Below are positions 1 to 50,941 of a DNA stretch of 50,941 nt, in pieces; the first letter of the stretch is position 1; every line of letters begins with the position of its first letter. The DNA is from Candidatus Gastranaerophilales bacterium (GTDB taxonomy: Bacteria; Bacillota; Clostridia; Lachnospirales; Lachnospiraceae). Position numbers and translations under genes: made by a program. The notes below the pieces were generated by a model. That model saw only the letters and a list, made by a program, of their open reading frames with translations, ran no database searches and was not told the origin of the DNA. The DNA lies in NCBI GenBank assembly GCA_023663225.1, contig JAMPHU010000019.1, positions 1 to 50,941 of the forward strand. Direction: 5' to 3'.

Positions 1-2
1 GA

Positions 3-107
3 GTCAGACGATTGATTGCGCTGGGACTGATATTTGTGGTTCTGGTATATTACCACAGCATTGGGAAGGAGTTTGATGTGGACACAGTGGAATTGAGAGC
101 AATATAA
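3..107 (+). CDS. C-terminal end of a membrane protein (truncated by window edge)
   Basis: The frame is open from the window start to a TAA at 105-107 and gives 34 residues. It begins with a hydrophobic stretch (LIALGLIFVVLVYY) followed by a charged tail (KEFDVDTVELRAI), which looks like a last membrane helix with a short terminal tail. No family can be assigned from so little. It lies 61 bases before the next gene on the same strand and could be the upstream member of the same transcription unit. The hydrophobic segment supports that it is real, but it could be chance. Confidence 0.45.
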   Translation, partial: VRRLIALGLIFVVLVYYHSIGKEFDVDTVELRAI

Positions 108-168
108 GATTAGAAGGTGCAAAAGCTAAAGTTATATTTTTCTGTAATAAAACAAGTGTAAAAGGGGG

Positions 169-834
169 ATGATAAACGTGGATGTTACGACATGTGAGTT
201 TTTTGTGTCATATGTACAAGAATCAAGAAATATATTTGATATAATGGCGGTGGCATATAAAATAATTTATCCATTTGAGCCCAGAGTATTGACGGCGCAT
301 GATTCGGAACTTATAAATATTATAATGTGTTTTTCCGAACAGAGTAATCGGATTCGGGGACTTGCAGAAGTAAAACATAAATTAATTGAATGGTTTCGTA
401 AGTACGAGAACATTAATATTAGTGATATGAAAAAGAAACTGTTTTCTCTTGTCAGGCTAATAGATAACAAATGTGTGAAAGCAGCAGTATCTTCTCTCCC
501 TGATTCCTATATTCAATATTTTTCATTGAATCAGTTATTTCAAGATGAAATAATCATTGTGCCTCGTCCGAAAAGCGATGTAATGGAATTGTTGTCAGAT
601 ACTATGGCGAGGGTAGAAGGGCACGGTTTTTATGGTCGAAACTATTCTTCAACGGCTGATGTTTCCGGTTATTTGCATAATTTTATTATTTATCGGAAAA
701 GCTTGATCAAGCCCAGAATTAACATTAGCAATGACCATGATGAAATAAAGAAAGAATTTGAGCAAAAAAATCATAAGTTAAAAGTGGGTGTTTTCCCTTT
801 GTCAAACCGGAATTTGAAAACCACGATTTTATAA
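169..834 (+). pseudogene. 5' part of an IME-split gene: unknown N-terminal domain leading into a nitrilase-like domain
   Basis: Residues 1 to about 198 match no family I recognise. Residues near 205-216 (LKVGVFPLSNRNL) look like the first beta strand of a carbon-nitrogen hydrolase fold. After codon 814-816 the frame runs into the mobile element and stops at 834, so the last six residues are element-encoded. Joining 169-816 to 8146-9120 restores one open frame of 540 codons. ATG 169 touches the GGGGG run at 164-168; GTG 178, nine bases beyond that run, is the better-spaced start. The gene is AT-rich compared with the genes from 13 kb onward. The fragment lacks any catalytic residue, so it is probably non-functional unless the element excises. 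Confidence 0.75.
810..816. repeat. attL core of the IME (GAATTTG)
   Basis: This 7-bp copy ends the upstream host gene fragment (codons N-L of the nitrilase-like domain). The same seven bases occur at 8139-8145 in the same frame. The exact crossover point within the repeat cannot be resolved from the sequence. Confidence 0.8.
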
Positions 835-872
835 GTGGTTATTGCCCGTCATAGGGTTTCAATAAAATCCTC

Positions 873-985
873 CGAAATCCTTGAAAATAAAGGATTTATC
901 GCAATGTGTCCGCCTTATCCCTTTATACGGTTTCACACAAGTTTATACTTTCCTCAACTGCTCATAAGGGCAAATACAAGGGAAA
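873..985. repeat. Left-end integrase-arm-like repeats of the IME
   Basis: Two boxes are seen. Box A (873-897) has the core CCTTGAAAATAAAGG. Box B (961-985) has the core TAAGGGCAAATACAAGGG. Each has a close direct copy inside the right end (8089-8115 and 8037-8061), in mirrored order from the crossover core but in the same orientation. That is expected for arm-type sites of a tyrosine integrase with an N-terminal arm-binding domain. Nothing else was recognised in 835-1060. Confidence 0.6.
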
Positions 986-1071
986 GAAAATCTCATAACA
1001 AGATATAACAAAGTGTGGCAATCGGAGAACTGTGATATATGTGCGAATATATTATAACGGAGGATTTCAAA

Positions 1072-1449
1072 ATGAACAAGTACATTTATGATGAAAATAA
1101 CGGGCTTTGGTATGAACTGCAAGGCGATTACTATTTGCCCTGCCTTACCTTACCACCCGAAGAAGAAAAACCTATCGGGATATGGGGGCAGCGTCACAAA
1201 CGCTATCTGAGAGAACATAAGAAAGCGACCTACACCACGCTTTTAACCAGCGGCAAGCTCAACCTTTATCTTGCAGAGATTGACGAGCAGGCGCAGCAAC
1301 GCTTTGAAATGCTCATAGAGATGATGAAGCACTCACAGGGTATCACAGAACAGCTAAAGGCGGAAAATGCCTTAGAATGGACAGGACGAGTGAATAACAT
1401 ACGGTCTTGTGCAATGGAGATTGTGAATGAGGAAATCATCTACAACTAA
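1072..1449 (+). CDS. tnpV: TnpV-type transposon-encoded protein
   Basis: The product has 125 residues and shows the features I associate with TnpV of Tn4451-related elements in clostridia: an aromatic N-terminus (MNKYIYDENNGLWYELQGDY), the segment IGIWGQRHKRYL, and EQLKAENALEWTGRVNNIR toward the C-terminus. The start at 1072 follows GGAGGA at 1060-1065. An upstream in-frame ATG at 1039 has no ribosome site. The biochemical role of TnpV is not established to my knowledge; it usually marks mobile elements. A structured intergenic region follows it. Confidence 0.88.
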   Translation: MNKYIYDENNGLWYELQGDYYLPCLTLPPEEEKPIGIWGQRHKRYLREHKKATYTTLLTSGKLNLYLAEIDEQAQQRFEMLIEMMKHSQGITEQLKAENALEWTGRVNNIRSCAMEIVNEEIIYN

Positions 1450-1452
1450 ATC

Positions 1453-1568
1453 AATGTAACGCATATATATGTAAAATGGCGACGGGTAGGGATAACACCT
1501 TACCCGCCTTGTTTTATACCCCGTGAGTTGCTTGAATACGGTGTTTTGACACCGAAAAGCGTTACATT
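1453..1568. other. Structured intergenic region: 10-bp closing stem around two hairpins
   Basis: AATGTAACGC (1453-1462) pairs perfectly with GCGTTACATT (1559-1568). Inside are the near-perfect hairpin CGGGTAGGG...CCTTACCCG (about 1482-1506) and the perfect hairpin CGGTGT-TTTG-ACACCG (1539-1554). The first hairpin with the following TTGTTTTAT may act as the tnpV terminator. The whole could instead be a folded RNA or a small palindromic insertion. No promoter was assigned. Confidence 0.5.
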
Positions 1569-1667
1569 ATCATTTCTTTTTCAGAAAGTAAGATGTTCAT
1601 ATTTCTTTGCTTGATATAGTTCGTTTAAACGACTATAATATACACAGTACCATTTGAGAGATAAAAA

Positions 1668-1874
1668 ATGTTTGAATATATGACTGCACAGGAAACTGCC
1701 GAAAAATGGGATGTATCGCTTCGCTGGGTACAACGACTTTGCAAGACAGAACGCATTGACGGTGCTATGTATATAGGGCGAGTTTGGTTAATTCCTAAAA
1801 ATATGGAGAAGCCCGCTGATAGAAGAAAGAAATCGAATAACAACAAAAAAATTTCTGAAATCAACACAAAATGA
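1668..1874 (+). CDS. Small helix-turn-helix DNA-binding protein
   Basis: The product has 68 residues. MTAQETAEKWDVSLRWVQRLC is an excisionase/MerR-like helix-turn-helix, followed by a short wing (DGAMYIGRVWLIPKN) and a lysine-rich tail. It probably binds DNA in the element, either as an accessory recombination factor or as a small repressor. ATG 1668 has only a weak ribosome site (GAGAGAT); ATG 1680 is an alternative in the same frame. It is distinct from the excisionase-like gene at 5547-5762. The partner DNA site is not evident. Confidence 0.6.
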   Translation: MFEYMTAQETAEKWDVSLRWVQRLCKTERIDGAMYIGRVWLIPKNMEKPADRRKKSNNNKKISEINTK

Positions 1875-1960
1875 AATTCGTGTTGTTCAGTTTTAAGGGC
1901 AAATCCTTTATGATTGTATTATCAGCCAAGGCTGAAATACAATTTAAGGGAGAACCCACT

Positions 1961-2320
1961 ATGAATACAGACAAAATTTTTGCAGAAGCCATTGCCAAGG
2001 AATACGCACCGAATGATACTTCAAAGGTTGTGGCATTGAAAAAACTGGACAGAAAAGCAAAACGCAAAGCGAATATTTTCACTTACACTTTTGGTGTGGT
2101 TATGTCGCTTATTCTCGGCACAGGGATGTGTATATCAATGAAAGTAATCGGTGACGGAAGTCCATTTATGACTATCATTGGTATTATCGTTGGAATTATC
2201 GGAATTATCGGTGTCGGCGTAAACTATCCGATTTATAAAAGAATGCTCGAAACTGGTAAAAAGAAATACGCATTTGAGATTATGCAGCTTGCAAAAGAAA
2301 TCAGTGAAGAAGCTGAGTAG
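1961..2320 (+). CDS. Small two-helix membrane protein of unknown function
   Basis: The product has 119 residues starting MNTDKIFAEAIAKEYAPNDTSKV, after an AAGGGAGA ribosome site at 1946-1953. A basic segment (KLDRKAKRKAN) precedes two hydrophobic helices at about residues 46-66 and 72-95, the second rich in isoleucine and glycine. A charged C-terminal helix (KKYAFEIMQLAKEISEEAE) follows. Relatives in Lachnospiraceae are often labelled dihydropteridine reductase, a name I think is unsupported because no reductase motif is visible. It precedes the TetR gene by 20 bases and may be the gene that TetR regulates. An upstream in-frame ATG at 1871 is not supported by a ribosome site. Confidence 0.75.
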   Translation: MNTDKIFAEAIAKEYAPNDTSKVVALKKLDRKAKRKANIFTYTFGVVMSLILGTGMCISMKVIGDGSPFMTIIGIIVGIIGIIGVGVNYPIYKRMLETGKKKYAFEIMQLAKEISEEAE

Positions 2321-2340
2321 GAAAGTAAGGAGGGTGTCAT

Positions 2341-2952
2341 ATGAATAAGTCAGAAAGTAAATATTTCAATACTGCCCTCCTTATGGACGAAGCACTGATT
2401 GATTTGCTGGCAATAAAAGATTTAGAATATATTACAGTCAAGGAAATTTGTGAAAAAGCAGGCGTAAACAGGTCAACTTTCTATTTACATTATGAAACGA
2501 TTGCAGATTTGGCAAATGAAGCAATGGAAACTGTCAATGAACGCTTTTTATCTTATTTTACACAGAGTTCAGCGGAGTTTGCGGGTGAAATATCGGGAAA
2601 AGAACTGAACGACCTTGTTCTTGTTACACAAGACTATTTGCGACCGTATTTACAGTTTATATATGATAATAAAAAGGTATATCGTGCCACTTTCTGCAAT
2701 CCTTATGGTATGCAGGTACAAACACGATACCAATATTTGAAAGACCATATTATAGAGCCGATTTTGGCAAGATTTGACATTCCCGAAATCTTTCGTAACT
2801 ATTATATTGTCTATTATATAGATGGTGTTGCAGCTATCATTAAAGAATGGCTGAATACAGACTGTCGTGACTCCATTGACAGCATTATTGCAGTGATTGA
2901 GGAATGTGTCAGACCGTTAGGCGGAACAGAGGGCAAGAGATATGGAGAATAA
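2341..2952 (+). CDS. TetR/AcrR-family transcriptional regulator
   Basis: The product has 203 residues. The N-terminal DNA-binding domain (about 10-60) contains ITVKEICEKAGVNRSTFYLHY, a clear TetR helix-turn-helix. The remaining helical domain (about 75-195) should be the ligand-binding and dimer part and resembles the C-terminal domain of TetR proteins common in Firmicutes. The ribosome site AAGGAGG lies just upstream. The gene overlaps the next membrane-protein gene by 11 bases, so the two are translationally coupled. It probably represses its own unit in response to an unknown small molecule; no operator palindrome was firmly identified. Confidence 0.9.
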   Translation: MNKSESKYFNTALLMDEALIDLLAIKDLEYITVKEICEKAGVNRSTFYLHYETIADLANEAMETVNERFLSYFTQSSAEFAGEISGKELNDLVLVTQDYLRPYLQFIYDNKKVYRATFCNPYGMQVQTRYQYLKDHIIEPILARFDIPEIFRNYYIVYYIDGVAAIIKEWLNTDCRDSIDSIIAVIEECVRPLGGTEGKRYGE

Positions 2953-3649
2953 AACACCTCGTGAAATGATAAAACCTATTCTCCAAAATTGGAAAAGGGA
3001 TTATAGCTTTAAGACTATTGCCAGCTCGTTGCTTTCGTTTGGAATTACAATATTATTTGCCCTATATAACGGATTTTTAGGCATTCGCTTGTTGTCCGTA
3101 TGGAACGGAAGTATTTGTATATTTTATCTGTTGCTTGTTGTTATTCGTGGGAGTATCTTGTTCGCTGAAAGAAAGAGCAAAGGGAAACCCAACAGCGAAA
3201 AAGCACAAATTCGATATAGAGTGTTTGTTATCAGCACGATTATGCTTTTGTTACTTAACTTGGCACTTATTTGTCCCATTGCACTAATGGTAAAATTTGA
3301 AAAGCCCGTAAATATGGAGCTTATTCCCGCAATTGCAATGGCGGCTTATACCACTTATAAGGTTACGATGGCTTCTATTCATTTCCGTAAAAAAAGCAGA
3401 AGGCATAAAAATATTTTCATTACTGAGTTACGGACAATTAACTTTATTGATGCGCTGGTTTCAATTCTCACGCTTCAGAACACTCTGATAATGGTTAACA
3501 GCACAAAATCAGGTACTGACAAAATGCTCACATTATCTGCTATTACAAGTGCGGTAATTTATATAATTATTGTATTTATAACGCTTCGATTGATAACGGA
3601 AGGAATAAAGCAACATAGAAAAGAAATTGATAGTACCGACAAAGCATAG
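2942..3649 (+). CDS. Multi-pass membrane protein, unknown function (IME cargo)
   Basis: The product has 235 residues with about six hydrophobic segments: near 25-45, 50-70, 95-118, 125-145, a weaker one near 170-185, and 195-218. Basic loops (KSRRHK, RKSKGKP) lie between them. No transporter or enzyme motif is seen. It overlaps the TetR gene by 11 bases, so it is probably the regulated partner, for example an exporter or envelope-stress protein. The composition is AT-rich like the rest of the element cargo. I do not recognise the family. Confidence 0.75.
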   Translation: MENKTPREMIKPILQNWKRDYSFKTIASSLLSFGITILFALYNGFLGIRLLSVWNGSICIFYLLLVVIRGSILFAERKSKGKPNSEKAQIRYRVFVISTIMLLLLNLALICPIALMVKFEKPVNMELIPAIAMAAYTTYKVTMASIHFRKKSRRHKNIFITELRTINFIDALVSILTLQNTLIMVNSTKSGTDKMLTLSAITSAVIYIIIVFITLRLITEGIKQHRKEIDSTDKA

Positions 3650-3661
3650 AGGGATAACTGT

Positions 3662-3835
3662 ATGGATAAAACACAATGGATACTATGCCCCGTTTGCAGC
3701 AACAAAACTCGTGACAGGATGCGGGATGATACCATATTGAAAAACTATCCCCTTTACTGTCCGAAGTGCAAACAGGAAACGCTGATAGAAGCGGAGAACC
3801 TAAAAATAACCGTTATAAAGAAGCAAGAAACCTAA
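3662..3835 (+). CDS. Cysteine-rich KTR-type zinc-ribbon protein
   Basis: This short gene of 57 residues begins MDKTQWILCPVCSNKTRDRMR. It has two CxxC knuckles (CPVC near residue 9 and CPKC near residue 33) that should bind one zinc ion, and the NKTR segment typical of the small cysteine-rich KTR proteins common in Firmicutes integrative elements. A GAGGGATAA sequence lies shortly before the ATG. It ends just before a strong terminator that separates it from the convergent relaxase gene. The function is unknown; a nucleic-acid-binding role is likely from the fold. Confidence 0.85.
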   Translation: MDKTQWILCPVCSNKTRDRMRDDTILKNYPLYCPKCKQETLIEAENLKITVIKKQET

Positions 3836-3848
3836 TCTCTATATGTAT

Positions 3849-3886
3849 GCCGCCGATTATGGATAACACCATAGCGGCGGTTTTTT
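3849..3886 (+). terminator. Rho-independent terminator between convergent genes
   Basis: A stem of CCGCCG...TTATGG paired with CCATAG.CGGCGG is followed directly by TTTTTT (3881-3886). It ends the cargo transcript. It lies at the 3' end of the convergent relaxase gene and may also slow transcription from the other side. Confidence 0.8.
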
Positions 3887-3888
3887 GC

Positions 3889-5298
3889 CTATCGGCTGTC
3901 TCTGTCAAAGGATTTTTTGCGTGGTTTTTGCTGTCTGCCCTGCTCCTGCAACTGCCTGAGCCTGTTTCTAACACACTCTCTTTCGGGTTGCTTCTGCGGT
4001 CTGCGCTTTTCCTTAACCTGACGCTCCCATTCGGCAAGGTCACGGTTGTACTGCTCCACAACGGATTCTGCTTCCCGATAGGTTGCCATAAATGCCTGTA
4101 CATCGGGATAACCGTCCTCCCTGAGAATATCGGGGAGCTTATCCAGCCTTTCGGATATTTCCTTTTCGGTCTGCTGTACCTGCTCGGTAAGAGCCTTGCG
4201 CTCCTTGCCCTTAAAAATACCTTTTGCTTCGGAAAGCTGTTCTTTCAGTTTGGTGACTTCCTCCTGTAAGCTACGGATTGCCCTCGCTTCGTCCTGTACC
4301 CGTATCATCAGATTCCGCATAGTTCGGAACTCTGCCATATCAATACCCAGCGTGGGCTTCGGCGGCAACCCGTGTTCACGGATAAGTTTTTGCAGGAAGT
4401 CTTTTGCTCGGCTTACGATACTGCTGAACAGATTGGGCAGCCAGCCGCTTTTGCGGATAGAACTGCTTACCCTGTCGTGTACCTCGGTCTGCTTGACCTC
4501 CAAAATCCTTGCTTCGGATATTCCCGATATAAGTGCCATATCCGCCATCCTGTTCCATTCCTGTCTTGCCGCATTGTCGGCTTTGATTTCTTCCTCTCTC
4601 GGATTGTGCTTGCCGATTTTCTTTGTCGGCAGATACACGCTGTTTTTATCAAAGACCTTCAAATGCTGTTCGGGGTCGGAAATATGGCGGTTGATAAGGT
4701 CGGTATAAACTTCCTTTACCTCCCGAAGAAAAGGCTCGCTTTTGAATTTATCATCTTTCACGGTAAATAGGTGGCTTTCGTAAATCTCCCCCTTTTTGAT
4801 AATGGTGCAGCCCTTTCTTATCTGTCCGTCCTCTCCTGTGATTTCTTTCTTAGTGCGTATCCGTTTGCCTGTTTCGTCAAAGAATACGCTTCTTGCGGCA
4901 ATCTTCACATCAGGCTCAGGGAGCAGCTTCCTCTCGCTGAAAATCAGGTGAATGTGGTAATTGGTCTTGCGCTTGTTGTGGTGCAAAGCCGATACACATT
5001 CCACGCCGTACCGCCTGCGGAACTCGTCTGTGAAATCTTCGAGCACCTGCTGCGGCTCATACTGCGTGTAGACTTCGGGCAGGGCGATAATCAGCTCCCT
5101 TGCTTCGATACATTTCCCCTTTGCGCCGCTTCTCTGAAATTCCTGTTGGCTTTCCCTTGCGAGATTGCTCCAAAAGGTATTGTCTGCGGTGCGGTAGGTG
5201 GCGTATAGGTTTTCTTGTCTTGCGTGGCTGGTGATATACGATATTCGTCCTTTGACATTGGGCAGCTTCGACATCTGTATGAAGCTGTGTCTTGCCAT
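3889..5298 (-). CDS. MobA/MobL-like relaxase (MobP type)
   Basis: The product has 469 residues. It should nick the element's origin of transfer and stay covalently bound to the 5' end during mobilisation. The N-terminus has GRISYIT with a candidate nucleophilic tyrosine at residue 21. The metal-binding motif lies at about 104-118 (ALHHNKRKTNYHIHL), an H...NxHxH pattern typical of MobL/MobP relaxases. The C-terminal half (about 330-469) is rich in K, E, R and Q, probably a coiled coil used for contacts with other transfer proteins. A 248-base non-coding region with several inverted repeats lies immediately upstream and is the expected place for oriT. No coupling protein is encoded nearby. Confidence 0.93.
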   Translation of the reverse strand: MARHSFIQMSKLPNVKGRISYITSHARQENLYATYRTADNTFWSNLARESQQEFQRSGAKGKCIEARELIIALPEVYTQYEPQQVLEDFTDEFRRRYGVECVSALHHNKRKTNYHIHLIFSERKLLPEPDVKIAARSVFFDETGKRIRTKKEITGEDGQIRKGCTIIKKGEIYESHLFTVKDDKFKSEPFLREVKEVYTDLINRHISDPEQHLKVFDKNSVYLPTKKIGKHNPREEEIKADNAARQEWNRMADMALISGISEARILEVKQTEVHDRVSSSIRKSGWLPNLFSSIVSRAKDFLQKLIREHGLPPKPTLGIDMAEFRTMRNLMIRVQDEARAIRSLQEEVTKLKEQLSEAKGIFKGKERKALTEQVQQTEKEISERLDKLPDILREDGYPDVQAFMATYREAESVVEQYNRDLAEWERQVKEKRRPQKQPERECVRNRLRQLQEQGRQQKPRKKSFDRDSR

Positions 5299-5415
5299 AA
5301 TCCAACCTTTCTTTGAAATATACCGTTCTCATTTTGCAACCGTCTTGACGGTTGCTGCTGTTTCGGCGGCTGTGCTGACGAGACAGCGGAGAAAATCGCC
5401 ATAGCGGTTTTCTCT

Positions 5416-5518
5416 GTGATAATGCTGAAAACGGAAGTGTCAGCGTTATCACAAGCTCCCCGCAGGGGCGAAATACCCAGAGTACAAATCGAAGATTTGT
5501 GCGAGGGGTGTATTTCGC
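5416..5518. other. Candidate origin of transfer (oriT)
   Basis: Directly upstream of the relaxase start there are three nested or adjacent palindromes: GTGATAATGCTGA (5416-5428) with TCAGCGTTATCAC (5440-5452); CCCC-GCA-GGGG near 5458-5468; and the outer pair GCGAAATAC (5468-5476) with GTATTTCGC (5510-5518) around the perfect hairpin ACAAATC-GAA-GATTTGT (5484-5500). Such cruciforms next to a relaxase gene are typical of oriT. The nick site cannot be named from sequence alone. Parts may also act as operator for the relaxase promoter. Confidence 0.55.
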
Positions 5519-5546
5519 TCTCAAACGCCGAGGGCTTTAAGAACGG

Positions 5547-5762
5547 TCAATCTACTCGGCGGACATCATTCTGATTGAGAAGATTTCTGCCCTGATTGAC
5601 GCTCATAAAATGCTCCAGCGTGTCCCTGCGGATAATTGCTTTCCGTCCGACTTTAAGGACAGGCAGCTTGCCCCAGTCCACCAGTTTCCGCATTGTGTTC
5701 CTGCCGATACCCGTACATTCGGCAGCTTCTTCGATGGTTAAACCCATTTTGATGTTGCTCAT
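5547..5762 (-). CDS. Excisionase-like helix-turn-helix protein
   Basis: The product has 71 residues. LTIEEAAECTGIGRNTMRKLV is a winged helix-turn-helix of the excisionase/MerR type, and the wing (LPVLKVGRKAIIRRDTLEHFM) fits Tn916-type Xis proteins. It should bend DNA at the element ends and favour excision by the integrase. The ribosome site AAGGAG lies upstream of ATG 5762 on the minus strand. The gene diverges from the XRE regulator, with the shared intergenic region holding GTTGCAAA-type repeats. The assignment as excisionase is from fold and context; a regulator role is possible. Confidence 0.8.
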   Translation of the reverse strand: MSNIKMGLTIEEAAECTGIGRNTMRKLVDWGKLPVLKVGRKAIIRRDTLEHFMSVNQGRNLLNQNDVRRVD

Positions 5763-5891
5763 TTTATCATCTCCTTTCTAAAATACTCGTTTCGCAACTA
5801 TGTACCTGTAATTATACTTATTTTGCTATCACTTGTCAACCTGTTTTGCAACCATTCAAGAATTATTTTTAATATTTATCGCATTTTGGGG

Positions 5892-5920
5892 TTGCAATTT
5901 GCATTTCTATGTGCTATAAT
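5892..5920 (+). promoter_or_regulatory. Sigma-A promoter of the XRE regulator, with operator-like repeats
   Basis: TTGCAA (5892-5897), a 17-base spacer and a consensus TATAAT (5915-5920) are seen. The motif TTTTGCAAC/GTTGCAATT recurs near 5795-5800, 5842-5850 and 5891-5898 in both orientations, and probably forms operators for the divergent HTH and XRE proteins. Confidence 0.75.
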
Positions 5921-5944
5921 GATACTCGTCAGGAGGTGAAAACC

Positions 5945-6610
5945 TTGAAAAACGAAATTACATTCACTGCAAAACAGGTCGGTGAACGGGTAAAGGCACG
6001 CCGAACAGAGTTAAATCTTACCATGCCCGAACTTGGCAAGCGTATCGGCGTGAACAAATCCACCATTCAGCGGTATGAAGCAGACGGCGTTGACTCGAAA
6101 CGCACAATGATTATCAACGGTCTTGCCGAAGCACTGCTTACCACTCCCGAATGGCTGACAGGACTTTCCGAAGAAAAGGAATATGACAGCCGCACATTAT
6201 GTGCAAAGGATATGGAAGAACATATCAAAAAGTATCTTGATACGGTTTCCTCTACGGTCAGCGGAGAGCCGCACCAACAGCTTCTTACCACATTCCTCGG
6301 CAAGATGATTGACCTGTACTCGGTGCTGTGCCACTACTTTTCCGACGCTATGGCGGAGGTTGACCGTGTGGCGGGGGACGAGAGCTTGAAGCAGTCGCTT
6401 AGTAAATATGCGATTGAGTCAGGGGCAATTACCGAGCGTGTTTACCGCAAAGAGATGGAGTTACCTATCGAAGATATGAAGCGTTTTTTAGACGGAATTT
6501 TACATATCTACGATGAGGGACGCACCAAAATATCTATGGGCGACCTTTTCGGGATAGTGGCGGAAGCCGAAAACAGGCTTACCGAAAAAGAAAATTCCGT
6601 GGCACCTTGA
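5945..6610 (+). CDS. XRE/Cro-CI family transcriptional regulator
   Basis: The product has 221 residues when started at TTG 5945, which lies six bases after AGGAGGTG (5931-5938). The upstream ATG at 5909 overlaps the -10 box and cannot be on the transcript. The N-terminal helix-turn-helix (about 8-62) includes LTMPELGKRIGVNKSTIQRYE, typical of Cro/CI repressors. The remainder is helical and unrecognised. Placed between excisionase and integrase, it is a likely lysogeny-type switch controlling element excision. Confidence 0.88.
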   Translation: MKNEITFTAKQVGERVKARRTELNLTMPELGKRIGVNKSTIQRYEADGVDSKRTMIINGLAEALLTTPEWLTGLSEEKEYDSRTLCAKDMEEHIKKYLDTVSSTVSGEPHQQLLTTFLGKMIDLYSVLCHYFSDAMAEVDRVAGDESLKQSLSKYAIESGAITERVYRKEMELPIEDMKRFLDGILHIYDEGRTKISMGDLFGIVAEAENRLTEKENSVAP

Positions 6611-6611
6611 C

Positions 6612-6642
6612 AAAAAAATATGCCGATTGAACACAATCGGCA
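6612..6642 (-). terminator. Hairpin with U-run readable on the minus strand
   Basis: TGCCGATTG-AACA-CAATCGGCA is a perfect 9-bp stem at 6621-6642, with an A-run (6612-6618) on its left side. This makes a terminator only for minus-strand transcription. It lies between the XRE gene and integrase and could stop antisense transcription from the attachment site or limit integrase expression. Confidence 0.35.
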
Positions 6643-6717
6643 CAAGTGACACTATTTACTTTACGCACACCATATGTCACAGTCCCGATTGCCACGGATA
6701 GAAAGGAGTTTTTATCT

Positions 6718-8016
6718 ATGGCAAAAGGTTCTGTAAGAAAGAAAGGAAAAAAGTGGTACGGACGCTTCTATATCGAGGATGAAAGCGGTCGCAAAGTCCA
6801 AAAGGAGTTTGTAGGCACAGAGAGCAAAGCCGAGACGGAAGCCATGCTCCGCAAGGCGATGGAGGACTATGAGGAAAAGAAATTCGTAGCAAAATCCGAA
6901 AATGCCACGGTGGGTATGCTGCTGGATATGTGGGTGGAGGAAGAATTAAAGCCCGGCAATCTCAGCAACGGAACGGTAATGGCATATCAGGGAACAGTCA
7001 ACCGTATCAAACAGCATCCTATCGGCAGCCGCAAGCTGAAAACCGTTACCGCCGACCATTTGCAGGCGTATATGGACTATCTCAGCTTTGGCGGAACAAA
7101 TCCAGACGGCACGACAGCAAAGGCACTCAGCAAAGGGTACTTACGACTGTTCTCGGCAGTTCTGCAAGGGGCGTTCCGCTTTGCAGTATTCCCGAAGCGG
7201 ATGATTACCTTCAACCCGATGCAGTATGTGGTATGGCGGGGCAAGAAAGAGGACTATGACCTGTTCTCGGACGAGGACGGCGACACCGTTTCCGCTCCTA
7301 CCCTCAGCCACGAGCAGTATTGCAGGCTGAAGGATTTTCTGAAAGCAAAGGGCAATCCCGCATTGCTTCCCATTCAGATTGCCTACTACACGGGGCTTCG
7401 CATTGGCGAGGTCTGCGGCTTGACTTGGCAGGACATTAACCTTGACGAGCAGTACCTCACGGTACGCCGCAGTATGCGATACAACGGGGCAAGGCACAAA
7501 ACCGAGATAGGAGCGACTAAGCGGAAGAAAGTCCGCACCGTTGACTTCTGCGACACGCTGGCGGAAATTCTGCGGACAGCGAAAACCGAACAGCACAAAA
7601 ATCGCTTCCGATACGGCGAGCTTTACAACCTCAACTATTACAAAGAGGTCAGGGAAAAAGACCGCACCTACTATGAGGTTTACAGTCTGCCGAGAACGGA
7701 AGAAATCCCCGATGGCTGCAAGGAAATCTCCTTTGTCTGCCTCAGACCTGATGGTGCATACGAATCACCGAGTACGGTAGGGATTATGTGCAGGACGGCA
7801 AGCAGAAAAGTCGAGGGATTGGAGGGCTTTCATTTCCACCAGCTTCGCCACACATTCACGAGCAATCTGCTCTCAAACGGAGCAGCACCGAAGGATGTGC
7901 AGGAGCTTCTCGGACACGCCGATGTCAGTACCACAATGAACATTTACGCTCACGCTACAAGGGAAGCGAAGCGTACTTCCGCAAGGCTGCTGGATAAAGT
8001 AGTCGGCGGAAATTAA
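6718..8016 (+). CDS. Tyrosine-family site-specific integrase of the IME
   Basis: The product has 432 residues from ATG 6718, preceded by GAAAGGAG; the longer frame from 6646 lacks a ribosome site. The N-terminus ([20 protein letters not shown]) is a Tn916-like arm-binding domain, followed by a SAM-like core-binding domain. The catalytic domain shows R228 in [10 protein letters not shown]374 and R377 in FHQLRHTF, a downstream LLGHAD histidine, and the nucleophile Y410 in NIYAHAT. All expected catalytic residues are present, so the protein should be active. The gene sits at the right end of the element with its stop 129 bases from the attR core. Confidence 0.96.
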
Positions 8017-8021
8017 AAAAC

Positions 8022-8115
8022 TTTCCCTTGTTTCGGCTCGTAAGGGCAAAAACAAGGGAAAATACATAAGGCTGGAACACAAAACAGGCGAAATGCCTTG
8101 AAAATACAAGGTATT
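8022..8115. repeat. Right-end integrase-arm-like repeats and hairpin
   Basis: Box B' (8037-8061) matches left box B at 23 of 25 positions, and box A' (8089-8115) matches left box A with small differences. Box B' is also the right half of a perfect 12-bp hairpin, TTTCCCTTGTTT (8022-8033) with AAACAAGGGAAA (8050-8061), starting just after the integrase stop. The hairpin is preceded by an A-run, so on the minus strand it would look like a terminator; on the plus strand no U-run follows. Confidence 0.6.
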
Positions 8116-8138
8116 CAGAGGATTAAATAGATAAATCT

Positions 8139-8145
8139 GAATTTG
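8139..8145. repeat. attR core of the IME (GAATTTG)
   Basis: This is the second 7-bp copy. The codons AAT TTG at 8140-8145 are in phase with the downstream nitrilase-like sequence, and the stop TAG at 8128-8130 lies just inside the element. Precise recombination between the two copies would regenerate the intact gene. Confidence 0.8.
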
Positions 8146-9120
8146 GGGAGCCTGTTTTCCATTAAAGAAGATATTGTGGACAGGGAAGGGGTATTTCGTA
8201 TTGAAGATTCCGATGCCGCTCAGGAAAAGAGGCTTCTTGAACGATGTATGGAAGCCTTAAAGATCTGTAAAAAGCAAAAGGTAGATATAGCTGTGTTTCC
8301 GGAAATGCTTTTTTCAAAGAAAATGCAGAAAGCGATCATTGATTATGTGAGAGAAAATGAGGAGGCTGAGAACAGATTTCCTTGGTTTACATGGCTTGGA
8401 ACAGCATGGGCTGAAAGAGAAAACAAATGTATGGTAATTGATCAGTATGGTAAAGTTGTATTTGAACAGAAAAAATTTGTCCCCTATGAATATAAGAGAA
8501 AAAGTCTGCAGAACATTGGAGAAAAAGCTTCAAATAGGAAAGAACTGCAGGGTTGTGTACCAGAAGGAAGAGAAGGGGAAGAGATTTTGACAATCAGGGA
8601 GGATCTGTCGCATGAAGAGGACTGGATTGTCAATTATCTTGATATTCCTTTCGTGTTCAGGATTGCAACTGCCATTTGTCGTGATATTTCTAATGACATA
8701 TTAAAAGATTCAGTCAAACAGTTCTACACAGATATGATGATTATTCCCGCTTTTTCTCAATCCGATCGTTTAACGCACAGGAATATTGATGCTTTGGCGC
8801 TGGAACGTATTATGGTTGTTGTGTGTAATGCCTGTTCTGCGTTGTGCGGAAATACTCAGGAGAAATTCGAAGTGACAAAAGAAATGTTAGGGAAAACGCA
8901 TCCATTTTGTTATTTATGTATGCCGGCAAAGCAGTCGCAGGATAATCAAGCGGATTATCATCGAGTTGAATATACGAAAGACTGCTTAAACTGTGAGAGC
9001 TATTGTAATGGATATCTTTGGGAGATATCGTTTTCAGAATGTATTAAAGAAAATGACAGTTATTTTGCTCTAATAGCTGATTCAAATTGTGCTTCACTGT
9101 GGGATTGGCGGTCTACATAG
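8143..9120 (+). pseudogene. 3' part of the IME-split gene: nitrilase-like carbon-nitrogen hydrolase domain
   Basis: The frame holds 325 residues from the TTG at 8143. The nitrilase triad is visible: E54 in VFPEML, K111 in EQKKFVPY and C179 in ATAICRDI. The domain lacks its first beta strand, which is encoded at the left end of the element (LKVGVFPLSN before 816). Nitrilase-superfamily enzymes cleave or form non-peptide C-N bonds in nitriles, amides and carbamoyl compounds; the substrate here is unknown. In the joined 540-residue protein the triad would be about E269, K326 and C394. The TTG has no good ribosome site, so the fragment may be poorly expressed from element sequences. Confidence 0.8.
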
Positions 9121-9219
9121 AAAGACTTGTCTTTTTTGAGTCGTTATGATATTATTAGGACATTAAAGATGAACTGTTGATAAACGGTTGTCTGTGAAAG
9201 GGAAGAAGGAGAAGAGGAA

Positions 9220-10491
9220 ATGCGCAAGGAGATCGTGCTGGGAGAAAGATTGGTGGAAAAAGAGAGCATATCGTTTATAGAGGCAATGCTTTCCGAAAAT
9301 TTGAGTGATGCTATGGAGCTTGAGAACCGTTGGAAATATAAGTTTGATGCGGTTTTCACTAGTCTTGCAGATGCAGTAGTTCACTTTTTTACTTCGCGAG
9401 TGAAGAATGAAGAGATTGCACAGGCGCAGTCACGGATACGGAGAATCTTTCGAAAGACGGAATATATTGATGAAATCAAACATGATAATACTCTTCAAAA
9501 AGTTTTTTTACTGGGGTACTGTCATGGAGTTGATAAAATAATGGATTCTTTTGAAGCGGAGATTTCTCATCAACAGAACGATTCGTTAAATGCGGCTGTA
9601 TCTAGTTATAAATATGTGGAACCGTCTCTGCGGATTTTAGAGCGTGTCGTAGAAATCAGTCATAAGGAATTGGCACAACAATTGAATATCAGTGGGTCTG
9701 CTTTGTCAAATTTTATGAGCAAGGTGCAGGAGTATCATCTTTTTAACACTGTGCGGGTGGGCAAAAATAAATATTATTCTTTGGCATATCCAAATGGAGA
9801 AGAAGCTCTAAAAATTATAAAAGATAATGGTAATCTTTCAGCAAATAGTTACACAGATTTTTTGCTGCTTATGATGGATTCTTTGATAAAAATAAGTACA
9901 TGCGATGACCTGGATCAGGATTATGTGTTGAAAAACTGTGAGACAATGATTCGGCAGTATACTACAAGACCCAATTTATGTATTAAGAAATTAGCAGAGT
10001 TGGCCCTTATTTCAAAATCGATGAGAGTGTATCGTAATGATTTGAGGATTTTTGAAAGCAATGTAACAAGCAATGTCACGGTTTTTACCAAGGATATTAC
10101 AAGTGAGCAATCTTTTGGGGATGTTATTGTTGCAAATTTGGAAAAAAAGATTAAATATCGGTGGTTTATTACGGAAACGGATGAATTTGACTCAGAGGAT
10201 AAAGTGCAGAATTACTTTGCCAAACATTTTTTGAAGTGTAATGAGCGAAAGAATACGGAAGAGTTCATGTGTAATGTATGTTGCTATATTATTCCAAAAG
10301 AGAGAACAGATTCTTTGTTTGATGACATTTTTGATGCAGTAATCTATGATGGAAATGCGGGATTTAGTTGTAAAGATGATACTATATCTGCAGTAACGCC
10401 CTATTTTGAAATGCAACATAATATTCTTGAAAAATTTAATCAGTATGCGGCAGAGCAGGGTAGATATTTCAATACCTATGCGACAAGGTGA
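9220..10491 (+). CDS. Winged-helix protein of unknown function
   Basis: The product has 423 residues after GGAGAAGAGG. A winged helix-turn-helix is recognisable at about 134-190: RILERVVEISHKELAQQLNIS, then ALSNFMSKVQEYHLFNTVRVG and the wing KNKYYSLAYP. The N-terminal 130 residues are helical. The C-terminal 230 residues are of unknown fold, with scattered cysteines and acidic segments and no catalytic motif that I recognise. It lies between the nitrilase-type gene and the radical SAM gene, all on the plus strand, suggesting a shared unit. It could be a regulator that senses a ligand through its C-terminal part. The family is not recognised. Confidence 0.7.
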   Translation: MRKEIVLGERLVEKESISFIEAMLSENLSDAMELENRWKYKFDAVFTSLADAVVHFFTSRVKNEEIAQAQSRIRRIFRKTEYIDEIKHDNTLQKVFLLGYCHGVDKIMDSFEAEISHQQNDSLNAAVSSYKYVEPSLRILERVVEISHKELAQQLNISGSALSNFMSKVQEYHLFNTVRVGKNKYYSLAYPNGEEALKIIKDNGNLSANSYTDFLLLMMDSLIKISTCDDLDQDYVLKNCETMIRQYTTRPNLCIKKLAELALISKSMRVYRNDLRIFESNVTSNVTVFTKDITSEQSFGDVIVANLEKKIKYRWFITETDEFDSEDKVQNYFAKHFLKCNERKNTEEFMCNVCCYIIPKERTDSLFDDIFDAVIYDGNAGFSCKDDTISAVTPYFEMQHNILEKFNQYAAEQGRYFNTYATR

Positions 10492-10554
10492 AGGTTGAAG
10501 CTTGGTTTTATAAGACATTTTCAGAAAGAAATTTGTCTGGTTTGGAGGATCATT

Positions 10555-11640
10555 TTGAGTCATAGTAAAAAAGAAATGATATCGTTCTATCTTACAACCA
10601 GGTGCAACTTGGATTGTATCTATTGTTATACGAATAAAAATTCTGATACTCATGCACACCAAACGCTGGATTTTGAATTTGCCAAAGCGGGAATTGACGA
10701 TTATTATGAAACGGGATTTGCGCGTCATGTGCGTTTTTTTGGTGCAGGGGAACCCACTGTTGAAGTGGGGTTGATGAAGAAAATCCTGAATTATGCCAAA
10801 GAAAAAGATTTCAATACCACATCTGAACTTCAAACAAATGGATGTTTTGACGAAAATACCAGATTGTGGCTTGCGGATCATATTGATATTATATGGATTT
10901 CCAGCGACGGTTTGCCGAGCGTGCAGGATCATTATAGGCCGTTGGCAGGCGGGGGAAAATCTTCCGGCATTTTAGAAGAAAATATAAGATATTTGGTTCA
11001 AAATGCAAGAGGGATGACTGGCATCAGAATGACTATTACGAATCATAATGTTTGCAATCAGATTGACATGATAAAATATTTTGCGGGTTTGGGAATCAGA
11101 AATTTTTGGGTGGACCCTATTTTTGCGGGGATTGGAAACGAGCGTCCTTATGAAAGCTTGGATATGGAATTATTTACCAAGGAGTTTATTCAGGCGGTTA
11201 GATATGCATATCAAAATGGAATAACTTATGGAAGTATCTTGACATGCAATTTTGACGAACCTGGTGAATATGCGTGCAGGGCTTGTCTGCCGGTTCCGCA
11301 CCTGACTACGGATGGGTATGTTTCTGCATGCGATATGGCTCTTTTTGGAAATGACGCAGATCATATGAATGTTTTTATTTATGGAAAGTGGAACCGCAAG
11401 ACCGGAAAAATCCAATACTTTCAAGATAAGATTAGGGTACTCCAATCCAGAAAACTTTCGCAAATGCCTCATTGCAGAGATTGTAGTGCTGGTGCATATT
11501 GTAGAGGGTATTGCTTGGGAGAGGTAGTGAATGAAACAAAAGATTTGTTTGGTTGCAAGCGTCAGATTTGTGGGCCTACAAGAATATTGCTTAAGGAGCT
11601 TTCAGCGGAAGAAAAAAGATACAAATATTCTCATCCCTAA
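10555..11640 (+). CDS. Radical SAM/SPASM domain protein
   Basis: The product has 361 residues when started at TTG 10555, six bases after GGAGG (10544-10548); the open frame upstream to 10495 has no ribosome site. CNLDCIYC at residues 17-24 is the CxxxCxxC site for the radical SAM 4Fe-4S cluster, and FFGAGEPT is the GGEP-type SAM-binding motif. C-terminal cysteines (CRACLP, SACDM, CRDCSAGAYCRGYC, CKRQICGP) form a SPASM region for auxiliary clusters. Relatives include peptide-modifying maturases and anaerobic sulfatase-maturating enzymes. No precursor peptide or sulfatase is recognised nearby, so the substrate is unknown. It closes the nitrilase / winged-helix / radical SAM cluster. Confidence 0.9.
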   Translation: MSHSKKEMISFYLTTRCNLDCIYCYTNKNSDTHAHQTLDFEFAKAGIDDYYETGFARHVRFFGAGEPTVEVGLMKKILNYAKEKDFNTTSELQTNGCFDENTRLWLADHIDIIWISSDGLPSVQDHYRPLAGGGKSSGILEENIRYLVQNARGMTGIRMTITNHNVCNQIDMIKYFAGLGIRNFWVDPIFAGIGNERPYESLDMELFTKEFIQAVRYAYQNGITYGSILTCNFDEPGEYACRACLPVPHLTTDGYVSACDMALFGNDADHMNVFIYGKWNRKTGKIQYFQDKIRVLQSRKLSQMPHCRDCSAGAYCRGYCLGEVVNETKDLFGCKRQICGPTRILLKELSAEEKRYKYSHP

Positions 11641-11641
11641 T

Positions 11642-11683
11642 GTCTTGACATGCGATTTTGACGAACCTGGCGAATATGCATGC
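11642..11683 (+). pseudogene. Remnant of a second radical SAM/SPASM gene
   Basis: The segment from CTTGACATGC to GAATATGCATGC is nearly identical to 11238-11277 inside the intact radical SAM gene and encodes LTCDFDEPGEYAC against LTCNFDEPGEYAC. It starts right after the stop of the intact gene, and similarity ends abruptly at both sides. The few differences are mostly synonymous-type, so it comes from a paralogue or diverged tandem copy, not from a recent slip. Only about 42 bases remain. The following 70 bases up to the flagellin stop hold nothing that I recognise. Confidence 0.65.
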
Positions 11684-11757
11684 TATATAAACTGCACTCT
11701 GTCTGGTACAGTTAATAGGGACGACCCGAGTAGACAGCGCCTCCAGTTACCGGCTCC

Positions 11758-13164
11758 TCAACTAAACAGGCTGAGCGTGTTCTGTTGGTTCTGGTTGGCC
11801 TGCGCCAGGACGGACTCCCCGGCCTGCTCCAAAATGTTTAGAAGGGACTGTTTTACGATCTCCTTCGCCATATCAGTATCTCGGATTCTGGATTCTGAGG
11901 CGGTGAGATTTTCGATCACATTATTCTCATTGTTGATAGTGCGCTCCAGGCGGTTTTGATGGGCGCCGATGTTGGACCTTTGTCTGTTGATACTCTCCAT
12001 GGCTTCCTTCGCCCTGTCGATGGCGTCAAAACATTCTTCCACCGAAGTAACCCGCAGGCCGTTCAGCCCCAGGGTCTTTTCGTTCATTTGCTCAATGTAC
12101 AGATTCAAGTTGTCCTTGGCGTCCGCGCCGTACTGGATGGACAGTATGTTGGTGACGATTTGATCCTGTGCGCTGGCAACGCCCGCGAAATCGGCTTGAC
12201 CGTATTTGTCGGATTTTCTGTATCGTTCAATTTGCGTTAGTGCATATTCCTTAGTATAGTTATTATGAGCTGACGAGGAACGAAGGACTAAGGAAGTGTC
12301 GCTGGTTTTGACCAAAATATTGGAGTGGCTTACGAGTAGGCCTTTTATGTCAGTTTTTTGATTTGTGCGGGCAGGATTCTTTTCCACAAAATCATATAAA
12401 GCGTTCAGCAGTTGAGCGCCGTTTTCGATTCCAAAGATATCGATTTGATATTTGTGGGGAACGGCTTTATTTCGGGTTTCGGGATTCAAAAAAGCGCTTC
12501 TTGTGCCATCGCCTCTTACAAAAGTAAATGTAAAAGCCTCGTCGCATGCCAGACTGCAGGTAAAGGAAAAAGATCTTCCGTTCAATCTTCCCACCAAGGC
12601 TGAGTTGGTGAGAGCGCTGAAATCCATGGAAGCGGAAGCATAATACTTTCCGTCCTCCTCGTATATTTCTGAGAGATATCCGCAAGCGGCGGAAGGGGAC
12701 TGGATCAGACTGCGATCGACGTTCTCCTTCCTTTTCACACCGTTGGCAAAATCAAAAATATGTATGTCATTGAAGGTGGTGGTGAAGCCGATCCTGGAAA
12801 TCTCTGTGGTGAGCGCGGATACTTCATCCTGCACCGCGCGTCTGTCGGATTGGGACATGGTGCCGTTGGCGGCTTTGATGCTCAATTCGGTGATGCGGTT
12901 TAACATATCATGCACTTCCGCGAGAGCGGCATCTGCCACCTGGCAGAGAGAGACGCCGTCCTGGGTATTGCGGACGCCAGAAGTAAGACCTCTGATCTGC
13001 TTGCGCATCTTTTCGGAAATGGATAATCCTGCGGCGTCGTCGGCCGCTCTGTTGATCTTGAAGCCCGAGGATAATTTTTCGATTGCTTTTGCGTTCTGTC
13101 TATGGTTAATGTTTAATTGCCGGTTTGCGTTCATGGCCAGTGGGTTGTTAGTAATCGTGTTCAT
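11758..13164 (-). CDS. fliC: Flagellin
   Basis: The product has 468 residues and is the filament subunit exported by the flagellar type III apparatus. The conserved N-terminal D0/D1 region (about 1-145) contains HRQNAKAIEKLSSGFKI, ADDAAGLSISEKMR and QDGVSL. The C-terminal D1/D0 region (about 365-468) contains RVTSVEECFDAIDRAKEAM, RSNIGAHQNRLE and AGESVLAQANQ. The central part (about 150-340) is variable and surface-exposed. The start follows GGAGG. A near-consensus sigma-D promoter lies upstream. No other flagellar structural gene is in the window, so this is an isolated flagellin locus, larger than the roughly 270-residue flagellins of many Firmicutes. Confidence 0.95.
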   Translation of the reverse strand: MNTITNNPLAMNANRQLNINHRQNAKAIEKLSSGFKINRAADDAAGLSISEKMRKQIRGLTSGVRNTQDGVSLCQVADAALAEVHDMLNRITELSIKAANGTMSQSDRRAVQDEVSALTTEISRIGFTTTFNDIHIFDFANGVKRKENVDRSLIQSPSAACGYLSEIYEEDGKYYASASMDFSALTNSALVGRLNGRSFSFTCSLACDEAFTFTFVRGDGTRSAFLNPETRNKAVPHKYQIDIFGIENGAQLLNALYDFVEKNPARTNQKTDIKGLLVSHSNILVKTSDTSLVLRSSSAHNNYTKEYALTQIERYRKSDKYGQADFAGVASAQDQIVTNILSIQYGADAKDNLNLYIEQMNEKTLGLNGLRVTSVEECFDAIDRAKEAMESINRQRSNIGAHQNRLERTINNENNVIENLTASESRIRDTDMAKEIVKQSLLNILEQAGESVLAQANQNQQNTLSLFS

Positions 13165-13203
13165 AGTGGTGCCTCCGAAAATAGATAGAAATATTCTATA
13201 TCT

Positions 13204-13230
13204 ATATCGTCAGGGGGGAAGAAATGTTTA
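13204..13230 (-). promoter_or_regulatory. Sigma-D (sigma-28) promoter of flagellin
   Basis: Read on the minus strand: TAAA (13230-13227), exactly 15 bases, then GACGATAT (13211-13204). Compared with TAAA-N15-GCCGATAT there is a single mismatch. It lies about 40 bases before the flagellin start, as expected for flagellar class III genes. Confidence 0.85.
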
Positions 13231-13360
13231 TAGAGAATGGGGAAATAATTGGAAAGATTTAACTATCAACAGAATGGAAGATATGGTAAAATAATTAGAA
13301 AAGAAAGAAAATCATAAAAGAGACACATGAAAATTTGTGTGGCGCCGTGGAGGAGGCAAA

Positions 13361-13894
13361 ATGCAGTATACGGGCAAATATGAATCGCCGCTTGGCGGCA
13401 TCGTGCTGGCGGCGGATGAGAGCGGTTTGACGGGACTATGGTTTGAGGGGCAGAAATATTTTTCGCTTTATCTGGATCCGGAAAATGAGGAAAGAGAACT
13501 GCCAATATTGGAGCAGGCCAGGAAATGGCTTGACATCTATTTTTCGGGAAAAGAGCCGGACTTCAAACTGCCGCTTCACTTTACGGGAAGCGCATTTCAA
13601 AATGAGGTATGGAAAATTCTCTGTCAGATTCCCTACGGACAGACGACTACCTACGGAGAGATCGCAAAACAGCTTGCGAAGAAGAAGGGACTTGCGAGAA
13701 TGTCCGCTCAGGCGGTCGGCGGCGCAGTGGCGCACAATGAGATATCCGTCGTTGTGCCCTGTCACAGGGTAGTCGGCGCAGACGGCAGCCTCACCGGATA
13801 TGCGGGCGGCCTTGACAAAAAGATTGCCCTCTTGAAATTGGAAAAGGGATATAAGGATACCTTTTTTGTCCCCAAAAAGAGCACGGCACCATAG
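13361..13894 (+). CDS. ogt: Methylated-DNA-[protein]-cysteine S-methyltransferase
   Basis: The product has 177 residues from ATG 13361 after GGAGGAG. It removes O6-alkyl groups from guanine by suicidal transfer to its own cysteine. The motif PCHRVV with the acceptor C134, the DNA-binding segment with PYGQTTTYGEIA, and the arginine-finger region (ARMSAQAVGGAVAHN) are all present. The N-terminal domain is the short type without the Ada regulatory part, so this is an Ogt-like protein. It is a single gene between the flagellin promoter region and the glycosidase operon. Confidence 0.95.
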   Translation: MQYTGKYESPLGGIVLAADESGLTGLWFEGQKYFSLYLDPENEERELPILEQARKWLDIYFSGKEPDFKLPLHFTGSAFQNEVWKILCQIPYGQTTTYGEIAKQLAKKKGLARMSAQAVGGAVAHNEISVVVPCHRVVGADGSLTGYAGGLDKKIALLKLEKGYKDTFFVPKKSTAP

Positions 13895-13974
13895 ATCGGA
13901 CTGTGTGACAGGAAGGGGTTAGGATGGCGGAGAAGGAATGCCCACGGACAGACTGCACAGGCGTACAGATCAAG

Positions 13975-14003
13975 TTGCGCAAGGGTGTGATCCCGTGTAT
14001 AAT
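13975..14003 (+). promoter_or_regulatory. Sigma-A promoter of the GH28-GH51 operon
   Basis: TTGCGC (13975-13980), a 17-base spacer and a perfect TATAAT (13998-14003) lie 52 bases before the GH28 start. No cre-like or other operator was confidently recognised, although pectin genes are usually regulated. Confidence 0.75.
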
Positions 14004-14054
14004 AGAGGCAGTACAGGCGGCAAAACAGACTGACCACAGCGGAGGAATGAGACG

Positions 14055-15341
14055 ATGAGCGAAAAAGAGTTATTTCCGGACGGGACGCCGATGGGAGCGT
14101 GGTTTTCCCAGGACCAAGTCCCTGCTTTGGAGGAATTGGGAAAGCAGTATATTTTGACGGATTATGGGATCCGCGATGACGGGAGAGTGTACACCAGAGA
14201 GATTCAGAGTTTGATCGATGAGGCGTCTGTCTCGGGCGGCGTGATCGTCGTGCCGGCGGGAACGTATCTGACCGGTGCGCTGACTTTTAGACAGGGCGTG
14301 CATCTCTATGTGGAAAGAGGCGGCGTGCTCAAGGGGAGCGCGGATCTTGCGGATTACATTTTGGCCGACACGCGTATTGAGGGGCAGAATTGTAAATATT
14401 TTACCGCGCTGATCAATGCGGACGGTGTGGATGGCTTTACCATGCTGGGGCAGGGGACGATCGACGGGAACGGACAAAAGTCCTGGCAGGCGTTTTGGAT
14501 GAGAAGGGCCTGGAATCCCAAATGTACCAACAAGGATGAGCAGCGGCCGAGGCTGGTCTATCTCTCGAACTGTAGGAATGTGACGATAGCCGGTCTGAGA
14601 CTGCAAAATTCGCATTTTTGGACGACGCATCTCTATCGCTGCGATCATGTGAGATATGTAAACTGTAGTATTTTCTCGCCGGCAGGCGCCGTCGCCGCGC
14701 CGAGCACGGACGCCATCGATATTGATGTGTGCACGGATGTGCTCGTAAAGGGATGTTATATCGAGGTCAATGACGACGGTGTGGTGTTAAAGGGCGGAAA
14801 GGGCCCCTGGGCGGACACGGATCCGAACAACGGCAGGAATGAGCGGGTTCTTGTGGAGGACTGCACCTTTGGTTTTTGTCATGCGTGTCTCACCTGTGGG
14901 TCGGAATCCATACATGATAGAAATATCGTGATGCGCCGGTGCCGGATAAACGGCGGCGGGAATCTTGTGAGGCTCAAGATGCGTCCGGATACGCCGCAGC
15001 GTTATGAGTATCTGCGCGTGGAGGATATTCAGGGAGAGGTCGTGAACTTTCTGGATATTTACCCATGGACACAGTTTTATGATCTGGGGGACAGGGAGGA
15101 TATCCCCCTCTCCTATGCGGATCATTTGTCATTTTTCAGGTGTGATATGGAATGTGATAGCTTTTTCCATGTGCTGGAACAACCGGATCAGTACCGGCTT
15201 TCCGATTTTCATTTCGAGGATCTCAAGATTCGGGCAAGAGATGTCTCCTTTTTGAGAGAGGCGGTAGAGGGCGTGACCGTTGAGCGGGTGGCGCTTGAGA
15301 GGAGAGCCTCAAATTGTTTTGATCGCAGTAAACTGCTCTGA
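14055..15341 (+). CDS. Glycoside hydrolase family 28 (polygalacturonase-like)
   Basis: The product has 428 residues with the repetitive right-handed beta-helix pattern of GH28, acting on galacturonic acid polymers or oligomers. The catalytic segments are S217-T218-D219 (STDAIDID), D240-D241 (NDDGV) and R306-L-K308 (VRLKM). The usual GHG histidine site reads CGSES near 282, a variation that I associate with exo-acting or cytoplasmic GH28 members. No signal peptide is seen, so it should work inside the cell on imported oligosaccharides. It is followed after 13 bases by the GH51 gene and preceded by its own promoter, so the two form an operon. Confidence 0.9.
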   Translation: MSEKELFPDGTPMGAWFSQDQVPALEELGKQYILTDYGIRDDGRVYTREIQSLIDEASVSGGVIVVPAGTYLTGALTFRQGVHLYVERGGVLKGSADLADYILADTRIEGQNCKYFTALINADGVDGFTMLGQGTIDGNGQKSWQAFWMRRAWNPKCTNKDEQRPRLVYLSNCRNVTIAGLRLQNSHFWTTHLYRCDHVRYVNCSIFSPAGAVAAPSTDAIDIDVCTDVLVKGCYIEVNDDGVVLKGGKGPWADTDPNNGRNERVLVEDCTFGFCHACLTCGSESIHDRNIVMRRCRINGGGNLVRLKMRPDTPQRYEYLRVEDIQGEVVNFLDIYPWTQFYDLGDREDIPLSYADHLSFFRCDMECDSFFHVLEQPDQYRLSDFHFEDLKIRARDVSFLREAVEGVTVERVALERRASNCFDRSKLL

Positions 15342-15354
15342 CAGGGAGGATTAG

Positions 15355-17712
15355 ATGGAACAGAATCGTATTTTTGTGAAAACAGGCGGGCAGGGAAAGC
15401 CGATAGGAGACTTGTTCGGAATCTTTTTTGAGGATATCAATCATGCCGCGGACGGCGGTCTGTACGCGGAGATGGTGCGGAATCGCTCCTTTGAGTTCGC
15501 CGAGGTGGATCATCCCTCTTATCACGCGCTGACGGGTTGGGAGAAGATTGGGACAGATGAAAAAGTGACGCTTTCTGTGCGAGAAGGCGATGCAGTCAGC
15601 CCAAGAAACCCGCACTATCTGCACATGGAGGCGGCGTGTGAGGGAAGCGGTGTCGGCGTCAGAAATGTGGGTTTTGGCGGCGGAATGTACATAGAGAAGG
15701 GAAAGCGGTATTGTTTTTCCTGTTATGCGAGAGCTGTGAGAGGGGAAAAATGTGTTTTACAGATCTCTTTGCAGGGCGGGGACGGGGAATGTCTGGCGAA
15801 GGCGTTTGTCACGGCGGGGAAAGCCTGGGAGCGGTCGGCGCTTGTTCTGGAAGCGGCGCAGGATACCGTAAGGGGGAGTTTGGCCATCACCATCGCAGAG
15901 GGATGGGGCGTGGAGCTGGATCTGGTGTCGTTGTTTCCCGAGGAGACTTACCTGGGGAGGAAAAACGGCTTGCGCAAAGATTTGGCGGAGGCGATTGCGG
16001 AGCTTGGGCCGAAATTCATGCGTTTTCCGGGAGGCTGCCTGGTGCATGACGGCAGTCTGGACGCGGATGCCAGAGACTCTCTGTACCGCTGGAAAAATAC
16101 CATCGGCCCTCTGGAGGAACGCCCTGCCAGGCGGAATAACTGGAGGTACAACCAGACCTTGGGACTGGGGTATTATGAGTATTTTCTGTTCTGTGAAGAT
16201 ATCGGGGCCAAGCCGGTGCCGATCCTTCCCGCCGCCTACGATCCCCACCATAAAAGGGCGGTTCCTCTGGACGAGCTGCAGCCGTGGATACAGGAGGCCT
16301 TGGATCTCATTGAATTTGCCAACGGGGATGAGGGGACGAAATGGGGGCATGTGAGGGTCTCTCTGGGCCACAGAGCACCTTTTGGACTGGAGTATCTGGG
16401 GATTGGCAACGAGGAAGTGGGCGAGGGCTTTCGAGAGCGGTTTCCGTATTTTGTAAAAGCGATCAAGGAAAAATATCCCGAGATCAAGTTGATCGGGAGC
16501 AGCGGCCCGTTTTGTGCCGGAAGCGAATATGATTTGGGATGGGAGTGCGCGAGAAATTGCGGCGCCCAGATTGTGGATGAACATTACTATATGTCGCCGG
16601 AGTGGTTTTTGGAGAATCTGCACCGCTATGACACTTTTGAGGCGAGGGAACCCTATGTCTTTTTGGGAGAATACGCCAGCCACGCCAACAGAGGGGCAAA
16701 CGCCTTGGCGGAGGCGGCTTTTATGACCGGTCTGCAAAACGCCTCTCATGCGGTCAAGATGGCCTGCTACGCGCCGCTTTTGTGTCATCGGGACTATGTG
16801 AACTGGAGACCGGATATGATCTGGTTTGACAACGGGAAGGTCTGTAAGTCGGTAAATTATCAGGTTCAAAAGCTGTTTATGAACCACCAGGGAGATGAGC
16901 TGTTGGACTGTGTTGTGGAGACTGCCGTCCCCAAAGAGACCTTGCGCACGGTGGAGATGCGCAAGAGGGGCGCAATCGCTTTCCTTGGAGATGACGCGCG
17001 GGTGGAATTTACGGATATTCATTTGCGGAATGAAGATACGGGAGAAGTTTTTGACTTTTCGGACAGAGAAGTTTTGGCGGATAGAGCGCCGGTCTTTTTG
17101 ATGGAGGAGGCACCCGCTGATTTTACGCTGCGGTTCCATGCAAGGGAGCTGGAAGGATACAAGGGATTTCGGGTGTCCTTCGGCTGGAAAAACGAGAAAG
17201 AACGGCTCAGCTGGCTGCTGGGCGGATGGGAAGGCCAGGACGCCGCTTTTGTGGAAGATACCGAGGGCGGGGACAGCTTTTTGACGCAAAATCAGTTTGC
17301 GCTGGTACGGGGGCAGGAGTATGCGCTTCAGTTGCGCGTGAAGGGAGATCGGATAGAGGGGTGGATCGACGGGAAGCTGTTTCAGTGGACTCATCTTAGG
17401 CCGGTGGAAATAGAAGCCTTATATCTCACCGCCAGCAGGGAGCGGGAGACCTCGGATATCATCTTAAAAGCGGTCAATCTGCGCAGGGAGGATTTTGCGG
17501 CGGAGATTCGATTGCCGGATCTGGAAGCGCGAGTATGCAGATGCGACTCCTATGTATTGCGGGAGGCGGACTGTGTGGAGAGTCCTGATTTTCCGGATGT
17601 GGAGACAGTGGAGGTCAAAAGGCAGGAGCGCGCGCTGGAGCTTGACGCAGAAAAGGGTTTTTCCGAGAATTTTCCGGCGCGGTCTGTCACGGTGATGCGT
17701 CTGAAGATATAA
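15355..17712 (+). CDS. Alpha-L-arabinofuranosidase, GH51
   Basis: The product has 785 residues, the longer GH51 type with a carbohydrate-binding-like N-terminal domain, a TIM barrel and a beta-rich C-terminal region. It removes L-arabinofuranose from arabinan or arabinoxylan fragments. The acid/base E353 is in GIGNEEVGEG and the nucleophile E439 in FLGEYAS. LFGIFFEDINHAADGGLYAEM near residue 22 is typical of this clade. No signal peptide is present, so action is probably cytoplasmic. The start follows AGGGAGGA. It is in one operon with the GH28 gene, together suiting degradation of arabinose-decorated pectin oligosaccharides. Confidence 0.95.
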   Translation: MEQNRIFVKTGGQGKPIGDLFGIFFEDINHAADGGLYAEMVRNRSFEFAEVDHPSYHALTGWEKIGTDEKVTLSVREGDAVSPRNPHYLHMEAACEGSGVGVRNVGFGGGMYIEKGKRYCFSCYARAVRGEKCVLQISLQGGDGECLAKAFVTAGKAWERSALVLEAAQDTVRGSLAITIAEGWGVELDLVSLFPEETYLGRKNGLRKDLAEAIAELGPKFMRFPGGCLVHDGSLDADARDSLYRWKNTIGPLEERPARRNNWRYNQTLGLGYYEYFLFCEDIGAKPVPILPAAYDPHHKRAVPLDELQPWIQEALDLIEFANGDEGTKWGHVRVSLGHRAPFGLEYLGIGNEEVGEGFRERFPYFVKAIKEKYPEIKLIGSSGPFCAGSEYDLGWECARNCGAQIVDEHYYMSPEWFLENLHRYDTFEAREPYVFLGEYASHANRGANALAEAAFMTGLQNASHAVKMACYAPLLCHRDYVNWRPDMIWFDNGKVCKSVNYQVQKLFMNHQGDELLDCVVETAVPKETLRTVEMRKRGAIAFLGDDARVEFTDIHLRNEDTGEVFDFSDREVLADRAPVFLMEEAPADFTLRFHARELEGYKGFRVSFGWKNEKERLSWLLGGWEGQDAAFVEDTEGGDSFLTQNQFALVRGQEYALQLRVKGDRIEGWIDGKLFQWTHLRPVEIEALYLTASRERETSDIILKAVNLRREDFAAEIRLPDLEARVCRCDSYVLREADCVESPDFPDVETVEVKRQERALELDAEKGFSENFPARSVTVMRLKI

Positions 17713-17753
17713 TATTTGCTTTTTTGTTCCTCATAAGATAAAATGTAGGAAAT

Positions 17754-17773
17754 TCTAATCGTTAGTGAGTATA
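17754..17773. repeat. 20-bp dispersed repeat (copy 1)
   Basis: TCTAATCGTTAGTGAGTATA is identical to 35776-35795, which is the right arm of a palindromic element there. Here only the one arm is present, between the GH51 gene and the GGDEF gene. It is probably a partial copy of a MITE- or REP-like sequence. Confidence 0.6.
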
Positions 17774-17823
17774 CGATAAAATGGCGGGCGCATCGATGCT
17801 GCTTGCGGAGAGGTACTTTTCAT

Positions 17824-19311
17824 ATGTTGATCAAAACATCGGTTGTATGTCTTATGTTTACCTTGTATATGCTCTGGTTCTATTACCGGAAGCCGCATAT
17901 TCCCATCAGATCCACCAGGATATTTCAGCTTCTCACCTGGGTGGCTCTTGTGAATGTGAGCTTTGACCTGATCACGCTTTACACGGTCAACCACAGGGAC
18001 AGCGTCCCCGAGGGATGGAACCTGCTGGCACACGTGATCTATCTGTTGTCTATCTTGGGTTTTATCTTCCTTTTATTCTTATATTTGAGAAGCTATCTTG
18101 AAGTGAAGCTGAAATTTTCCAAGGGGATCCGGACGCTCCAGAGTCTGCCGCTTATCGTGTCGGCGTTTGGGATCTTGGCGCTGCCGATCACCTATGTCAA
18201 CGGGGAGACGACCGATTATTCTCTGGGGCCGAAAGCCTACGCCCTTTACGGGAGTATCGTGATCTATCTGATTTTGATTTTGTATTACTGTCTCCGCCAT
18301 TGGGAGATTCTGGATCGAGAGAAAAGAATGGCGATCGTTCTCGCCGTGCCCATCTTTGTGATCGTTTCCCTGATCCAGATGCTCTTTCCGGAGACGTTGT
18401 TGGTGGTGGTCGCTTCCACATTGATCCTGTTAGGCTTGATTCTGAGCAATGAAAATTCGGAAAAGTACATGGATGAGAAGACGGCTCTTTTTAACCAGTA
18501 TTCCCTTGAGACCGTGCTGGAAGAATTTGATTTTGAAAAACAGAAATTGTACGTGGCGGTGATCTGTTTTTGCAAGACGGAAAACAATGTTGACTGGAAT
18601 CAGGCTTTTCGGGTTCTGGAGGATATCAACAAAGAGGTCAGGCAGCGCCATATGAACGCGTACCGTATCGGTGAGAACGGAGTCGTGTTCGGCGGCAGCG
18701 TCAAGGAAAAGGCGGGGAGTGTGCTGACTGAGGTAAAGCGGGCCATTGAAAATAAATATGGCAAGGAGGATATCACCATCTCCGCAAAGCTTCTGGAAGA
18801 GGAGGAGACGGAGAATAAGTACAAATGTATGCAGAATATCATCGCGTTCTGTACGGAGATCGGGCAGCATCTTGCGTATATGGATTATCTGACGCATATT
18901 TACAACAGAAACGCTTTTGAAAGAGATCTGGAAAAGCTGGGTCAGAACAGCGTCGGCTATTATATCATTGCGGATCTGAATAATCTGAAAGTGGTCAACG
19001 ATACGATGGGACATTCCGCGGGTGACGAACTGCTGCAGAGTTTTGCCAGCCTGCTGGAGAATACGGTAGGAAATGAAGGTCGGGCATACCGTCAGGGCGG
19101 GGACGAGTTCGCCGTCTTGTACAAGCGGGACGCGCAGGAGTTTGTGCGGAAATTGGAGCAGAAATGTAAAGTCCACAATATGTCCCGCAATCTTCCGATC
19201 AGCTACGCCATCGGGTATTGCAGTCTTGCGGACAGCGATTTTGTCAATGTGGCGGACGGTATGATGTATGCCAATAAGAGGGAGATGAAGAAGCGGAATC
19301 AGGAGGGTTAG
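17824..19311 (+). CDS. Membrane diguanylate cyclase with degenerate plus intact GGDEF domains
   Basis: The product has 495 residues. About seven membrane helices (1-220) form a 7TM-type sensor. A first GGDEF-like domain (about 225-345) is degenerate: YRIGENGVVF stands where YRxGGDEF is expected. The second domain (about 355-490) carries RQGGDEFAVLYK and should make cyclic di-GMP. No RxxD inhibitory site precedes it. ATG 17824 follows GAGAGG; the TTG at 17803 lacks a site. It ends one base before the next gene. It may tune motility against adhesion, fitting the nearby flagellin. Confidence 0.88.
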   Translation: MLIKTSVVCLMFTLYMLWFYYRKPHIPIRSTRIFQLLTWVALVNVSFDLITLYTVNHRDSVPEGWNLLAHVIYLLSILGFIFLLFLYLRSYLEVKLKFSKGIRTLQSLPLIVSAFGILALPITYVNGETTDYSLGPKAYALYGSIVIYLILILYYCLRHWEILDREKRMAIVLAVPIFVIVSLIQMLFPETLLVVVASTLILLGLILSNENSEKYMDEKTALFNQYSLETVLEEFDFEKQKLYVAVICFCKTENNVDWNQAFRVLEDINKEVRQRHMNAYRIGENGVVFGGSVKEKAGSVLTEVKRAIENKYGKEDITISAKLLEEEETENKYKCMQNIIAFCTEIGQHLAYMDYLTHIYNRNAFERDLEKLGQNSVGYYIIADLNNLKVVNDTMGHSAGDELLQSFASLLENTVGNEGRAYRQGGDEFAVLYKRDAQEFVRKLEQKCKVHNMSRNLPISYAIGYCSLADSDFVNVADGMMYANKREMKKRNQEG

Positions 19312-19312
19312 T

Positions 19313-21058
19313 ATGTCAAGAACAGTGGGGATTGGGCATCAGGATTTTGAAGTGATCCGGAGAGAAGGATATTTTTATGTGGACAAGACAAAATTCATAC
19401 AGGAATGGTGGGAATCCGGTGATGAGGTAACGCTGATCACGCGTCCGAGACGTTTTGGAAAGACTTTGAATATGAGTATGCTGGAGAAGTTCTTTTCTGT
19501 CCATTACAGAGACAGAGGGGACTTATTTCAAAAGTTGACTATATGGGAACAGGAAAAATATCGGAAACTGCAGGGAACTTATCCGGTTCTTTTTTTGAGT
19601 TTTGCGGATGTGAAAGAGACTTCCTTTTCGCAGGCCAGGAGAAAAATCTGCCGCATTATCAAAGAACTTTACAATCAATACTATTTTTTGATGGAAACGG
19701 GTTTATTGAATGAAAGTGAGAAGAAGGATTTTGCGCGGATATCGGCGGAGATGGACGATAGCGAAGCTTCTTTCTCTTTAAAAGCGTTGTCGGGATACTT
19801 GTTCCGCTATTATAAGAAGAAAGCGCTTATTTTTCTGGATGAATATGATACGCCCATGCAGGAGGCTTATATAAACGGATATTGGAGGGAAATGGTTTCC
19901 TTTACCAGAAGTCTTTTTAGTTCTACCTTCAAGACGAACCCTTATCTGGAACGGGCGATCATGACGGGGATCACGCGTGTCAGCAAAGAGTCGGTGTTTT
20001 CTGATTTGAACAATCTGGAAGTGATCACTACCACTTCGGATAAATATGCGGACTGCTTTGGGTTTACCGAGGAGGAAGTGTTTGCGGCGTTAGAGGATTA
20101 TGGACTGTCAGATCGGAAGGAGGAAGTAAAGCAGTGGTATGATGGTTTTACATTTGGAAGGTGTACTGATATTTATAATCCCTGGTCCATATTGAATTAT
20201 ATGGACAAGGGAAAAGTGGATTGCTATTGGGCAAACTCCAGCAGTAATGGACTGGTTGGAAAGTTGATCAGGGAGGGCGATCCAGAGATCAAGATGACAA
20301 TGGAGGAACTGCTGCGGGGAGAAGCTTTTCACACTTCCTTTGATGAGCAGATTGTATTTGACCAGTTGGATCAGGGAGATTTAGCTGTGTGGAGTTTGCT
20401 GCTCGCAAGCGGGTATTTAAAAGTGATCAGTTATGAATTGAACCAGGTGCGCAGAAAGGCGGAATATGTCCTGAAGCTGACAAATATGGAAGTTCAGATG
20501 ATGTTTGAACGAATGATCGAGGGATGGTTTGGGGAATGTCGCAGGATTCATAATGCATTTGTACAAGCATTGCTGGATGACGATGTAAAGGCAATGAATA
20601 TTTATATGAATAAGATCGCGCTTCAGACATTCAGCTATTTTGATACAGGCCACAAACCGTCTGAGGAAGAACCGGAGCGGTTTTATCATGGTTTTGTATT
20701 AGGACTTATGGTGGAATTGGCTGACAGATATGTAATCACATCCAACAGAGAGAGCGGTTTTGGCCGATATGATGTGGTGCTGGAACCGCGGACGAAGTTT
20801 TTGGCAATGGAAAACGATGCGATGATCCTGGAATTTAAAGTGCAGGATATAGAAGAAAAGGAATTGTCCGATACGGTTCGTGCGGCATTGAGACAGATAG
20901 AGGAGAAAGAATATCAGGCGAGCCTTGTGGCAAAAGGGATTCCGAGAGAACGCATACGAAAATATGGGTTTGCTTTTTGTGGGAAAAGGGTGTTGATTGG
21001 TACAGGGAAGCAGTCAAGGGCAGCCGTTCCTGGCGGAGAGCTACCCAATCAACCGTGA
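19313..21058 (+). CDS. AAA-ATPase-like protein with C-terminal PD-(D/E)XK nuclease domain
   Basis: The product has 581 residues. The N-terminus (QDFEVIRREGYFYVDKT, then LITRPRRFGKTLNMSML) has the P-loop of the AAA-ATPase-like family, with a Walker B at LIFLDEYDTP. The C-terminal part has a PD-(D/E)XK signature: GRYDVVLEP and, about 20 residues later, MILEFKV. Such proteins form large families in gut Clostridia and Bacteroides; their role is unproven, with mobile-element or defence functions suggested. The start lies one base after the stop of the GGDEF gene, with AGGAGG inside that gene, so the two are coupled. Confidence 0.9.
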   Translation: MSRTVGIGHQDFEVIRREGYFYVDKTKFIQEWWESGDEVTLITRPRRFGKTLNMSMLEKFFSVHYRDRGDLFQKLTIWEQEKYRKLQGTYPVLFLSFADVKETSFSQARRKICRIIKELYNQYYFLMETGLLNESEKKDFARISAEMDDSEASFSLKALSGYLFRYYKKKALIFLDEYDTPMQEAYINGYWREMVSFTRSLFSSTFKTNPYLERAIMTGITRVSKESVFSDLNNLEVITTTSDKYADCFGFTEEEVFAALEDYGLSDRKEEVKQWYDGFTFGRCTDIYNPWSILNYMDKGKVDCYWANSSSNGLVGKLIREGDPEIKMTMEELLRGEAFHTSFDEQIVFDQLDQGDLAVWSLLLASGYLKVISYELNQVRRKAEYVLKLTNMEVQMMFERMIEGWFGECRRIHNAFVQALLDDDVKAMNIYMNKIALQTFSYFDTGHKPSEEEPERFYHGFVLGLMVELADRYVITSNRESGFGRYDVVLEPRTKFLAMENDAMILEFKVQDIEEKELSDTVRAALRQIEEKEYQASLVAKGIPRERIRKYGFAFCGKRVLIGTGKQSRAAVPGGELPNQP

Positions 21059-21059
21059 G

Positions 21060-21638
21060 TTACCGCTTTCCCTTCATCAATTCCGCTCCGGCGTTCCATG
21101 CTTTTGCAATTTCTTTGCCCGTTGTATAATAACCGTGCTGGAATTGGTCGAATGTGAGCGCCTTTAACTTTACAGGATCCACTTTTCCGTTTTCAGAAAG
21201 CACTTTTTCCTCTGCCTTTACATTGACGATCTTTCCCACAATTCCAGAGACGTACTTTGTCTCAAGGAACTCAAGCAGCTCGCACTCCATCACAACCGGA
21301 AACTCCTCGATGATGGGGGCGTGAACCTTGTCGCTTTTCACAGCATGGTATCCGGTCCGCTCGAACTTATCATTGATCTTATTTCCGGATGCGATACCGA
21401 AAAAGTCTGCCACATCCACATGCTCCTCATCGGCAAGGGAGACCGTAAAGGCTTTGCTCGCCTGAATGTTGAGCCAGGTCTTTTTGCCTTCGCCGATAAA
21501 AAGAATGATCTTGTCATCATCACAGATCTGGCCCCATGCTACGTTCATCACATTGACTTTTTCGTTCTCGTCATATGCGGAGACCATCAGCACGGGCATT
21601 GGGAAAACTGCCTGCACTAATCCTAAATCTTTCTTCAT
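21060..21638 (-). CDS. Flavin reductase family protein
   Basis: The product has 192 residues with the FMN-binding split-barrel pattern: PMPVLMVSAYDENEKVNVM near the start, WLNIQASKAFTVSL, and a DFFG segment near 80. These proteins bind FMN and reduce flavins or act as small NAD(P)H:flavin oxidoreductases. Cytoplasmic, no membrane segment. A promoter is seen upstream (21678-21705). It is convergent with the AAA-ATPase gene, with stops two bases apart. The substrate is undefined. Confidence 0.92.
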   Translation of the reverse strand: MKKDLGLVQAVFPMPVLMVSAYDENEKVNVMNVAWGQICDDDKIILFIGEGKKTWLNIQASKAFTVSLADEEHVDVADFFGIASGNKINDKFERTGYHAVKSDKVHAPIIEEFPVVMECELLEFLETKYVSGIVGKIVNVKAEEKVLSENGKVDPVKLKALTFDQFQHGYYTTGKEIAKAWNAGAELMKGKR

Positions 21639-21677
21639 TTCGCTACCTCGCTTGTGTTGTGATTGGGTTTGTTTAAA

Positions 21678-21705
21678 ATTATAGCATGTGTCAAAATAAT
21701 TGCAA
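21678..21705 (-). promoter_or_regulatory. Sigma-A promoter of the flavin reductase gene
   Basis: Read on the minus strand: TTGCAA (21705-21700), a 16-base spacer and TATAAT (21683-21678), about 40 bases before the start codon. A hairpin AAGTACCT/AGGTACTT at about 21704-21728 overlaps the -35 region and the end of the upstream HAD gene and may act as its terminator. Confidence 0.7.
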
Positions 21706-21720
21706 GTACCTACATTTCGG

Positions 21721-22536
21721 TCAGGTACTTACAACGTTTTCCTCAAGCCATCTTGCGACGCCGTCCTCATCATTTGAGGCGATAACGGAGGTTGCGATTT
21801 TTTTCAAATCTTCATGGGCATTTTGAACGGCATAGCTCTCGTCCGCCAGTTCAAACATATCCATATCGTTTTTGCCGTCGCCAAACACGACCAGCTTCTC
21901 GCATTGTAAAAGGGATTGTAACCGCTTGATCGCATTTGCCTTGGAAGCGTTCAGGGGCATGATTTCAAGCCACTGTTTCTTGGTATAAAGATCTCTCTGA
22001 TAAACGCAATGGTAGGAACCCTTGTATTTTTCGTACAAGGGTTTCAGCCTTTCGGGTTCGTCAATACAAGTGAGATAGAAAATATTTCCCTGCCGCAGAT
22101 CATCTATTGTCCGCACCGCATTGGTGCGGATATCTCCCTTTCTGCTGTCAAGAAACTGATTCATGCCGTCGGAGCATAACGCGGGAACAAAGGAAAATTT
22201 CTCTTTGCCGTCTATGTATGCATAGACAATGGGATACACCTTGTTTGCAAACAGATCGTCCAACACAAGATTGATTCCGTCGTCAAAATAGTTTGCGATC
22301 AGAATATCCTCTGTGAGATTATCGATCACAAAAGCGCCGTTGTATACGATCAGAGGAATCTTAGCGTTTATTCCCCCTGTCACTTTTTTGGCGGTGATCA
22401 ATGAACGGGCGGTGGCATAAGAAAACAACATTCCGCTTTCCGTCAGACGATTGATTACATTGTTGGTATATTCGGAGGTTCTCTCGTTGCTTTGCAATAA
22501 GGTTCCATCCAAGTCTGACACATATAGTATACGCAT
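21721..22536 (-). CDS. Cof-type HAD-IIB family phosphatase
   Basis: The product has 271 residues. It opens with VSDLDGTLLQSNE (DxDGT nucleophile motif I) and ends with the motif IV region VFGDGKNDMDMF, flanking a C2-type cap. A lysine (N-A-S-K-A-N-A-I) before motif IV completes the site. The family dephosphorylates sugar phosphates and cofactors such as pyridoxal phosphate or FMN intermediates; the substrate cannot be predicted. Cytoplasmic. It begins after GAGGTG on the minus strand and stands alone upstream of the flavin reductase gene. Confidence 0.94.
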   Translation of the reverse strand: MRILYVSDLDGTLLQSNERTSEYTNNVINRLTESGMLFSYATARSLITAKKVTGGINAKIPLIVYNGAFVIDNLTEDILIANYFDDGINLVLDDLFANKVYPIVYAYIDGKEKFSFVPALCSDGMNQFLDSRKGDIRTNAVRTIDDLRQGNIFYLTCIDEPERLKPLYEKYKGSYHCVYQRDLYTKKQWLEIMPLNASKANAIKRLQSLLQCEKLVVFGDGKNDMDMFELADESYAVQNAHEDLKKIATSVIASNDEDGVARWLEENVVST

Positions 22537-22981
22537 TTTGCACCTCGTTTATAGACAGTGAGTCATAGCAGTTTGGGTTTCGCTGTTGTAGCCTGCTAAC
22601 GATTATTTTATCACAGGAGGTTAGAATCTGCCATAGTAATGTAACGATTCAGTCATAAAGGGATTGTGGTTTCGACTTGGGGACTCTAGTGACGGAGCAT
22701 AGGTTACAGAAAGTATTCTCTGTAACCTATGCTCCTGTATCCCACAATTCCAAAAAGTATATCATCCGACAATGATATGTGATCCTCATACTAACTAACA
22801 TTATGATCAGGATTGTGAGGAGGGGATACTTTTGAGGATTAAGCGGTATGAAATCTTGCTATACTTTTTAGAAAGGACAGCGTATAATATAGTCTAAGAA
22901 GATTAGGGCAATCACGCATCTTGAAAGCTATAAAGATATTGATATCATGAATCCATCTGTATTATTAGGAGGTGAGGAATA
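22537..22981. other. Intergenic region with a degenerate palindromic repeat
   Basis: The 445 bases hold no long gene. At 22641-22751 there is a nested palindrome: a perfect 17-bp stem GGAGCATAGGTTACAGA (22694-22710) with its complement at 22719-22735, inside GGATTGTGG (22661) and CCACAATTCC (22742). Its left edge GTAACGATTCAGTCATAAA resembles the end of the MITE at 27277. No T-run follows the stem, so it is unlikely to be a simple terminator. A sequence ATACTAACTAACATTA near 22788 resembles one arm of the 35693 element. A TATAAT at about 22880 may help express the small gene that follows. Confidence 0.5.
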
Positions 22982-23110
22982 ATGTTAAATACACTGGAAA
23001 TTAGTTCTGATTTTACGGTTGAAGAAAAACTTTTGTTTTATAATACACCAAAATCTGACGCAGAAAAGCAGATTGAAAAATTAAGAGCTAAGCGTCAGGG
23101 AAAAGAATAA
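22982..23110 (+). CDS. Small protein of 42 residues, unknown
   Basis: A very strong ribosome site (AGGAGGTGAGG) precedes ATG 22982. The product is hydrophilic: MLNTLEISSDFTVEEKLL, then a lysine-rich helix ending AEKQIEKLRAKRQGKE. It has no membrane helix or cysteine. It lies 41 bases before the UvrA-like gene on the same strand and may be cotranscribed. It could be a leader peptide, a small regulator or an antitoxin remnant; the family is not recognised. The ribosome site is the main support. Confidence 0.5.
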   Translation: MLNTLEISSDFTVEEKLLFYNTPKSDAEKQIEKLRAKRQGKE

Positions 23111-23151
23111 ATTCAAGGGCATGATTTCAAGCAACAAGAGGAATATGCAAG

Positions 23152-25662
23152 ATGGAACAAATCGAACAAGTGAAGCAGGAACCCACGCATATTAAGGTGC
23201 GAGGCGCGCGGGTACATAACCTGAAAAATATTGATGTGGACATCCCTTTGCACAAAATTGTGGGCATTGCCGGCGTCTCCGGCTCCGGAAAATCCTCGTT
23301 GGCGCTGGGGATTGTATATGCGGAAGGCTCCAGGCGGTATTTGGAGTCCTTGTCCACTTATACGAGGAGGCGCATGACACAGGCGGAAAAAGCGCGGGTA
23401 GACGATGTTTTGTATGTCCCTGCTGCGCTTGCGCTGCGGCAACGCCCGGGTGTTCCGGGGATTCGCAGTACATTCGGCACAGGTACGGAGCTTTTGAACA
23501 GTCTGCGGCTTATGTTTTCCCGACTGGCCAAACACCGCTGCCCGAACGGGCATTACCTGGAACCTTCTCTGCGTGTGGCCGCAGGGCAGGATTTGATCTG
23601 TCCTGTTTGCGGTGAACACTTTTTTGCGCCTGGAGCGGAAGAGCTGGCCTTTAACAGTCAAGGCGCGTGCAGGCGGTGCGATGGCACAGGGATCGTTCGC
23701 ACGGTGGACGAGTCCACACTGGTGCCGGATGAATCGATCAGCATTGACGAAGGCGCGGTCGCACCGTGGCAGACGCTCATGTGGTCGTTGATGAAAGATA
23801 TTGCCCGCGAGATGGGAGTGCGGACAGATGTGCCTTTTTCGGAATTGACAAAACAGGAGCGGGACATCGTATTCCACGGTCCTGCTGTGAAGAAAAATAT
23901 CATCTATCAAAACAAGACAAGCGGTGCGGCGGGCGATATGGACTTTACCTACTTTAATGCCATTTACACCGTGGAAAATGCGCTGTCCAAAGTGAAGGAT
24001 GAAAAGGGCATGAAGCGGGTGGCCAAATTTTTAAAGGAGGATGTATGTCCCGACTGCGGCGGTACGCGGTTTAGCGATGCCGCCCGCGCCCCTTTGCTGA
24101 GAAATATTTCTCTGGCGGAAGCGTGCGCCATGACATTGGCGGATCTGGTAGACTGGGTGTCAGGTATTCCGGCGTCTTTGCCGGAAGAGATGCGTCCCAT
24201 GGCGGAGAGCATCTGTGAATCCTTTCAAAGCGCTGCAAAGCGGCTGATGGAATTGGGATTGGACTATCTGACTCTGGACCGTGCGGCTTCCACTCTCTCC
24301 ACGGGGGAACGGCAGCGGATGCAGTTGGCAAGGGCGGTGCGCAACCGTACCACCGGCGTGATGTATGTGCTGGATGAACCGTCTATTGGCCTGCACCCAG
24401 CCAACATCGAAGGACTGGCAGGTGTTATGAACGATCTTCTTTCCGATGGAAATTCGATCCTCTTAGTCGATCACGATACCAATATTTTGTCGCGGGCGGA
24501 CTGGCTGATCGAACTGGGACCGGAAGCGGGGGCAGGCGGCGGGACGATCATTGCCCAGGGGAATCTTTCGGATATCGGAAACGATCCCCATTCCCGTATC
24601 GGAGCGTTTCTATCCGGAAAAGACAGGATTGATCTGCGTAAGCGGCTTGCAGCAAATGAGATTTTTGCACTTGGCACGATACACTTGTCCACCGCGCAGC
24701 TCCATACAGTGCAGCCGTTGGAGGTCGATTTCCCTAAAGGACGGCTGATCGCTGTCACCGGAGTCTCCGGCTCCGGAAAGACAACCATGGTTTTGGAGAG
24801 TCTGATCCCCGGTTTGGAGGCATCTGTCAGGGGAGAAAAGCTTCCGGCGCATGTCCGCGCCATTTCTGCGGAGGGCATTGCAAAAGTGAAATTGATCGAT
24901 GCGACGCCGATCGGCATTAATGTGCGCTCGACGGTAGCCACTTATGCAGATATTCACGATGAACTGCGCAAGGTATACGCCAGGACGCCGGATGCAAAAG
25001 AGCGCGGCTATAAGGCAGGCGATTTTTCCTACAATACCGGTGCGCTGCGGTGTCCCGTCTGCGACGGTACAGGCTCCATCAGCCTGGACGTTCAATTTCT
25101 TCCGGATGTGGAAATACCCTGTCCCGACTGCGGCGGTTCCAGATATGCAAAGATGGCAAGTCTGGTCAAACGTGCTTCCAAGAGAGGCGGGCAGGCGTAT
25201 TCTCTGCCTGAATTGATGGATATGAGCGTGGATGAGGCTTTGACGGCTTGTGCAGACCTTCCCCAGGTGGAAAAGAAACTGCGGGTACTGCATGATCTGG
25301 GACTGGGATACCTGACATTGGGTGAGGAAACCCCCAGCTTGTCCGGCGGCGAGGCTCAACGGCTGAAACTGGCCAGCGAAATGGGCCGCGGACAGTCGGA
25401 TTCCGTTTTTGTCTTTGACGAGCCTACCATCGGTCTGCATCCTTTGGATGTACGGACGCTGCTTCTGGTATTTCAGCGGTTGATTCAAAACGGGGCGACT
25501 CTCGTCGTGATCGAGCATGATCTGGATGTGATTCGTAATGCAGATTATATCATTGACATGGGCCCGGGCGGCGGTGTTCATGGCGGAAAGATCGTTGCGG
25601 CAGGGCCGCTGGAGGAAGTCTGTGAAAATGCAGAAAGCCAGACAGGGAAATACCTGAAATAG
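23152..25662 (+). CDS. UvrA-like ABC ATPase (UvrA2 / excinuclease subunit A paralogue)
   Basis: The product has 836 residues, about 100 shorter than housekeeping UvrA. Two ATPase modules are seen: Walker A at about 40 (GVSGSGKSSL) and 540 (GVSGSGKTTM), signatures LSTGERQRMQLARAV and LSGGEAQRLKLASEM, and Walker B segments YVLDEPSIGLHP and FVFDEPTIGLHP. Zinc knuckles are at CPVCGEHF...CRRCDGTG and CPVCDGTG...CPDCGG. The shorter length and absence of uvrB/uvrC nearby fit the UvrA2 or drug-resistance-type class, which binds damaged or drug-modified DNA. It may protect against DNA-intercalating antibiotics. The start follows a modest AGAGGAA site. Confidence 0.92.
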   Translation: MEQIEQVKQEPTHIKVRGARVHNLKNIDVDIPLHKIVGIAGVSGSGKSSLALGIVYAEGSRRYLESLSTYTRRRMTQAEKARVDDVLYVPAALALRQRPGVPGIRSTFGTGTELLNSLRLMFSRLAKHRCPNGHYLEPSLRVAAGQDLICPVCGEHFFAPGAEELAFNSQGACRRCDGTGIVRTVDESTLVPDESISIDEGAVAPWQTLMWSLMKDIAREMGVRTDVPFSELTKQERDIVFHGPAVKKNIIYQNKTSGAAGDMDFTYFNAIYTVENALSKVKDEKGMKRVAKFLKEDVCPDCGGTRFSDAARAPLLRNISLAEACAMTLADLVDWVSGIPASLPEEMRPMAESICESFQSAAKRLMELGLDYLTLDRAASTLSTGERQRMQLARAVRNRTTGVMYVLDEPSIGLHPANIEGLAGVMNDLLSDGNSILLVDHDTNILSRADWLIELGPEAGAGGGTIIAQGNLSDIGNDPHSRIGAFLSGKDRIDLRKRLAANEIFALGTIHLSTAQLHTVQPLEVDFPKGRLIAVTGVSGSGKTTMVLESLIPGLEASVRGEKLPAHVRAISAEGIAKVKLIDATPIGINVRSTVATYADIHDELRKVYARTPDAKERGYKAGDFSYNTGALRCPVCDGTGSISLDVQFLPDVEIPCPDCGGSRYAKMASLVKRASKRGGQAYSLPELMDMSVDEALTACADLPQVEKKLRVLHDLGLGYLTLGEETPSLSGGEAQRLKLASEMGRGQSDSVFVFDEPTIGLHPLDVRTLLLVFQRLIQNGATLVVIEHDLDVIRNADYIIDMGPGGGVHGGKIVAAGPLEEVCENAESQTGKYLK

Positions 25663-25686
25663 CGAGACTTCCCCAGCGGATTGACG

Positions 25687-27090
25687 TTATTGTACGGCAG
25701 GAAGAATGTGCGGTAAACTTTGGTTCTTAAGCATTATTTTCTTCATAAAGAGAAGCGCTATCACTACAGTCAGCGCTTCTCCGATGGGGAAGGTCAGCCA
25801 CACCAGCCAGGTATCTGCAAAACCGCCTGTCACGAGCTTTGAAAAGAAAAACGCAACCGGTATGATAAACAAAAATTGTCTGCACAGGGAAATAACCAGC
25901 GATTCCAAGCCGCTGTCCAATGCCTGAAAAACGCCCTGAAACGCGATGTTTGCGCCGGCAAACAGGTAACTGATCGAGATGACGCGCATCGCGCTTACGC
26001 ACAAGGCTTTTGTTTCTCCCGATAAACCAAATATCCCTGCAAGCGGCTCTGAAAATATTTCCAGTCCGATCAAGCCGATGGCCATAATCGTGAGCGTATA
26101 GATCAATCCATATTGAATACCGGCTTTCACACGTTCCCTGCTCTGCATACCATAGTTAAAGGAAACGATCGGTGTGATGGCGTCTCTTAATCCAAATGCG
26201 GCAAATAGAATAAACTGCTGTATTTTGTAATATAAACCATACGCAGTCACCACATTTTCTCCGATCGGAGCAAAGATAATATTGAGCAGATAGGTCATGA
26301 TCGACATTAGTGCCTGCGCTATGATCGCGGCAAAACCAATCGAATAAATTTCCTGAATGATATTTTTTGAGGGTTTTATATATTTCAAACCATTCGTTAC
26401 TTCTTTATTTTTGGTGATATGAAAAAGGAAACCGCAAAGCGCCGAGGCAATTTGGCCGATGACGGTCGCGTATGCGGCTCCTTGTACGCCCATTTTGGGC
26501 AAACCCAATAAGCCATAGATCAAAATGGGATCCAGTATGATATTTGTCGCGGCGCCTGTGATCTGCGCTATGGTAGAATAGAAGCTCTTACCGGTCGCTT
26601 GCAGCACTTTTTCATACAGGGAAAAGAACAAAATGCCGAACGACCATACACAACAGATGGTTAAGTAGTCGGTCGCCATCTGTGCGATTACCGCATTTTT
26701 TGTCTGTGACGAAATATAACTTCCCACGCCAAATATTCCAAACAGCAAAAAGATAAGATAAATGACTAACGCCAGGAAGATACCGTTTCCGGCGGTCTTG
26801 TATGCTTTCTCCTTATCGCCCTGCCCCATACTTTTGGCCAACAGGGCGTTCACGCCGACGCCTGTGCCGACCCCTACCGCTACCATTAACATTTGAATGG
26901 GAAATGCAAGGGTAAGCGCATTTAAAGCCATTTCGCCCGTTCCCTGCATATTGGCCACAAAGGCGCTGTCCACAATGTTGTACACCGCCTGCAGCATCAT
27001 GGAGATGATTATGGGGATCCCCATGTTTAGCATCAGTCTGTTTACCGGCATAACGGCCATCTTGTTTTCTTTTTCTGTGAAATGATTCAT
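25687..27090 (-). CDS. MATE family multidrug exporter
   Basis: The product has 467 residues from ATG 27090, after AAGGAGG on the minus strand. It has twelve hydrophobic segments in two six-helix halves, with the family pattern PIIISMMLQAVYNIVDSAFVANM in helix 1 and LDPILIYG near helix 5. MATE proteins export cationic drugs in exchange for sodium or protons. The open frame continues upstream to an ATG at 27162 inside a terminator-like hairpin with no ribosome site, so the shorter start is chosen. The leader contains a candidate attenuator and a promoter, suggesting inducible expression. It is convergent with the UvrA-like gene. Confidence 0.95.
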   Translation of the reverse strand: MNHFTEKENKMAVMPVNRLMLNMGIPIIISMMLQAVYNIVDSAFVANMQGTGEMALNALTLAFPIQMLMVAVGVGTGVGVNALLAKSMGQGDKEKAYKTAGNGIFLALVIYLIFLLFGIFGVGSYISSQTKNAVIAQMATDYLTICCVWSFGILFFSLYEKVLQATGKSFYSTIAQITGAATNIILDPILIYGLLGLPKMGVQGAAYATVIGQIASALCGFLFHITKNKEVTNGLKYIKPSKNIIQEIYSIGFAAIIAQALMSIMTYLLNIIFAPIGENVVTAYGLYYKIQQFILFAAFGLRDAITPIVSFNYGMQSRERVKAGIQYGLIYTLTIMAIGLIGLEIFSEPLAGIFGLSGETKALCVSAMRVISISYLFAGANIAFQGVFQALDSGLESLVISLCRQFLFIIPVAFFFSKLVTGGFADTWLVWLTFPIGEALTVVIALLFMKKIMLKNQSLPHILPAVQ

Positions 27091-27115
27091 TTTTGTTTCT
27101 GCCTCCTTCGCATAT

Positions 27116-27160
27116 AAAAAGCGTGCAACCTCAGTAGCTAAACTACTATAGATTGCACGC
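27116..27160 (-). terminator. Attenuator-like terminator in the MATE leader
   Basis: On the minus strand GCGTGCAA (27160-27153) pairs with TTGCACGC (27128-27121) and is followed at once by TTTTT (27120-27116). An inner pair AGTAG/CTACT extends the stem. It sits between the promoter at 27218-27246 and the ribosome site of the exporter gene. It would stop transcription unless an antiterminator forms, as in drug- or riboswitch-controlled leaders. Confidence 0.65.
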
Positions 27161-27217
27161 ATTTGTCTATGCCGGACTTACATCTACCGATTACACGGGT
27201 CTGTTTTACAGATATGA

Positions 27218-27246
27218 ATTTTAGCACAGGAAAAATTTTTTTGCAA
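27218..27246 (-). promoter_or_regulatory. Sigma-A promoter of the MATE gene
   Basis: On the minus strand TTGCAA (27246-27241), a 17-base spacer and TAAAAT (27223-27218). The leader would be about 120 bases. It contains a small hairpin TCTGTAAAACAGA near 27200-27212 before the terminator-like stem. Confidence 0.7.
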
Positions 27247-27276
27247 GGATTTTTTTTGAGGGTTGTGTACTTCTTG

Positions 27277-27451
27277 GTAACAGTTCAGCCATAAAATGAT
27301 ATGTAATCAGTGCGTGGGCGCTTGCGCACAAAGCACAGGTTACATATCATTTGATGAGCGGAGCGCCCTCACATGAAATAAAAGGTGAGCCGCGAAAGCG
27401 GCGACGGCTGCGAAGCAGACGCTTTTATGAATGGGAGGGCTGAACTGTTAC
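27277..27451. mobile_element. MITE with 14-bp inverted ends and 8-bp target duplication
   Basis: GTAACAGTTCAGCC (27277-27290) is the perfect inverted copy of GGCTGAACTGTTAC (27438-27451). The 8-mer ACTTCTTG flanks both ends directly (27269-27276 and 27452-27459), as a target-site duplication. Inside is a 10-bp stem TGATATGTAA/TTACATATCA around GTGCG...CGCAC, and further GC-rich hairpins. No open frame long enough for a transposase exists. A related degenerate left end is at 22641. Confidence 0.85.
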
Positions 27452-27544
27452 ACTTCTTGAATGGCGGCGGGGATTGTGGTACAGTATATTTGTTATGATT
27501 TTTTGGGTGTGTTTTTGTGCGGACAGTCAGAGGAGGAACGGAAT

Positions 27545-28423
27545 ATGTATGAATTGGTACAGGTCAGTGAGAAATGTTATTATATCAACTGTCCGGCGAA
27601 GATCGGTATTTACGCCGCGGATGAAGAGCATGTCTATCTGATCGACAGTGGGAACGATAAGGATGCGGGGAGGAAGGTCAGGCAGATCTTGGACAAGAAC
27701 GGCTGGCATCTGGCGGCCATATTGAATACCCACTCCAACGCAGACCATATCGGAGGCAACCGTTACTTGCAGGGGCAGACCGGATGCAGGATATATTCCG
27801 GCGGTATTGAGGCGGCATTTACAAAATATCCGGTGTTGGAACCGTCTTTCCTCTATGGGGGATATCCCTGTAAAGATCTGCGGCACAAGTTTCTGATGGC
27901 GCAGGAGAGCGATGTGATGGATTTTTCGGATGAAAGTTTTCCGAAAGAGATTGAGGTGATCCCTCTGCCCGGGCATTTCTTTGATATGGTGGGTTTTGGT
28001 ATGCCGGACGGGGTGGTGTTTCTTGCGGACTGTCTGAGCAGCAGGGAGACGTTGGAGAAATATGCGGTTTCCTTTATCTATGATGTGGACGCCTATCTGC
28101 ATACCTTGGATAGGGTGGAAGAGATGGAGGCCGCAATGTTCGTGCCCGCTCATGCGGATGCTTCGGCGGATATCCGAGAACTTGTCCGCTATAACAGGGA
28201 TAAAGTGCACGAAATAGCGGAAAAGATTCTGACGATCTGCGGAACGCCTGTGCATTTTGAGAAAATTTTGCAGGAAGTGTTTGCGGGGTATGGACTTACC
28301 ATGAATTTTGAGCAATATGTGCTGGTGGGCAGCACCGTGCGCTCCTATCTCTCCTGGCTGAAAGATACCGGAAGGGTGGATGCGGTATTTCAAGACAATA
28401 TGCTGCTGTGGCAGAGGCGATAG
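27545..28423 (+). CDS. MBL-fold metallo-hydrolase
   Basis: The product has 292 residues from ATG 27545 after AGAGGAGG. The fold is marked by YLIDSGNDKDAG, NTHSNADHIGGN near residue 65, PLPGHFFDMVGF and the late AHADAS. The metal motif reads H-S-N-A-D-H, so the second histidine of HxHxDH is replaced by asparagine. This suggests a changed or single-metal site. It may be a glyoxalase-II-like thioesterase or another hydrolase; the substrate is unknown. The C-terminal 80 residues look like a helical domain. Its end is 48 bases before rarA. Confidence 0.9.
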   Translation: MYELVQVSEKCYYINCPAKIGIYAADEEHVYLIDSGNDKDAGRKVRQILDKNGWHLAAILNTHSNADHIGGNRYLQGQTGCRIYSGGIEAAFTKYPVLEPSFLYGGYPCKDLRHKFLMAQESDVMDFSDESFPKEIEVIPLPGHFFDMVGFGMPDGVVFLADCLSSRETLEKYAVSFIYDVDAYLHTLDRVEEMEAAMFVPAHADASADIRELVRYNRDKVHEIAEKILTICGTPVHFEKILQEVFAGYGLTMNFEQYVLVGSTVRSYLSWLKDTGRVDAVFQDNMLLWQRR

Positions 28424-28470
28424 ACAGAATAAGTATACAAGATAAGTACACGGAAGAAGGTGCAGACGCG

Positions 28471-29805
28471 ATGAATCAACTTTCTCTTTTTGATACGCAG
28501 AATGATTTTTCTCTTGTGCGGACGCCGCTGGCGGACAGGATGCGCCCGCAGGATTTGGATGATTATATGGGGCAGGAACATTTGCTGGGAAAAGGGAAGA
28601 TTTTGCGGATGATGTTGGAGAAGGACTCAATCCCGTCTATGATCTTTTGGGGGCCGCCCGGCGTAGGCAAGACCACACTTGCCAGGATCATCGCCAACCG
28701 CACCAAGTCCGACTTTGTAAATTTCAGCGCTGTGACCAGCGGCATCAAGGAGATCAAAGAGATCATGCGACAGGCGGAGGAAAACCGTGTCTTTGGCACA
28801 CGCACCCTCTGTTTTGTGGACGAGATACACCGGTTTAACAAGGCGCAGCAGGACGCGTTTCTTCCTTATGTGGAAAAGGGCAGTATCACGCTGATCGGCG
28901 CCACCACGGAGAATCCTTCCTTTGAGATCAATGCCGCTCTTTTGTCAAGGTGCAAGGTGTTTGTCTTAAAAGCGCTGACGGACGAGAATCTGACGGACAT
29001 GCTTTCCCGCGCGTTAAGCGATAAGCGCGGATTTGGAAACAGTACCGTGCACATGGAGGAAGGACTGCTCGCAGTCATTGCTTCCTTTGCCGACGGAGAC
29101 GCCCGCACCGCGCTGAATACCCTGGAGATGGCTGTGCTAAACGGAGAGATTTCTTCCGACGGTTCGGTGCGTGTTGGGAAAGAGACCTTGGAGCAATGTC
29201 TGGGGAAGAACACGCTTTTGTATGACAAAAATGGTGAGGAGCATTACAATCTGATCTCCGCTTTGCACAAGTCCATGCGCAATTCCGATCCGGACGCGGC
29301 GGTGTATTGGCTGGCGCGTATGTTGGAGGCGGGCGAAGATCCGCTCTACATCGCCCGCAGATTGATCCGTTTTGCCAGCGAGGATATCGGGTTGGCGGAC
29401 AGTCAGGCATTGCAGGTTGCGGTTGCCGCTTATCAGGCATGTCATTTTAACGGGATGCCGGAGTGTAATGTCAATCTGACACAGGCGGTGGTGTATCTGT
29501 CTCTGGCGCCCCGTTCCAACGCTTTATACGCAGCTTACGAGACGGCAAAGAAGGATGCGATCGCCCAGCTTTCCGAACCTGTGCCCCTCAATATCCGCAA
29601 TGCGCCCACCAAATTGATGGAAGAGCTGCATTACGGAGAAGGGTATCTGTATGCACACGATACCGAAGAAAAAATTGCCCGCATGACCTGTCTGCCGGAC
29701 AGCCTCAAGGACAGGAGATATTATTTGCCCACGGAGGAGGGCGCGGAAGGGATTATGAAGGAGCGGCTGGAATACAGCAGGGCATTTCGGCTGGGGGAAA
29801 CTTAA
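28471..29805 (+). CDS. rarA: Replication-associated recombination protein A (RarA/MgsA)
   Basis: The product has 444 residues, matching the family's usual length. It is a clamp-loader-like AAA+ ATPase acting at stalled forks. The N-terminus (LADRMRPQDLDDYMGQEHLL) is typical; Walker A is GPPGVGKTTLARI, Walker B CFVDEIHRFNKAQQDAFLP and sensor 1 GATTENPSFEIN. The C-terminal tetramerisation part holds RRLIRFASEDIGLAD and the late YLYAHDTEEK. ATG 28471 is chosen because the longer frame starts inside the MBL gene. Confidence 0.97.
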   Translation: MNQLSLFDTQNDFSLVRTPLADRMRPQDLDDYMGQEHLLGKGKILRMMLEKDSIPSMIFWGPPGVGKTTLARIIANRTKSDFVNFSAVTSGIKEIKEIMRQAEENRVFGTRTLCFVDEIHRFNKAQQDAFLPYVEKGSITLIGATTENPSFEINAALLSRCKVFVLKALTDENLTDMLSRALSDKRGFGNSTVHMEEGLLAVIASFADGDARTALNTLEMAVLNGEISSDGSVRVGKETLEQCLGKNTLLYDKNGEEHYNLISALHKSMRNSDPDAAVYWLARMLEAGEDPLYIARRLIRFASEDIGLADSQALQVAVAAYQACHFNGMPECNVNLTQAVVYLSLAPRSNALYAAYETAKKDAIAQLSEPVPLNIRNAPTKLMEELHYGEGYLYAHDTEEKIARMTCLPDSLKDRRYYLPTEEGAEGIMKERLEYSRAFRLGET

Positions 29806-29880
29806 GAAAACTACAAGAGCGGCGGCTGCGGACAAGGAGCGCCGACAAAAGCACAGACGAAGGCTGCCGACAAGTAGACC

Positions 29881-30900
29881 CTACGGATTACATCTTTTGC
29901 AGGGTTCATATCCCATCGAGAGGATGTCCTCTCGGCTGCCGGTATATGCCCATTTATTTTTGTCACGCATCTCATCAACACTGTCGCAGGAAGGATAGTG
30001 AAACTTATGCGTATTCGTGTTTAAAATATAATCTATCCCCTGCGGTTCTTCTGTTTGTTGAACCTGTTGTTCCGATGCAGGAACCGGTAAGGTTTCCGGA
30101 GCCTGTGATGGAGCAGCGTCAGGAACTGATGAGGTCGCCGGAGCCTGCCAGCTCTCACCGGTAGCGTAATCAATTATGATATCGGGTTGAACGTTATAGA
30201 CATAGACGCAAAATAGTACGCCCTCTCCATTGTCTTCAACCGACTGCGCCTCCATCAAAACGCCGGAGGCCAGCAAATTGTCTCCCTCAAAAATAGGGGT
30301 GACGCGATATAGAACATGATTTTCGGTTTCCTTTACATAGTCTGCGACCAGATTCTCAAATGGCAACATTCCGACCACATTCATATAGCGCGTAACTGTG
30401 ATCAGATTTTTTTCATTGGCATTTTCGCCCGATAATTGATAACCGATTAAGTGGCCGCGATTATACAAGTATTTTCCAATGATATTGTCATATTTGATCA
30501 AGTGCCAGCCGGAGGGTTTGATTTGTCCGATTTCCTCGCGTTCTTGTGTGGGCATAATGTCTACGCCGATATTGGCATACGCGGCCCCACAGCGCCCCAA
30601 TTCATCTAAATCACTGTAAGATTCAAATGATTCCGTAGAAAGATCGCTCTCAAAAAAATAGGGGATATTATCGTTGACTACGACAAAGGGGTGATCTGTG
30701 TAAGGAAGGATATCCTCTATAGAAAAGGCGCTTTCCGCGGATACGGGCGCGGATGTCTGCGAAGGTTTGGGGACATTCGCATCCTGCGTGGCCTCGGAAG
30801 AAAGGCTCGCAGAAAAATCCGCCGATATCTCAGAGCAGGCGGACAATAGCAGGCAGATGATGACAGCAAAAGAAGCGCGCCAAAGTCGGATGGTTTTCAT
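29881..30900 (-). CDS. Secreted lipoprotein DNA/RNA non-specific endonuclease
   Basis: The product has 339 residues. A lipoprotein signal (SFAVIICLLLSAC, cysteine at 22) anchors it outside the membrane. A low-complexity S/T/P linker follows. The nuclease domain (about 60-240) has the beta-beta-alpha-metal motif NRGHLIGYQL (DRGH type) and NLITVTRYMNVVGM. After a second P/Q-rich linker the C-terminus (about 290-339, NTNTHKFHYPSCDSV...GYEPCKRCNP) is a cysteine/histidine zinc-binding module. It resembles competence-type EndA/NucA nucleases and may supply nucleotides or help DNA uptake. The start follows AAAGGAGA. Confidence 0.92.
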   Translation of the reverse strand: MKTIRLWRASFAVIICLLLSACSEISADFSASLSSEATQDANVPKPSQTSAPVSAESAFSIEDILPYTDHPFVVVNDNIPYFFESDLSTESFESYSDLDELGRCGAAYANIGVDIMPTQEREEIGQIKPSGWHLIKYDNIIGKYLYNRGHLIGYQLSGENANEKNLITVTRYMNVVGMLPFENLVADYVKETENHVLYRVTPIFEGDNLLASGVLMEAQSVEDNGEGVLFCVYVYNVQPDIIIDYATGESWQAPATSSVPDAAPSQAPETLPVPASEQQVQQTEEPQGIDYILNTNTHKFHYPSCDSVDEMRDKNKWAYTGSREDILSMGYEPCKRCNP

Positions 30901-31128
30901 TTTACATAGATCTCCTTTGTTATTTTTTCGTGAGAGTGTCCTGTAAAATCCTCCGTATCTTGTAAATTATGGTCTTTTGAACTTATTATATAATATGGCC
31001 GGAATACATGCAAACTTTAAAATACTCTGGAGATGCAGCCAAAAAGGTGGTATGATAGATGTATACATATGTTTCCCGCGAGCTTGCGTTGGAGAACTGT
31101 GATTCTGTAAAAAGGCGGATAATCGGAG

Positions 31129-32037
31129 ATGGATGATCGACTGTTTCGGATTTTAAAAAAAGTATATTGTAAGAAAAAGTATGAAAAAGATGAAAACGGA
31201 TATCAGCACATAATCAAGAACGGGGACAGATTTGATTGTGATAAAAAAGTAACCATATATGCGCTGGATCCGCTGTCCTGGGAGGAATTGGACTATTTGC
31301 TTGCCAGCGGATATCCGGTCAATGAAATTGCAGAGTATTCGCATGACGAATGTGTACAGGGATACAAAGAGATTCTGCGCCATGCCAACCTGACCCTGGA
31401 GAATCTTCTGGCCGCTTATTTGTGCGGATTTTCCAGCTTTCCCAGAGGGAGACAACCCATTCTCAGTTATCTGTTTGCAAAGGCGGTTCCCGAACATACC
31501 TTTACCCCCTTTCAAGAAGGCGGAAATATTTGCGCAATCTGTTCCATGTCAAAAAAGAGATGGGTTCAGAAAGGGGAGGAAATATTTCGGAATTATTGGG
31601 GATATTCATGGAATGAAATGTGGGATAAATCCCTTGTTGAACTGCAGGAATTTTCGGAATTACCGCCCTGTGTTCCCACCAAAAAGGATATGCAAATCTT
31701 TTGCGACGTAATTGATTTGATCAGAAATGCACCCTCGGGGGAAACACCCGGGAAACTGGAGCAGCGGATCCGAAAGGCGAAAGTCGTCCCCCATTATGAA
31801 AAATACAGGTTTCGCGGTCAACTGATAACGCTTGCCGAATTGGGGATTATGCCCAATCCCTATGTCAAACCTTTATATGACGGGTTTGTGACGTTTCAGC
31901 AGAGATGTCAGATCAAAATGTCCGGCAGCGCAAGGTCGGATGTTGTGCAGCCGCTTGCCGGATGGCGGGGAGATCATCCGCTTGACGAGGATAGGCTTTC
32001 GCTCTTGTTTGGGCGTTTCCTTGAGAGTGATGCATAA
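31129..32037 (+). CDS. Hypothetical protein, 302 residues
   Basis: I do not recognise the family. The product is cytoplasmic-looking, with no signal or membrane helix. It has a lysine-rich start, a possible metal or redox pair in NICAICSMSKKRW near residue 130, and many aromatic residues (EEIFRNYWGYSWNEMW). The end is PLDEDRLSLLFGRFLESDA. Relatives might be immunity or SMI1/KNR4-like proteins, but no clear signature supports this. It stands alone after a 228-base AT-rich gap and is convergent with the next hypothetical gene, stops two bases apart. The start choice at 31129 (CGGAG upstream) is uncertain. Confidence 0.75.
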   Translation: MDDRLFRILKKVYCKKKYEKDENGYQHIIKNGDRFDCDKKVTIYALDPLSWEELDYLLASGYPVNEIAEYSHDECVQGYKEILRHANLTLENLLAAYLCGFSSFPRGRQPILSYLFAKAVPEHTFTPFQEGGNICAICSMSKKRWVQKGEEIFRNYWGYSWNEMWDKSLVELQEFSELPPCVPTKKDMQIFCDVIDLIRNAPSGETPGKLEQRIRKAKVVPHYEKYRFRGQLITLAELGIMPNPYVKPLYDGFVTFQQRCQIKMSGSARSDVVQPLAGWRGDHPLDEDRLSLLFGRFLESDA

Positions 32038-32038
32038 T

Positions 32039-32434
32039 CTATATTCCTAATAGGTAAAAGCCGTTATATTTTTTCGCTGTGTTCAACCATGCGACAAGTT
32101 TTTCATAATCTGTCGGCTGCATTTTCTGAAGCTTTGTAATTATGATGTCAATTAAGTCAGGACTGTAGTAATTGATTCCATAAAGATCCATTGTACCAGT
32201 CGCTAAATTGTTGTAGATACCGCCGACAAATATGCAGTGATACGCTTCAAAAAACATATTTTGGTCGTCCCCGCTTACGTAGAGGGAATCATCAAGCCAA
32301 TGCCTGATGTTGTCTATTGCAACGATTTTTTCTACTTCCGTCTTTTTGGGCAATCTGCAGAATTGTATTTCAAAAAAACAGGAGCCGTTTAATTTTCTTC
32401 GCTCATCCTGAGAGGAAAATGTGTGGAATAACAA
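32039..32434 (-). CDS. Hypothetical protein, 131 residues
   Basis: The start is TTG 32434, preceded by GAGGCGG on the minus strand. The product begins MLFHTFSSQDERRKLN and has a segment IFVGGIYNNLATGTMDLYGINYYSPDLIDIII, an alpha/beta-like pattern. No membrane helix, cysteine pair or catalytic motif is evident. Small acidic/aromatic proteins of this kind are often toxin-immunity partners, but no toxin gene is adjacent. The composition is AT-rich. The unusual start codon lowers confidence in the N-terminus. Confidence 0.65.
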   Translation of the reverse strand: MLFHTFSSQDERRKLNGSCFFEIQFCRLPKKTEVEKIVAIDNIRHWLDDSLYVSGDDQNMFFEAYHCIFVGGIYNNLATGTMDLYGINYYSPDLIDIIITKLQKMQPTDYEKLVAWLNTAKKYNGFYLLGI

Positions 32435-32538
32435 AGTGCCGCCTCCGCTCTCGATCGACTTGTAAACACAATTATAACAAACATTTAGCAGATGTACAAC
32501 ATTCTGTTACCTTGACATAAACGAGTGTGGATAAATGC

Positions 32539-32566
32539 TTGAAAATGTTATATAACCCGATATAAT
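32539..32566 (+). promoter_or_regulatory. Sigma-A promoter of the small gene at 32597
   Basis: TTGAAA (32539-32544), a 16-base spacer and TATAAT (32561-32566) lie 30 bases before the start codon of the 60-residue protein. Confidence 0.7.
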
Positions 32567-32596
32567 AAAGGTATCAATAAGTGGGAGGTATGAAAT

Positions 32597-32779
32597 ATGG
32601 CGGAAGGTGAAATGTTAAAAATAACAGTGGAAGAATTTTCCAGAATACAACGTTATATGTTGTTGGCAGGGAAAGACACAGAAGTATACAAGGCAATGAA
32701 AGAAAGATATATTGATCTAAAAGTGATACTTAATTCTTCTGGTGTGAATCTTACTGAAATAGATCGGATTAAGGAATAG
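32597..32779 (+). CDS. Small protein of 60 residues, unknown
   Basis: It has a clear promoter and the ribosome site GGGAGG, so it is very likely expressed. The sequence starts MAEGEMLKITVEEFSRIQRYM and is mostly helical and charged, with KERYIDLKVIL and a final LTEIDRIKE. No membrane helix or cysteine. It could be a DNA- or protein-binding regulator or an antitoxin; no partner gene of a known toxin family adjoins it. It is convergent with the kinase gene that ends 18 bases later. Confidence 0.7.
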   Translation: MAEGEMLKITVEEFSRIQRYMLLAGKDTEVYKAMKERYIDLKVILNSSGVNLTEIDRIKE

Positions 32780-32796
32780 ATGTTTGCAGAGGTCTC

Positions 32797-33675
32797 TTAT
32801 AGAACTCCCTTGTACCAAGTCGGAACGGGGTTTTGCATATCATCATACCAACGCAACACATCATTTGCTTGCTTTATCATAACTTGAATTTGCTCATCGC
32901 CAAAAGGGATTGCCCAAGGCACAGAAGATAAAGTATTACTGCTGATATAAAGCGCGAGCAGCTCCCAAAACTGCACGGGGACTTTATTATCGAAGTATCC
33001 GTTTATCATTCCGGTTGCAAACAAAGGGATAGTTTGAGCGCACCAAACAATGCGGTTAAACTCTTCCCACGGATCTCCGAAATCATTTCTGTCAAAGTCA
33101 ATGATGTAGAGTCGTCTATCGCTGCCGATCATCATATTGCCGATATGATAATCTCCGTGCTGATAGGTTCGGGGGCGACCGCTAAGTAAGTCTCTGTGAG
33201 CGTTAATGTAATCGATGAACGTTTGTCCCTTTTCATACTTGACAGGACATTCTTCATACATCTTGATTTTGCGGTCTGCTTTACGGTTAAAATAGACCTC
33301 CCAATCCTCTATTCCTTCAGGAGCAGGAATTTTGTGAATATCTTTTAGGATGCGTCCTGCCTCAAAACCGTAAGAGTATTGCTCCTCACCTGTGAGGTTG
33401 TGCGCGTTTTCCTGCGCGTCAACACCGTCGATCCATGTTTGAATCGAGTAAACGCCTTCGTCAGACATGCCAAACTCCAAGGGTCTGCACATGGGAACAC
33501 CGAGAGCCGCCACCTGACGCATAAGCTCATATTCCCTTTTCTTTTGTTCATATTGGTCCATTGGAGAAATACGAAGCAAGAACTTGTTGCCTTGCTCATC
33601 TGTGACACAGTATTTTTTATCTTTCGACCAACCTCTGTCGATTGGTTCCTTTGAAACAAACTTATGTTGTGGCAT
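32797..33675 (-). CDS. Aminoglycoside phosphotransferase-like kinase
   Basis: The product has 292 residues with the APH/choline-kinase fold. The catalytic loop reads TYQHGDYHIGNMMI (HGDxxxxN) and the metal-binding segment YIIDFDRNDFGDPWEEF. The N-lobe has KFLLRISPMDQYEQKKREYELM. It phosphorylates a hydroxyl of a small molecule; members inactivate aminoglycosides or macrolides or work on choline and sugars, so a resistance role is possible but not shown. The start follows AAGAAGTG. It is followed upstream on the same strand by a small membrane protein gene. Confidence 0.9.
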   Translation of the reverse strand: MPQHKFVSKEPIDRGWSKDKKYCVTDEQGNKFLLRISPMDQYEQKKREYELMRQVAALGVPMCRPLEFGMSDEGVYSIQTWIDGVDAQENAHNLTGEEQYSYGFEAGRILKDIHKIPAPEGIEDWEVYFNRKADRKIKMYEECPVKYEKGQTFIDYINAHRDLLSGRPRTYQHGDYHIGNMMIGSDRRLYIIDFDRNDFGDPWEEFNRIVWCAQTIPLFATGMINGYFDNKVPVQFWELLALYISSNTLSSVPWAIPFGDEQIQVMIKQANDVLRWYDDMQNPVPTWYKGVL

Positions 33676-33739
33676 ATAGTCACTTCTTTCCGGAGGCTAT
33701 TTTTAAATACCCTACAATTTTCATCATAAATATACAATA

Positions 33740-34060
33740 TCATACCTTTGAATACTTTTTCTCAACTATCATATAACCGACCATCATTCCAATCACCAAA
33801 GCAATCACACCCAAAACCACGAGAAGGAATATGGGCGAATTTTGCTCAAAAAAGAGTAAGGGGATCCCCATCATTTCAAGGAGAACGGCTCCTGCAAACC
33901 AAAGCATTGAAACGGTATGATTGTATTTTTTCACGTCATTCACTATAGGCGCTTTTACAAAAGTGAAAAAGCCGACGGCTTCCTTTGACTTTAATCCGCT
34001 AATGCCTATTCCTAAAAATAACGCCGCAATGATACTCCAAAAAATAAAACCAATGATCAT
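33740..34060 (-). CDS. Small three-helix membrane protein
   Basis: The product has 106 residues after AAGGAGG on the minus strand. There are three hydrophobic segments: residues 2-22, about 47-68 and about 75-98 (IFLLVVLGVIALVIGMMVGYMIV). Between the first and second lies GLKSKEAVGFFTFVKAPIVNDVKKYN, a pattern I associate with small Firmicutes membrane proteins of unknown function (DUF3784-like). It lies 64 bases upstream of the kinase gene on the same strand, so the two may be cotranscribed. Confidence 0.8.
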   Translation of the reverse strand: MIIGFIFWSIIAALFLGIGISGLKSKEAVGFFTFVKAPIVNDVKKYNHTVSMLWFAGAVLLEMMGIPLLFFEQNSPIFLLVVLGVIALVIGMMVGYMIVEKKYSKV

Positions 34061-34551
34061 TTTTGCCCCTCCTTAAATTTAAAGTTGTCGCTACTGATTC
34101 TGATAAGGCCATTGTATCACACTTGTATCAGTAGGTCTATACTAACCAGCAGCAATTTTTATAAGAGCAACTAATGACACCAATGAAGGCAAGATGATTG
34201 CTTTGAAAAGCGGAATGAGTTTTGTATAGGTTGATGATGCAGATGGTGTCAGAAACGGTGGTTTTGGGAGTACAGGAGCATAAAGTATTAGAACTATAAA
34301 TATAGACTTTTGAGCCTTTATATGGTATTATATTTAACTGTATCAAGGTGAAAATCTAATTGGCCAGAGTGCGTATAATACAGCATTATTTTACTATTGT
34401 GACAAAATAAAAATTCTATGCACGTTCTTCGACATACTTTTGCCACAAGATGTATGTCTATGTTATTGACGATGAAAAGTTTTGTGAGAAATTAGCTTCC
34501 GCCGCGCGGGAGGCAACTGGCGGGCGGTGGTGAAAAGAGGGAGAAAAATAT
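34061..34551. other. Gene-poor region of 490 bases with a recombinase remnant
   Basis: The region is AT-rich. The only recognisable feature is the tyrosine-recombinase fragment at 34418-34495. Imperfect repeats of GTATCA occur near 34110-34130, just upstream of the small membrane protein gene. The rest up to 34400 has many stops in all frames and looks like decayed sequence. The last 30 bases carry the pheA ribosome site. Confidence 0.5.
34418..34495 (+). pseudogene. Remnant of a tyrosine recombinase (integrase C-terminus)
   Basis: The frame ATG CAC GTT CTT CGA CAT ACT TTT GCC ACA AGA TGT encodes MHVLRHTFATRC. This is the conserved HxLRHTFATR box of tyrosine integrases, including the catalytic H and R. 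It then degenerates (MSMLLTMKSFVRN) and stops at 34493-34495. No other integrase part is found upstream in any frame. It marks a former mobile element beside pheA. Confidence 0.7.
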
Positions 34552-35676
34552 ATGGATTTACGAGAGTTGAGGGCGCAGTTGGATCAGATCGATACACAGA
34601 TCGTGGAATTGTACGAGAAGCGGATGGAAGTCTGCGGACAGGTGGCGGAATACAAGATCGGTGCGGGGAAAAAGGTTTATGACAGGCAGCGGGAGCAGGA
34701 GAAGCTCGCCAAGGTCAGAAGTCTCACGCACAATGAGTTCAACGGCAAGGGAGTGGAAGAGCTTTTCGAGCAGATCATGTCCATGAGCCGGAAATTGCAG
34801 TATCAGATGTTGACGGAGAGAGGCGGTCAGGGGAAACCCCCCTTTATCGGCGTGGAGGAGTTGGACGTCAGGCAGGCCAGGGTGGTATTTCAAGGCGCGG
34901 AGGGCGCGTACTCCCAAGCGGCCATGGTGCAATATTTCGGGCAGGATGTCATAAGCTTTCATGTGGATACTTTCAGGGACGCTATGAGCGCCATTGACGA
35001 GGGCAGCGCGGATTTTGCCGTGCTTCCCATAGAGAATTCCACAGCGGGGATCGTCAATGAGATCTATGATCTCTTGGTGGAGTTTGAGAATTATATCGTG
35101 GGAGAACAGATCATTCGCATCGAGCATTGTCTGTTGGGCGTTAAGGGGAGCGCGGTCTCGGATATCCGCACCGTGTATTCCCATCCCCAATCTCTGATGC
35201 AAAGTTCCCGCTATCTCGCAGATTATGACTGGAAGCAGATCAGTATGCAGAACAATGCTTTTGCCGCCAAGAAAGTGGCGGACGAGCAGGATAAGACGCA
35301 GGCTGCCATCGCCAGCGAGTATGCGGGGCAGGTCTATGGCCTGGAAGTGTTGAAAAAGGGTGTGAATCACTCGGGATCCAACTCCACCCGCTTTATCGTG
35401 GTGACGAACCAGAAAATTTTCAGGCAGGACGCCACAAAGATCAGTATATGTTTTGAGGTGCCGCACGAGAGCGGCTCGCTCTATCATATGCTGTCCCATT
35501 TCATCTATAACAATCTGAACATGACCAAGATCGAGAGTCGTCCCATAGAGGGGCGCAACTGGGAATATCGCTTTTTTGTAGATTTCGAGGGGAATCTGGC
35601 GGACAGCGCCGTGAAAAACGCGCTGCGGGGACTGCGGGACGAGGCGCGCAACATGAAGATCCTGGGAAATTACTGA
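34552..35676 (+). CDS. pheA: Bifunctional chorismate mutase / prephenate dehydratase
   Basis: The product has 374 residues, catalysing chorismate to prephenate to phenylpyruvate in phenylalanine synthesis. The chorismate mutase domain (1-90) starts LRELRAQLDQIDTQIVELYEKR. The dehydratase domain (about 108-285) opens with VVFQGAEGAYSQAAM and includes ENSTAGIVNEIYDLL and GSNSTRFIVV. The ACT domain (about 298-374) with PHESGSLYHML and IESRPIEGRNWEYRFFVD should give feedback inhibition by phenylalanine. The start follows a GAGGGAG ribosome site. A palindromic element follows the stop. Confidence 0.97.
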   Translation: MDLRELRAQLDQIDTQIVELYEKRMEVCGQVAEYKIGAGKKVYDRQREQEKLAKVRSLTHNEFNGKGVEELFEQIMSMSRKLQYQMLTERGGQGKPPFIGVEELDVRQARVVFQGAEGAYSQAAMVQYFGQDVISFHVDTFRDAMSAIDEGSADFAVLPIENSTAGIVNEIYDLLVEFENYIVGEQIIRIEHCLLGVKGSAVSDIRTVYSHPQSLMQSSRYLADYDWKQISMQNNAFAAKKVADEQDKTQAAIASEYAGQVYGLEVLKKGVNHSGSNSTRFIVVTNQKIFRQDATKISICFEVPHESGSLYHMLSHFIYNNLNMTKIESRPIEGRNWEYRFFVDFEGNLADSAVKNALRGLRDEARNMKILGNY

Positions 35677-35692
35677 GTGCTGTGAGAGTTTA

Positions 35693-35794
35693 ATACTAAC
35701 TAATGTTAAGTTTTTCCAATTTCCGCACAGCGCATGTCACATAATCGGGCAATATGCACTGTGTGGAAAGGAAAATCTAATCGTTAGTGAGTAT
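35693..35794. repeat. Palindromic 102-bp element (MITE- or REP-like)
   Basis: The arms ATACTAACTAATGTTAAG... (35693-35717) and ...TCGTTAGTGAGTAT (35770-35794) are near-perfect inverted repeats. They continue inward as TTTCCGCACAG (35720-35730) and CTGTGTGGAAA (35759-35769), so almost the whole unit can fold into one hairpin. The right arm shares 20 identical bases with 17754-17773. No T-run follows. It lies between pheA and the DUF815 gene, whose alternative GTG start would fall inside it. Confidence 0.65.
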
Positions 35795-35822
35795 AAATAG
35801 GAAAGAGACGGGTAGGTGTGTG

Positions 35823-37184
35823 ATGATGAGACAGAGAGAGTTGATCGTATATCGGATGAAATCGGAGGAAGCGTCGGAAGAAGACCGCGCGAAGGACGGC
35901 AGGCTGATATGGGATATGGCGGAGCTGATATCTTCCTATGAGGAATTGTTAAAAGATACGGGGGCAGACCAGAGTGCCTTAGTCAGACAGGAGATGGCGG
36001 AGACGCTCTTTGGCTGCATCCATGAGCTGATTGAGATGGCGGGGACTTATGGTTTTCACGGCAATCTGTGGCACTGTCTGCTGACGCTTTTTCTGGTGAA
36101 CCATGAGAATAGTTACAGCCTTGGGTGTGAGATGCGGGATGAGGCAGAGGGTACCATCGACGAGGCTGTGCTGCACGACCTGGCGATCATACAGGAGCTT
36201 TTCTGCTATGATTTTGTCCCGATGTGTCAGGCGCTTCGTGCGCCGGAGTTTCTGCTGACGCAAAATTATGTGTGCAGCCGTCGGGAGAGTAAAGTGTACA
36301 ACCAAAGAATCTGCGCGCGTATCTGTGAGTTGGCGGAAAAGTTGGGAAAAGACCGCACGCCCTGGGAGATGAAGAGCACGCTGGCGCAGTTTTACAAGGA
36401 GTACGGCGTGGGAAAATTCGGGCTGCACAAGTCTTTTCGGGTAGCGTGCGATGAAAAAGGGAATGTGAAAGTGGAGCCTATTTTGAATATCGCCCATGTG
36501 CGGCTGGACGATCTGGTGGGGTATGAGGCGGCCAAGGGCAAGCTGATAGAAAATACGGAGGCGTTTGTGAGCGGCAGACGCGCCAATAACTGTCTGCTCT
36601 TCGGGGACGCGGGCACCGGCAAATCTTCCAGCATCAAGGCGATCGCCAATGAATATTACCCAAGGGGACTGCGTGTCATTGAGATATATAGACATCAGTT
36701 TCCCTATCTGAGTCAAGTGATCAGTCAGATCAAACAGAGAAATTATCGGTTTATCATCTATATGGACGACCTGAGTTTTGAGGCGTTTGAGACAGAGTAC
36801 AAGTATCTGAAGGCGGTGATCGAGGGCGGACTGGAAAAAAAGCCGGAGAATGTGTTGATCTACGCCACTTCTAACCGCCGTCACCTGATTCGGGAGAATT
36901 ACAGCGACAAGGAGGAGATCCGAGAGGATATGCACACCAGCGATACCGTGCAGGAGAAACTTTCCCTGGCCTATCGTTTCGGCGTCACCATTTATTTTGG
37001 AGCGCCGGACAAGAAGCTGTTTCAGGAGATTGTGAGCACACTGGCGCGCCGTCACGGGATCGAGATGCCCGAGGAGGAGCTATATCTTGCGGCGAACAAG
37101 TGGGAGCTTGCCCACGGCGGACTATCCGGCAGGACTGCACAGCAGTTTATCGACTATCTTTTGGGTTCGCAGATGGGCGAGTGA
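35823..37184 (+). CDS. DUF815-type ATP-binding protein
   Basis: The product has 453 residues. The C-terminal two thirds form an AAA+-like ATPase: LDDLVGYEAAKGKLIENTEAF, Walker A LLFGDAGTGKSSSIKAI near residue 265, Walker B FIIYMDDLSFE, and a sensor VLIYATSNRRHLIRENYSD. This is the DUF815 family, of unknown function. The N-terminal 200 residues are helical. ATG 35823 is preceded by GGTAGGTG; the GTG at 35787 lies within the palindromic element and is less likely. The ppx/gppA gene follows after 22 bases, so it heads the polyphosphate gene series. Confidence 0.9.
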   Translation: MMRQRELIVYRMKSEEASEEDRAKDGRLIWDMAELISSYEELLKDTGADQSALVRQEMAETLFGCIHELIEMAGTYGFHGNLWHCLLTLFLVNHENSYSLGCEMRDEAEGTIDEAVLHDLAIIQELFCYDFVPMCQALRAPEFLLTQNYVCSRRESKVYNQRICARICELAEKLGKDRTPWEMKSTLAQFYKEYGVGKFGLHKSFRVACDEKGNVKVEPILNIAHVRLDDLVGYEAAKGKLIENTEAFVSGRRANNCLLFGDAGTGKSSSIKAIANEYYPRGLRVIEIYRHQFPYLSQVISQIKQRNYRFIIYMDDLSFEAFETEYKYLKAVIEGGLEKKPENVLIYATSNRRHLIRENYSDKEEIREDMHTSDTVQEKLSLAYRFGVTIYFGAPDKKLFQEIVSTLARRHGIEMPEEELYLAANKWELAHGGLSGRTAQQFIDYLLGSQMGE

Positions 37185-37206
37185 AGGCACGGAAAGGGAG
37201 GAAGGT

Positions 37207-38751
37207 ATGAGCGTAAAGACTTTTGCAGCCATAGATGTGGGCAGTTATGAGATGGCCATGAAGATTTTTGAATTTGGCGGGAAAAATCGAATGAGAGTGA
37301 TCGACTCCATGACGCTGAGTCTTGATCTGGGCAGTGAATCCTATGCGAACGGCAAGATCAGCAATGAAAAGATAGACGAGCTGTGCCGCGTGCTCAAGCG
37401 GTTCTGCGCAGTGATGAAGACTTACAAGGTAGAGGCTTATCGGGCATACGGCACCAGCGCCATCAGGGAAATTCAAAATACTGCTATTGTGTTGGATAAG
37501 ATCGAGCAGCGCACAGGCATCAAGATAGAGATTTTAAGTAATTCCGAGCAGCGGTTTCTGGATTATAAATCGGTGGCGTCCAGAGGGGAGAGCTTCCGGC
37601 GCATCATCGAGGAAAAGACTGCGATTGTGGATATTGGCGGCGGCAGTATCCAGATTTCCCTTTTTGACAATGACACGCTGGTGTCTACACAGAATCTTCG
37701 GATCGGTGTGCTGCGGCTGCAGGAGATCTTACATCATCTGAACGTGGGCAGCGCCCAGATTGAAAAGCTGATCGACGAGCTTGCGTCCGCCCAGCTCTCC
37801 ACTTACAAAAAGCTGTATCTCAAGGAGGGCGGTATCAAAAATATTATCGTGGTGGACGATTATATCTCGCCCTGGGTGGTGCGTCAGGCGCAGGGGGACG
37901 ACAGGAAGGCGATGATCGACAGGGAGAAGTTTGAAAAGCTCAAAGATCTGATGGCGGGCGGCAATTTTGTGCAGGCGGCCAAAACGCTGGACATGCCGGT
38001 GGAGAAGGTGCCGCTCACCTTTATCAGCGCCATACTGGTCAGCCGCATCGCAAAATTGATGGATGCTGCGTATATCTGGGCGCCCGGCGTCACGCTGTGC
38101 GACGGTATCGCTTATGAGTATGCGGAGAAAAATAAGATGCTCAAGGGAGAGCATGATTTTGAGCGGGATATCGTGGCATGCGCCTACAATATCAGCAAGC
38201 GTTATATGGGCAGCAGGAAGCGAGCGGAGACGCTGGAAAAAATAACAGGCACTATTTTTGATAGCATGAAGAAGGTACACGGGTTGGGAAAGCGAGAGCG
38301 GCTTTACCTTGAGATCGCCACAATCCTGCAGGATTGTGGCAAATACATCAGTATGTCCAATATTGGGGAGACTTCCTACAACATTGTAATGGCCACGGAG
38401 ATCATTGGCCTCTCCCACGTGGAGCGCACGATCATAGCCAATATGGTGCTGTTCCACAGAAGTCCCTTTGTCTACTATGGGCAGCAGGGGCCGGCCTCTG
38501 GTTTAGAGCGGGAGGATTATTTGAAGGTGGCGAAACTGACCGCCATTTTGCGGCTTGCGGGAAGTCTGGACCGCAGCCACAGGCAGAAACTGAAAGGAGT
38601 CAAGGCGTTTGTGCAGGACAATGAGCTTGTGCTGACGGTGGAGACTTTGGAAGATATCACGCTGGAGCGGAACAGCTTTGAGCACAATGCCGACTTTTTC
38701 ATGGAGGTGTTCAGTATCAGACCGGTGTTAAAGCAGAAAAAGGTATTTTAG
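37207..38751 (+). CDS. Ppx/GppA family phosphatase with HD-like C-terminus
   Basis: The product has 514 residues from ATG 37207 after GGGAGGAAGG. The actin-like ATPase fold shows FAAIDVGSYEMAMKIFE at the start, AYGTSAIREIQN near 80 and the phosphate loop AIVDIGGGSIQISLF near 140. The C-terminal half (about 310-500) is helical with an HD-phosphohydrolase-like region (IATILQDCGKYIS, LFHRSPF). The family hydrolyses polyphosphate or pppGpp. The next gene is polyphosphate kinase after 14 bases, supporting a role in polyphosphate turnover. Confidence 0.93.
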   Translation: MSVKTFAAIDVGSYEMAMKIFEFGGKNRMRVIDSMTLSLDLGSESYANGKISNEKIDELCRVLKRFCAVMKTYKVEAYRAYGTSAIREIQNTAIVLDKIEQRTGIKIEILSNSEQRFLDYKSVASRGESFRRIIEEKTAIVDIGGGSIQISLFDNDTLVSTQNLRIGVLRLQEILHHLNVGSAQIEKLIDELASAQLSTYKKLYLKEGGIKNIIVVDDYISPWVVRQAQGDDRKAMIDREKFEKLKDLMAGGNFVQAAKTLDMPVEKVPLTFISAILVSRIAKLMDAAYIWAPGVTLCDGIAYEYAEKNKMLKGEHDFERDIVACAYNISKRYMGSRKRAETLEKITGTIFDSMKKVHGLGKRERLYLEIATILQDCGKYISMSNIGETSYNIVMATEIIGLSHVERTIIANMVLFHRSPFVYYGQQGPASGLEREDYLKVAKLTAILRLAGSLDRSHRQKLKGVKAFVQDNELVLTVETLEDITLERNSFEHNADFFMEVFSIRPVLKQKKVF

Positions 38752-38765
38752 AAGGGATGAGATTT

Positions 38766-40898
38766 ATGGGAGAAATTGATTTCAAAAGTCCGGCGCTCTA
38801 CACCAACAGAGAGCTTAGCTGGGTGCAGTTTGACCACAGAGTGTTGGGGGAGGCGAGGGACAAGCACAATCCGCTGTTTGAGCGGTTGAAGTTTTTGAGC
38901 ATCGTGTCCTCCAATCTGGACGAATTTTTTATGATACGGGTGGCTTCCCTGAAGGATATGGAACATGCGGGATACGAAAAGCCGGATCTGTCCGGTTTGA
39001 CGCCCGCCAAGCAGCTCAAGGAATTGGAGATCGCCATCCACAAGCTGGTGGATCTGCAATATTCCACTTACAATCGTTCTCTGCTGCCTCAGCTTGAGAA
39101 GAGCGGACTGCACATTATCCGCCGCCACGAGGATTTGACGGCGGAGGAGGCGGCATATATCGATCAGTACTTTGCGGACAATGTGTATCCGGTGCTCACG
39201 CCCATGGCGGTGGACTCCTCGCGGCCGTTTCCGCTGATCAGGAACAAGACGCTCAATATCGGCGCCATGGTCAGAGGAAAAGGCGGGGAGAAGGAGCTGG
39301 AATTTGCCACGGTGCAGGTGCCGGGAGTGCTGAGCCGTATCGTGCCGGTTCCTACTGAGGGCAAGACGAAAAAGGTGATTTTCCTGGAGGAGATCATAGA
39401 GCGCAATATCGACAAATTGTTTTTGAATTACAATATTATCTGCGCGCATCCCTACCGCATCATGCGCAACGCCGATCTGACGATAGAGGAGGACGAGGCG
39501 GCGGATCTGCTCAAAGAGATTGAGCGGCAGCTAAAAAAGCGTCAGTGGGGTGAGGCGATCCGTCTGGAAGTGGAAGACGGAATGGACAAGAGGCTGCTAA
39601 AGTTCTTGAAGAAAGAACTGAATGTGGCGGACTCACAGATCTATACCATAGACGGACCGCTGGATCTGACCGTGTTGATGAAAGTCTACGGCTTGGAGGG
39701 ATTTGACAAGCTGAAGGCACCGAAGTACGAGCCTCAGTCCGTGCCGGCTTTTCCGCCAGAGTGTGATATGTTTGAAGTGATCAGGCAGGGAGATATTCTG
39801 GTCTATCATCCCTACCAGACTTTTGCGCCAGTGGTGGATTTCATCAGACAGGCGGCGAGGGATCCTAAAGTGCTGGCGATCAAGCAGACGCTTTATCGGG
39901 TCAGCGGCCATTCCCCCATCATCGCCGCTCTGGCCCAGGCTGCGGAGAACGGCAAACAGGTGACTGTGCTGGTGGAGCTGAAGGCGAGATTTGACGAGGA
40001 GAACAATATCGTCTGGGCGAGAATGTTGGAGAAGGCAGGCTGTCATGTGATCTACGGACTGGTGGGACTCAAGACCCATTGTAAGATCACGCTGGTGGTG
40101 CGCAGGGAGGAGGACGGCATCCGCAGATATGTGCATCTGGGAACCGGCAATTACAATGACGCGACTGCCAAAATCTATTCGGATGTGGGATTGTTTACCT
40201 GTGCAGAGATGATCGGGGAGGACGCGACGGCGGTGTTCAACATGTTGTCGGGTTATTCGGAGCCGGTGTTTTGGAACAAGCTTTCCTTGGCGCCGCTGTG
40301 GCTGAAAGACCGCTTTTTACAGATGATCGACAGGGAGCGGAAGTATGCCTTAGAGGGGCGGCCCGCCAAGATTATAGCCAAGATGAATTCCCTGTGCGAT
40401 CAGGATATCATCGCCGCGTTGTATGAGGCCAGCGCGGCCGGTGTGGAGATCCATCTGATCGTGAGAGGGATCTGTTGTCTGAAGGTGGGCGTCCCCGGGG
40501 TGAGCGAGAATATCACGGTGCGCTCTATCGTGGGCAATTTTTTGGAGCACAGCCGCATCTTTTATTTTGAAAATAACGAGCGTTACGAAATATATTGCGG
40601 GAGCGCGGACTGGATGCCAAGGAATCTGGAACGGCGGGTGGAGATCTTGTTTCCGGTGGAACAACCCGAGTTGAAGGAAAAGCTGCTGCATATTTTACAG
40701 GATCAACTGCGGGATACGGTCAAGGCTTCTATTTTGCAGCCGGATGGCACTTACGAGAAGGTGGACAAGAGAGGAAAGTTAGTGTTTGACTCCCAGAAGG
40801 CGTCCTGCGAGGAGGCCGTGGCGTTAGTGAAGAGTGTGAAGGCGGAGCGGGAGCCAAACCCCAGGGTGTTCGTGCCGGAGGTGCAGCATGATGCGTGA
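38766..40898 (+). CDS. ppk1: Polyphosphate kinase 1
   Basis: The product has 710 residues. It makes long-chain polyphosphate from ATP, reversibly. The N-terminal domain opens with YTNRELSWVQFDHRVLGEA. In the C1 domain, H438 in GLKTHCKITL corresponds to the autophosphorylated histidine of E. coli PPK, and H457 lies in YVHLGTGNYND. The C2 domain holds GVEIHLIVRGICCL and YCGSADWMPRNLERRVE. ATG 38766 is chosen because AGAAGGG abuts the earlier ATG 38757 but is nine bases from this one. It overlaps maf by 11 bases. Confidence 0.97.
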   Translation: MGEIDFKSPALYTNRELSWVQFDHRVLGEARDKHNPLFERLKFLSIVSSNLDEFFMIRVASLKDMEHAGYEKPDLSGLTPAKQLKELEIAIHKLVDLQYSTYNRSLLPQLEKSGLHIIRRHEDLTAEEAAYIDQYFADNVYPVLTPMAVDSSRPFPLIRNKTLNIGAMVRGKGGEKELEFATVQVPGVLSRIVPVPTEGKTKKVIFLEEIIERNIDKLFLNYNIICAHPYRIMRNADLTIEEDEAADLLKEIERQLKKRQWGEAIRLEVEDGMDKRLLKFLKKELNVADSQIYTIDGPLDLTVLMKVYGLEGFDKLKAPKYEPQSVPAFPPECDMFEVIRQGDILVYHPYQTFAPVVDFIRQAARDPKVLAIKQTLYRVSGHSPIIAALAQAAENGKQVTVLVELKARFDEENNIVWARMLEKAGCHVIYGLVGLKTHCKITLVVRREEDGIRRYVHLGTGNYNDATAKIYSDVGLFTCAEMIGEDATAVFNMLSGYSEPVFWNKLSLAPLWLKDRFLQMIDRERKYALEGRPAKIIAKMNSLCDQDIIAALYEASAAGVEIHLIVRGICCLKVGVPGVSENITVRSIVGNFLEHSRIFYFENNERYEIYCGSADWMPRNLERRVEILFPVEQPELKEKLLHILQDQLRDTVKASILQPDGTYEKVDKRGKLVFDSQKASCEEAVALVKSVKAEREPNPRVFVPEVQHDA

Positions 40899-41484
40899 GG
40901 GTGTGAGAGTGATATTGGCCTCCGCCTCTCCCAGGAGGCGGGAATTGTTGCAGCAGATCGGCGTGGAATTTCAGGTACACGTCAGCGATGTGGAGGAAAA
41001 GGCGGATATGAAGGTTCCCGACCTGTTAGTGCAGGCGCTCTCCGGGCAGAAGGCGGAGGCGGTATTTTTAGAGCTGTCCAAAGAGGCGGATGGACTTCTT
41101 GTGATCGGAGCGGACACGGTGGTGGCGTGTGACGGAGAGATTTTGGGCAAGCCGAAAGATTCCGGACAGGCGGCTGCCATGTTGGGGCGGCTGCAGGGGA
41201 GAGAACACGAAGTCTACACAGGCGTGACGCTTTTGTATCGGGCGGAAAGGGCGGCAGAGACCGTCCGCAGGAGTTTTTATGAGATGACCCGCGTGAGATT
41301 TTATCCCATGAGCGAGGAGGAGATCGCGGCGTATGTGGCCACAAAAGATCCGCTTGACAAGGCGGGCGCCTATGGCATACAGGGCATGTGCGCCCGCTAT
41401 ATCAGCGGTATTAACGGGGATTACAACAATGTGGTGGGACTGCCTGTGGGGCGTCTCTATCAGGAAATCAGAGAATGGATATAA
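40888..41484 (+). CDS. maf: Maf-type nucleoside triphosphate pyrophosphatase
   Basis: The product has 198 residues. It hydrolyses non-canonical or modified NTPs (dTTP/UTP or m7GTP type) to monophosphates and was named for septum-formation inhibition. VILASASPRRRELLQQIG near residue 8 is the family signature, with GADTVVACDGEILGKPKD near 72 and KAGAYGIQG near 155. It overlaps the end of ppk1 by 11 bases, with GGAGGTG inside ppk1, so translation is coupled. Two ATG codons in a row are possible starts. Confidence 0.96.
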   Translation: MMREGVRVILASASPRRRELLQQIGVEFQVHVSDVEEKADMKVPDLLVQALSGQKAEAVFLELSKEADGLLVIGADTVVACDGEILGKPKDSGQAAAMLGRLQGREHEVYTGVTLLYRAERAAETVRRSFYEMTRVRFYPMSEEEIAAYVATKDPLDKAGAYGIQGMCARYISGINGDYNNVVGLPVGRLYQEIREWI

Positions 41485-41501
41485 AAAATATAAGTACGGT
41501 C

Positions 41502-41529
41502 TTGACGTGGCGGGATATCGTGGTAGTAT
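41502..41529 (+). promoter_or_regulatory. Sigma-A promoter before the small acidic protein gene
   Basis: TTGACG (41502-41507), a 16-base spacer and TAGTAT (41524-41529) lie 65 bases before the start at 41595. Confidence 0.6.
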
Positions 41530-41594
41530 ATCAGTAAAGGACATCAACAAAGCATAAGTTGAACATAAGTTTTTATTTTGAGGAGGGTATGTGT

Positions 41595-41858
41595 ATGCGT
41601 GAGTTTGATGATGCGGTGCTGGAGGCCTTTTTGCGAGATCAGTCCCAGCTCTTTCCGGAACCCGTGGCGGAGACTTTGGAGGAGGCGGAGAACTTTCTGG
41701 AGGAATGTATGGCTGTGGTCGTGGATTCTGTAAAAGAGGTGATCGCGTATTTTGAGGACGAGGGGATTGATTTGGAAGGCGCCATGGATGATGAGATTCT
41801 GGAAGCCGACGAGGTTTTTGACATTGGCGACGGGAGATATTTGATCGTCGAAGGATGA
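41595..41858 (+). CDS. Small acidic protein, unknown function
   Basis: The product has 87 residues with many D and E: MREFDDAVLEAFLRDQSQLF, then EEAENFLEECMAVVVDSVKEV and a final EVFDIGDGRYLIVEG. It has one cysteine and no membrane helix. AGGAGGG at 41581-41587 supports ATG 41595 over ATG 41589, which is too close. Similar small proteins occur in Lachnospiraceae, sometimes labelled glyoxalase without visible basis. It has its own promoter and precedes the DUF6033-like gene by about 100 bases. Confidence 0.8.
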   Translation: MREFDDAVLEAFLRDQSQLFPEPVAETLEEAENFLEECMAVVVDSVKEVIAYFEDEGIDLEGAMDDEILEADEVFDIGDGRYLIVEG

Positions 41859-41879
41859 TAAAATGAGGATCGGAAGGGT

Positions 41880-41906
41880 TAATTTTGGCAGACAGAGAGC
41901 CGATAT
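41880..41906 (+). promoter_or_regulatory. Sigma-D (sigma-28) promoter of the DUF6033-like gene
   Basis: TAAT (41880-41883), exactly 15 bases and a perfect GCCGATAT (41899-41906). One mismatch to TAAA-N15-GCCGATAT in total. It ends 59 bases before ATG 41966, matching the arrangement before flagellin at 13204-13230. Confidence 0.8.
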
Positions 41907-41965
41907 AAGTTATATAAGGTTTACCGGAAACGGATTTCACAAAAAAGATCATGGAGGATGAGAGT

Positions 41966-42694
41966 ATGGCAGTAAACATCAATCAGGACTACAGTGTTTT
42001 TCAGAAGAGCTACTATGGCAAGACCAGCCAGGCAAAGAGCGGCAGCGACGTCAAAAAGGCAGACAAGACGGACAGCGCGGATCAGACTTCCAAGACAGTG
42101 CAGTTGAGCCAAAAGGCGAAGGCGCTTCTGGAGGAGATGAAGAAAAAGTATAGTAATGTAGACTTCATGGTGGCGGATTATGAGACGGACGAGGAGGCTC
42201 AGGATATCCTTTCCCGCGGCACCAAGGAGTACAGCGCCCTGTTTGATCCGGAGACACTGGAGGAGATGGCGGCTGACGACAAGGTGAAGGAAGAGTATCT
42301 GGGCAAGCTGGACGGCGCTTTGAATCAGTTGGGCGATATGTTTGAGAAGTTGGGCGACAAGGCTGATGAAGTCAAGCATGTCGGCATGACCTTCGACAAC
42401 GACGGCAATGTCTCCTTCTTTGCGGAGTTGGAGAAATCTTCCGAGAAGCAGCGTGAGCGCATCGAACAGGCGAGAGCTGACAAGAAGGAGCAGGCTGCCA
42501 AGGACAAGAAGGTGGAGGCGAAAGAGGAAGCTGAGGAGCGTCTGGGTCTGGCGGCACAGGGCACTGTCAAGCGCACACGCGTGGAGGCAGGGAGCGCTGA
42601 GGAGCTTTTAGAGAAGATCAACAGTGTGAATTGGGACAGCATCAAGGCTACGGGCGCACAGACCGCGGGCGGCAGATTTGATCTGACCGTATAG
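41966..42694 (+). CDS. DUF6033-like protein, probably in the flagellar regulon
   Basis: The product has 242 residues from ATG 41966, after GGAGGATGAG. The first 50 residues are polar and probably disordered (INQDYSVFQKSYYGKTSQ, then K/D/S-rich), followed by VQLSQKAKALLEEMKKKY. The middle has FMVADYETDEEAQDILSRG. A long charged helix runs at about 155-205 (EKQRERIEQARADKKEQ...). The pattern fits the DUF6033 family of Lachnospiraceae, of unknown role. A sigma-D promoter just upstream suggests coexpression with late flagellar genes. No signal peptide is present; a substrate of flagellar export or a cytoplasmic motility factor are options. Confidence 0.82.
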   Translation: MAVNINQDYSVFQKSYYGKTSQAKSGSDVKKADKTDSADQTSKTVQLSQKAKALLEEMKKKYSNVDFMVADYETDEEAQDILSRGTKEYSALFDPETLEEMAADDKVKEEYLGKLDGALNQLGDMFEKLGDKADEVKHVGMTFDNDGNVSFFAELEKSSEKQRERIEQARADKKEQAAKDKKVEAKEEAEERLGLAAQGTVKRTRVEAGSAEELLEKINSVNWDSIKATGAQTAGGRFDLTV

Positions 42695-42756
42695 TTCAAA
42701 GGAAGGGCAGACAGTCGCGAATTTCTCGTCGCCTCTTCGCGACAAGTCGCTCAGAA

Positions 42757-43650
42757 ATGAGGATTACGTTGAAAAACTTTTGGAAAAAGGTGGGTTGGCT
42801 TGCGCTTGCCGTACTGCCGGTGGTTGCCAGCTTTGCGCTACAGATTGTGTTGGTGTTTGCGGTGGTGTTCCTTGATGGTATCATGGTAGGAATACAGATG
42901 GCCAATACCGGTGTGATGGATGCGGAGCAGATGACGCTGCATGTGATGCAGACCATGACGGACAGCCTGACTATCGTTACGGCCTGTTATCAGGCGGTAG
43001 GCTTGGTGATGTGTGCGACCTGGTATTATTATGGATGCGGCAGGCCAAAGCTGGTCAGTCCCAAGAAAATCTTTACCGGAAAAGGCCTTGCGGCGACTCT
43101 GCTCATAGGGTTTGGCATGTGTGTTGCGGCGACGGGACTTTTGTCATCGGCGGAATTTATCGTGCCGGATGTGATACAACAGTACGAGGAGTTGATGGAG
43201 GCGGCAGGACTTGGAAGCGATCCGCTGATCATCATTGTGAGTGTGCTGATCGCTCCCATCGGGGAAGAGTTGATGTGCAGAGGGATTATCTTCCACTATG
43301 CCGGTAAGGTGGTAAAAGGTATGCGCAGTAAGACGGCTGCGTTTTGGATCGCCAATGCCATACAGGCGTTGATGTTTGGCGTGATGCATGGCAATCTGGT
43401 GCAGGGATTTTATGCGTTTCTGATGGGACTTGGCTTAGGATGGCTGAGAGGGCGTTACCGCAGCCTGTATCCGAGTATGTTGGCTCATTTCGTGATAAAT
43501 TTTTCTTCCACCTTTATTCTGGGATTTTTGTTTGCGGGACTTCCCGAGACCCTGCCTGTATGCGCAGCGATCATGCTGGTGGGCATTGTGATCACCGTGC
43601 TTGTGATGTGTTGGGCGTCGGCGGAGACAGACAGAAAGGCGGAGGCATAA
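42757..43650 (+). CDS. CPBP family intramembrane metalloprotease
   Basis: The product has 297 residues with about eight membrane helices. The protease motifs of the CPBP/CAAX (Abi) family are visible: PIGEELMCRGIIFHY (EExxxR type) near 170, FGVMHGNL (FxxxH) near 210, and a late AHFVINF histidine. The family includes prenyl-protein and bacteriocin-immunity proteases. ATG 42757 has only a weak ribosome site; TTG 42769, five bases after GAGGA, is an alternative giving MKNFWKKVGW. A strong terminator follows the gene. Confidence 0.93.
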   Translation: MRITLKNFWKKVGWLALAVLPVVASFALQIVLVFAVVFLDGIMVGIQMANTGVMDAEQMTLHVMQTMTDSLTIVTACYQAVGLVMCATWYYYGCGRPKLVSPKKIFTGKGLAATLLIGFGMCVAATGLLSSAEFIVPDVIQQYEELMEAAGLGSDPLIIIVSVLIAPIGEELMCRGIIFHYAGKVVKGMRSKTAAFWIANAIQALMFGVMHGNLVQGFYAFLMGLGLGWLRGRYRSLYPSMLAHFVINFSSTFILGFLFAGLPETLPVCAAIMLVGIVITVLVMCWASAETDRKAEA

Positions 43651-43670
43651 ACAACGATAAAAGAAGAATA

Positions 43671-43706
43671 AAAGAGGTCGAATTGCTATCGTGCGGCGAC
43701 CTCTTT
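43671..43706 (+). terminator. Rho-independent terminator after the CPBP gene
   Basis: AAAGAGGTCG (43671-43680) pairs perfectly with CGACCTCTTT (43697-43706), and the T-run continues to 43709. An A-rich left flank allows bidirectional use with the convergent PHP-HAD gene. Confidence 0.9.
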
Positions 43707-43744
43707 TTTGTGACTTTTTTGATTCATATCGATTCCATATTGGA

Positions 43745-45397
43745 TCAATAGAAATGATATTTTTCCAGTATATCCAACAGTCCATCCTCCTGGTTCGTGC
43801 CCTTTGTGACAATGTCGGCGCAGCGTTTTACCTCCGGAGAGGCATTTGCCATGGCGATGCCCACATGTGCGGCGGCGATCATGGAGATGTCGTTCTCCGC
43901 GTCCCCCGCGGCAAAGGTGTGGGTGCGCAGCGCGGGCAGATAATCCGTGACATAGCGCAGCGCGGCGCCTTTTCCCGCCTCTTTTGGCAGGATCTCCAGA
44001 TATTGATCGTTGGAAAAGATGACTTGTATCCGTTCGGCCAGATCAGTGTGGGACAGTAATCTCTCGCGGAAAGCGATCAGGCGCGCTTTGTCTGTCAAAT
44101 GGATGGTCTGTAATTTGTAGCTTCCAAGGGGCAGGGCAGCGGCAATGTCCTCCACACATTTGATGGGGAGATGGATACGCCTTCTGTAGTATCGAAGTTC
44201 GTCGTTTTCTTGCAGACAGACGATCTCGGAGTCGGTGTAGCCGTGAATGTGCAGGCCCAGCGCATGGGCCTCATCTATTATGACGGCGATATCTTTTTGA
44301 CAGACGCGAAGCTCCAAGATGGGCGCTTTGGCGTCACAGTCATAGATCAGAGCGCCGTTGTTGGAGATGATGAGCATGTGGGGATAGTTGAGTCCGGCCT
44401 GCTCTCTGACCTCCAGAATACTGGGCAGGGGTCTGCCGGAGCTTAGGATCAGATGGTGTCCGGCCTCTGTCATTCGATTCAGAGCCTCCTTCATACCGGG
44501 ACTCACCGTGCTGTCATTGCGCAAAAGCGTCCCGTCCATATCCGTGAACAGCAGCTTGTTGCGGCTGTTTTTCAGATCTTCCCAAACCTGATCATGCACA
44601 TAGAGCTTTCCGTAACCCACAGCCAGATCCAGTCCCGGCTTGTTGGAACCGTGGAAATCGGAACCGCCGCTGATCAGAAGATGGTATTTTTGCGCCAGTT
44701 TTATGATCTGACGTTCCTCCGCCGCGTTGTATGTGCTGTAGATTGCTTCTATGCCGATCAGGCCGACTTCTTTTAAGCCTGCGACCAGTTTTTCCAGCCG
44801 CTCGTCGCTCATATGGTAAAGGATGGGATGCGCCAGCACAGGGATGCCGTCGGCAGCCAGGATAAGCTCCACCGCCTGATCGGGAGTGATCTTTTCCCGC
44901 GGGATAAAGTAGGGGCAGTCGTCCCCGATATATTGGTCAAAAGCGTCCTTCATGCTCTTGACGTAACCGTGTGTCAGCATGTACTTGGCATAGTGCGCCC
45001 TTGTGATCACGGCGTTTGGAAATTCCGCCAGGAGTTTTTCGTAGGAGATATCCATGCCTGTGCCTTCCCGCAGCAGATCGCACATTTTTTGGTTGCGCTT
45101 GTGGCGGGAGTCCACGAACTCTTGGAGGGCGGCGGCAAAGGAGGGACTGTTGTGGTCGATGGCAAGTCCCACCACATGCACGTCTTTTCCCTCGTATTCC
45201 GTTGAAAATTCGATGCCGGGTATCACACAGACGCCGCCCTTCTCCTTGGCGTAGGCGATCGCTTCATCCAGGCCGTCCACCGTGTCGTGGTCGGTCAGGG
45301 CGAAGGCGCTAAGTCCTTTTTCCAAGGCGTAATCCACCAGCTCCCTGGGGGAGAAGGTGCCGTCCGATTTGTTGGAATGTACATGCAGATCTACCAT
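43745..45397 (-). CDS. PHP-HAD fusion phosphoesterase
   Basis: The product has 550 residues from ATG 45397 after GAGGAG on the minus strand. The N-terminal PHP domain (about 1-275) has MVDLHVHSNKSDGT, LTDHDTVDG, PGIEFSTE, VLAHPIL and SGGSDFHG, as in RNase AM-type 3',5'-nucleotide phosphatases. The C-terminal HAD-IIB domain (about 284-550) has D286 in FTDMDGTLLRND, ILSSGRPL, and FAAGDAENDISM. Both halves keep their catalytic residues. The fusion could link stepwise dephosphorylation of one substrate. The ABC-F gene ends 16 bases upstream, so the two form a minus-strand operon. Confidence 0.93.
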   Translation of the reverse strand: MVDLHVHSNKSDGTFSPRELVDYALEKGLSAFALTDHDTVDGLDEAIAYAKEKGGVCVIPGIEFSTEYEGKDVHVVGLAIDHNSPSFAAALQEFVDSRHKRNQKMCDLLREGTGMDISYEKLLAEFPNAVITRAHYAKYMLTHGYVKSMKDAFDQYIGDDCPYFIPREKITPDQAVELILAADGIPVLAHPILYHMSDERLEKLVAGLKEVGLIGIEAIYSTYNAAEERQIIKLAQKYHLLISGGSDFHGSNKPGLDLAVGYGKLYVHDQVWEDLKNSRNKLLFTDMDGTLLRNDSTVSPGMKEALNRMTEAGHHLILSSGRPLPSILEVREQAGLNYPHMLIISNNGALIYDCDAKAPILELRVCQKDIAVIIDEAHALGLHIHGYTDSEIVCLQENDELRYYRRRIHLPIKCVEDIAAALPLGSYKLQTIHLTDKARLIAFRERLLSHTDLAERIQVIFSNDQYLEILPKEAGKGAALRYVTDYLPALRTHTFAAGDAENDISMIAAAHVGIAMANASPEVKRCADIVTKGTNQEDGLLDILEKYHFY

Positions 45398-45413
45398 TTT
45401 TTTCTCCTCTATC

Positions 45414-47051
45414 CTACAGGTCGTCCTCTTCTCTGTTGGCGGTGAACACTGTGCGCTTTCTGGCCATCTCATCGTTTGCAAGGTATTCGTCGTAGGTGGT
45501 CACTTTGTCGATCAGGGCGCCGTTTGGCAGGATTTCCATGATGCGGTTGGCCGTGGTCTGCACAAACTGATGGTCATGGCAGGCAAACAGCGCCACTCCG
45601 GAAAATTTGATCAGGCCGTTGTTTAAAGCGGTGATGGATTCCATGTCAAGATGGTTGGTGGGCTCGTCTAAGATCAGGCAGTTGGCGCCGCTTATCATCA
45701 TTTTGGAGAGGAGACAGCGCACTTTTTCGCCTCCGGAGAGCACTTTAACCTTTTTCACGCCGTCCTCGCCGGCGAACAGCATACGTCCCAAAAAACCGCG
45801 CACATAAGTCACATCCTTGACGGGAGAGTAGCCGGTAAGCCAGTCCACGATCGTCAGGTCATTGTCAAATTCCGCGGTGTTGTCCTTGGGGAAATATGCC
45901 TGAGAAGTGGTCACTCCCCATTTATAGCTGCCTTCGTCAGGCTCCATCTCGCCGGACAAGATCTGGAAGAGCGTGGTCTTGGCAAGCTCGTTGCCGCCCA
46001 CAAAGGCGATCTTGTCCTCATGTCCCATGACAAAGGAGATATCGTCCAAGACTTTTTCTCCGCCGATGGTCTTGCTGAGATGTTCCACCATGAGAACCTC
46101 GTTGCCGATCTCCCGCTCGGGGCGAAAGTCGATATAGGGATATTTTCTGCTGGAAGGCTTGATCTCGTCCAGCTCGATCTTTTCCAGGGCGCGCTTGCGG
46201 GAGGTAGCCTGTTTGGACTTGGAGGCGTTGGCGGAGAAGCGGGAGATGAACTCCTGGAGCTCCTTGATCTTTTCCTCCTTCTTTTTGTTGGCTTCCTTCA
46301 TCTGTTTGACCAAAAGCTGACTGGACTCATACCAGAAGTCATAGTTGCCGGCGTAGAGCTGGATCTTGCCGTAGTCGATGTCCGCAATGTGCGTGCAGAC
46401 TTTGTTCAGAAAATAGCGGTCGTGGGATACCACGATCACTGTGTTGTCGAAGTTGATCAAAAATTCCTCCAGCCATGCGATCGCGTCCAGATCCAGATGG
46501 TTGGTGGGCTCGTCCAGAAGCAGGATGTCAGGGTTGCCGAACAATGCTTTAGCTAACAGTACCTTCACCTTCATGCTGCCGTCCAGATCTTTCATCAGCG
46601 AGTAATGATGTTCTGTGTCGATGCCCAGACCGTTTAAGAGAGTGGCGGCGTTGGACTCGGCCTCCCAGCCGTCCATCTCTGCAAATTCCGCTTCCAGTTC
46701 GCTGGCGCGGATGCCGTCCTCATCGTTGAAATCTTCCTTGGCATAGATCGCGTCCTTTTCCTTCATAATCTGGTAGAGGCGTTCATTGCCCATGATAACC
46801 GTGTCCATAGCTACATAGTCATCGTATTTGAAATGATCCTGTTCCAGCACGGAGAGCCGCTGCCCGGGCGTGATGGACACATCGCCCTTGGTGGTCTCGA
46901 GCTTGCCCGAGAGGATCTTTAAGAAGGTGGACTTTCCGGCGCCGTTGGCGCCGATGAGGCCGTAGCAGTTGCCCTCGGTGAACTTAATGTTTACATCTTC
47001 AAAGAGCGCTTTTTTCCCGATGCGCAGAGTAACGTTATTTGCACTGATCAT
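45414..47051 (-). CDS. ABC-F family ATPase (YkpA/YbiT-like)
   Basis: The product has 545 residues: two ABC domains joined by a charged linker (about 240-300, KQMKEANKKKEEKIKELQEF) and no membrane segment. Walker A 1 is GANGAGKSTFL; Walker A 2 reads GGNELAKTTLF, with A for G. The first signature is degenerate (LDGSMKVKVLLAKAL) and the second is LSGGEKVRCLL. Both Walker B segments read LDEPTNHLD. These traits fit the YkpA/YbiT branch of ribosome-associated ABC-F factors, which act in translation, not in transport. Antibiotic protection is possible but less likely for this branch. It is cotranscribed with the PHP-HAD gene. Confidence 0.94.
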   Translation of the reverse strand: MISANNVTLRIGKKALFEDVNIKFTEGNCYGLIGANGAGKSTFLKILSGKLETTKGDVSITPGQRLSVLEQDHFKYDDYVAMDTVIMGNERLYQIMKEKDAIYAKEDFNDEDGIRASELEAEFAEMDGWEAESNAATLLNGLGIDTEHHYSLMKDLDGSMKVKVLLAKALFGNPDILLLDEPTNHLDLDAIAWLEEFLINFDNTVIVVSHDRYFLNKVCTHIADIDYGKIQLYAGNYDFWYESSQLLVKQMKEANKKKEEKIKELQEFISRFSANASKSKQATSRKRALEKIELDEIKPSSRKYPYIDFRPEREIGNEVLMVEHLSKTIGGEKVLDDISFVMGHEDKIAFVGGNELAKTTLFQILSGEMEPDEGSYKWGVTTSQAYFPKDNTAEFDNDLTIVDWLTGYSPVKDVTYVRGFLGRMLFAGEDGVKKVKVLSGGEKVRCLLSKMMISGANCLILDEPTNHLDMESITALNNGLIKFSGVALFACHDHQFVQTTANRIMEILPNGALIDKVTTYDEYLANDEMARKRTVFTANREEDDL

Positions 47052-47244
47052 TTTTTCAAAGCCTTTCTTAAAAAATAATAATGTTAGCTGGTATTTTAGA
47101 CCGCTGTGTTTTATTTTACAGGAAATCCTGAAAAATGCAAGAAAAATTCAAAATCAAAAGGTTTTCTTAATTTTTGCGGAGAGCTCTTGAAATCATCTCT
47201 CAAAAGAGGTAAATTGATAACGGATATAGAAAGGACTCTTCAAA

Positions 47245-48087
47245 ATGAATGTAATGTTTGTATTAGATTTGATGCTTATCTTGTTGATCTGTATGTTGAT
47301 ATTGGCGGTCTTGTATTTTCTGATGATCATGCCCCGAATGAAGGGCAGGCCGGACACGAAACCTTTTTTGAAATGGATGTACGCGCACAGGGGGCTGCAT
47401 AACAACGATTCGGATGCGCCCGAAAATTCCCTGCGGGCCTTTCAAAACGCGGTGGATGCGGGTTTTGGGATTGAGATGGATGTGCAGTTGTCAAAGGACG
47501 GCGTGCCGGTCGTGTTTCACGACTTTACCCTAGAGCGCGTCTGCGGCGTGCGGGGGAAGGTCTGTGATTACGATTACGAGGAATTGAGCCGGTTTAAGCT
47601 GTGCGGATCCGATCAGCGGATCCCTCGTTTTGCGGATGCCCTGAAGCTGGTGGACGGGAAAACGCCTCTGATCGTGGAGTTGAAGATCGAGCGCATTGAC
47701 ACTTCCGTGTGTCCGGCGGCGGACAGACTGCTTTCGGAGTATGGGGGGATGTATTGTATCGAGTCCTTCAATCCCTTGGGCGTGCTTTGGTATCGGCGCA
47801 ACCGCCGCAAAGTGGTGAGGGGACAGTTGTCGGACGCGTTTCACAGGGAAGGATATTTCGGGCCGCTTTATTTTCTTTTGCAGAATCTATTGTTTAATTG
47901 GCTGGGCAAACCGGATTTTGTGGCGTACAATCACAAACATCCCCGCATGTTGTCCTGCAGTCTGTGCCGGAAACTCTATCACAGCGTGGCTGCCGCGTGG
48001 ACCATCAAGAGCAGGGAAGAGTTGGAAGCGGCCCGGAAAAATTTTGATATCTTCATTTTTGACAGTTTTGTGCCGAGTCAGTCGTAA
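47245..48087 (+). CDS. Glycerophosphodiester phosphodiesterase family protein
   Basis: The product has 280 residues. An N-terminal membrane helix (about 5-30, LDLMLILLICMLILAVLYFLM) anchors it. The GDPD barrel starts with YAHRGLHNNDSDAPENSLRAF (HRG and E-N motifs), then GIEMDVQLSKDGVPVVFHDFTLERV with the ExD metal ligands and catalytic H. It hydrolyses glycerophosphodiesters to glycerol-3-phosphate and an alcohol. The start follows AAAGGA. It lies alone between the ABC-F gene start (divergent) and ppdK. Confidence 0.93.
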   Translation: MNVMFVLDLMLILLICMLILAVLYFLMIMPRMKGRPDTKPFLKWMYAHRGLHNNDSDAPENSLRAFQNAVDAGFGIEMDVQLSKDGVPVVFHDFTLERVCGVRGKVCDYDYEELSRFKLCGSDQRIPRFADALKLVDGKTPLIVELKIERIDTSVCPAADRLLSEYGGMYCIESFNPLGVLWYRRNRRKVVRGQLSDAFHREGYFGPLYFLLQNLLFNWLGKPDFVAYNHKHPRMLSCSLCRKLYHSVAAAWTIKSREELEAARKNFDIFIFDSFVPSQS

Positions 48088-48126
48088 GTAAAGGTAACAA
48101 TTAACACAGAAACTATAAAATTCGGC

Positions 48127-48155
48127 TTGCTATTCCTCTGGTAAATTGTTACAAT
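48127..48155 (+). promoter_or_regulatory. Sigma-A promoter of ppdK
   Basis: TTGCTA (48127-48132), a 17-base spacer and TACAAT (48150-48155) lie 52 bases before the start codon. Confidence 0.7.
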
Positions 48156-48207
48156 GGACAAGTACCTAGGCATATGTAATTCTAATCTTTTTGAAAGGAA
48201 AAAAACT

Positions 48208-50829
48208 ATGAAGAAATGGGTGTACTTGTTTACTGAAGGCAACGCAGACATGCGTGAGCTTCTCGGCGGGAAAGGTGCGAATCTTGCGGAGATGACGAAT
48301 CTGGGTCTCCCCGTGCCGCAGGGCTTTACCATCACCACCGAGGCATGTACGCAGTACTATGAGGACGGCAGGCAGATCAACGATGAGATTCAGGCACAGA
48401 TCAATGAGTATATCGGCAAAATGGAGGAGATCACGGGCAAAAAGTTCGGTGATACCAAGAATCCGCTGTTGGTTTCCGTGCGGTCGGGCGCCAGGGCATC
48501 CATGCCCGGAATGATGGATACGATCTTGAACCTGGGACTGAATGAGACGGTGGTGAACACCATCGCCGCACAGACAGGCAACGAGAGATGGGCGTGGGAT
48601 TGTTACAGAAGATTTATCCAGATGTATTCTGATGTAGTGATGGAGGTCGGCAAGAAGTATTTTGAGGAGCTGATCGACAAGATGAAGGCCGACAGAGGTG
48701 TGAAGCAGGATGTGGAATTGTCCGCGGCGGATCTGAAGGAGTTGGCTGAACAGTTTAAGGCCGAGTACAAAGCTAAGATCGGCTCGGATTTCCCGGACGA
48801 TCCCAAGGCACAGTTGATGGGCGCTATCAAGGCTGTGTTCCGCTCCTGGGACAACCCCCGAGCAAATGTGTACCGCAGAGACAACGATATTCCTTATTCC
48901 TGGGGTACTGCGGTCAATGTACAGATGATGGCGTTTGGCAACTGGTCCGATGAGTCCGGCACAGGCGTCGCTTTCACGAGAGATCCGGCTACCGGCGAGA
49001 GGAAGCTGATGGGCGAGTTTTTGATGAACGCGCAGGGCGAGGACGTTGTGGCAGGTGTGCGCACGCCTATGCCGATCGCTAAGATGGCGGAGATCATGCC
49101 CGAAGTATTTGACCAGTTTCAGACAGTCTGCGACACTCTGGAGAAGCATTACAGAGATATGCAGGATATGGAGTTTACGATCGAAAACAGGAAGCTGTAT
49201 ATGTTGCAGACCAGGAACGGCAAGAGAACTGCGCAGGCGGCGTTGAAGATCGCATGCGACCTGGTGGATGAAGGTATGAGGACCGAGGAGGAAGCGGTTG
49301 CGATGATCGATCCCCGCAATTTGGACACGCTACTTCATCCTCAGTTTGACGTTAAGGCATTGAAGGATGCGACGCCGTTAGGCAAGGGCTTGGGCGCTTC
49401 CCCCGGTGCGGCATGTGGCAGAGCAGTATTCACCGCTGAAGATGCGGAGAGTTGGGCTGCGAGAGGAGAGAAGGTCGTCTTGGTGCGTCTGGAGACCTCT
49501 CCCGAGGATATCACAGGAATGAAGGCTGCGCAGGGGATCCTTACAGTTCGCGGCGGTATGACTTCCCACGCGGCAGTAGTTGCCCGCGGCATGGGAACCT
49601 GTTGTGTATCCGGCTGCGGCGACATCGTGATGGACGAGGCTGCAAAGAAGTTTACTCTTGCCGGACAGGAGTTTCAAGAGGGTGATCCTATTTCTATAGA
49701 TGGTTCCACAGGCAACATCTACGCGGGTTTGATCCCCACGGTGGACGCGACCATCTCCGGTGAATTTGGCAAGATCATGGATTGGGCGGACAAGTACCGC
49801 ACCATGAAGGTCCGCACCAATGCGGACACGCCCACGGATGCGAAAAAGGCTCGCGAGCTGGGAGCAGAGGGAATCGGACTCTGCCGGACGGAGCATATGT
49901 TCTTCGAGGAGGATCGGATTGCGGCGTTCCGCGAGATGATCTGCTCCGACACCGCAGAGGAGAGAGAGGCCGCTCTGGAGAAGATTCTGCCTTATCAGCA
50001 GGGCGATTTCGAGGCGTTGTATGAGGCGTTGGAGGGATGTCCTGTGACGATCCGTTTCCTGGATCCGCCTCTCCATGAGTTTGTTCCCACAGAGGAAGCA
50101 GACATCGAGAAGCTGGCGAAGGCACAGGGTAAGCCGGTGGAAGATATCAAGGCGATTATAGCGGGATTGCATGAGTTCAACCCTATGATGGGACATAGAG
50201 GCTGCCGTCTGGCAGTCACCTATCCCGAGATTGCAAAGATGCAGACGAAGGCTGTGATCCGCGCTGCGATCAATGTCAAGAAGGCGCATCCCGACTGGAA
50301 CGTGAAACCGGAGATCATGATTCCTCTGGTGTGTGAGGTCAAGGAGCTGAAGGTGGTCAAAAAGCATGTGGTGGAGACTGCCGATGCGGAGATCGCCGCA
50401 TCCGGCATCGCTTTGGAGTACGAGGTGGGAACCATGATCGAGATCCCCAGGGCGGCTCTGACAGCGGACGAGATCGCGTCCGAGGCGGATTTCTTCTGCT
50501 TTGGCACCAACGATTTGACGCAGATGGCGTTCGGGTTCTCCCGCGATGACGCAGGAAAATTCTTAAATTCTTACTATGACGCTAAGATTTTTGAGAATGA
50601 TCCTTTTGCAAAGCTGGATCAGACCGGCGTGGGCAAATTGATGGAGACTGCCATCAAGCTGGGCAAGCCTGTCAATCCCAAGCTGCATGTGGGTATCTGC
50701 GGCGAGCACGGCGGCGACCCTTCCTCCGTGGAGTTCTGCCACAAGATCGGCTTGGATTATGTGTCCTGCTCGCCGTTTAGGGTGCCGATCGCAAGGCTGG
50801 CAGCCGCACAGGCGGCTATCAATAATTGA
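48208..50829 (+). CDS. ppdK: Pyruvate, phosphate dikinase
   Basis: The product has 873 residues, the standard length. It interconverts pyruvate, ATP and phosphate with PEP, AMP and pyrophosphate, used in anaerobic clostridia in glycolysis or gluconeogenesis. The ATP-grasp part begins VYLFTEGNADMRELLGGKGANLAEM. The swivelling phosphohistidine domain has H454 in RGGMTSHAAVVARGMG. The PEP-binding barrel includes GLCRTEHMF, MGHRGCRLAVTYPEI, DLTQMAFGFSRDD and the late cysteine region GICGEHGGDPSS. ATG 48208 follows GAAAGGA; the earlier ATG 48154 overlaps the -10 box. Confidence 0.98.
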   Translation: MKKWVYLFTEGNADMRELLGGKGANLAEMTNLGLPVPQGFTITTEACTQYYEDGRQINDEIQAQINEYIGKMEEITGKKFGDTKNPLLVSVRSGARASMPGMMDTILNLGLNETVVNTIAAQTGNERWAWDCYRRFIQMYSDVVMEVGKKYFEELIDKMKADRGVKQDVELSAADLKELAEQFKAEYKAKIGSDFPDDPKAQLMGAIKAVFRSWDNPRANVYRRDNDIPYSWGTAVNVQMMAFGNWSDESGTGVAFTRDPATGERKLMGEFLMNAQGEDVVAGVRTPMPIAKMAEIMPEVFDQFQTVCDTLEKHYRDMQDMEFTIENRKLYMLQTRNGKRTAQAALKIACDLVDEGMRTEEEAVAMIDPRNLDTLLHPQFDVKALKDATPLGKGLGASPGAACGRAVFTAEDAESWAARGEKVVLVRLETSPEDITGMKAAQGILTVRGGMTSHAAVVARGMGTCCVSGCGDIVMDEAAKKFTLAGQEFQEGDPISIDGSTGNIYAGLIPTVDATISGEFGKIMDWADKYRTMKVRTNADTPTDAKKARELGAEGIGLCRTEHMFFEEDRIAAFREMICSDTAEEREAALEKILPYQQGDFEALYEALEGCPVTIRFLDPPLHEFVPTEEADIEKLAKAQGKPVEDIKAIIAGLHEFNPMMGHRGCRLAVTYPEIAKMQTKAVIRAAINVKKAHPDWNVKPEIMIPLVCEVKELKVVKKHVVETADAEIAASGIALEYEVGTMIEIPRAALTADEIASEADFFCFGTNDLTQMAFGFSRDDAGKFLNSYYDAKIFENDPFAKLDQTGVGKLMETAIKLGKPVNPKLHVGICGEHGGDPSSVEFCHKIGLDYVSCSPFRVPIARLAAAQAAINN

Positions 50830-50900
50830 TGCCATAGGAATTTTGGTACGATTTGGCAAAAGTGTATAGAAATGGCTTGGAATCAAGGGATTTTGAGCGC

Positions 50901-50941
50901 AGAGGGGTTCACCGGAGTGGCTGGTGGGCTCCTCTTTTTTG
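50901..50941 (+). terminator. Rho-independent terminator of ppdK
   Basis: AGAGGGGTTCACC (50901-50913) pairs with GGTGGGCTCCTCT (50923-50935) through Watson-Crick and G-U pairs and leads into TTTTTT at the window end. Confidence 0.85.

Follow-up and report, generated by a model that had tools for sequence, protein, structure and literature searches.

One reading frame (169..9120) of the analysed window, a whole contig of 50,941 nucleotides beginning only 168 bp before the gene concerned, is split by a 7.3-kb integrative mobilizable element (IME) at positions 811-8135, and this arrangement very probably represents an incidental, potentially reversible gene inactivation by an IME with Tn916-like integration at an AAA-N4-AATT target. 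The host gene is the first member of a rare accessory operon coding for nitrilase-like, winged-helix, and radical SAM proteins. Its disruption could potentially be undone, and nothing points to excision as a means of regulating the gene.

Interrupted Gene and Its Uninterrupted Relative

Joining of 169-809 with 8139-9120 gives a single frame of 540 aa, in agreement with the protein calculated in the sequence-only reading; as it stands, the 5′ frame runs 24 bases into the element and ends with a stop at 834 after 221 aa. Strong evidence for one interrupted gene comes from the homologous locus L003, where an uninterrupted ORF (4275-5903; 542 aa from GTG or 534 aa from ATG at 4299) covers both halves, the left piece with 81% identity and the right one with 78%. 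The search for an intact counterpart, which had been recommended together with the proposal that a mobilizable element interrupts one gene, thus confirms this proposal at the level of sequence. At a third locus, L004, like L003 a distant relative, the homologue is broken into two overlapping frames near the same place as in the window; a slippery-type heptamer is present there with no stimulating fold (z = +1.38), and programmed frameshifting is not claimed.

The exactness of the in-frame junction had been presented as a special property, and in this respect the earlier view has to be abandoned, since conservative recombination keeps the target length at any site and can produce so striking a junction by itself. 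In the second long-frame insertion of the set described below (L039), one frame is likewise open to either side, over 529 and 84 codons, and in seven of nine insertions no frame exceeding 45 codons is open on both sides.

Junctions, Couplings, and Target

The heptamer GAATTTG, found at 810-816 and again, 7329 bp further on, at 8139-8145, was initially taken as the site of joining. Because a third copy is located at 754, the shared 7-mer alone is weak evidence, and of that suggestion the in-frame joining of flanks stands, while the role of the 7-mer as a crossover duplication does not. The set compared comprises 15 elements (that of the window and those of 14 fetched regions), nine being readable at both ends; they were chosen by similarity to the integrase end of the window's element, partly by anchor expression. 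Six of the 14 fetched regions (L038, L043, L045, L046, L047, and L048) have no readable end pair, L038 lying near a contig end with a conserved right end and the left motif missing. In all nine elements, the window's included, the left junction reads AAA-N4-AATTTGAA, the right one reads TAAA-N4-AATT, and the 4-base couplings at the two ends differ, which argues for the coupling rather than the heptamer as the recombined stretch. The AAA to the left of the element was demanded by the search expression, yet it is visible in raw junctions too; AATT occupies the target position in 12 of 15 right ends, as counted with an expression demanding a TAG[AT]TAAA end. Read in this way, integration is Tn916-like and does not involve a duplicated site, the left AATTTG being assigned to the element end and the right one to the target.

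The right coupling probably represents original target bases because it codes for Leu where the relatives have Ile (ATA in L003) or Leu (TTA in L004), the left one coding for Arg. The latter was probably brought by the element from its former site, by analogy with Tn916, whose left coupling is of donor origin according to the accessible part of its description (PMC12084037). With unlike couplings left and right, the codon present before insertion need not return upon excision; two empty sites could arise, both in frame and differing at codon 214 (Leu or Arg). The suggestion that excision could restore the gene is therefore retained for the reading frame and not necessarily for codon 214.

Genes and Distribution of the Element

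Pfam matches to a tyrosine integrase, an excisionase-like protein, and an XRE-type regulator (Table 1) substantiate the three gene products named earlier for the inserted unit.

Table 1. Coordinates of the element, its junctions, and the host operon in the window
Feature	Position	Strand	Comment
Host gene, 5′ part	169..810	+	N-terminal domain of ~200 aa and segment KLKVGVFPLSN
Target half-site AAA	804..806	+	AAA in 9/9 elements read at both ends
Left coupling CCGG	807..810	+	Codon 214 = CGG, Arg
IME without couplings	811..8135	+	Ends AATTTGAA... and ...TAGATAAA conserved in relatives
TnpV-family protein	1039..1449	+	Pfam TnpV 8.7e-46
Cargo stretch	1668..3835	+	Five ORFs
HTH_17 protein (cargo stretch)	1668-1874	+	
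Hypothetical protein (cargo stretch)	1871-2320	+	
TetR-type regulator (cargo stretch)	2341-2952	+	
Membrane-type protein (cargo stretch)	2942-3649	+	
Cys-rich KTR protein (cargo stretch)	3662-3835	+	
MobA/MobL relaxase	3889..5298	-	Pfam MobA_MobL 5.9e-12
Excisionase-like protein	5547..5762	-	Pfam Tn916-Xis 5.6e-8; TIGR01764 1.5e-12
XRE-type regulator	5909..6610	+	Pfam HTH_3 4.8e-7
Tyrosine integrase, 432 aa from ATG	6718..8016	+	Pfam Phage_integrase 2e-28
Perfect 12-bp inverted repeat, downstream of integrase	8022..8061 (8022-8033 / 8050-8061)	.	
Right coupling TCTG	8136..8139	+	Codon 214 would be CTG, Leu
Host gene, 3′ part	8140..9120	+	Nitrilase-like catalytic part without first segment
Winged-helix-type protein, second operon gene	9220..10491	+	Intact; aligned with L003 and L004
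Radical SAM protein, third operon gene	10495..11640	+	Intact; Cys-rich C-terminal part; Pfam Radical_SAM 1.2e-9

The frames of integrase, Xis, and relaxase are all intact. The element thus carries its own integrase and excisionase (Phage_integrase 2e-28, Tn916-Xis 5.6e-8) and a relaxase (MobA_MobL 5.9e-12; NCBIfam MobQ 1.9e-8, under that model's cut-off), and none of its 10 ORFs scanned against Pfam matched proteins of a transfer apparatus. One VirD4-type coupling protein, a possible helper component, is encoded elsewhere in the genome. In the PDB, the integrase matches 6emy, annotated as “Int protein” (1e-11) and presumably the Int of Tn1549, and XerA 5hxy (1.1e-11), so that by sequence it does not clearly belong to the Tn916 subfamily. 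The listed integrase ORF begins at GTG 6646, upstream of the ATG. In most relatives, the alignment leaves out the stretch at approximately 1443-3670.

Segment 7600-8145 has matches in 62 of the 397 genomes searched within the family, with the window's own genome counted among them, many of these matches being confined to the integrase coding sequence, and the element is an ordinary kind of IME common in gut bacteria. The 18 flanks of the nine insertions reveal no similarity between different elements (E 1e-3), i.e., many unrelated target sites are used, and the elements are not fixed in one host gene. Comparison with plasmids gave no match for the element, phages yielded four unannotated fecal “Bacteriophage sp.” records (best covering 23% of the query with 82% identity), and the exact 30-base right-end pattern occurred 0 times in viral contigs.

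Host Operon and the Nitrilase-Like Protein

The operon was seen in three loci (the window, L003, and L004), neither of the other two carrying the window's insertion, and the host gene was absent from the other 145 genomes searched at E 1e-10. Alignments of the winged-helix protein searched against 391 genomes of the class matched own genome alone, and searches with the nitrilase-like and winged-helix alignments confirmed no match in viral contigs; tblastn of the L003 protein against plasmids and phages likewise gave none. The winged-helix-type protein has weak HTH matches and, in PADLOC, weak Csa3/CARF matches only. For the radical SAM protein, the NCBIfam PapB family is matched at 5.6e-23, the 81.7 bits falling short of the cut-off of 340, and PADLOC gives viperin-type radical SAM matches (5e-12); its assignment as viperin was rejected, the NCBIfam viperin model scoring 40.6 bits where its cut-off is 180.

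Identity of the host protein as a “nitrilase” is suggested by distant similarity. Neither the window half nor the L003 protein matched Pfam CN_hydrolase or, by phmmer, PDB entries, and PADLOC had no match for the L003 protein; CN_hydrolase matches under the curated cut-off were obtained for four of five distant two-domain relatives. In the nitrilase superfamily, Glu, Lys, Glu, and Cys in this order make up the catalytic set. Residues E269, K326, E368, and C394 are invariant in 6/6 rows of alignment A5 and 7/7 rows of A4 and may be catalytic in the host protein. The two alignments differ in that A4 includes a true CN_hydrolase (L061), which is left out of A5; hhalign comparison with a true CN_hydrolase gave 95.6% and 96.4% (pairwise E-values). 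The PDB profile search with A4 (4.4e-9) was set aside as this alignment contains L061, the best value for A5 being only 0.0079 over about 30 positions. The assumption that joining of the halves regains the first beta strand of the fold is plausible from the MAFFT alignment, although the hhalign alignments miss that stretch, and the AlphaFold model of the L003 protein (mean pLDDT 35.9, pTM 0.25) is too low in confidence to inform on the fold.

None of the papers listed by literature searches fitted a nitrilase/radical SAM/winged-helix operon, and the interrupted operon, for which the family libraries consulted gave no clear match, may deserve study. DRT1 offers another bacterial accessory system in which a nitrilase-type domain is fused with a second domain (PMC13275509); judged by the accessible part of that account, the likeness is a lead only, the system of the host protein, unlike DRT1, containing no reverse transcriptase.

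Accidental Inactivation, Gene Loss, or Switch

In the explanation we prefer, the IME would have entered an AAA-N4-AATT target located by chance within the first operon gene, cutting it after the first segment of the nitrilase-like domain into a 221-aa N-terminal and a C-terminal fragment. Integrase together with Xis could excise the element as a circle, leaving an empty site with one 4-base coupling, either the Leu-coding, probably original, or the Arg-coding one, both in frame, and a conjugative helper would be able to transfer the circle by virtue of the relaxase. Location of the relatives at unrelated places argues for accidental insertion rather than for an evolved switch. Neither an empty site nor a circle junction was found in the assembly, which, being a draft only, makes this absence weak. 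Permanent loss, with the element inactive or the operon decaying and the gene left as a pseudogene, would accord with this absence and with the break in the L004 gene, which suggests that the first operon gene may be dispensable; such an outcome is nevertheless unlikely given the intact frames of integrase, Xis, and relaxase and the intact state of the two downstream genes, 78% identical to L003. An assembly chimera, in which the left flank does not truly adjoin the element, may be thought of as the contig starts merely 168 bp before the gene, but it is barely conceivable because both flanks match the single contiguous L003 ORF in order and frame, and both junctions share their form with eight other elements.

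The sequence-only reading envisaged a reversible switch of a host function, itself marking reversibility as inference. Such a switch would imply that the element excises under defined conditions, restores the nitrilase-like gene, and re-inserts or stays circular. Int, Xis, and the XRE regulator are present, restoration in frame is possible with either coupling, and prophage switches interrupting genes are exemplified by phiSa3mw in the accessible part of its description (PMC6597384). Nevertheless, regulated switching, which would be expected to go with a conserved gene site, is improbable in the light of the dissimilar flanks of the nine insertions, the absence of the host gene from the other 145 genomes and of the window's insertion from any other locus, and the lack of an excised form in the assembly, while the loose target would not favour re-insertion at the same site. 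Highly improbable is a working switch of an undescribed nitrilase-like/winged-helix/radical SAM system in which rounds of insertion and excision rewrite codon 214 (Leu/Arg); if true, off, on-Leu, and on-Arg alleles would coexist in the population. Should excision prove to be regulated, gene-restoring switches would be extended beyond site-fixed prophages to IMEs with loose targeting, the codon change being a by-product.

Relation to Known Systems

Incidental inactivation agrees with the behavior of Tn916, for which the accessible part of the report gives 124 of the top 303 sites within ORFs and 75% of insertions as intergenic (PMC12084037). Common features are a tyrosine integrase with a Tn916-Xis-like excisionase, many A/T-rich target sites with some insertions in ORFs, and short couplings differing at the two ends, here in 9/9 elements. 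Unlike Tn916, as far as the same source describes it, the element is 7.3 kb long and has a MobA/MobL relaxase with no transfer apparatus seen in it, and its core is AAA-N4-AATT instead of a T-rich and an A-rich stretch separated by 6 bp (PMC12084037); since such a target is not found here, the element is said to work like Tn916 and not to be of the Tn916 family. Firmicutes IMEs, including the Tn4451 type, are likewise small, with their own integrase, a relaxase, a TnpV-family gene, and the need for a helper, but Tn4451 employs a serine recombinase according to the accessible text (PMC5704250) and the window's element a tyrosine integrase. As in the phiSa3mw switch, an integrated element splits a host gene whose continuity would be re-established by excision, whereas the prophage switches, as portrayed in the part of the source available, occupy a fixed site in one gene (PMC6597384) and the relatives of the window's element lie at unrelated sites. 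Comparison of both ends of related elements made it possible to separate element DNA, coupling, and target.

An element inserted within one reading frame

The window is a complete contig, one of 111 that make up a draft genome of 3.29 Mb. In its first 9.2 kb the heptamer GAATTTG occurs at 754, 810 and 8139. Joining the flanks at the latter two copies, spaced 7329 bp apart, yields a single frame of 540 aa; in its present interrupted state, the left frame continues for 24 bases of element sequence to a stop at 834 (product of 221 aa), and the right one is open up to 9120. One genome per species was scanned with six peptide patterns, reaching close relatives only, and two of the 32 matches (loci L003 and L004) encode relatives of the host gene. 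In L003, from an uncultured Eubacterium MAG, one ORF of 542 aa spans both halves (81% identity to the left piece and 78% to the right). The uninterrupted gene sought in related genomes is thus found whole, and the location of the element inside one reading frame, proposed by the sequence-only reading, is confirmed by this gene and by the joined frame. L004, from a Lachnospiraceae MAG, carries the gene split over two overlapping frames, 9360-10016 and 10010-10894, with 52% and 57% identity to the window pieces. The frame change within L004:9360-10894 lies near the equivalent of the insertion point, at an in-frame slippery-type heptamer T TTA AAT, for which no stimulating fold for frameshifting was predicted; mutation, assembly error or frameshifting may account for it.

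Genes for a winged-helix-type and then a radical SAM protein come next in all three loci. A search of 146 genomes among relatives at E 1e-10 found the host gene in none but the own genome; an alignment of its C-terminal part matched 8 of 392 genomes of the order at E 1e-5, own genome included, the other seven being distant. A literature search found no described operon of this make-up. Part of ORF 11531-11959, directly after the radical SAM gene, is similar to that gene over a short length (2.4e-5 by phmmer), as though a fragment had been duplicated. Upstream of the operon in L004 (2072-7036) lies a large ORF, nonribosomal peptide synthetase-like by eye.

Features of the window
Feature	Strand	Position
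Host gene, left piece		169-810
Element		811-8135
TnpV-family gene		inside element, between junctions
Cargo stretch (HTH, hypothetical, TetR-type, membrane-type, Cys-rich KTR)		inside element
MobA/MobL relaxase	minus	inside element
Tn916-Xis-like gene	minus	inside element
XRE regulator		inside element
Tyrosine integrase		inside element
Promoter-like site		5839-5811
Host gene, right piece		8140-9120
Winged-helix-type gene		9220-10491
Radical SAM gene		10495-11640

Against PDB, the integrase matches 6emy 'Int protein' (1e-11) and XerA (1.1e-11). The promoter-like site, a perfect consensus facing the Xis/relaxase side, is one of 52 promoter-like sites found, where shuffled sequences give 28.7. The genome encodes one VirD4-type protein at another place, so a helper for the element is conceivable. 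A second stretch of the integrase end, 74% identical, is located in the same genome (G000:C30:39077-39275).

Junctions and the empty site

Of 397 genomes of the family, 62 (own genome included) have a match to segment 7600-8145; among 14 surrounding regions fetched for related elements both ends were readable in eight, making nine with the window. All nine show AAA-N4-AATTTGAA at the left and TAAA-N4-AATT at the right, a form partly presupposed by the anchor expression and seen without that demand in the raw junctions, and N4 differs between the two ends of each element. AATT occupies the target position in 12 of 15 right ends bearing the TAG[AT]TAAA motif. From these junction forms, judged on sequence grounds, the left AATTTG is the element's own terminus, the right AATT(TG) belongs to the target, and the intervening four bases make up a coupling sequence. 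GAATTTG, previously taken as the joining point, has therefore to be reinterpreted: the heptamer is shared because the target preference resembles the element end and both couplings of the window end in G. Tn916 shows the same junction behaviour, with variable left-end coupling derived from the donor; the same account also describes many AT-rich sites, 75% of insertions being intergenic and 124 of the top 303 sites lying in ORFs (PMC12084037).

Codon 214 reads CGG (Arg) with the left coupling and CTG (Leu) with the right one, and its equivalent is ATA (Ile) in L003 and TTA (Leu) in L004. This codon comparison makes it probable that the right coupling represents the original target and that the left one arrived with the element. 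With either coupling the gene regains its 540 codons. The joined protein proposed earlier is one of two possible products, and probably not the ancestral one.

Regulated switch or incidental insertion

Excision had been suggested as a reversible switch of the host gene. Comparison of the 18 flanks of the nine insertions (blastn, E 1e-3) found no similarity between different elements, and only two insertions, in the window and in L039, interrupt long frames, the latter in a surface-protein-like gene (529 and 84 open codons). The other seven have no frame open for more than 45 codons on both sides; among them, the insertions in L044, with 41 and 197 open codons, and in L035, with 45 and 214, could still lie near a gene start. 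Neither empty site nor circle junction was found in own genome, weak evidence in a draft assembly, and no second genome with the window's insertion was found. For these reasons we read the insertion as incidental and potentially reversible; a regulated switch is unsupported by the dissimilar flanks and by an assembly containing neither excision product. In L039 (G538:C32) the junctions lie near 9633 and 16229, in reversed orientation.

Nature of the host gene product

Neither piece of the host gene nor the L003 protein has a Pfam match above chance (best for L003 unrelated, 0.041), and PDB, NCBIfam and PADLOC gave none for the host-gene protein; an AlphaFold prediction, with a mean pLDDT of 35.9, was of no use. 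Five distant relatives were compared, L051, L053, L058 and L062 of similar size and the shorter L059, and four of them show a CN_hydrolase match below cut-off. E269, K326, E368 and C394, which we take to be the nitrilase catalytic set, are invariant in alignments of the nitrilase-like relatives. Compared by hhalign with L061, a true CN_hydrolase, the alignments score 95.6% over 85 columns and 96.4% over 167. We term the product nitrilase-like. In DRT1 a nitrilase domain serves phage defence (PMC13275509), which offers a lead, not evidence, for the role of the host gene.

L058 (1548-3924, G351:C15) has a distant two-domain nitrilase-like ORF and, immediately downstream of it, one of ~310 aa with a weak HTH match alone (Rrf2, 0.034); the pair resembles the first two genes of the window in arrangement, the ~310-aa product having no match to the winged-helix protein. 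Distant two-domain nitrilase-like genes of L051 and L053 adjoin an ORF of NUDIX-type look, by eye.
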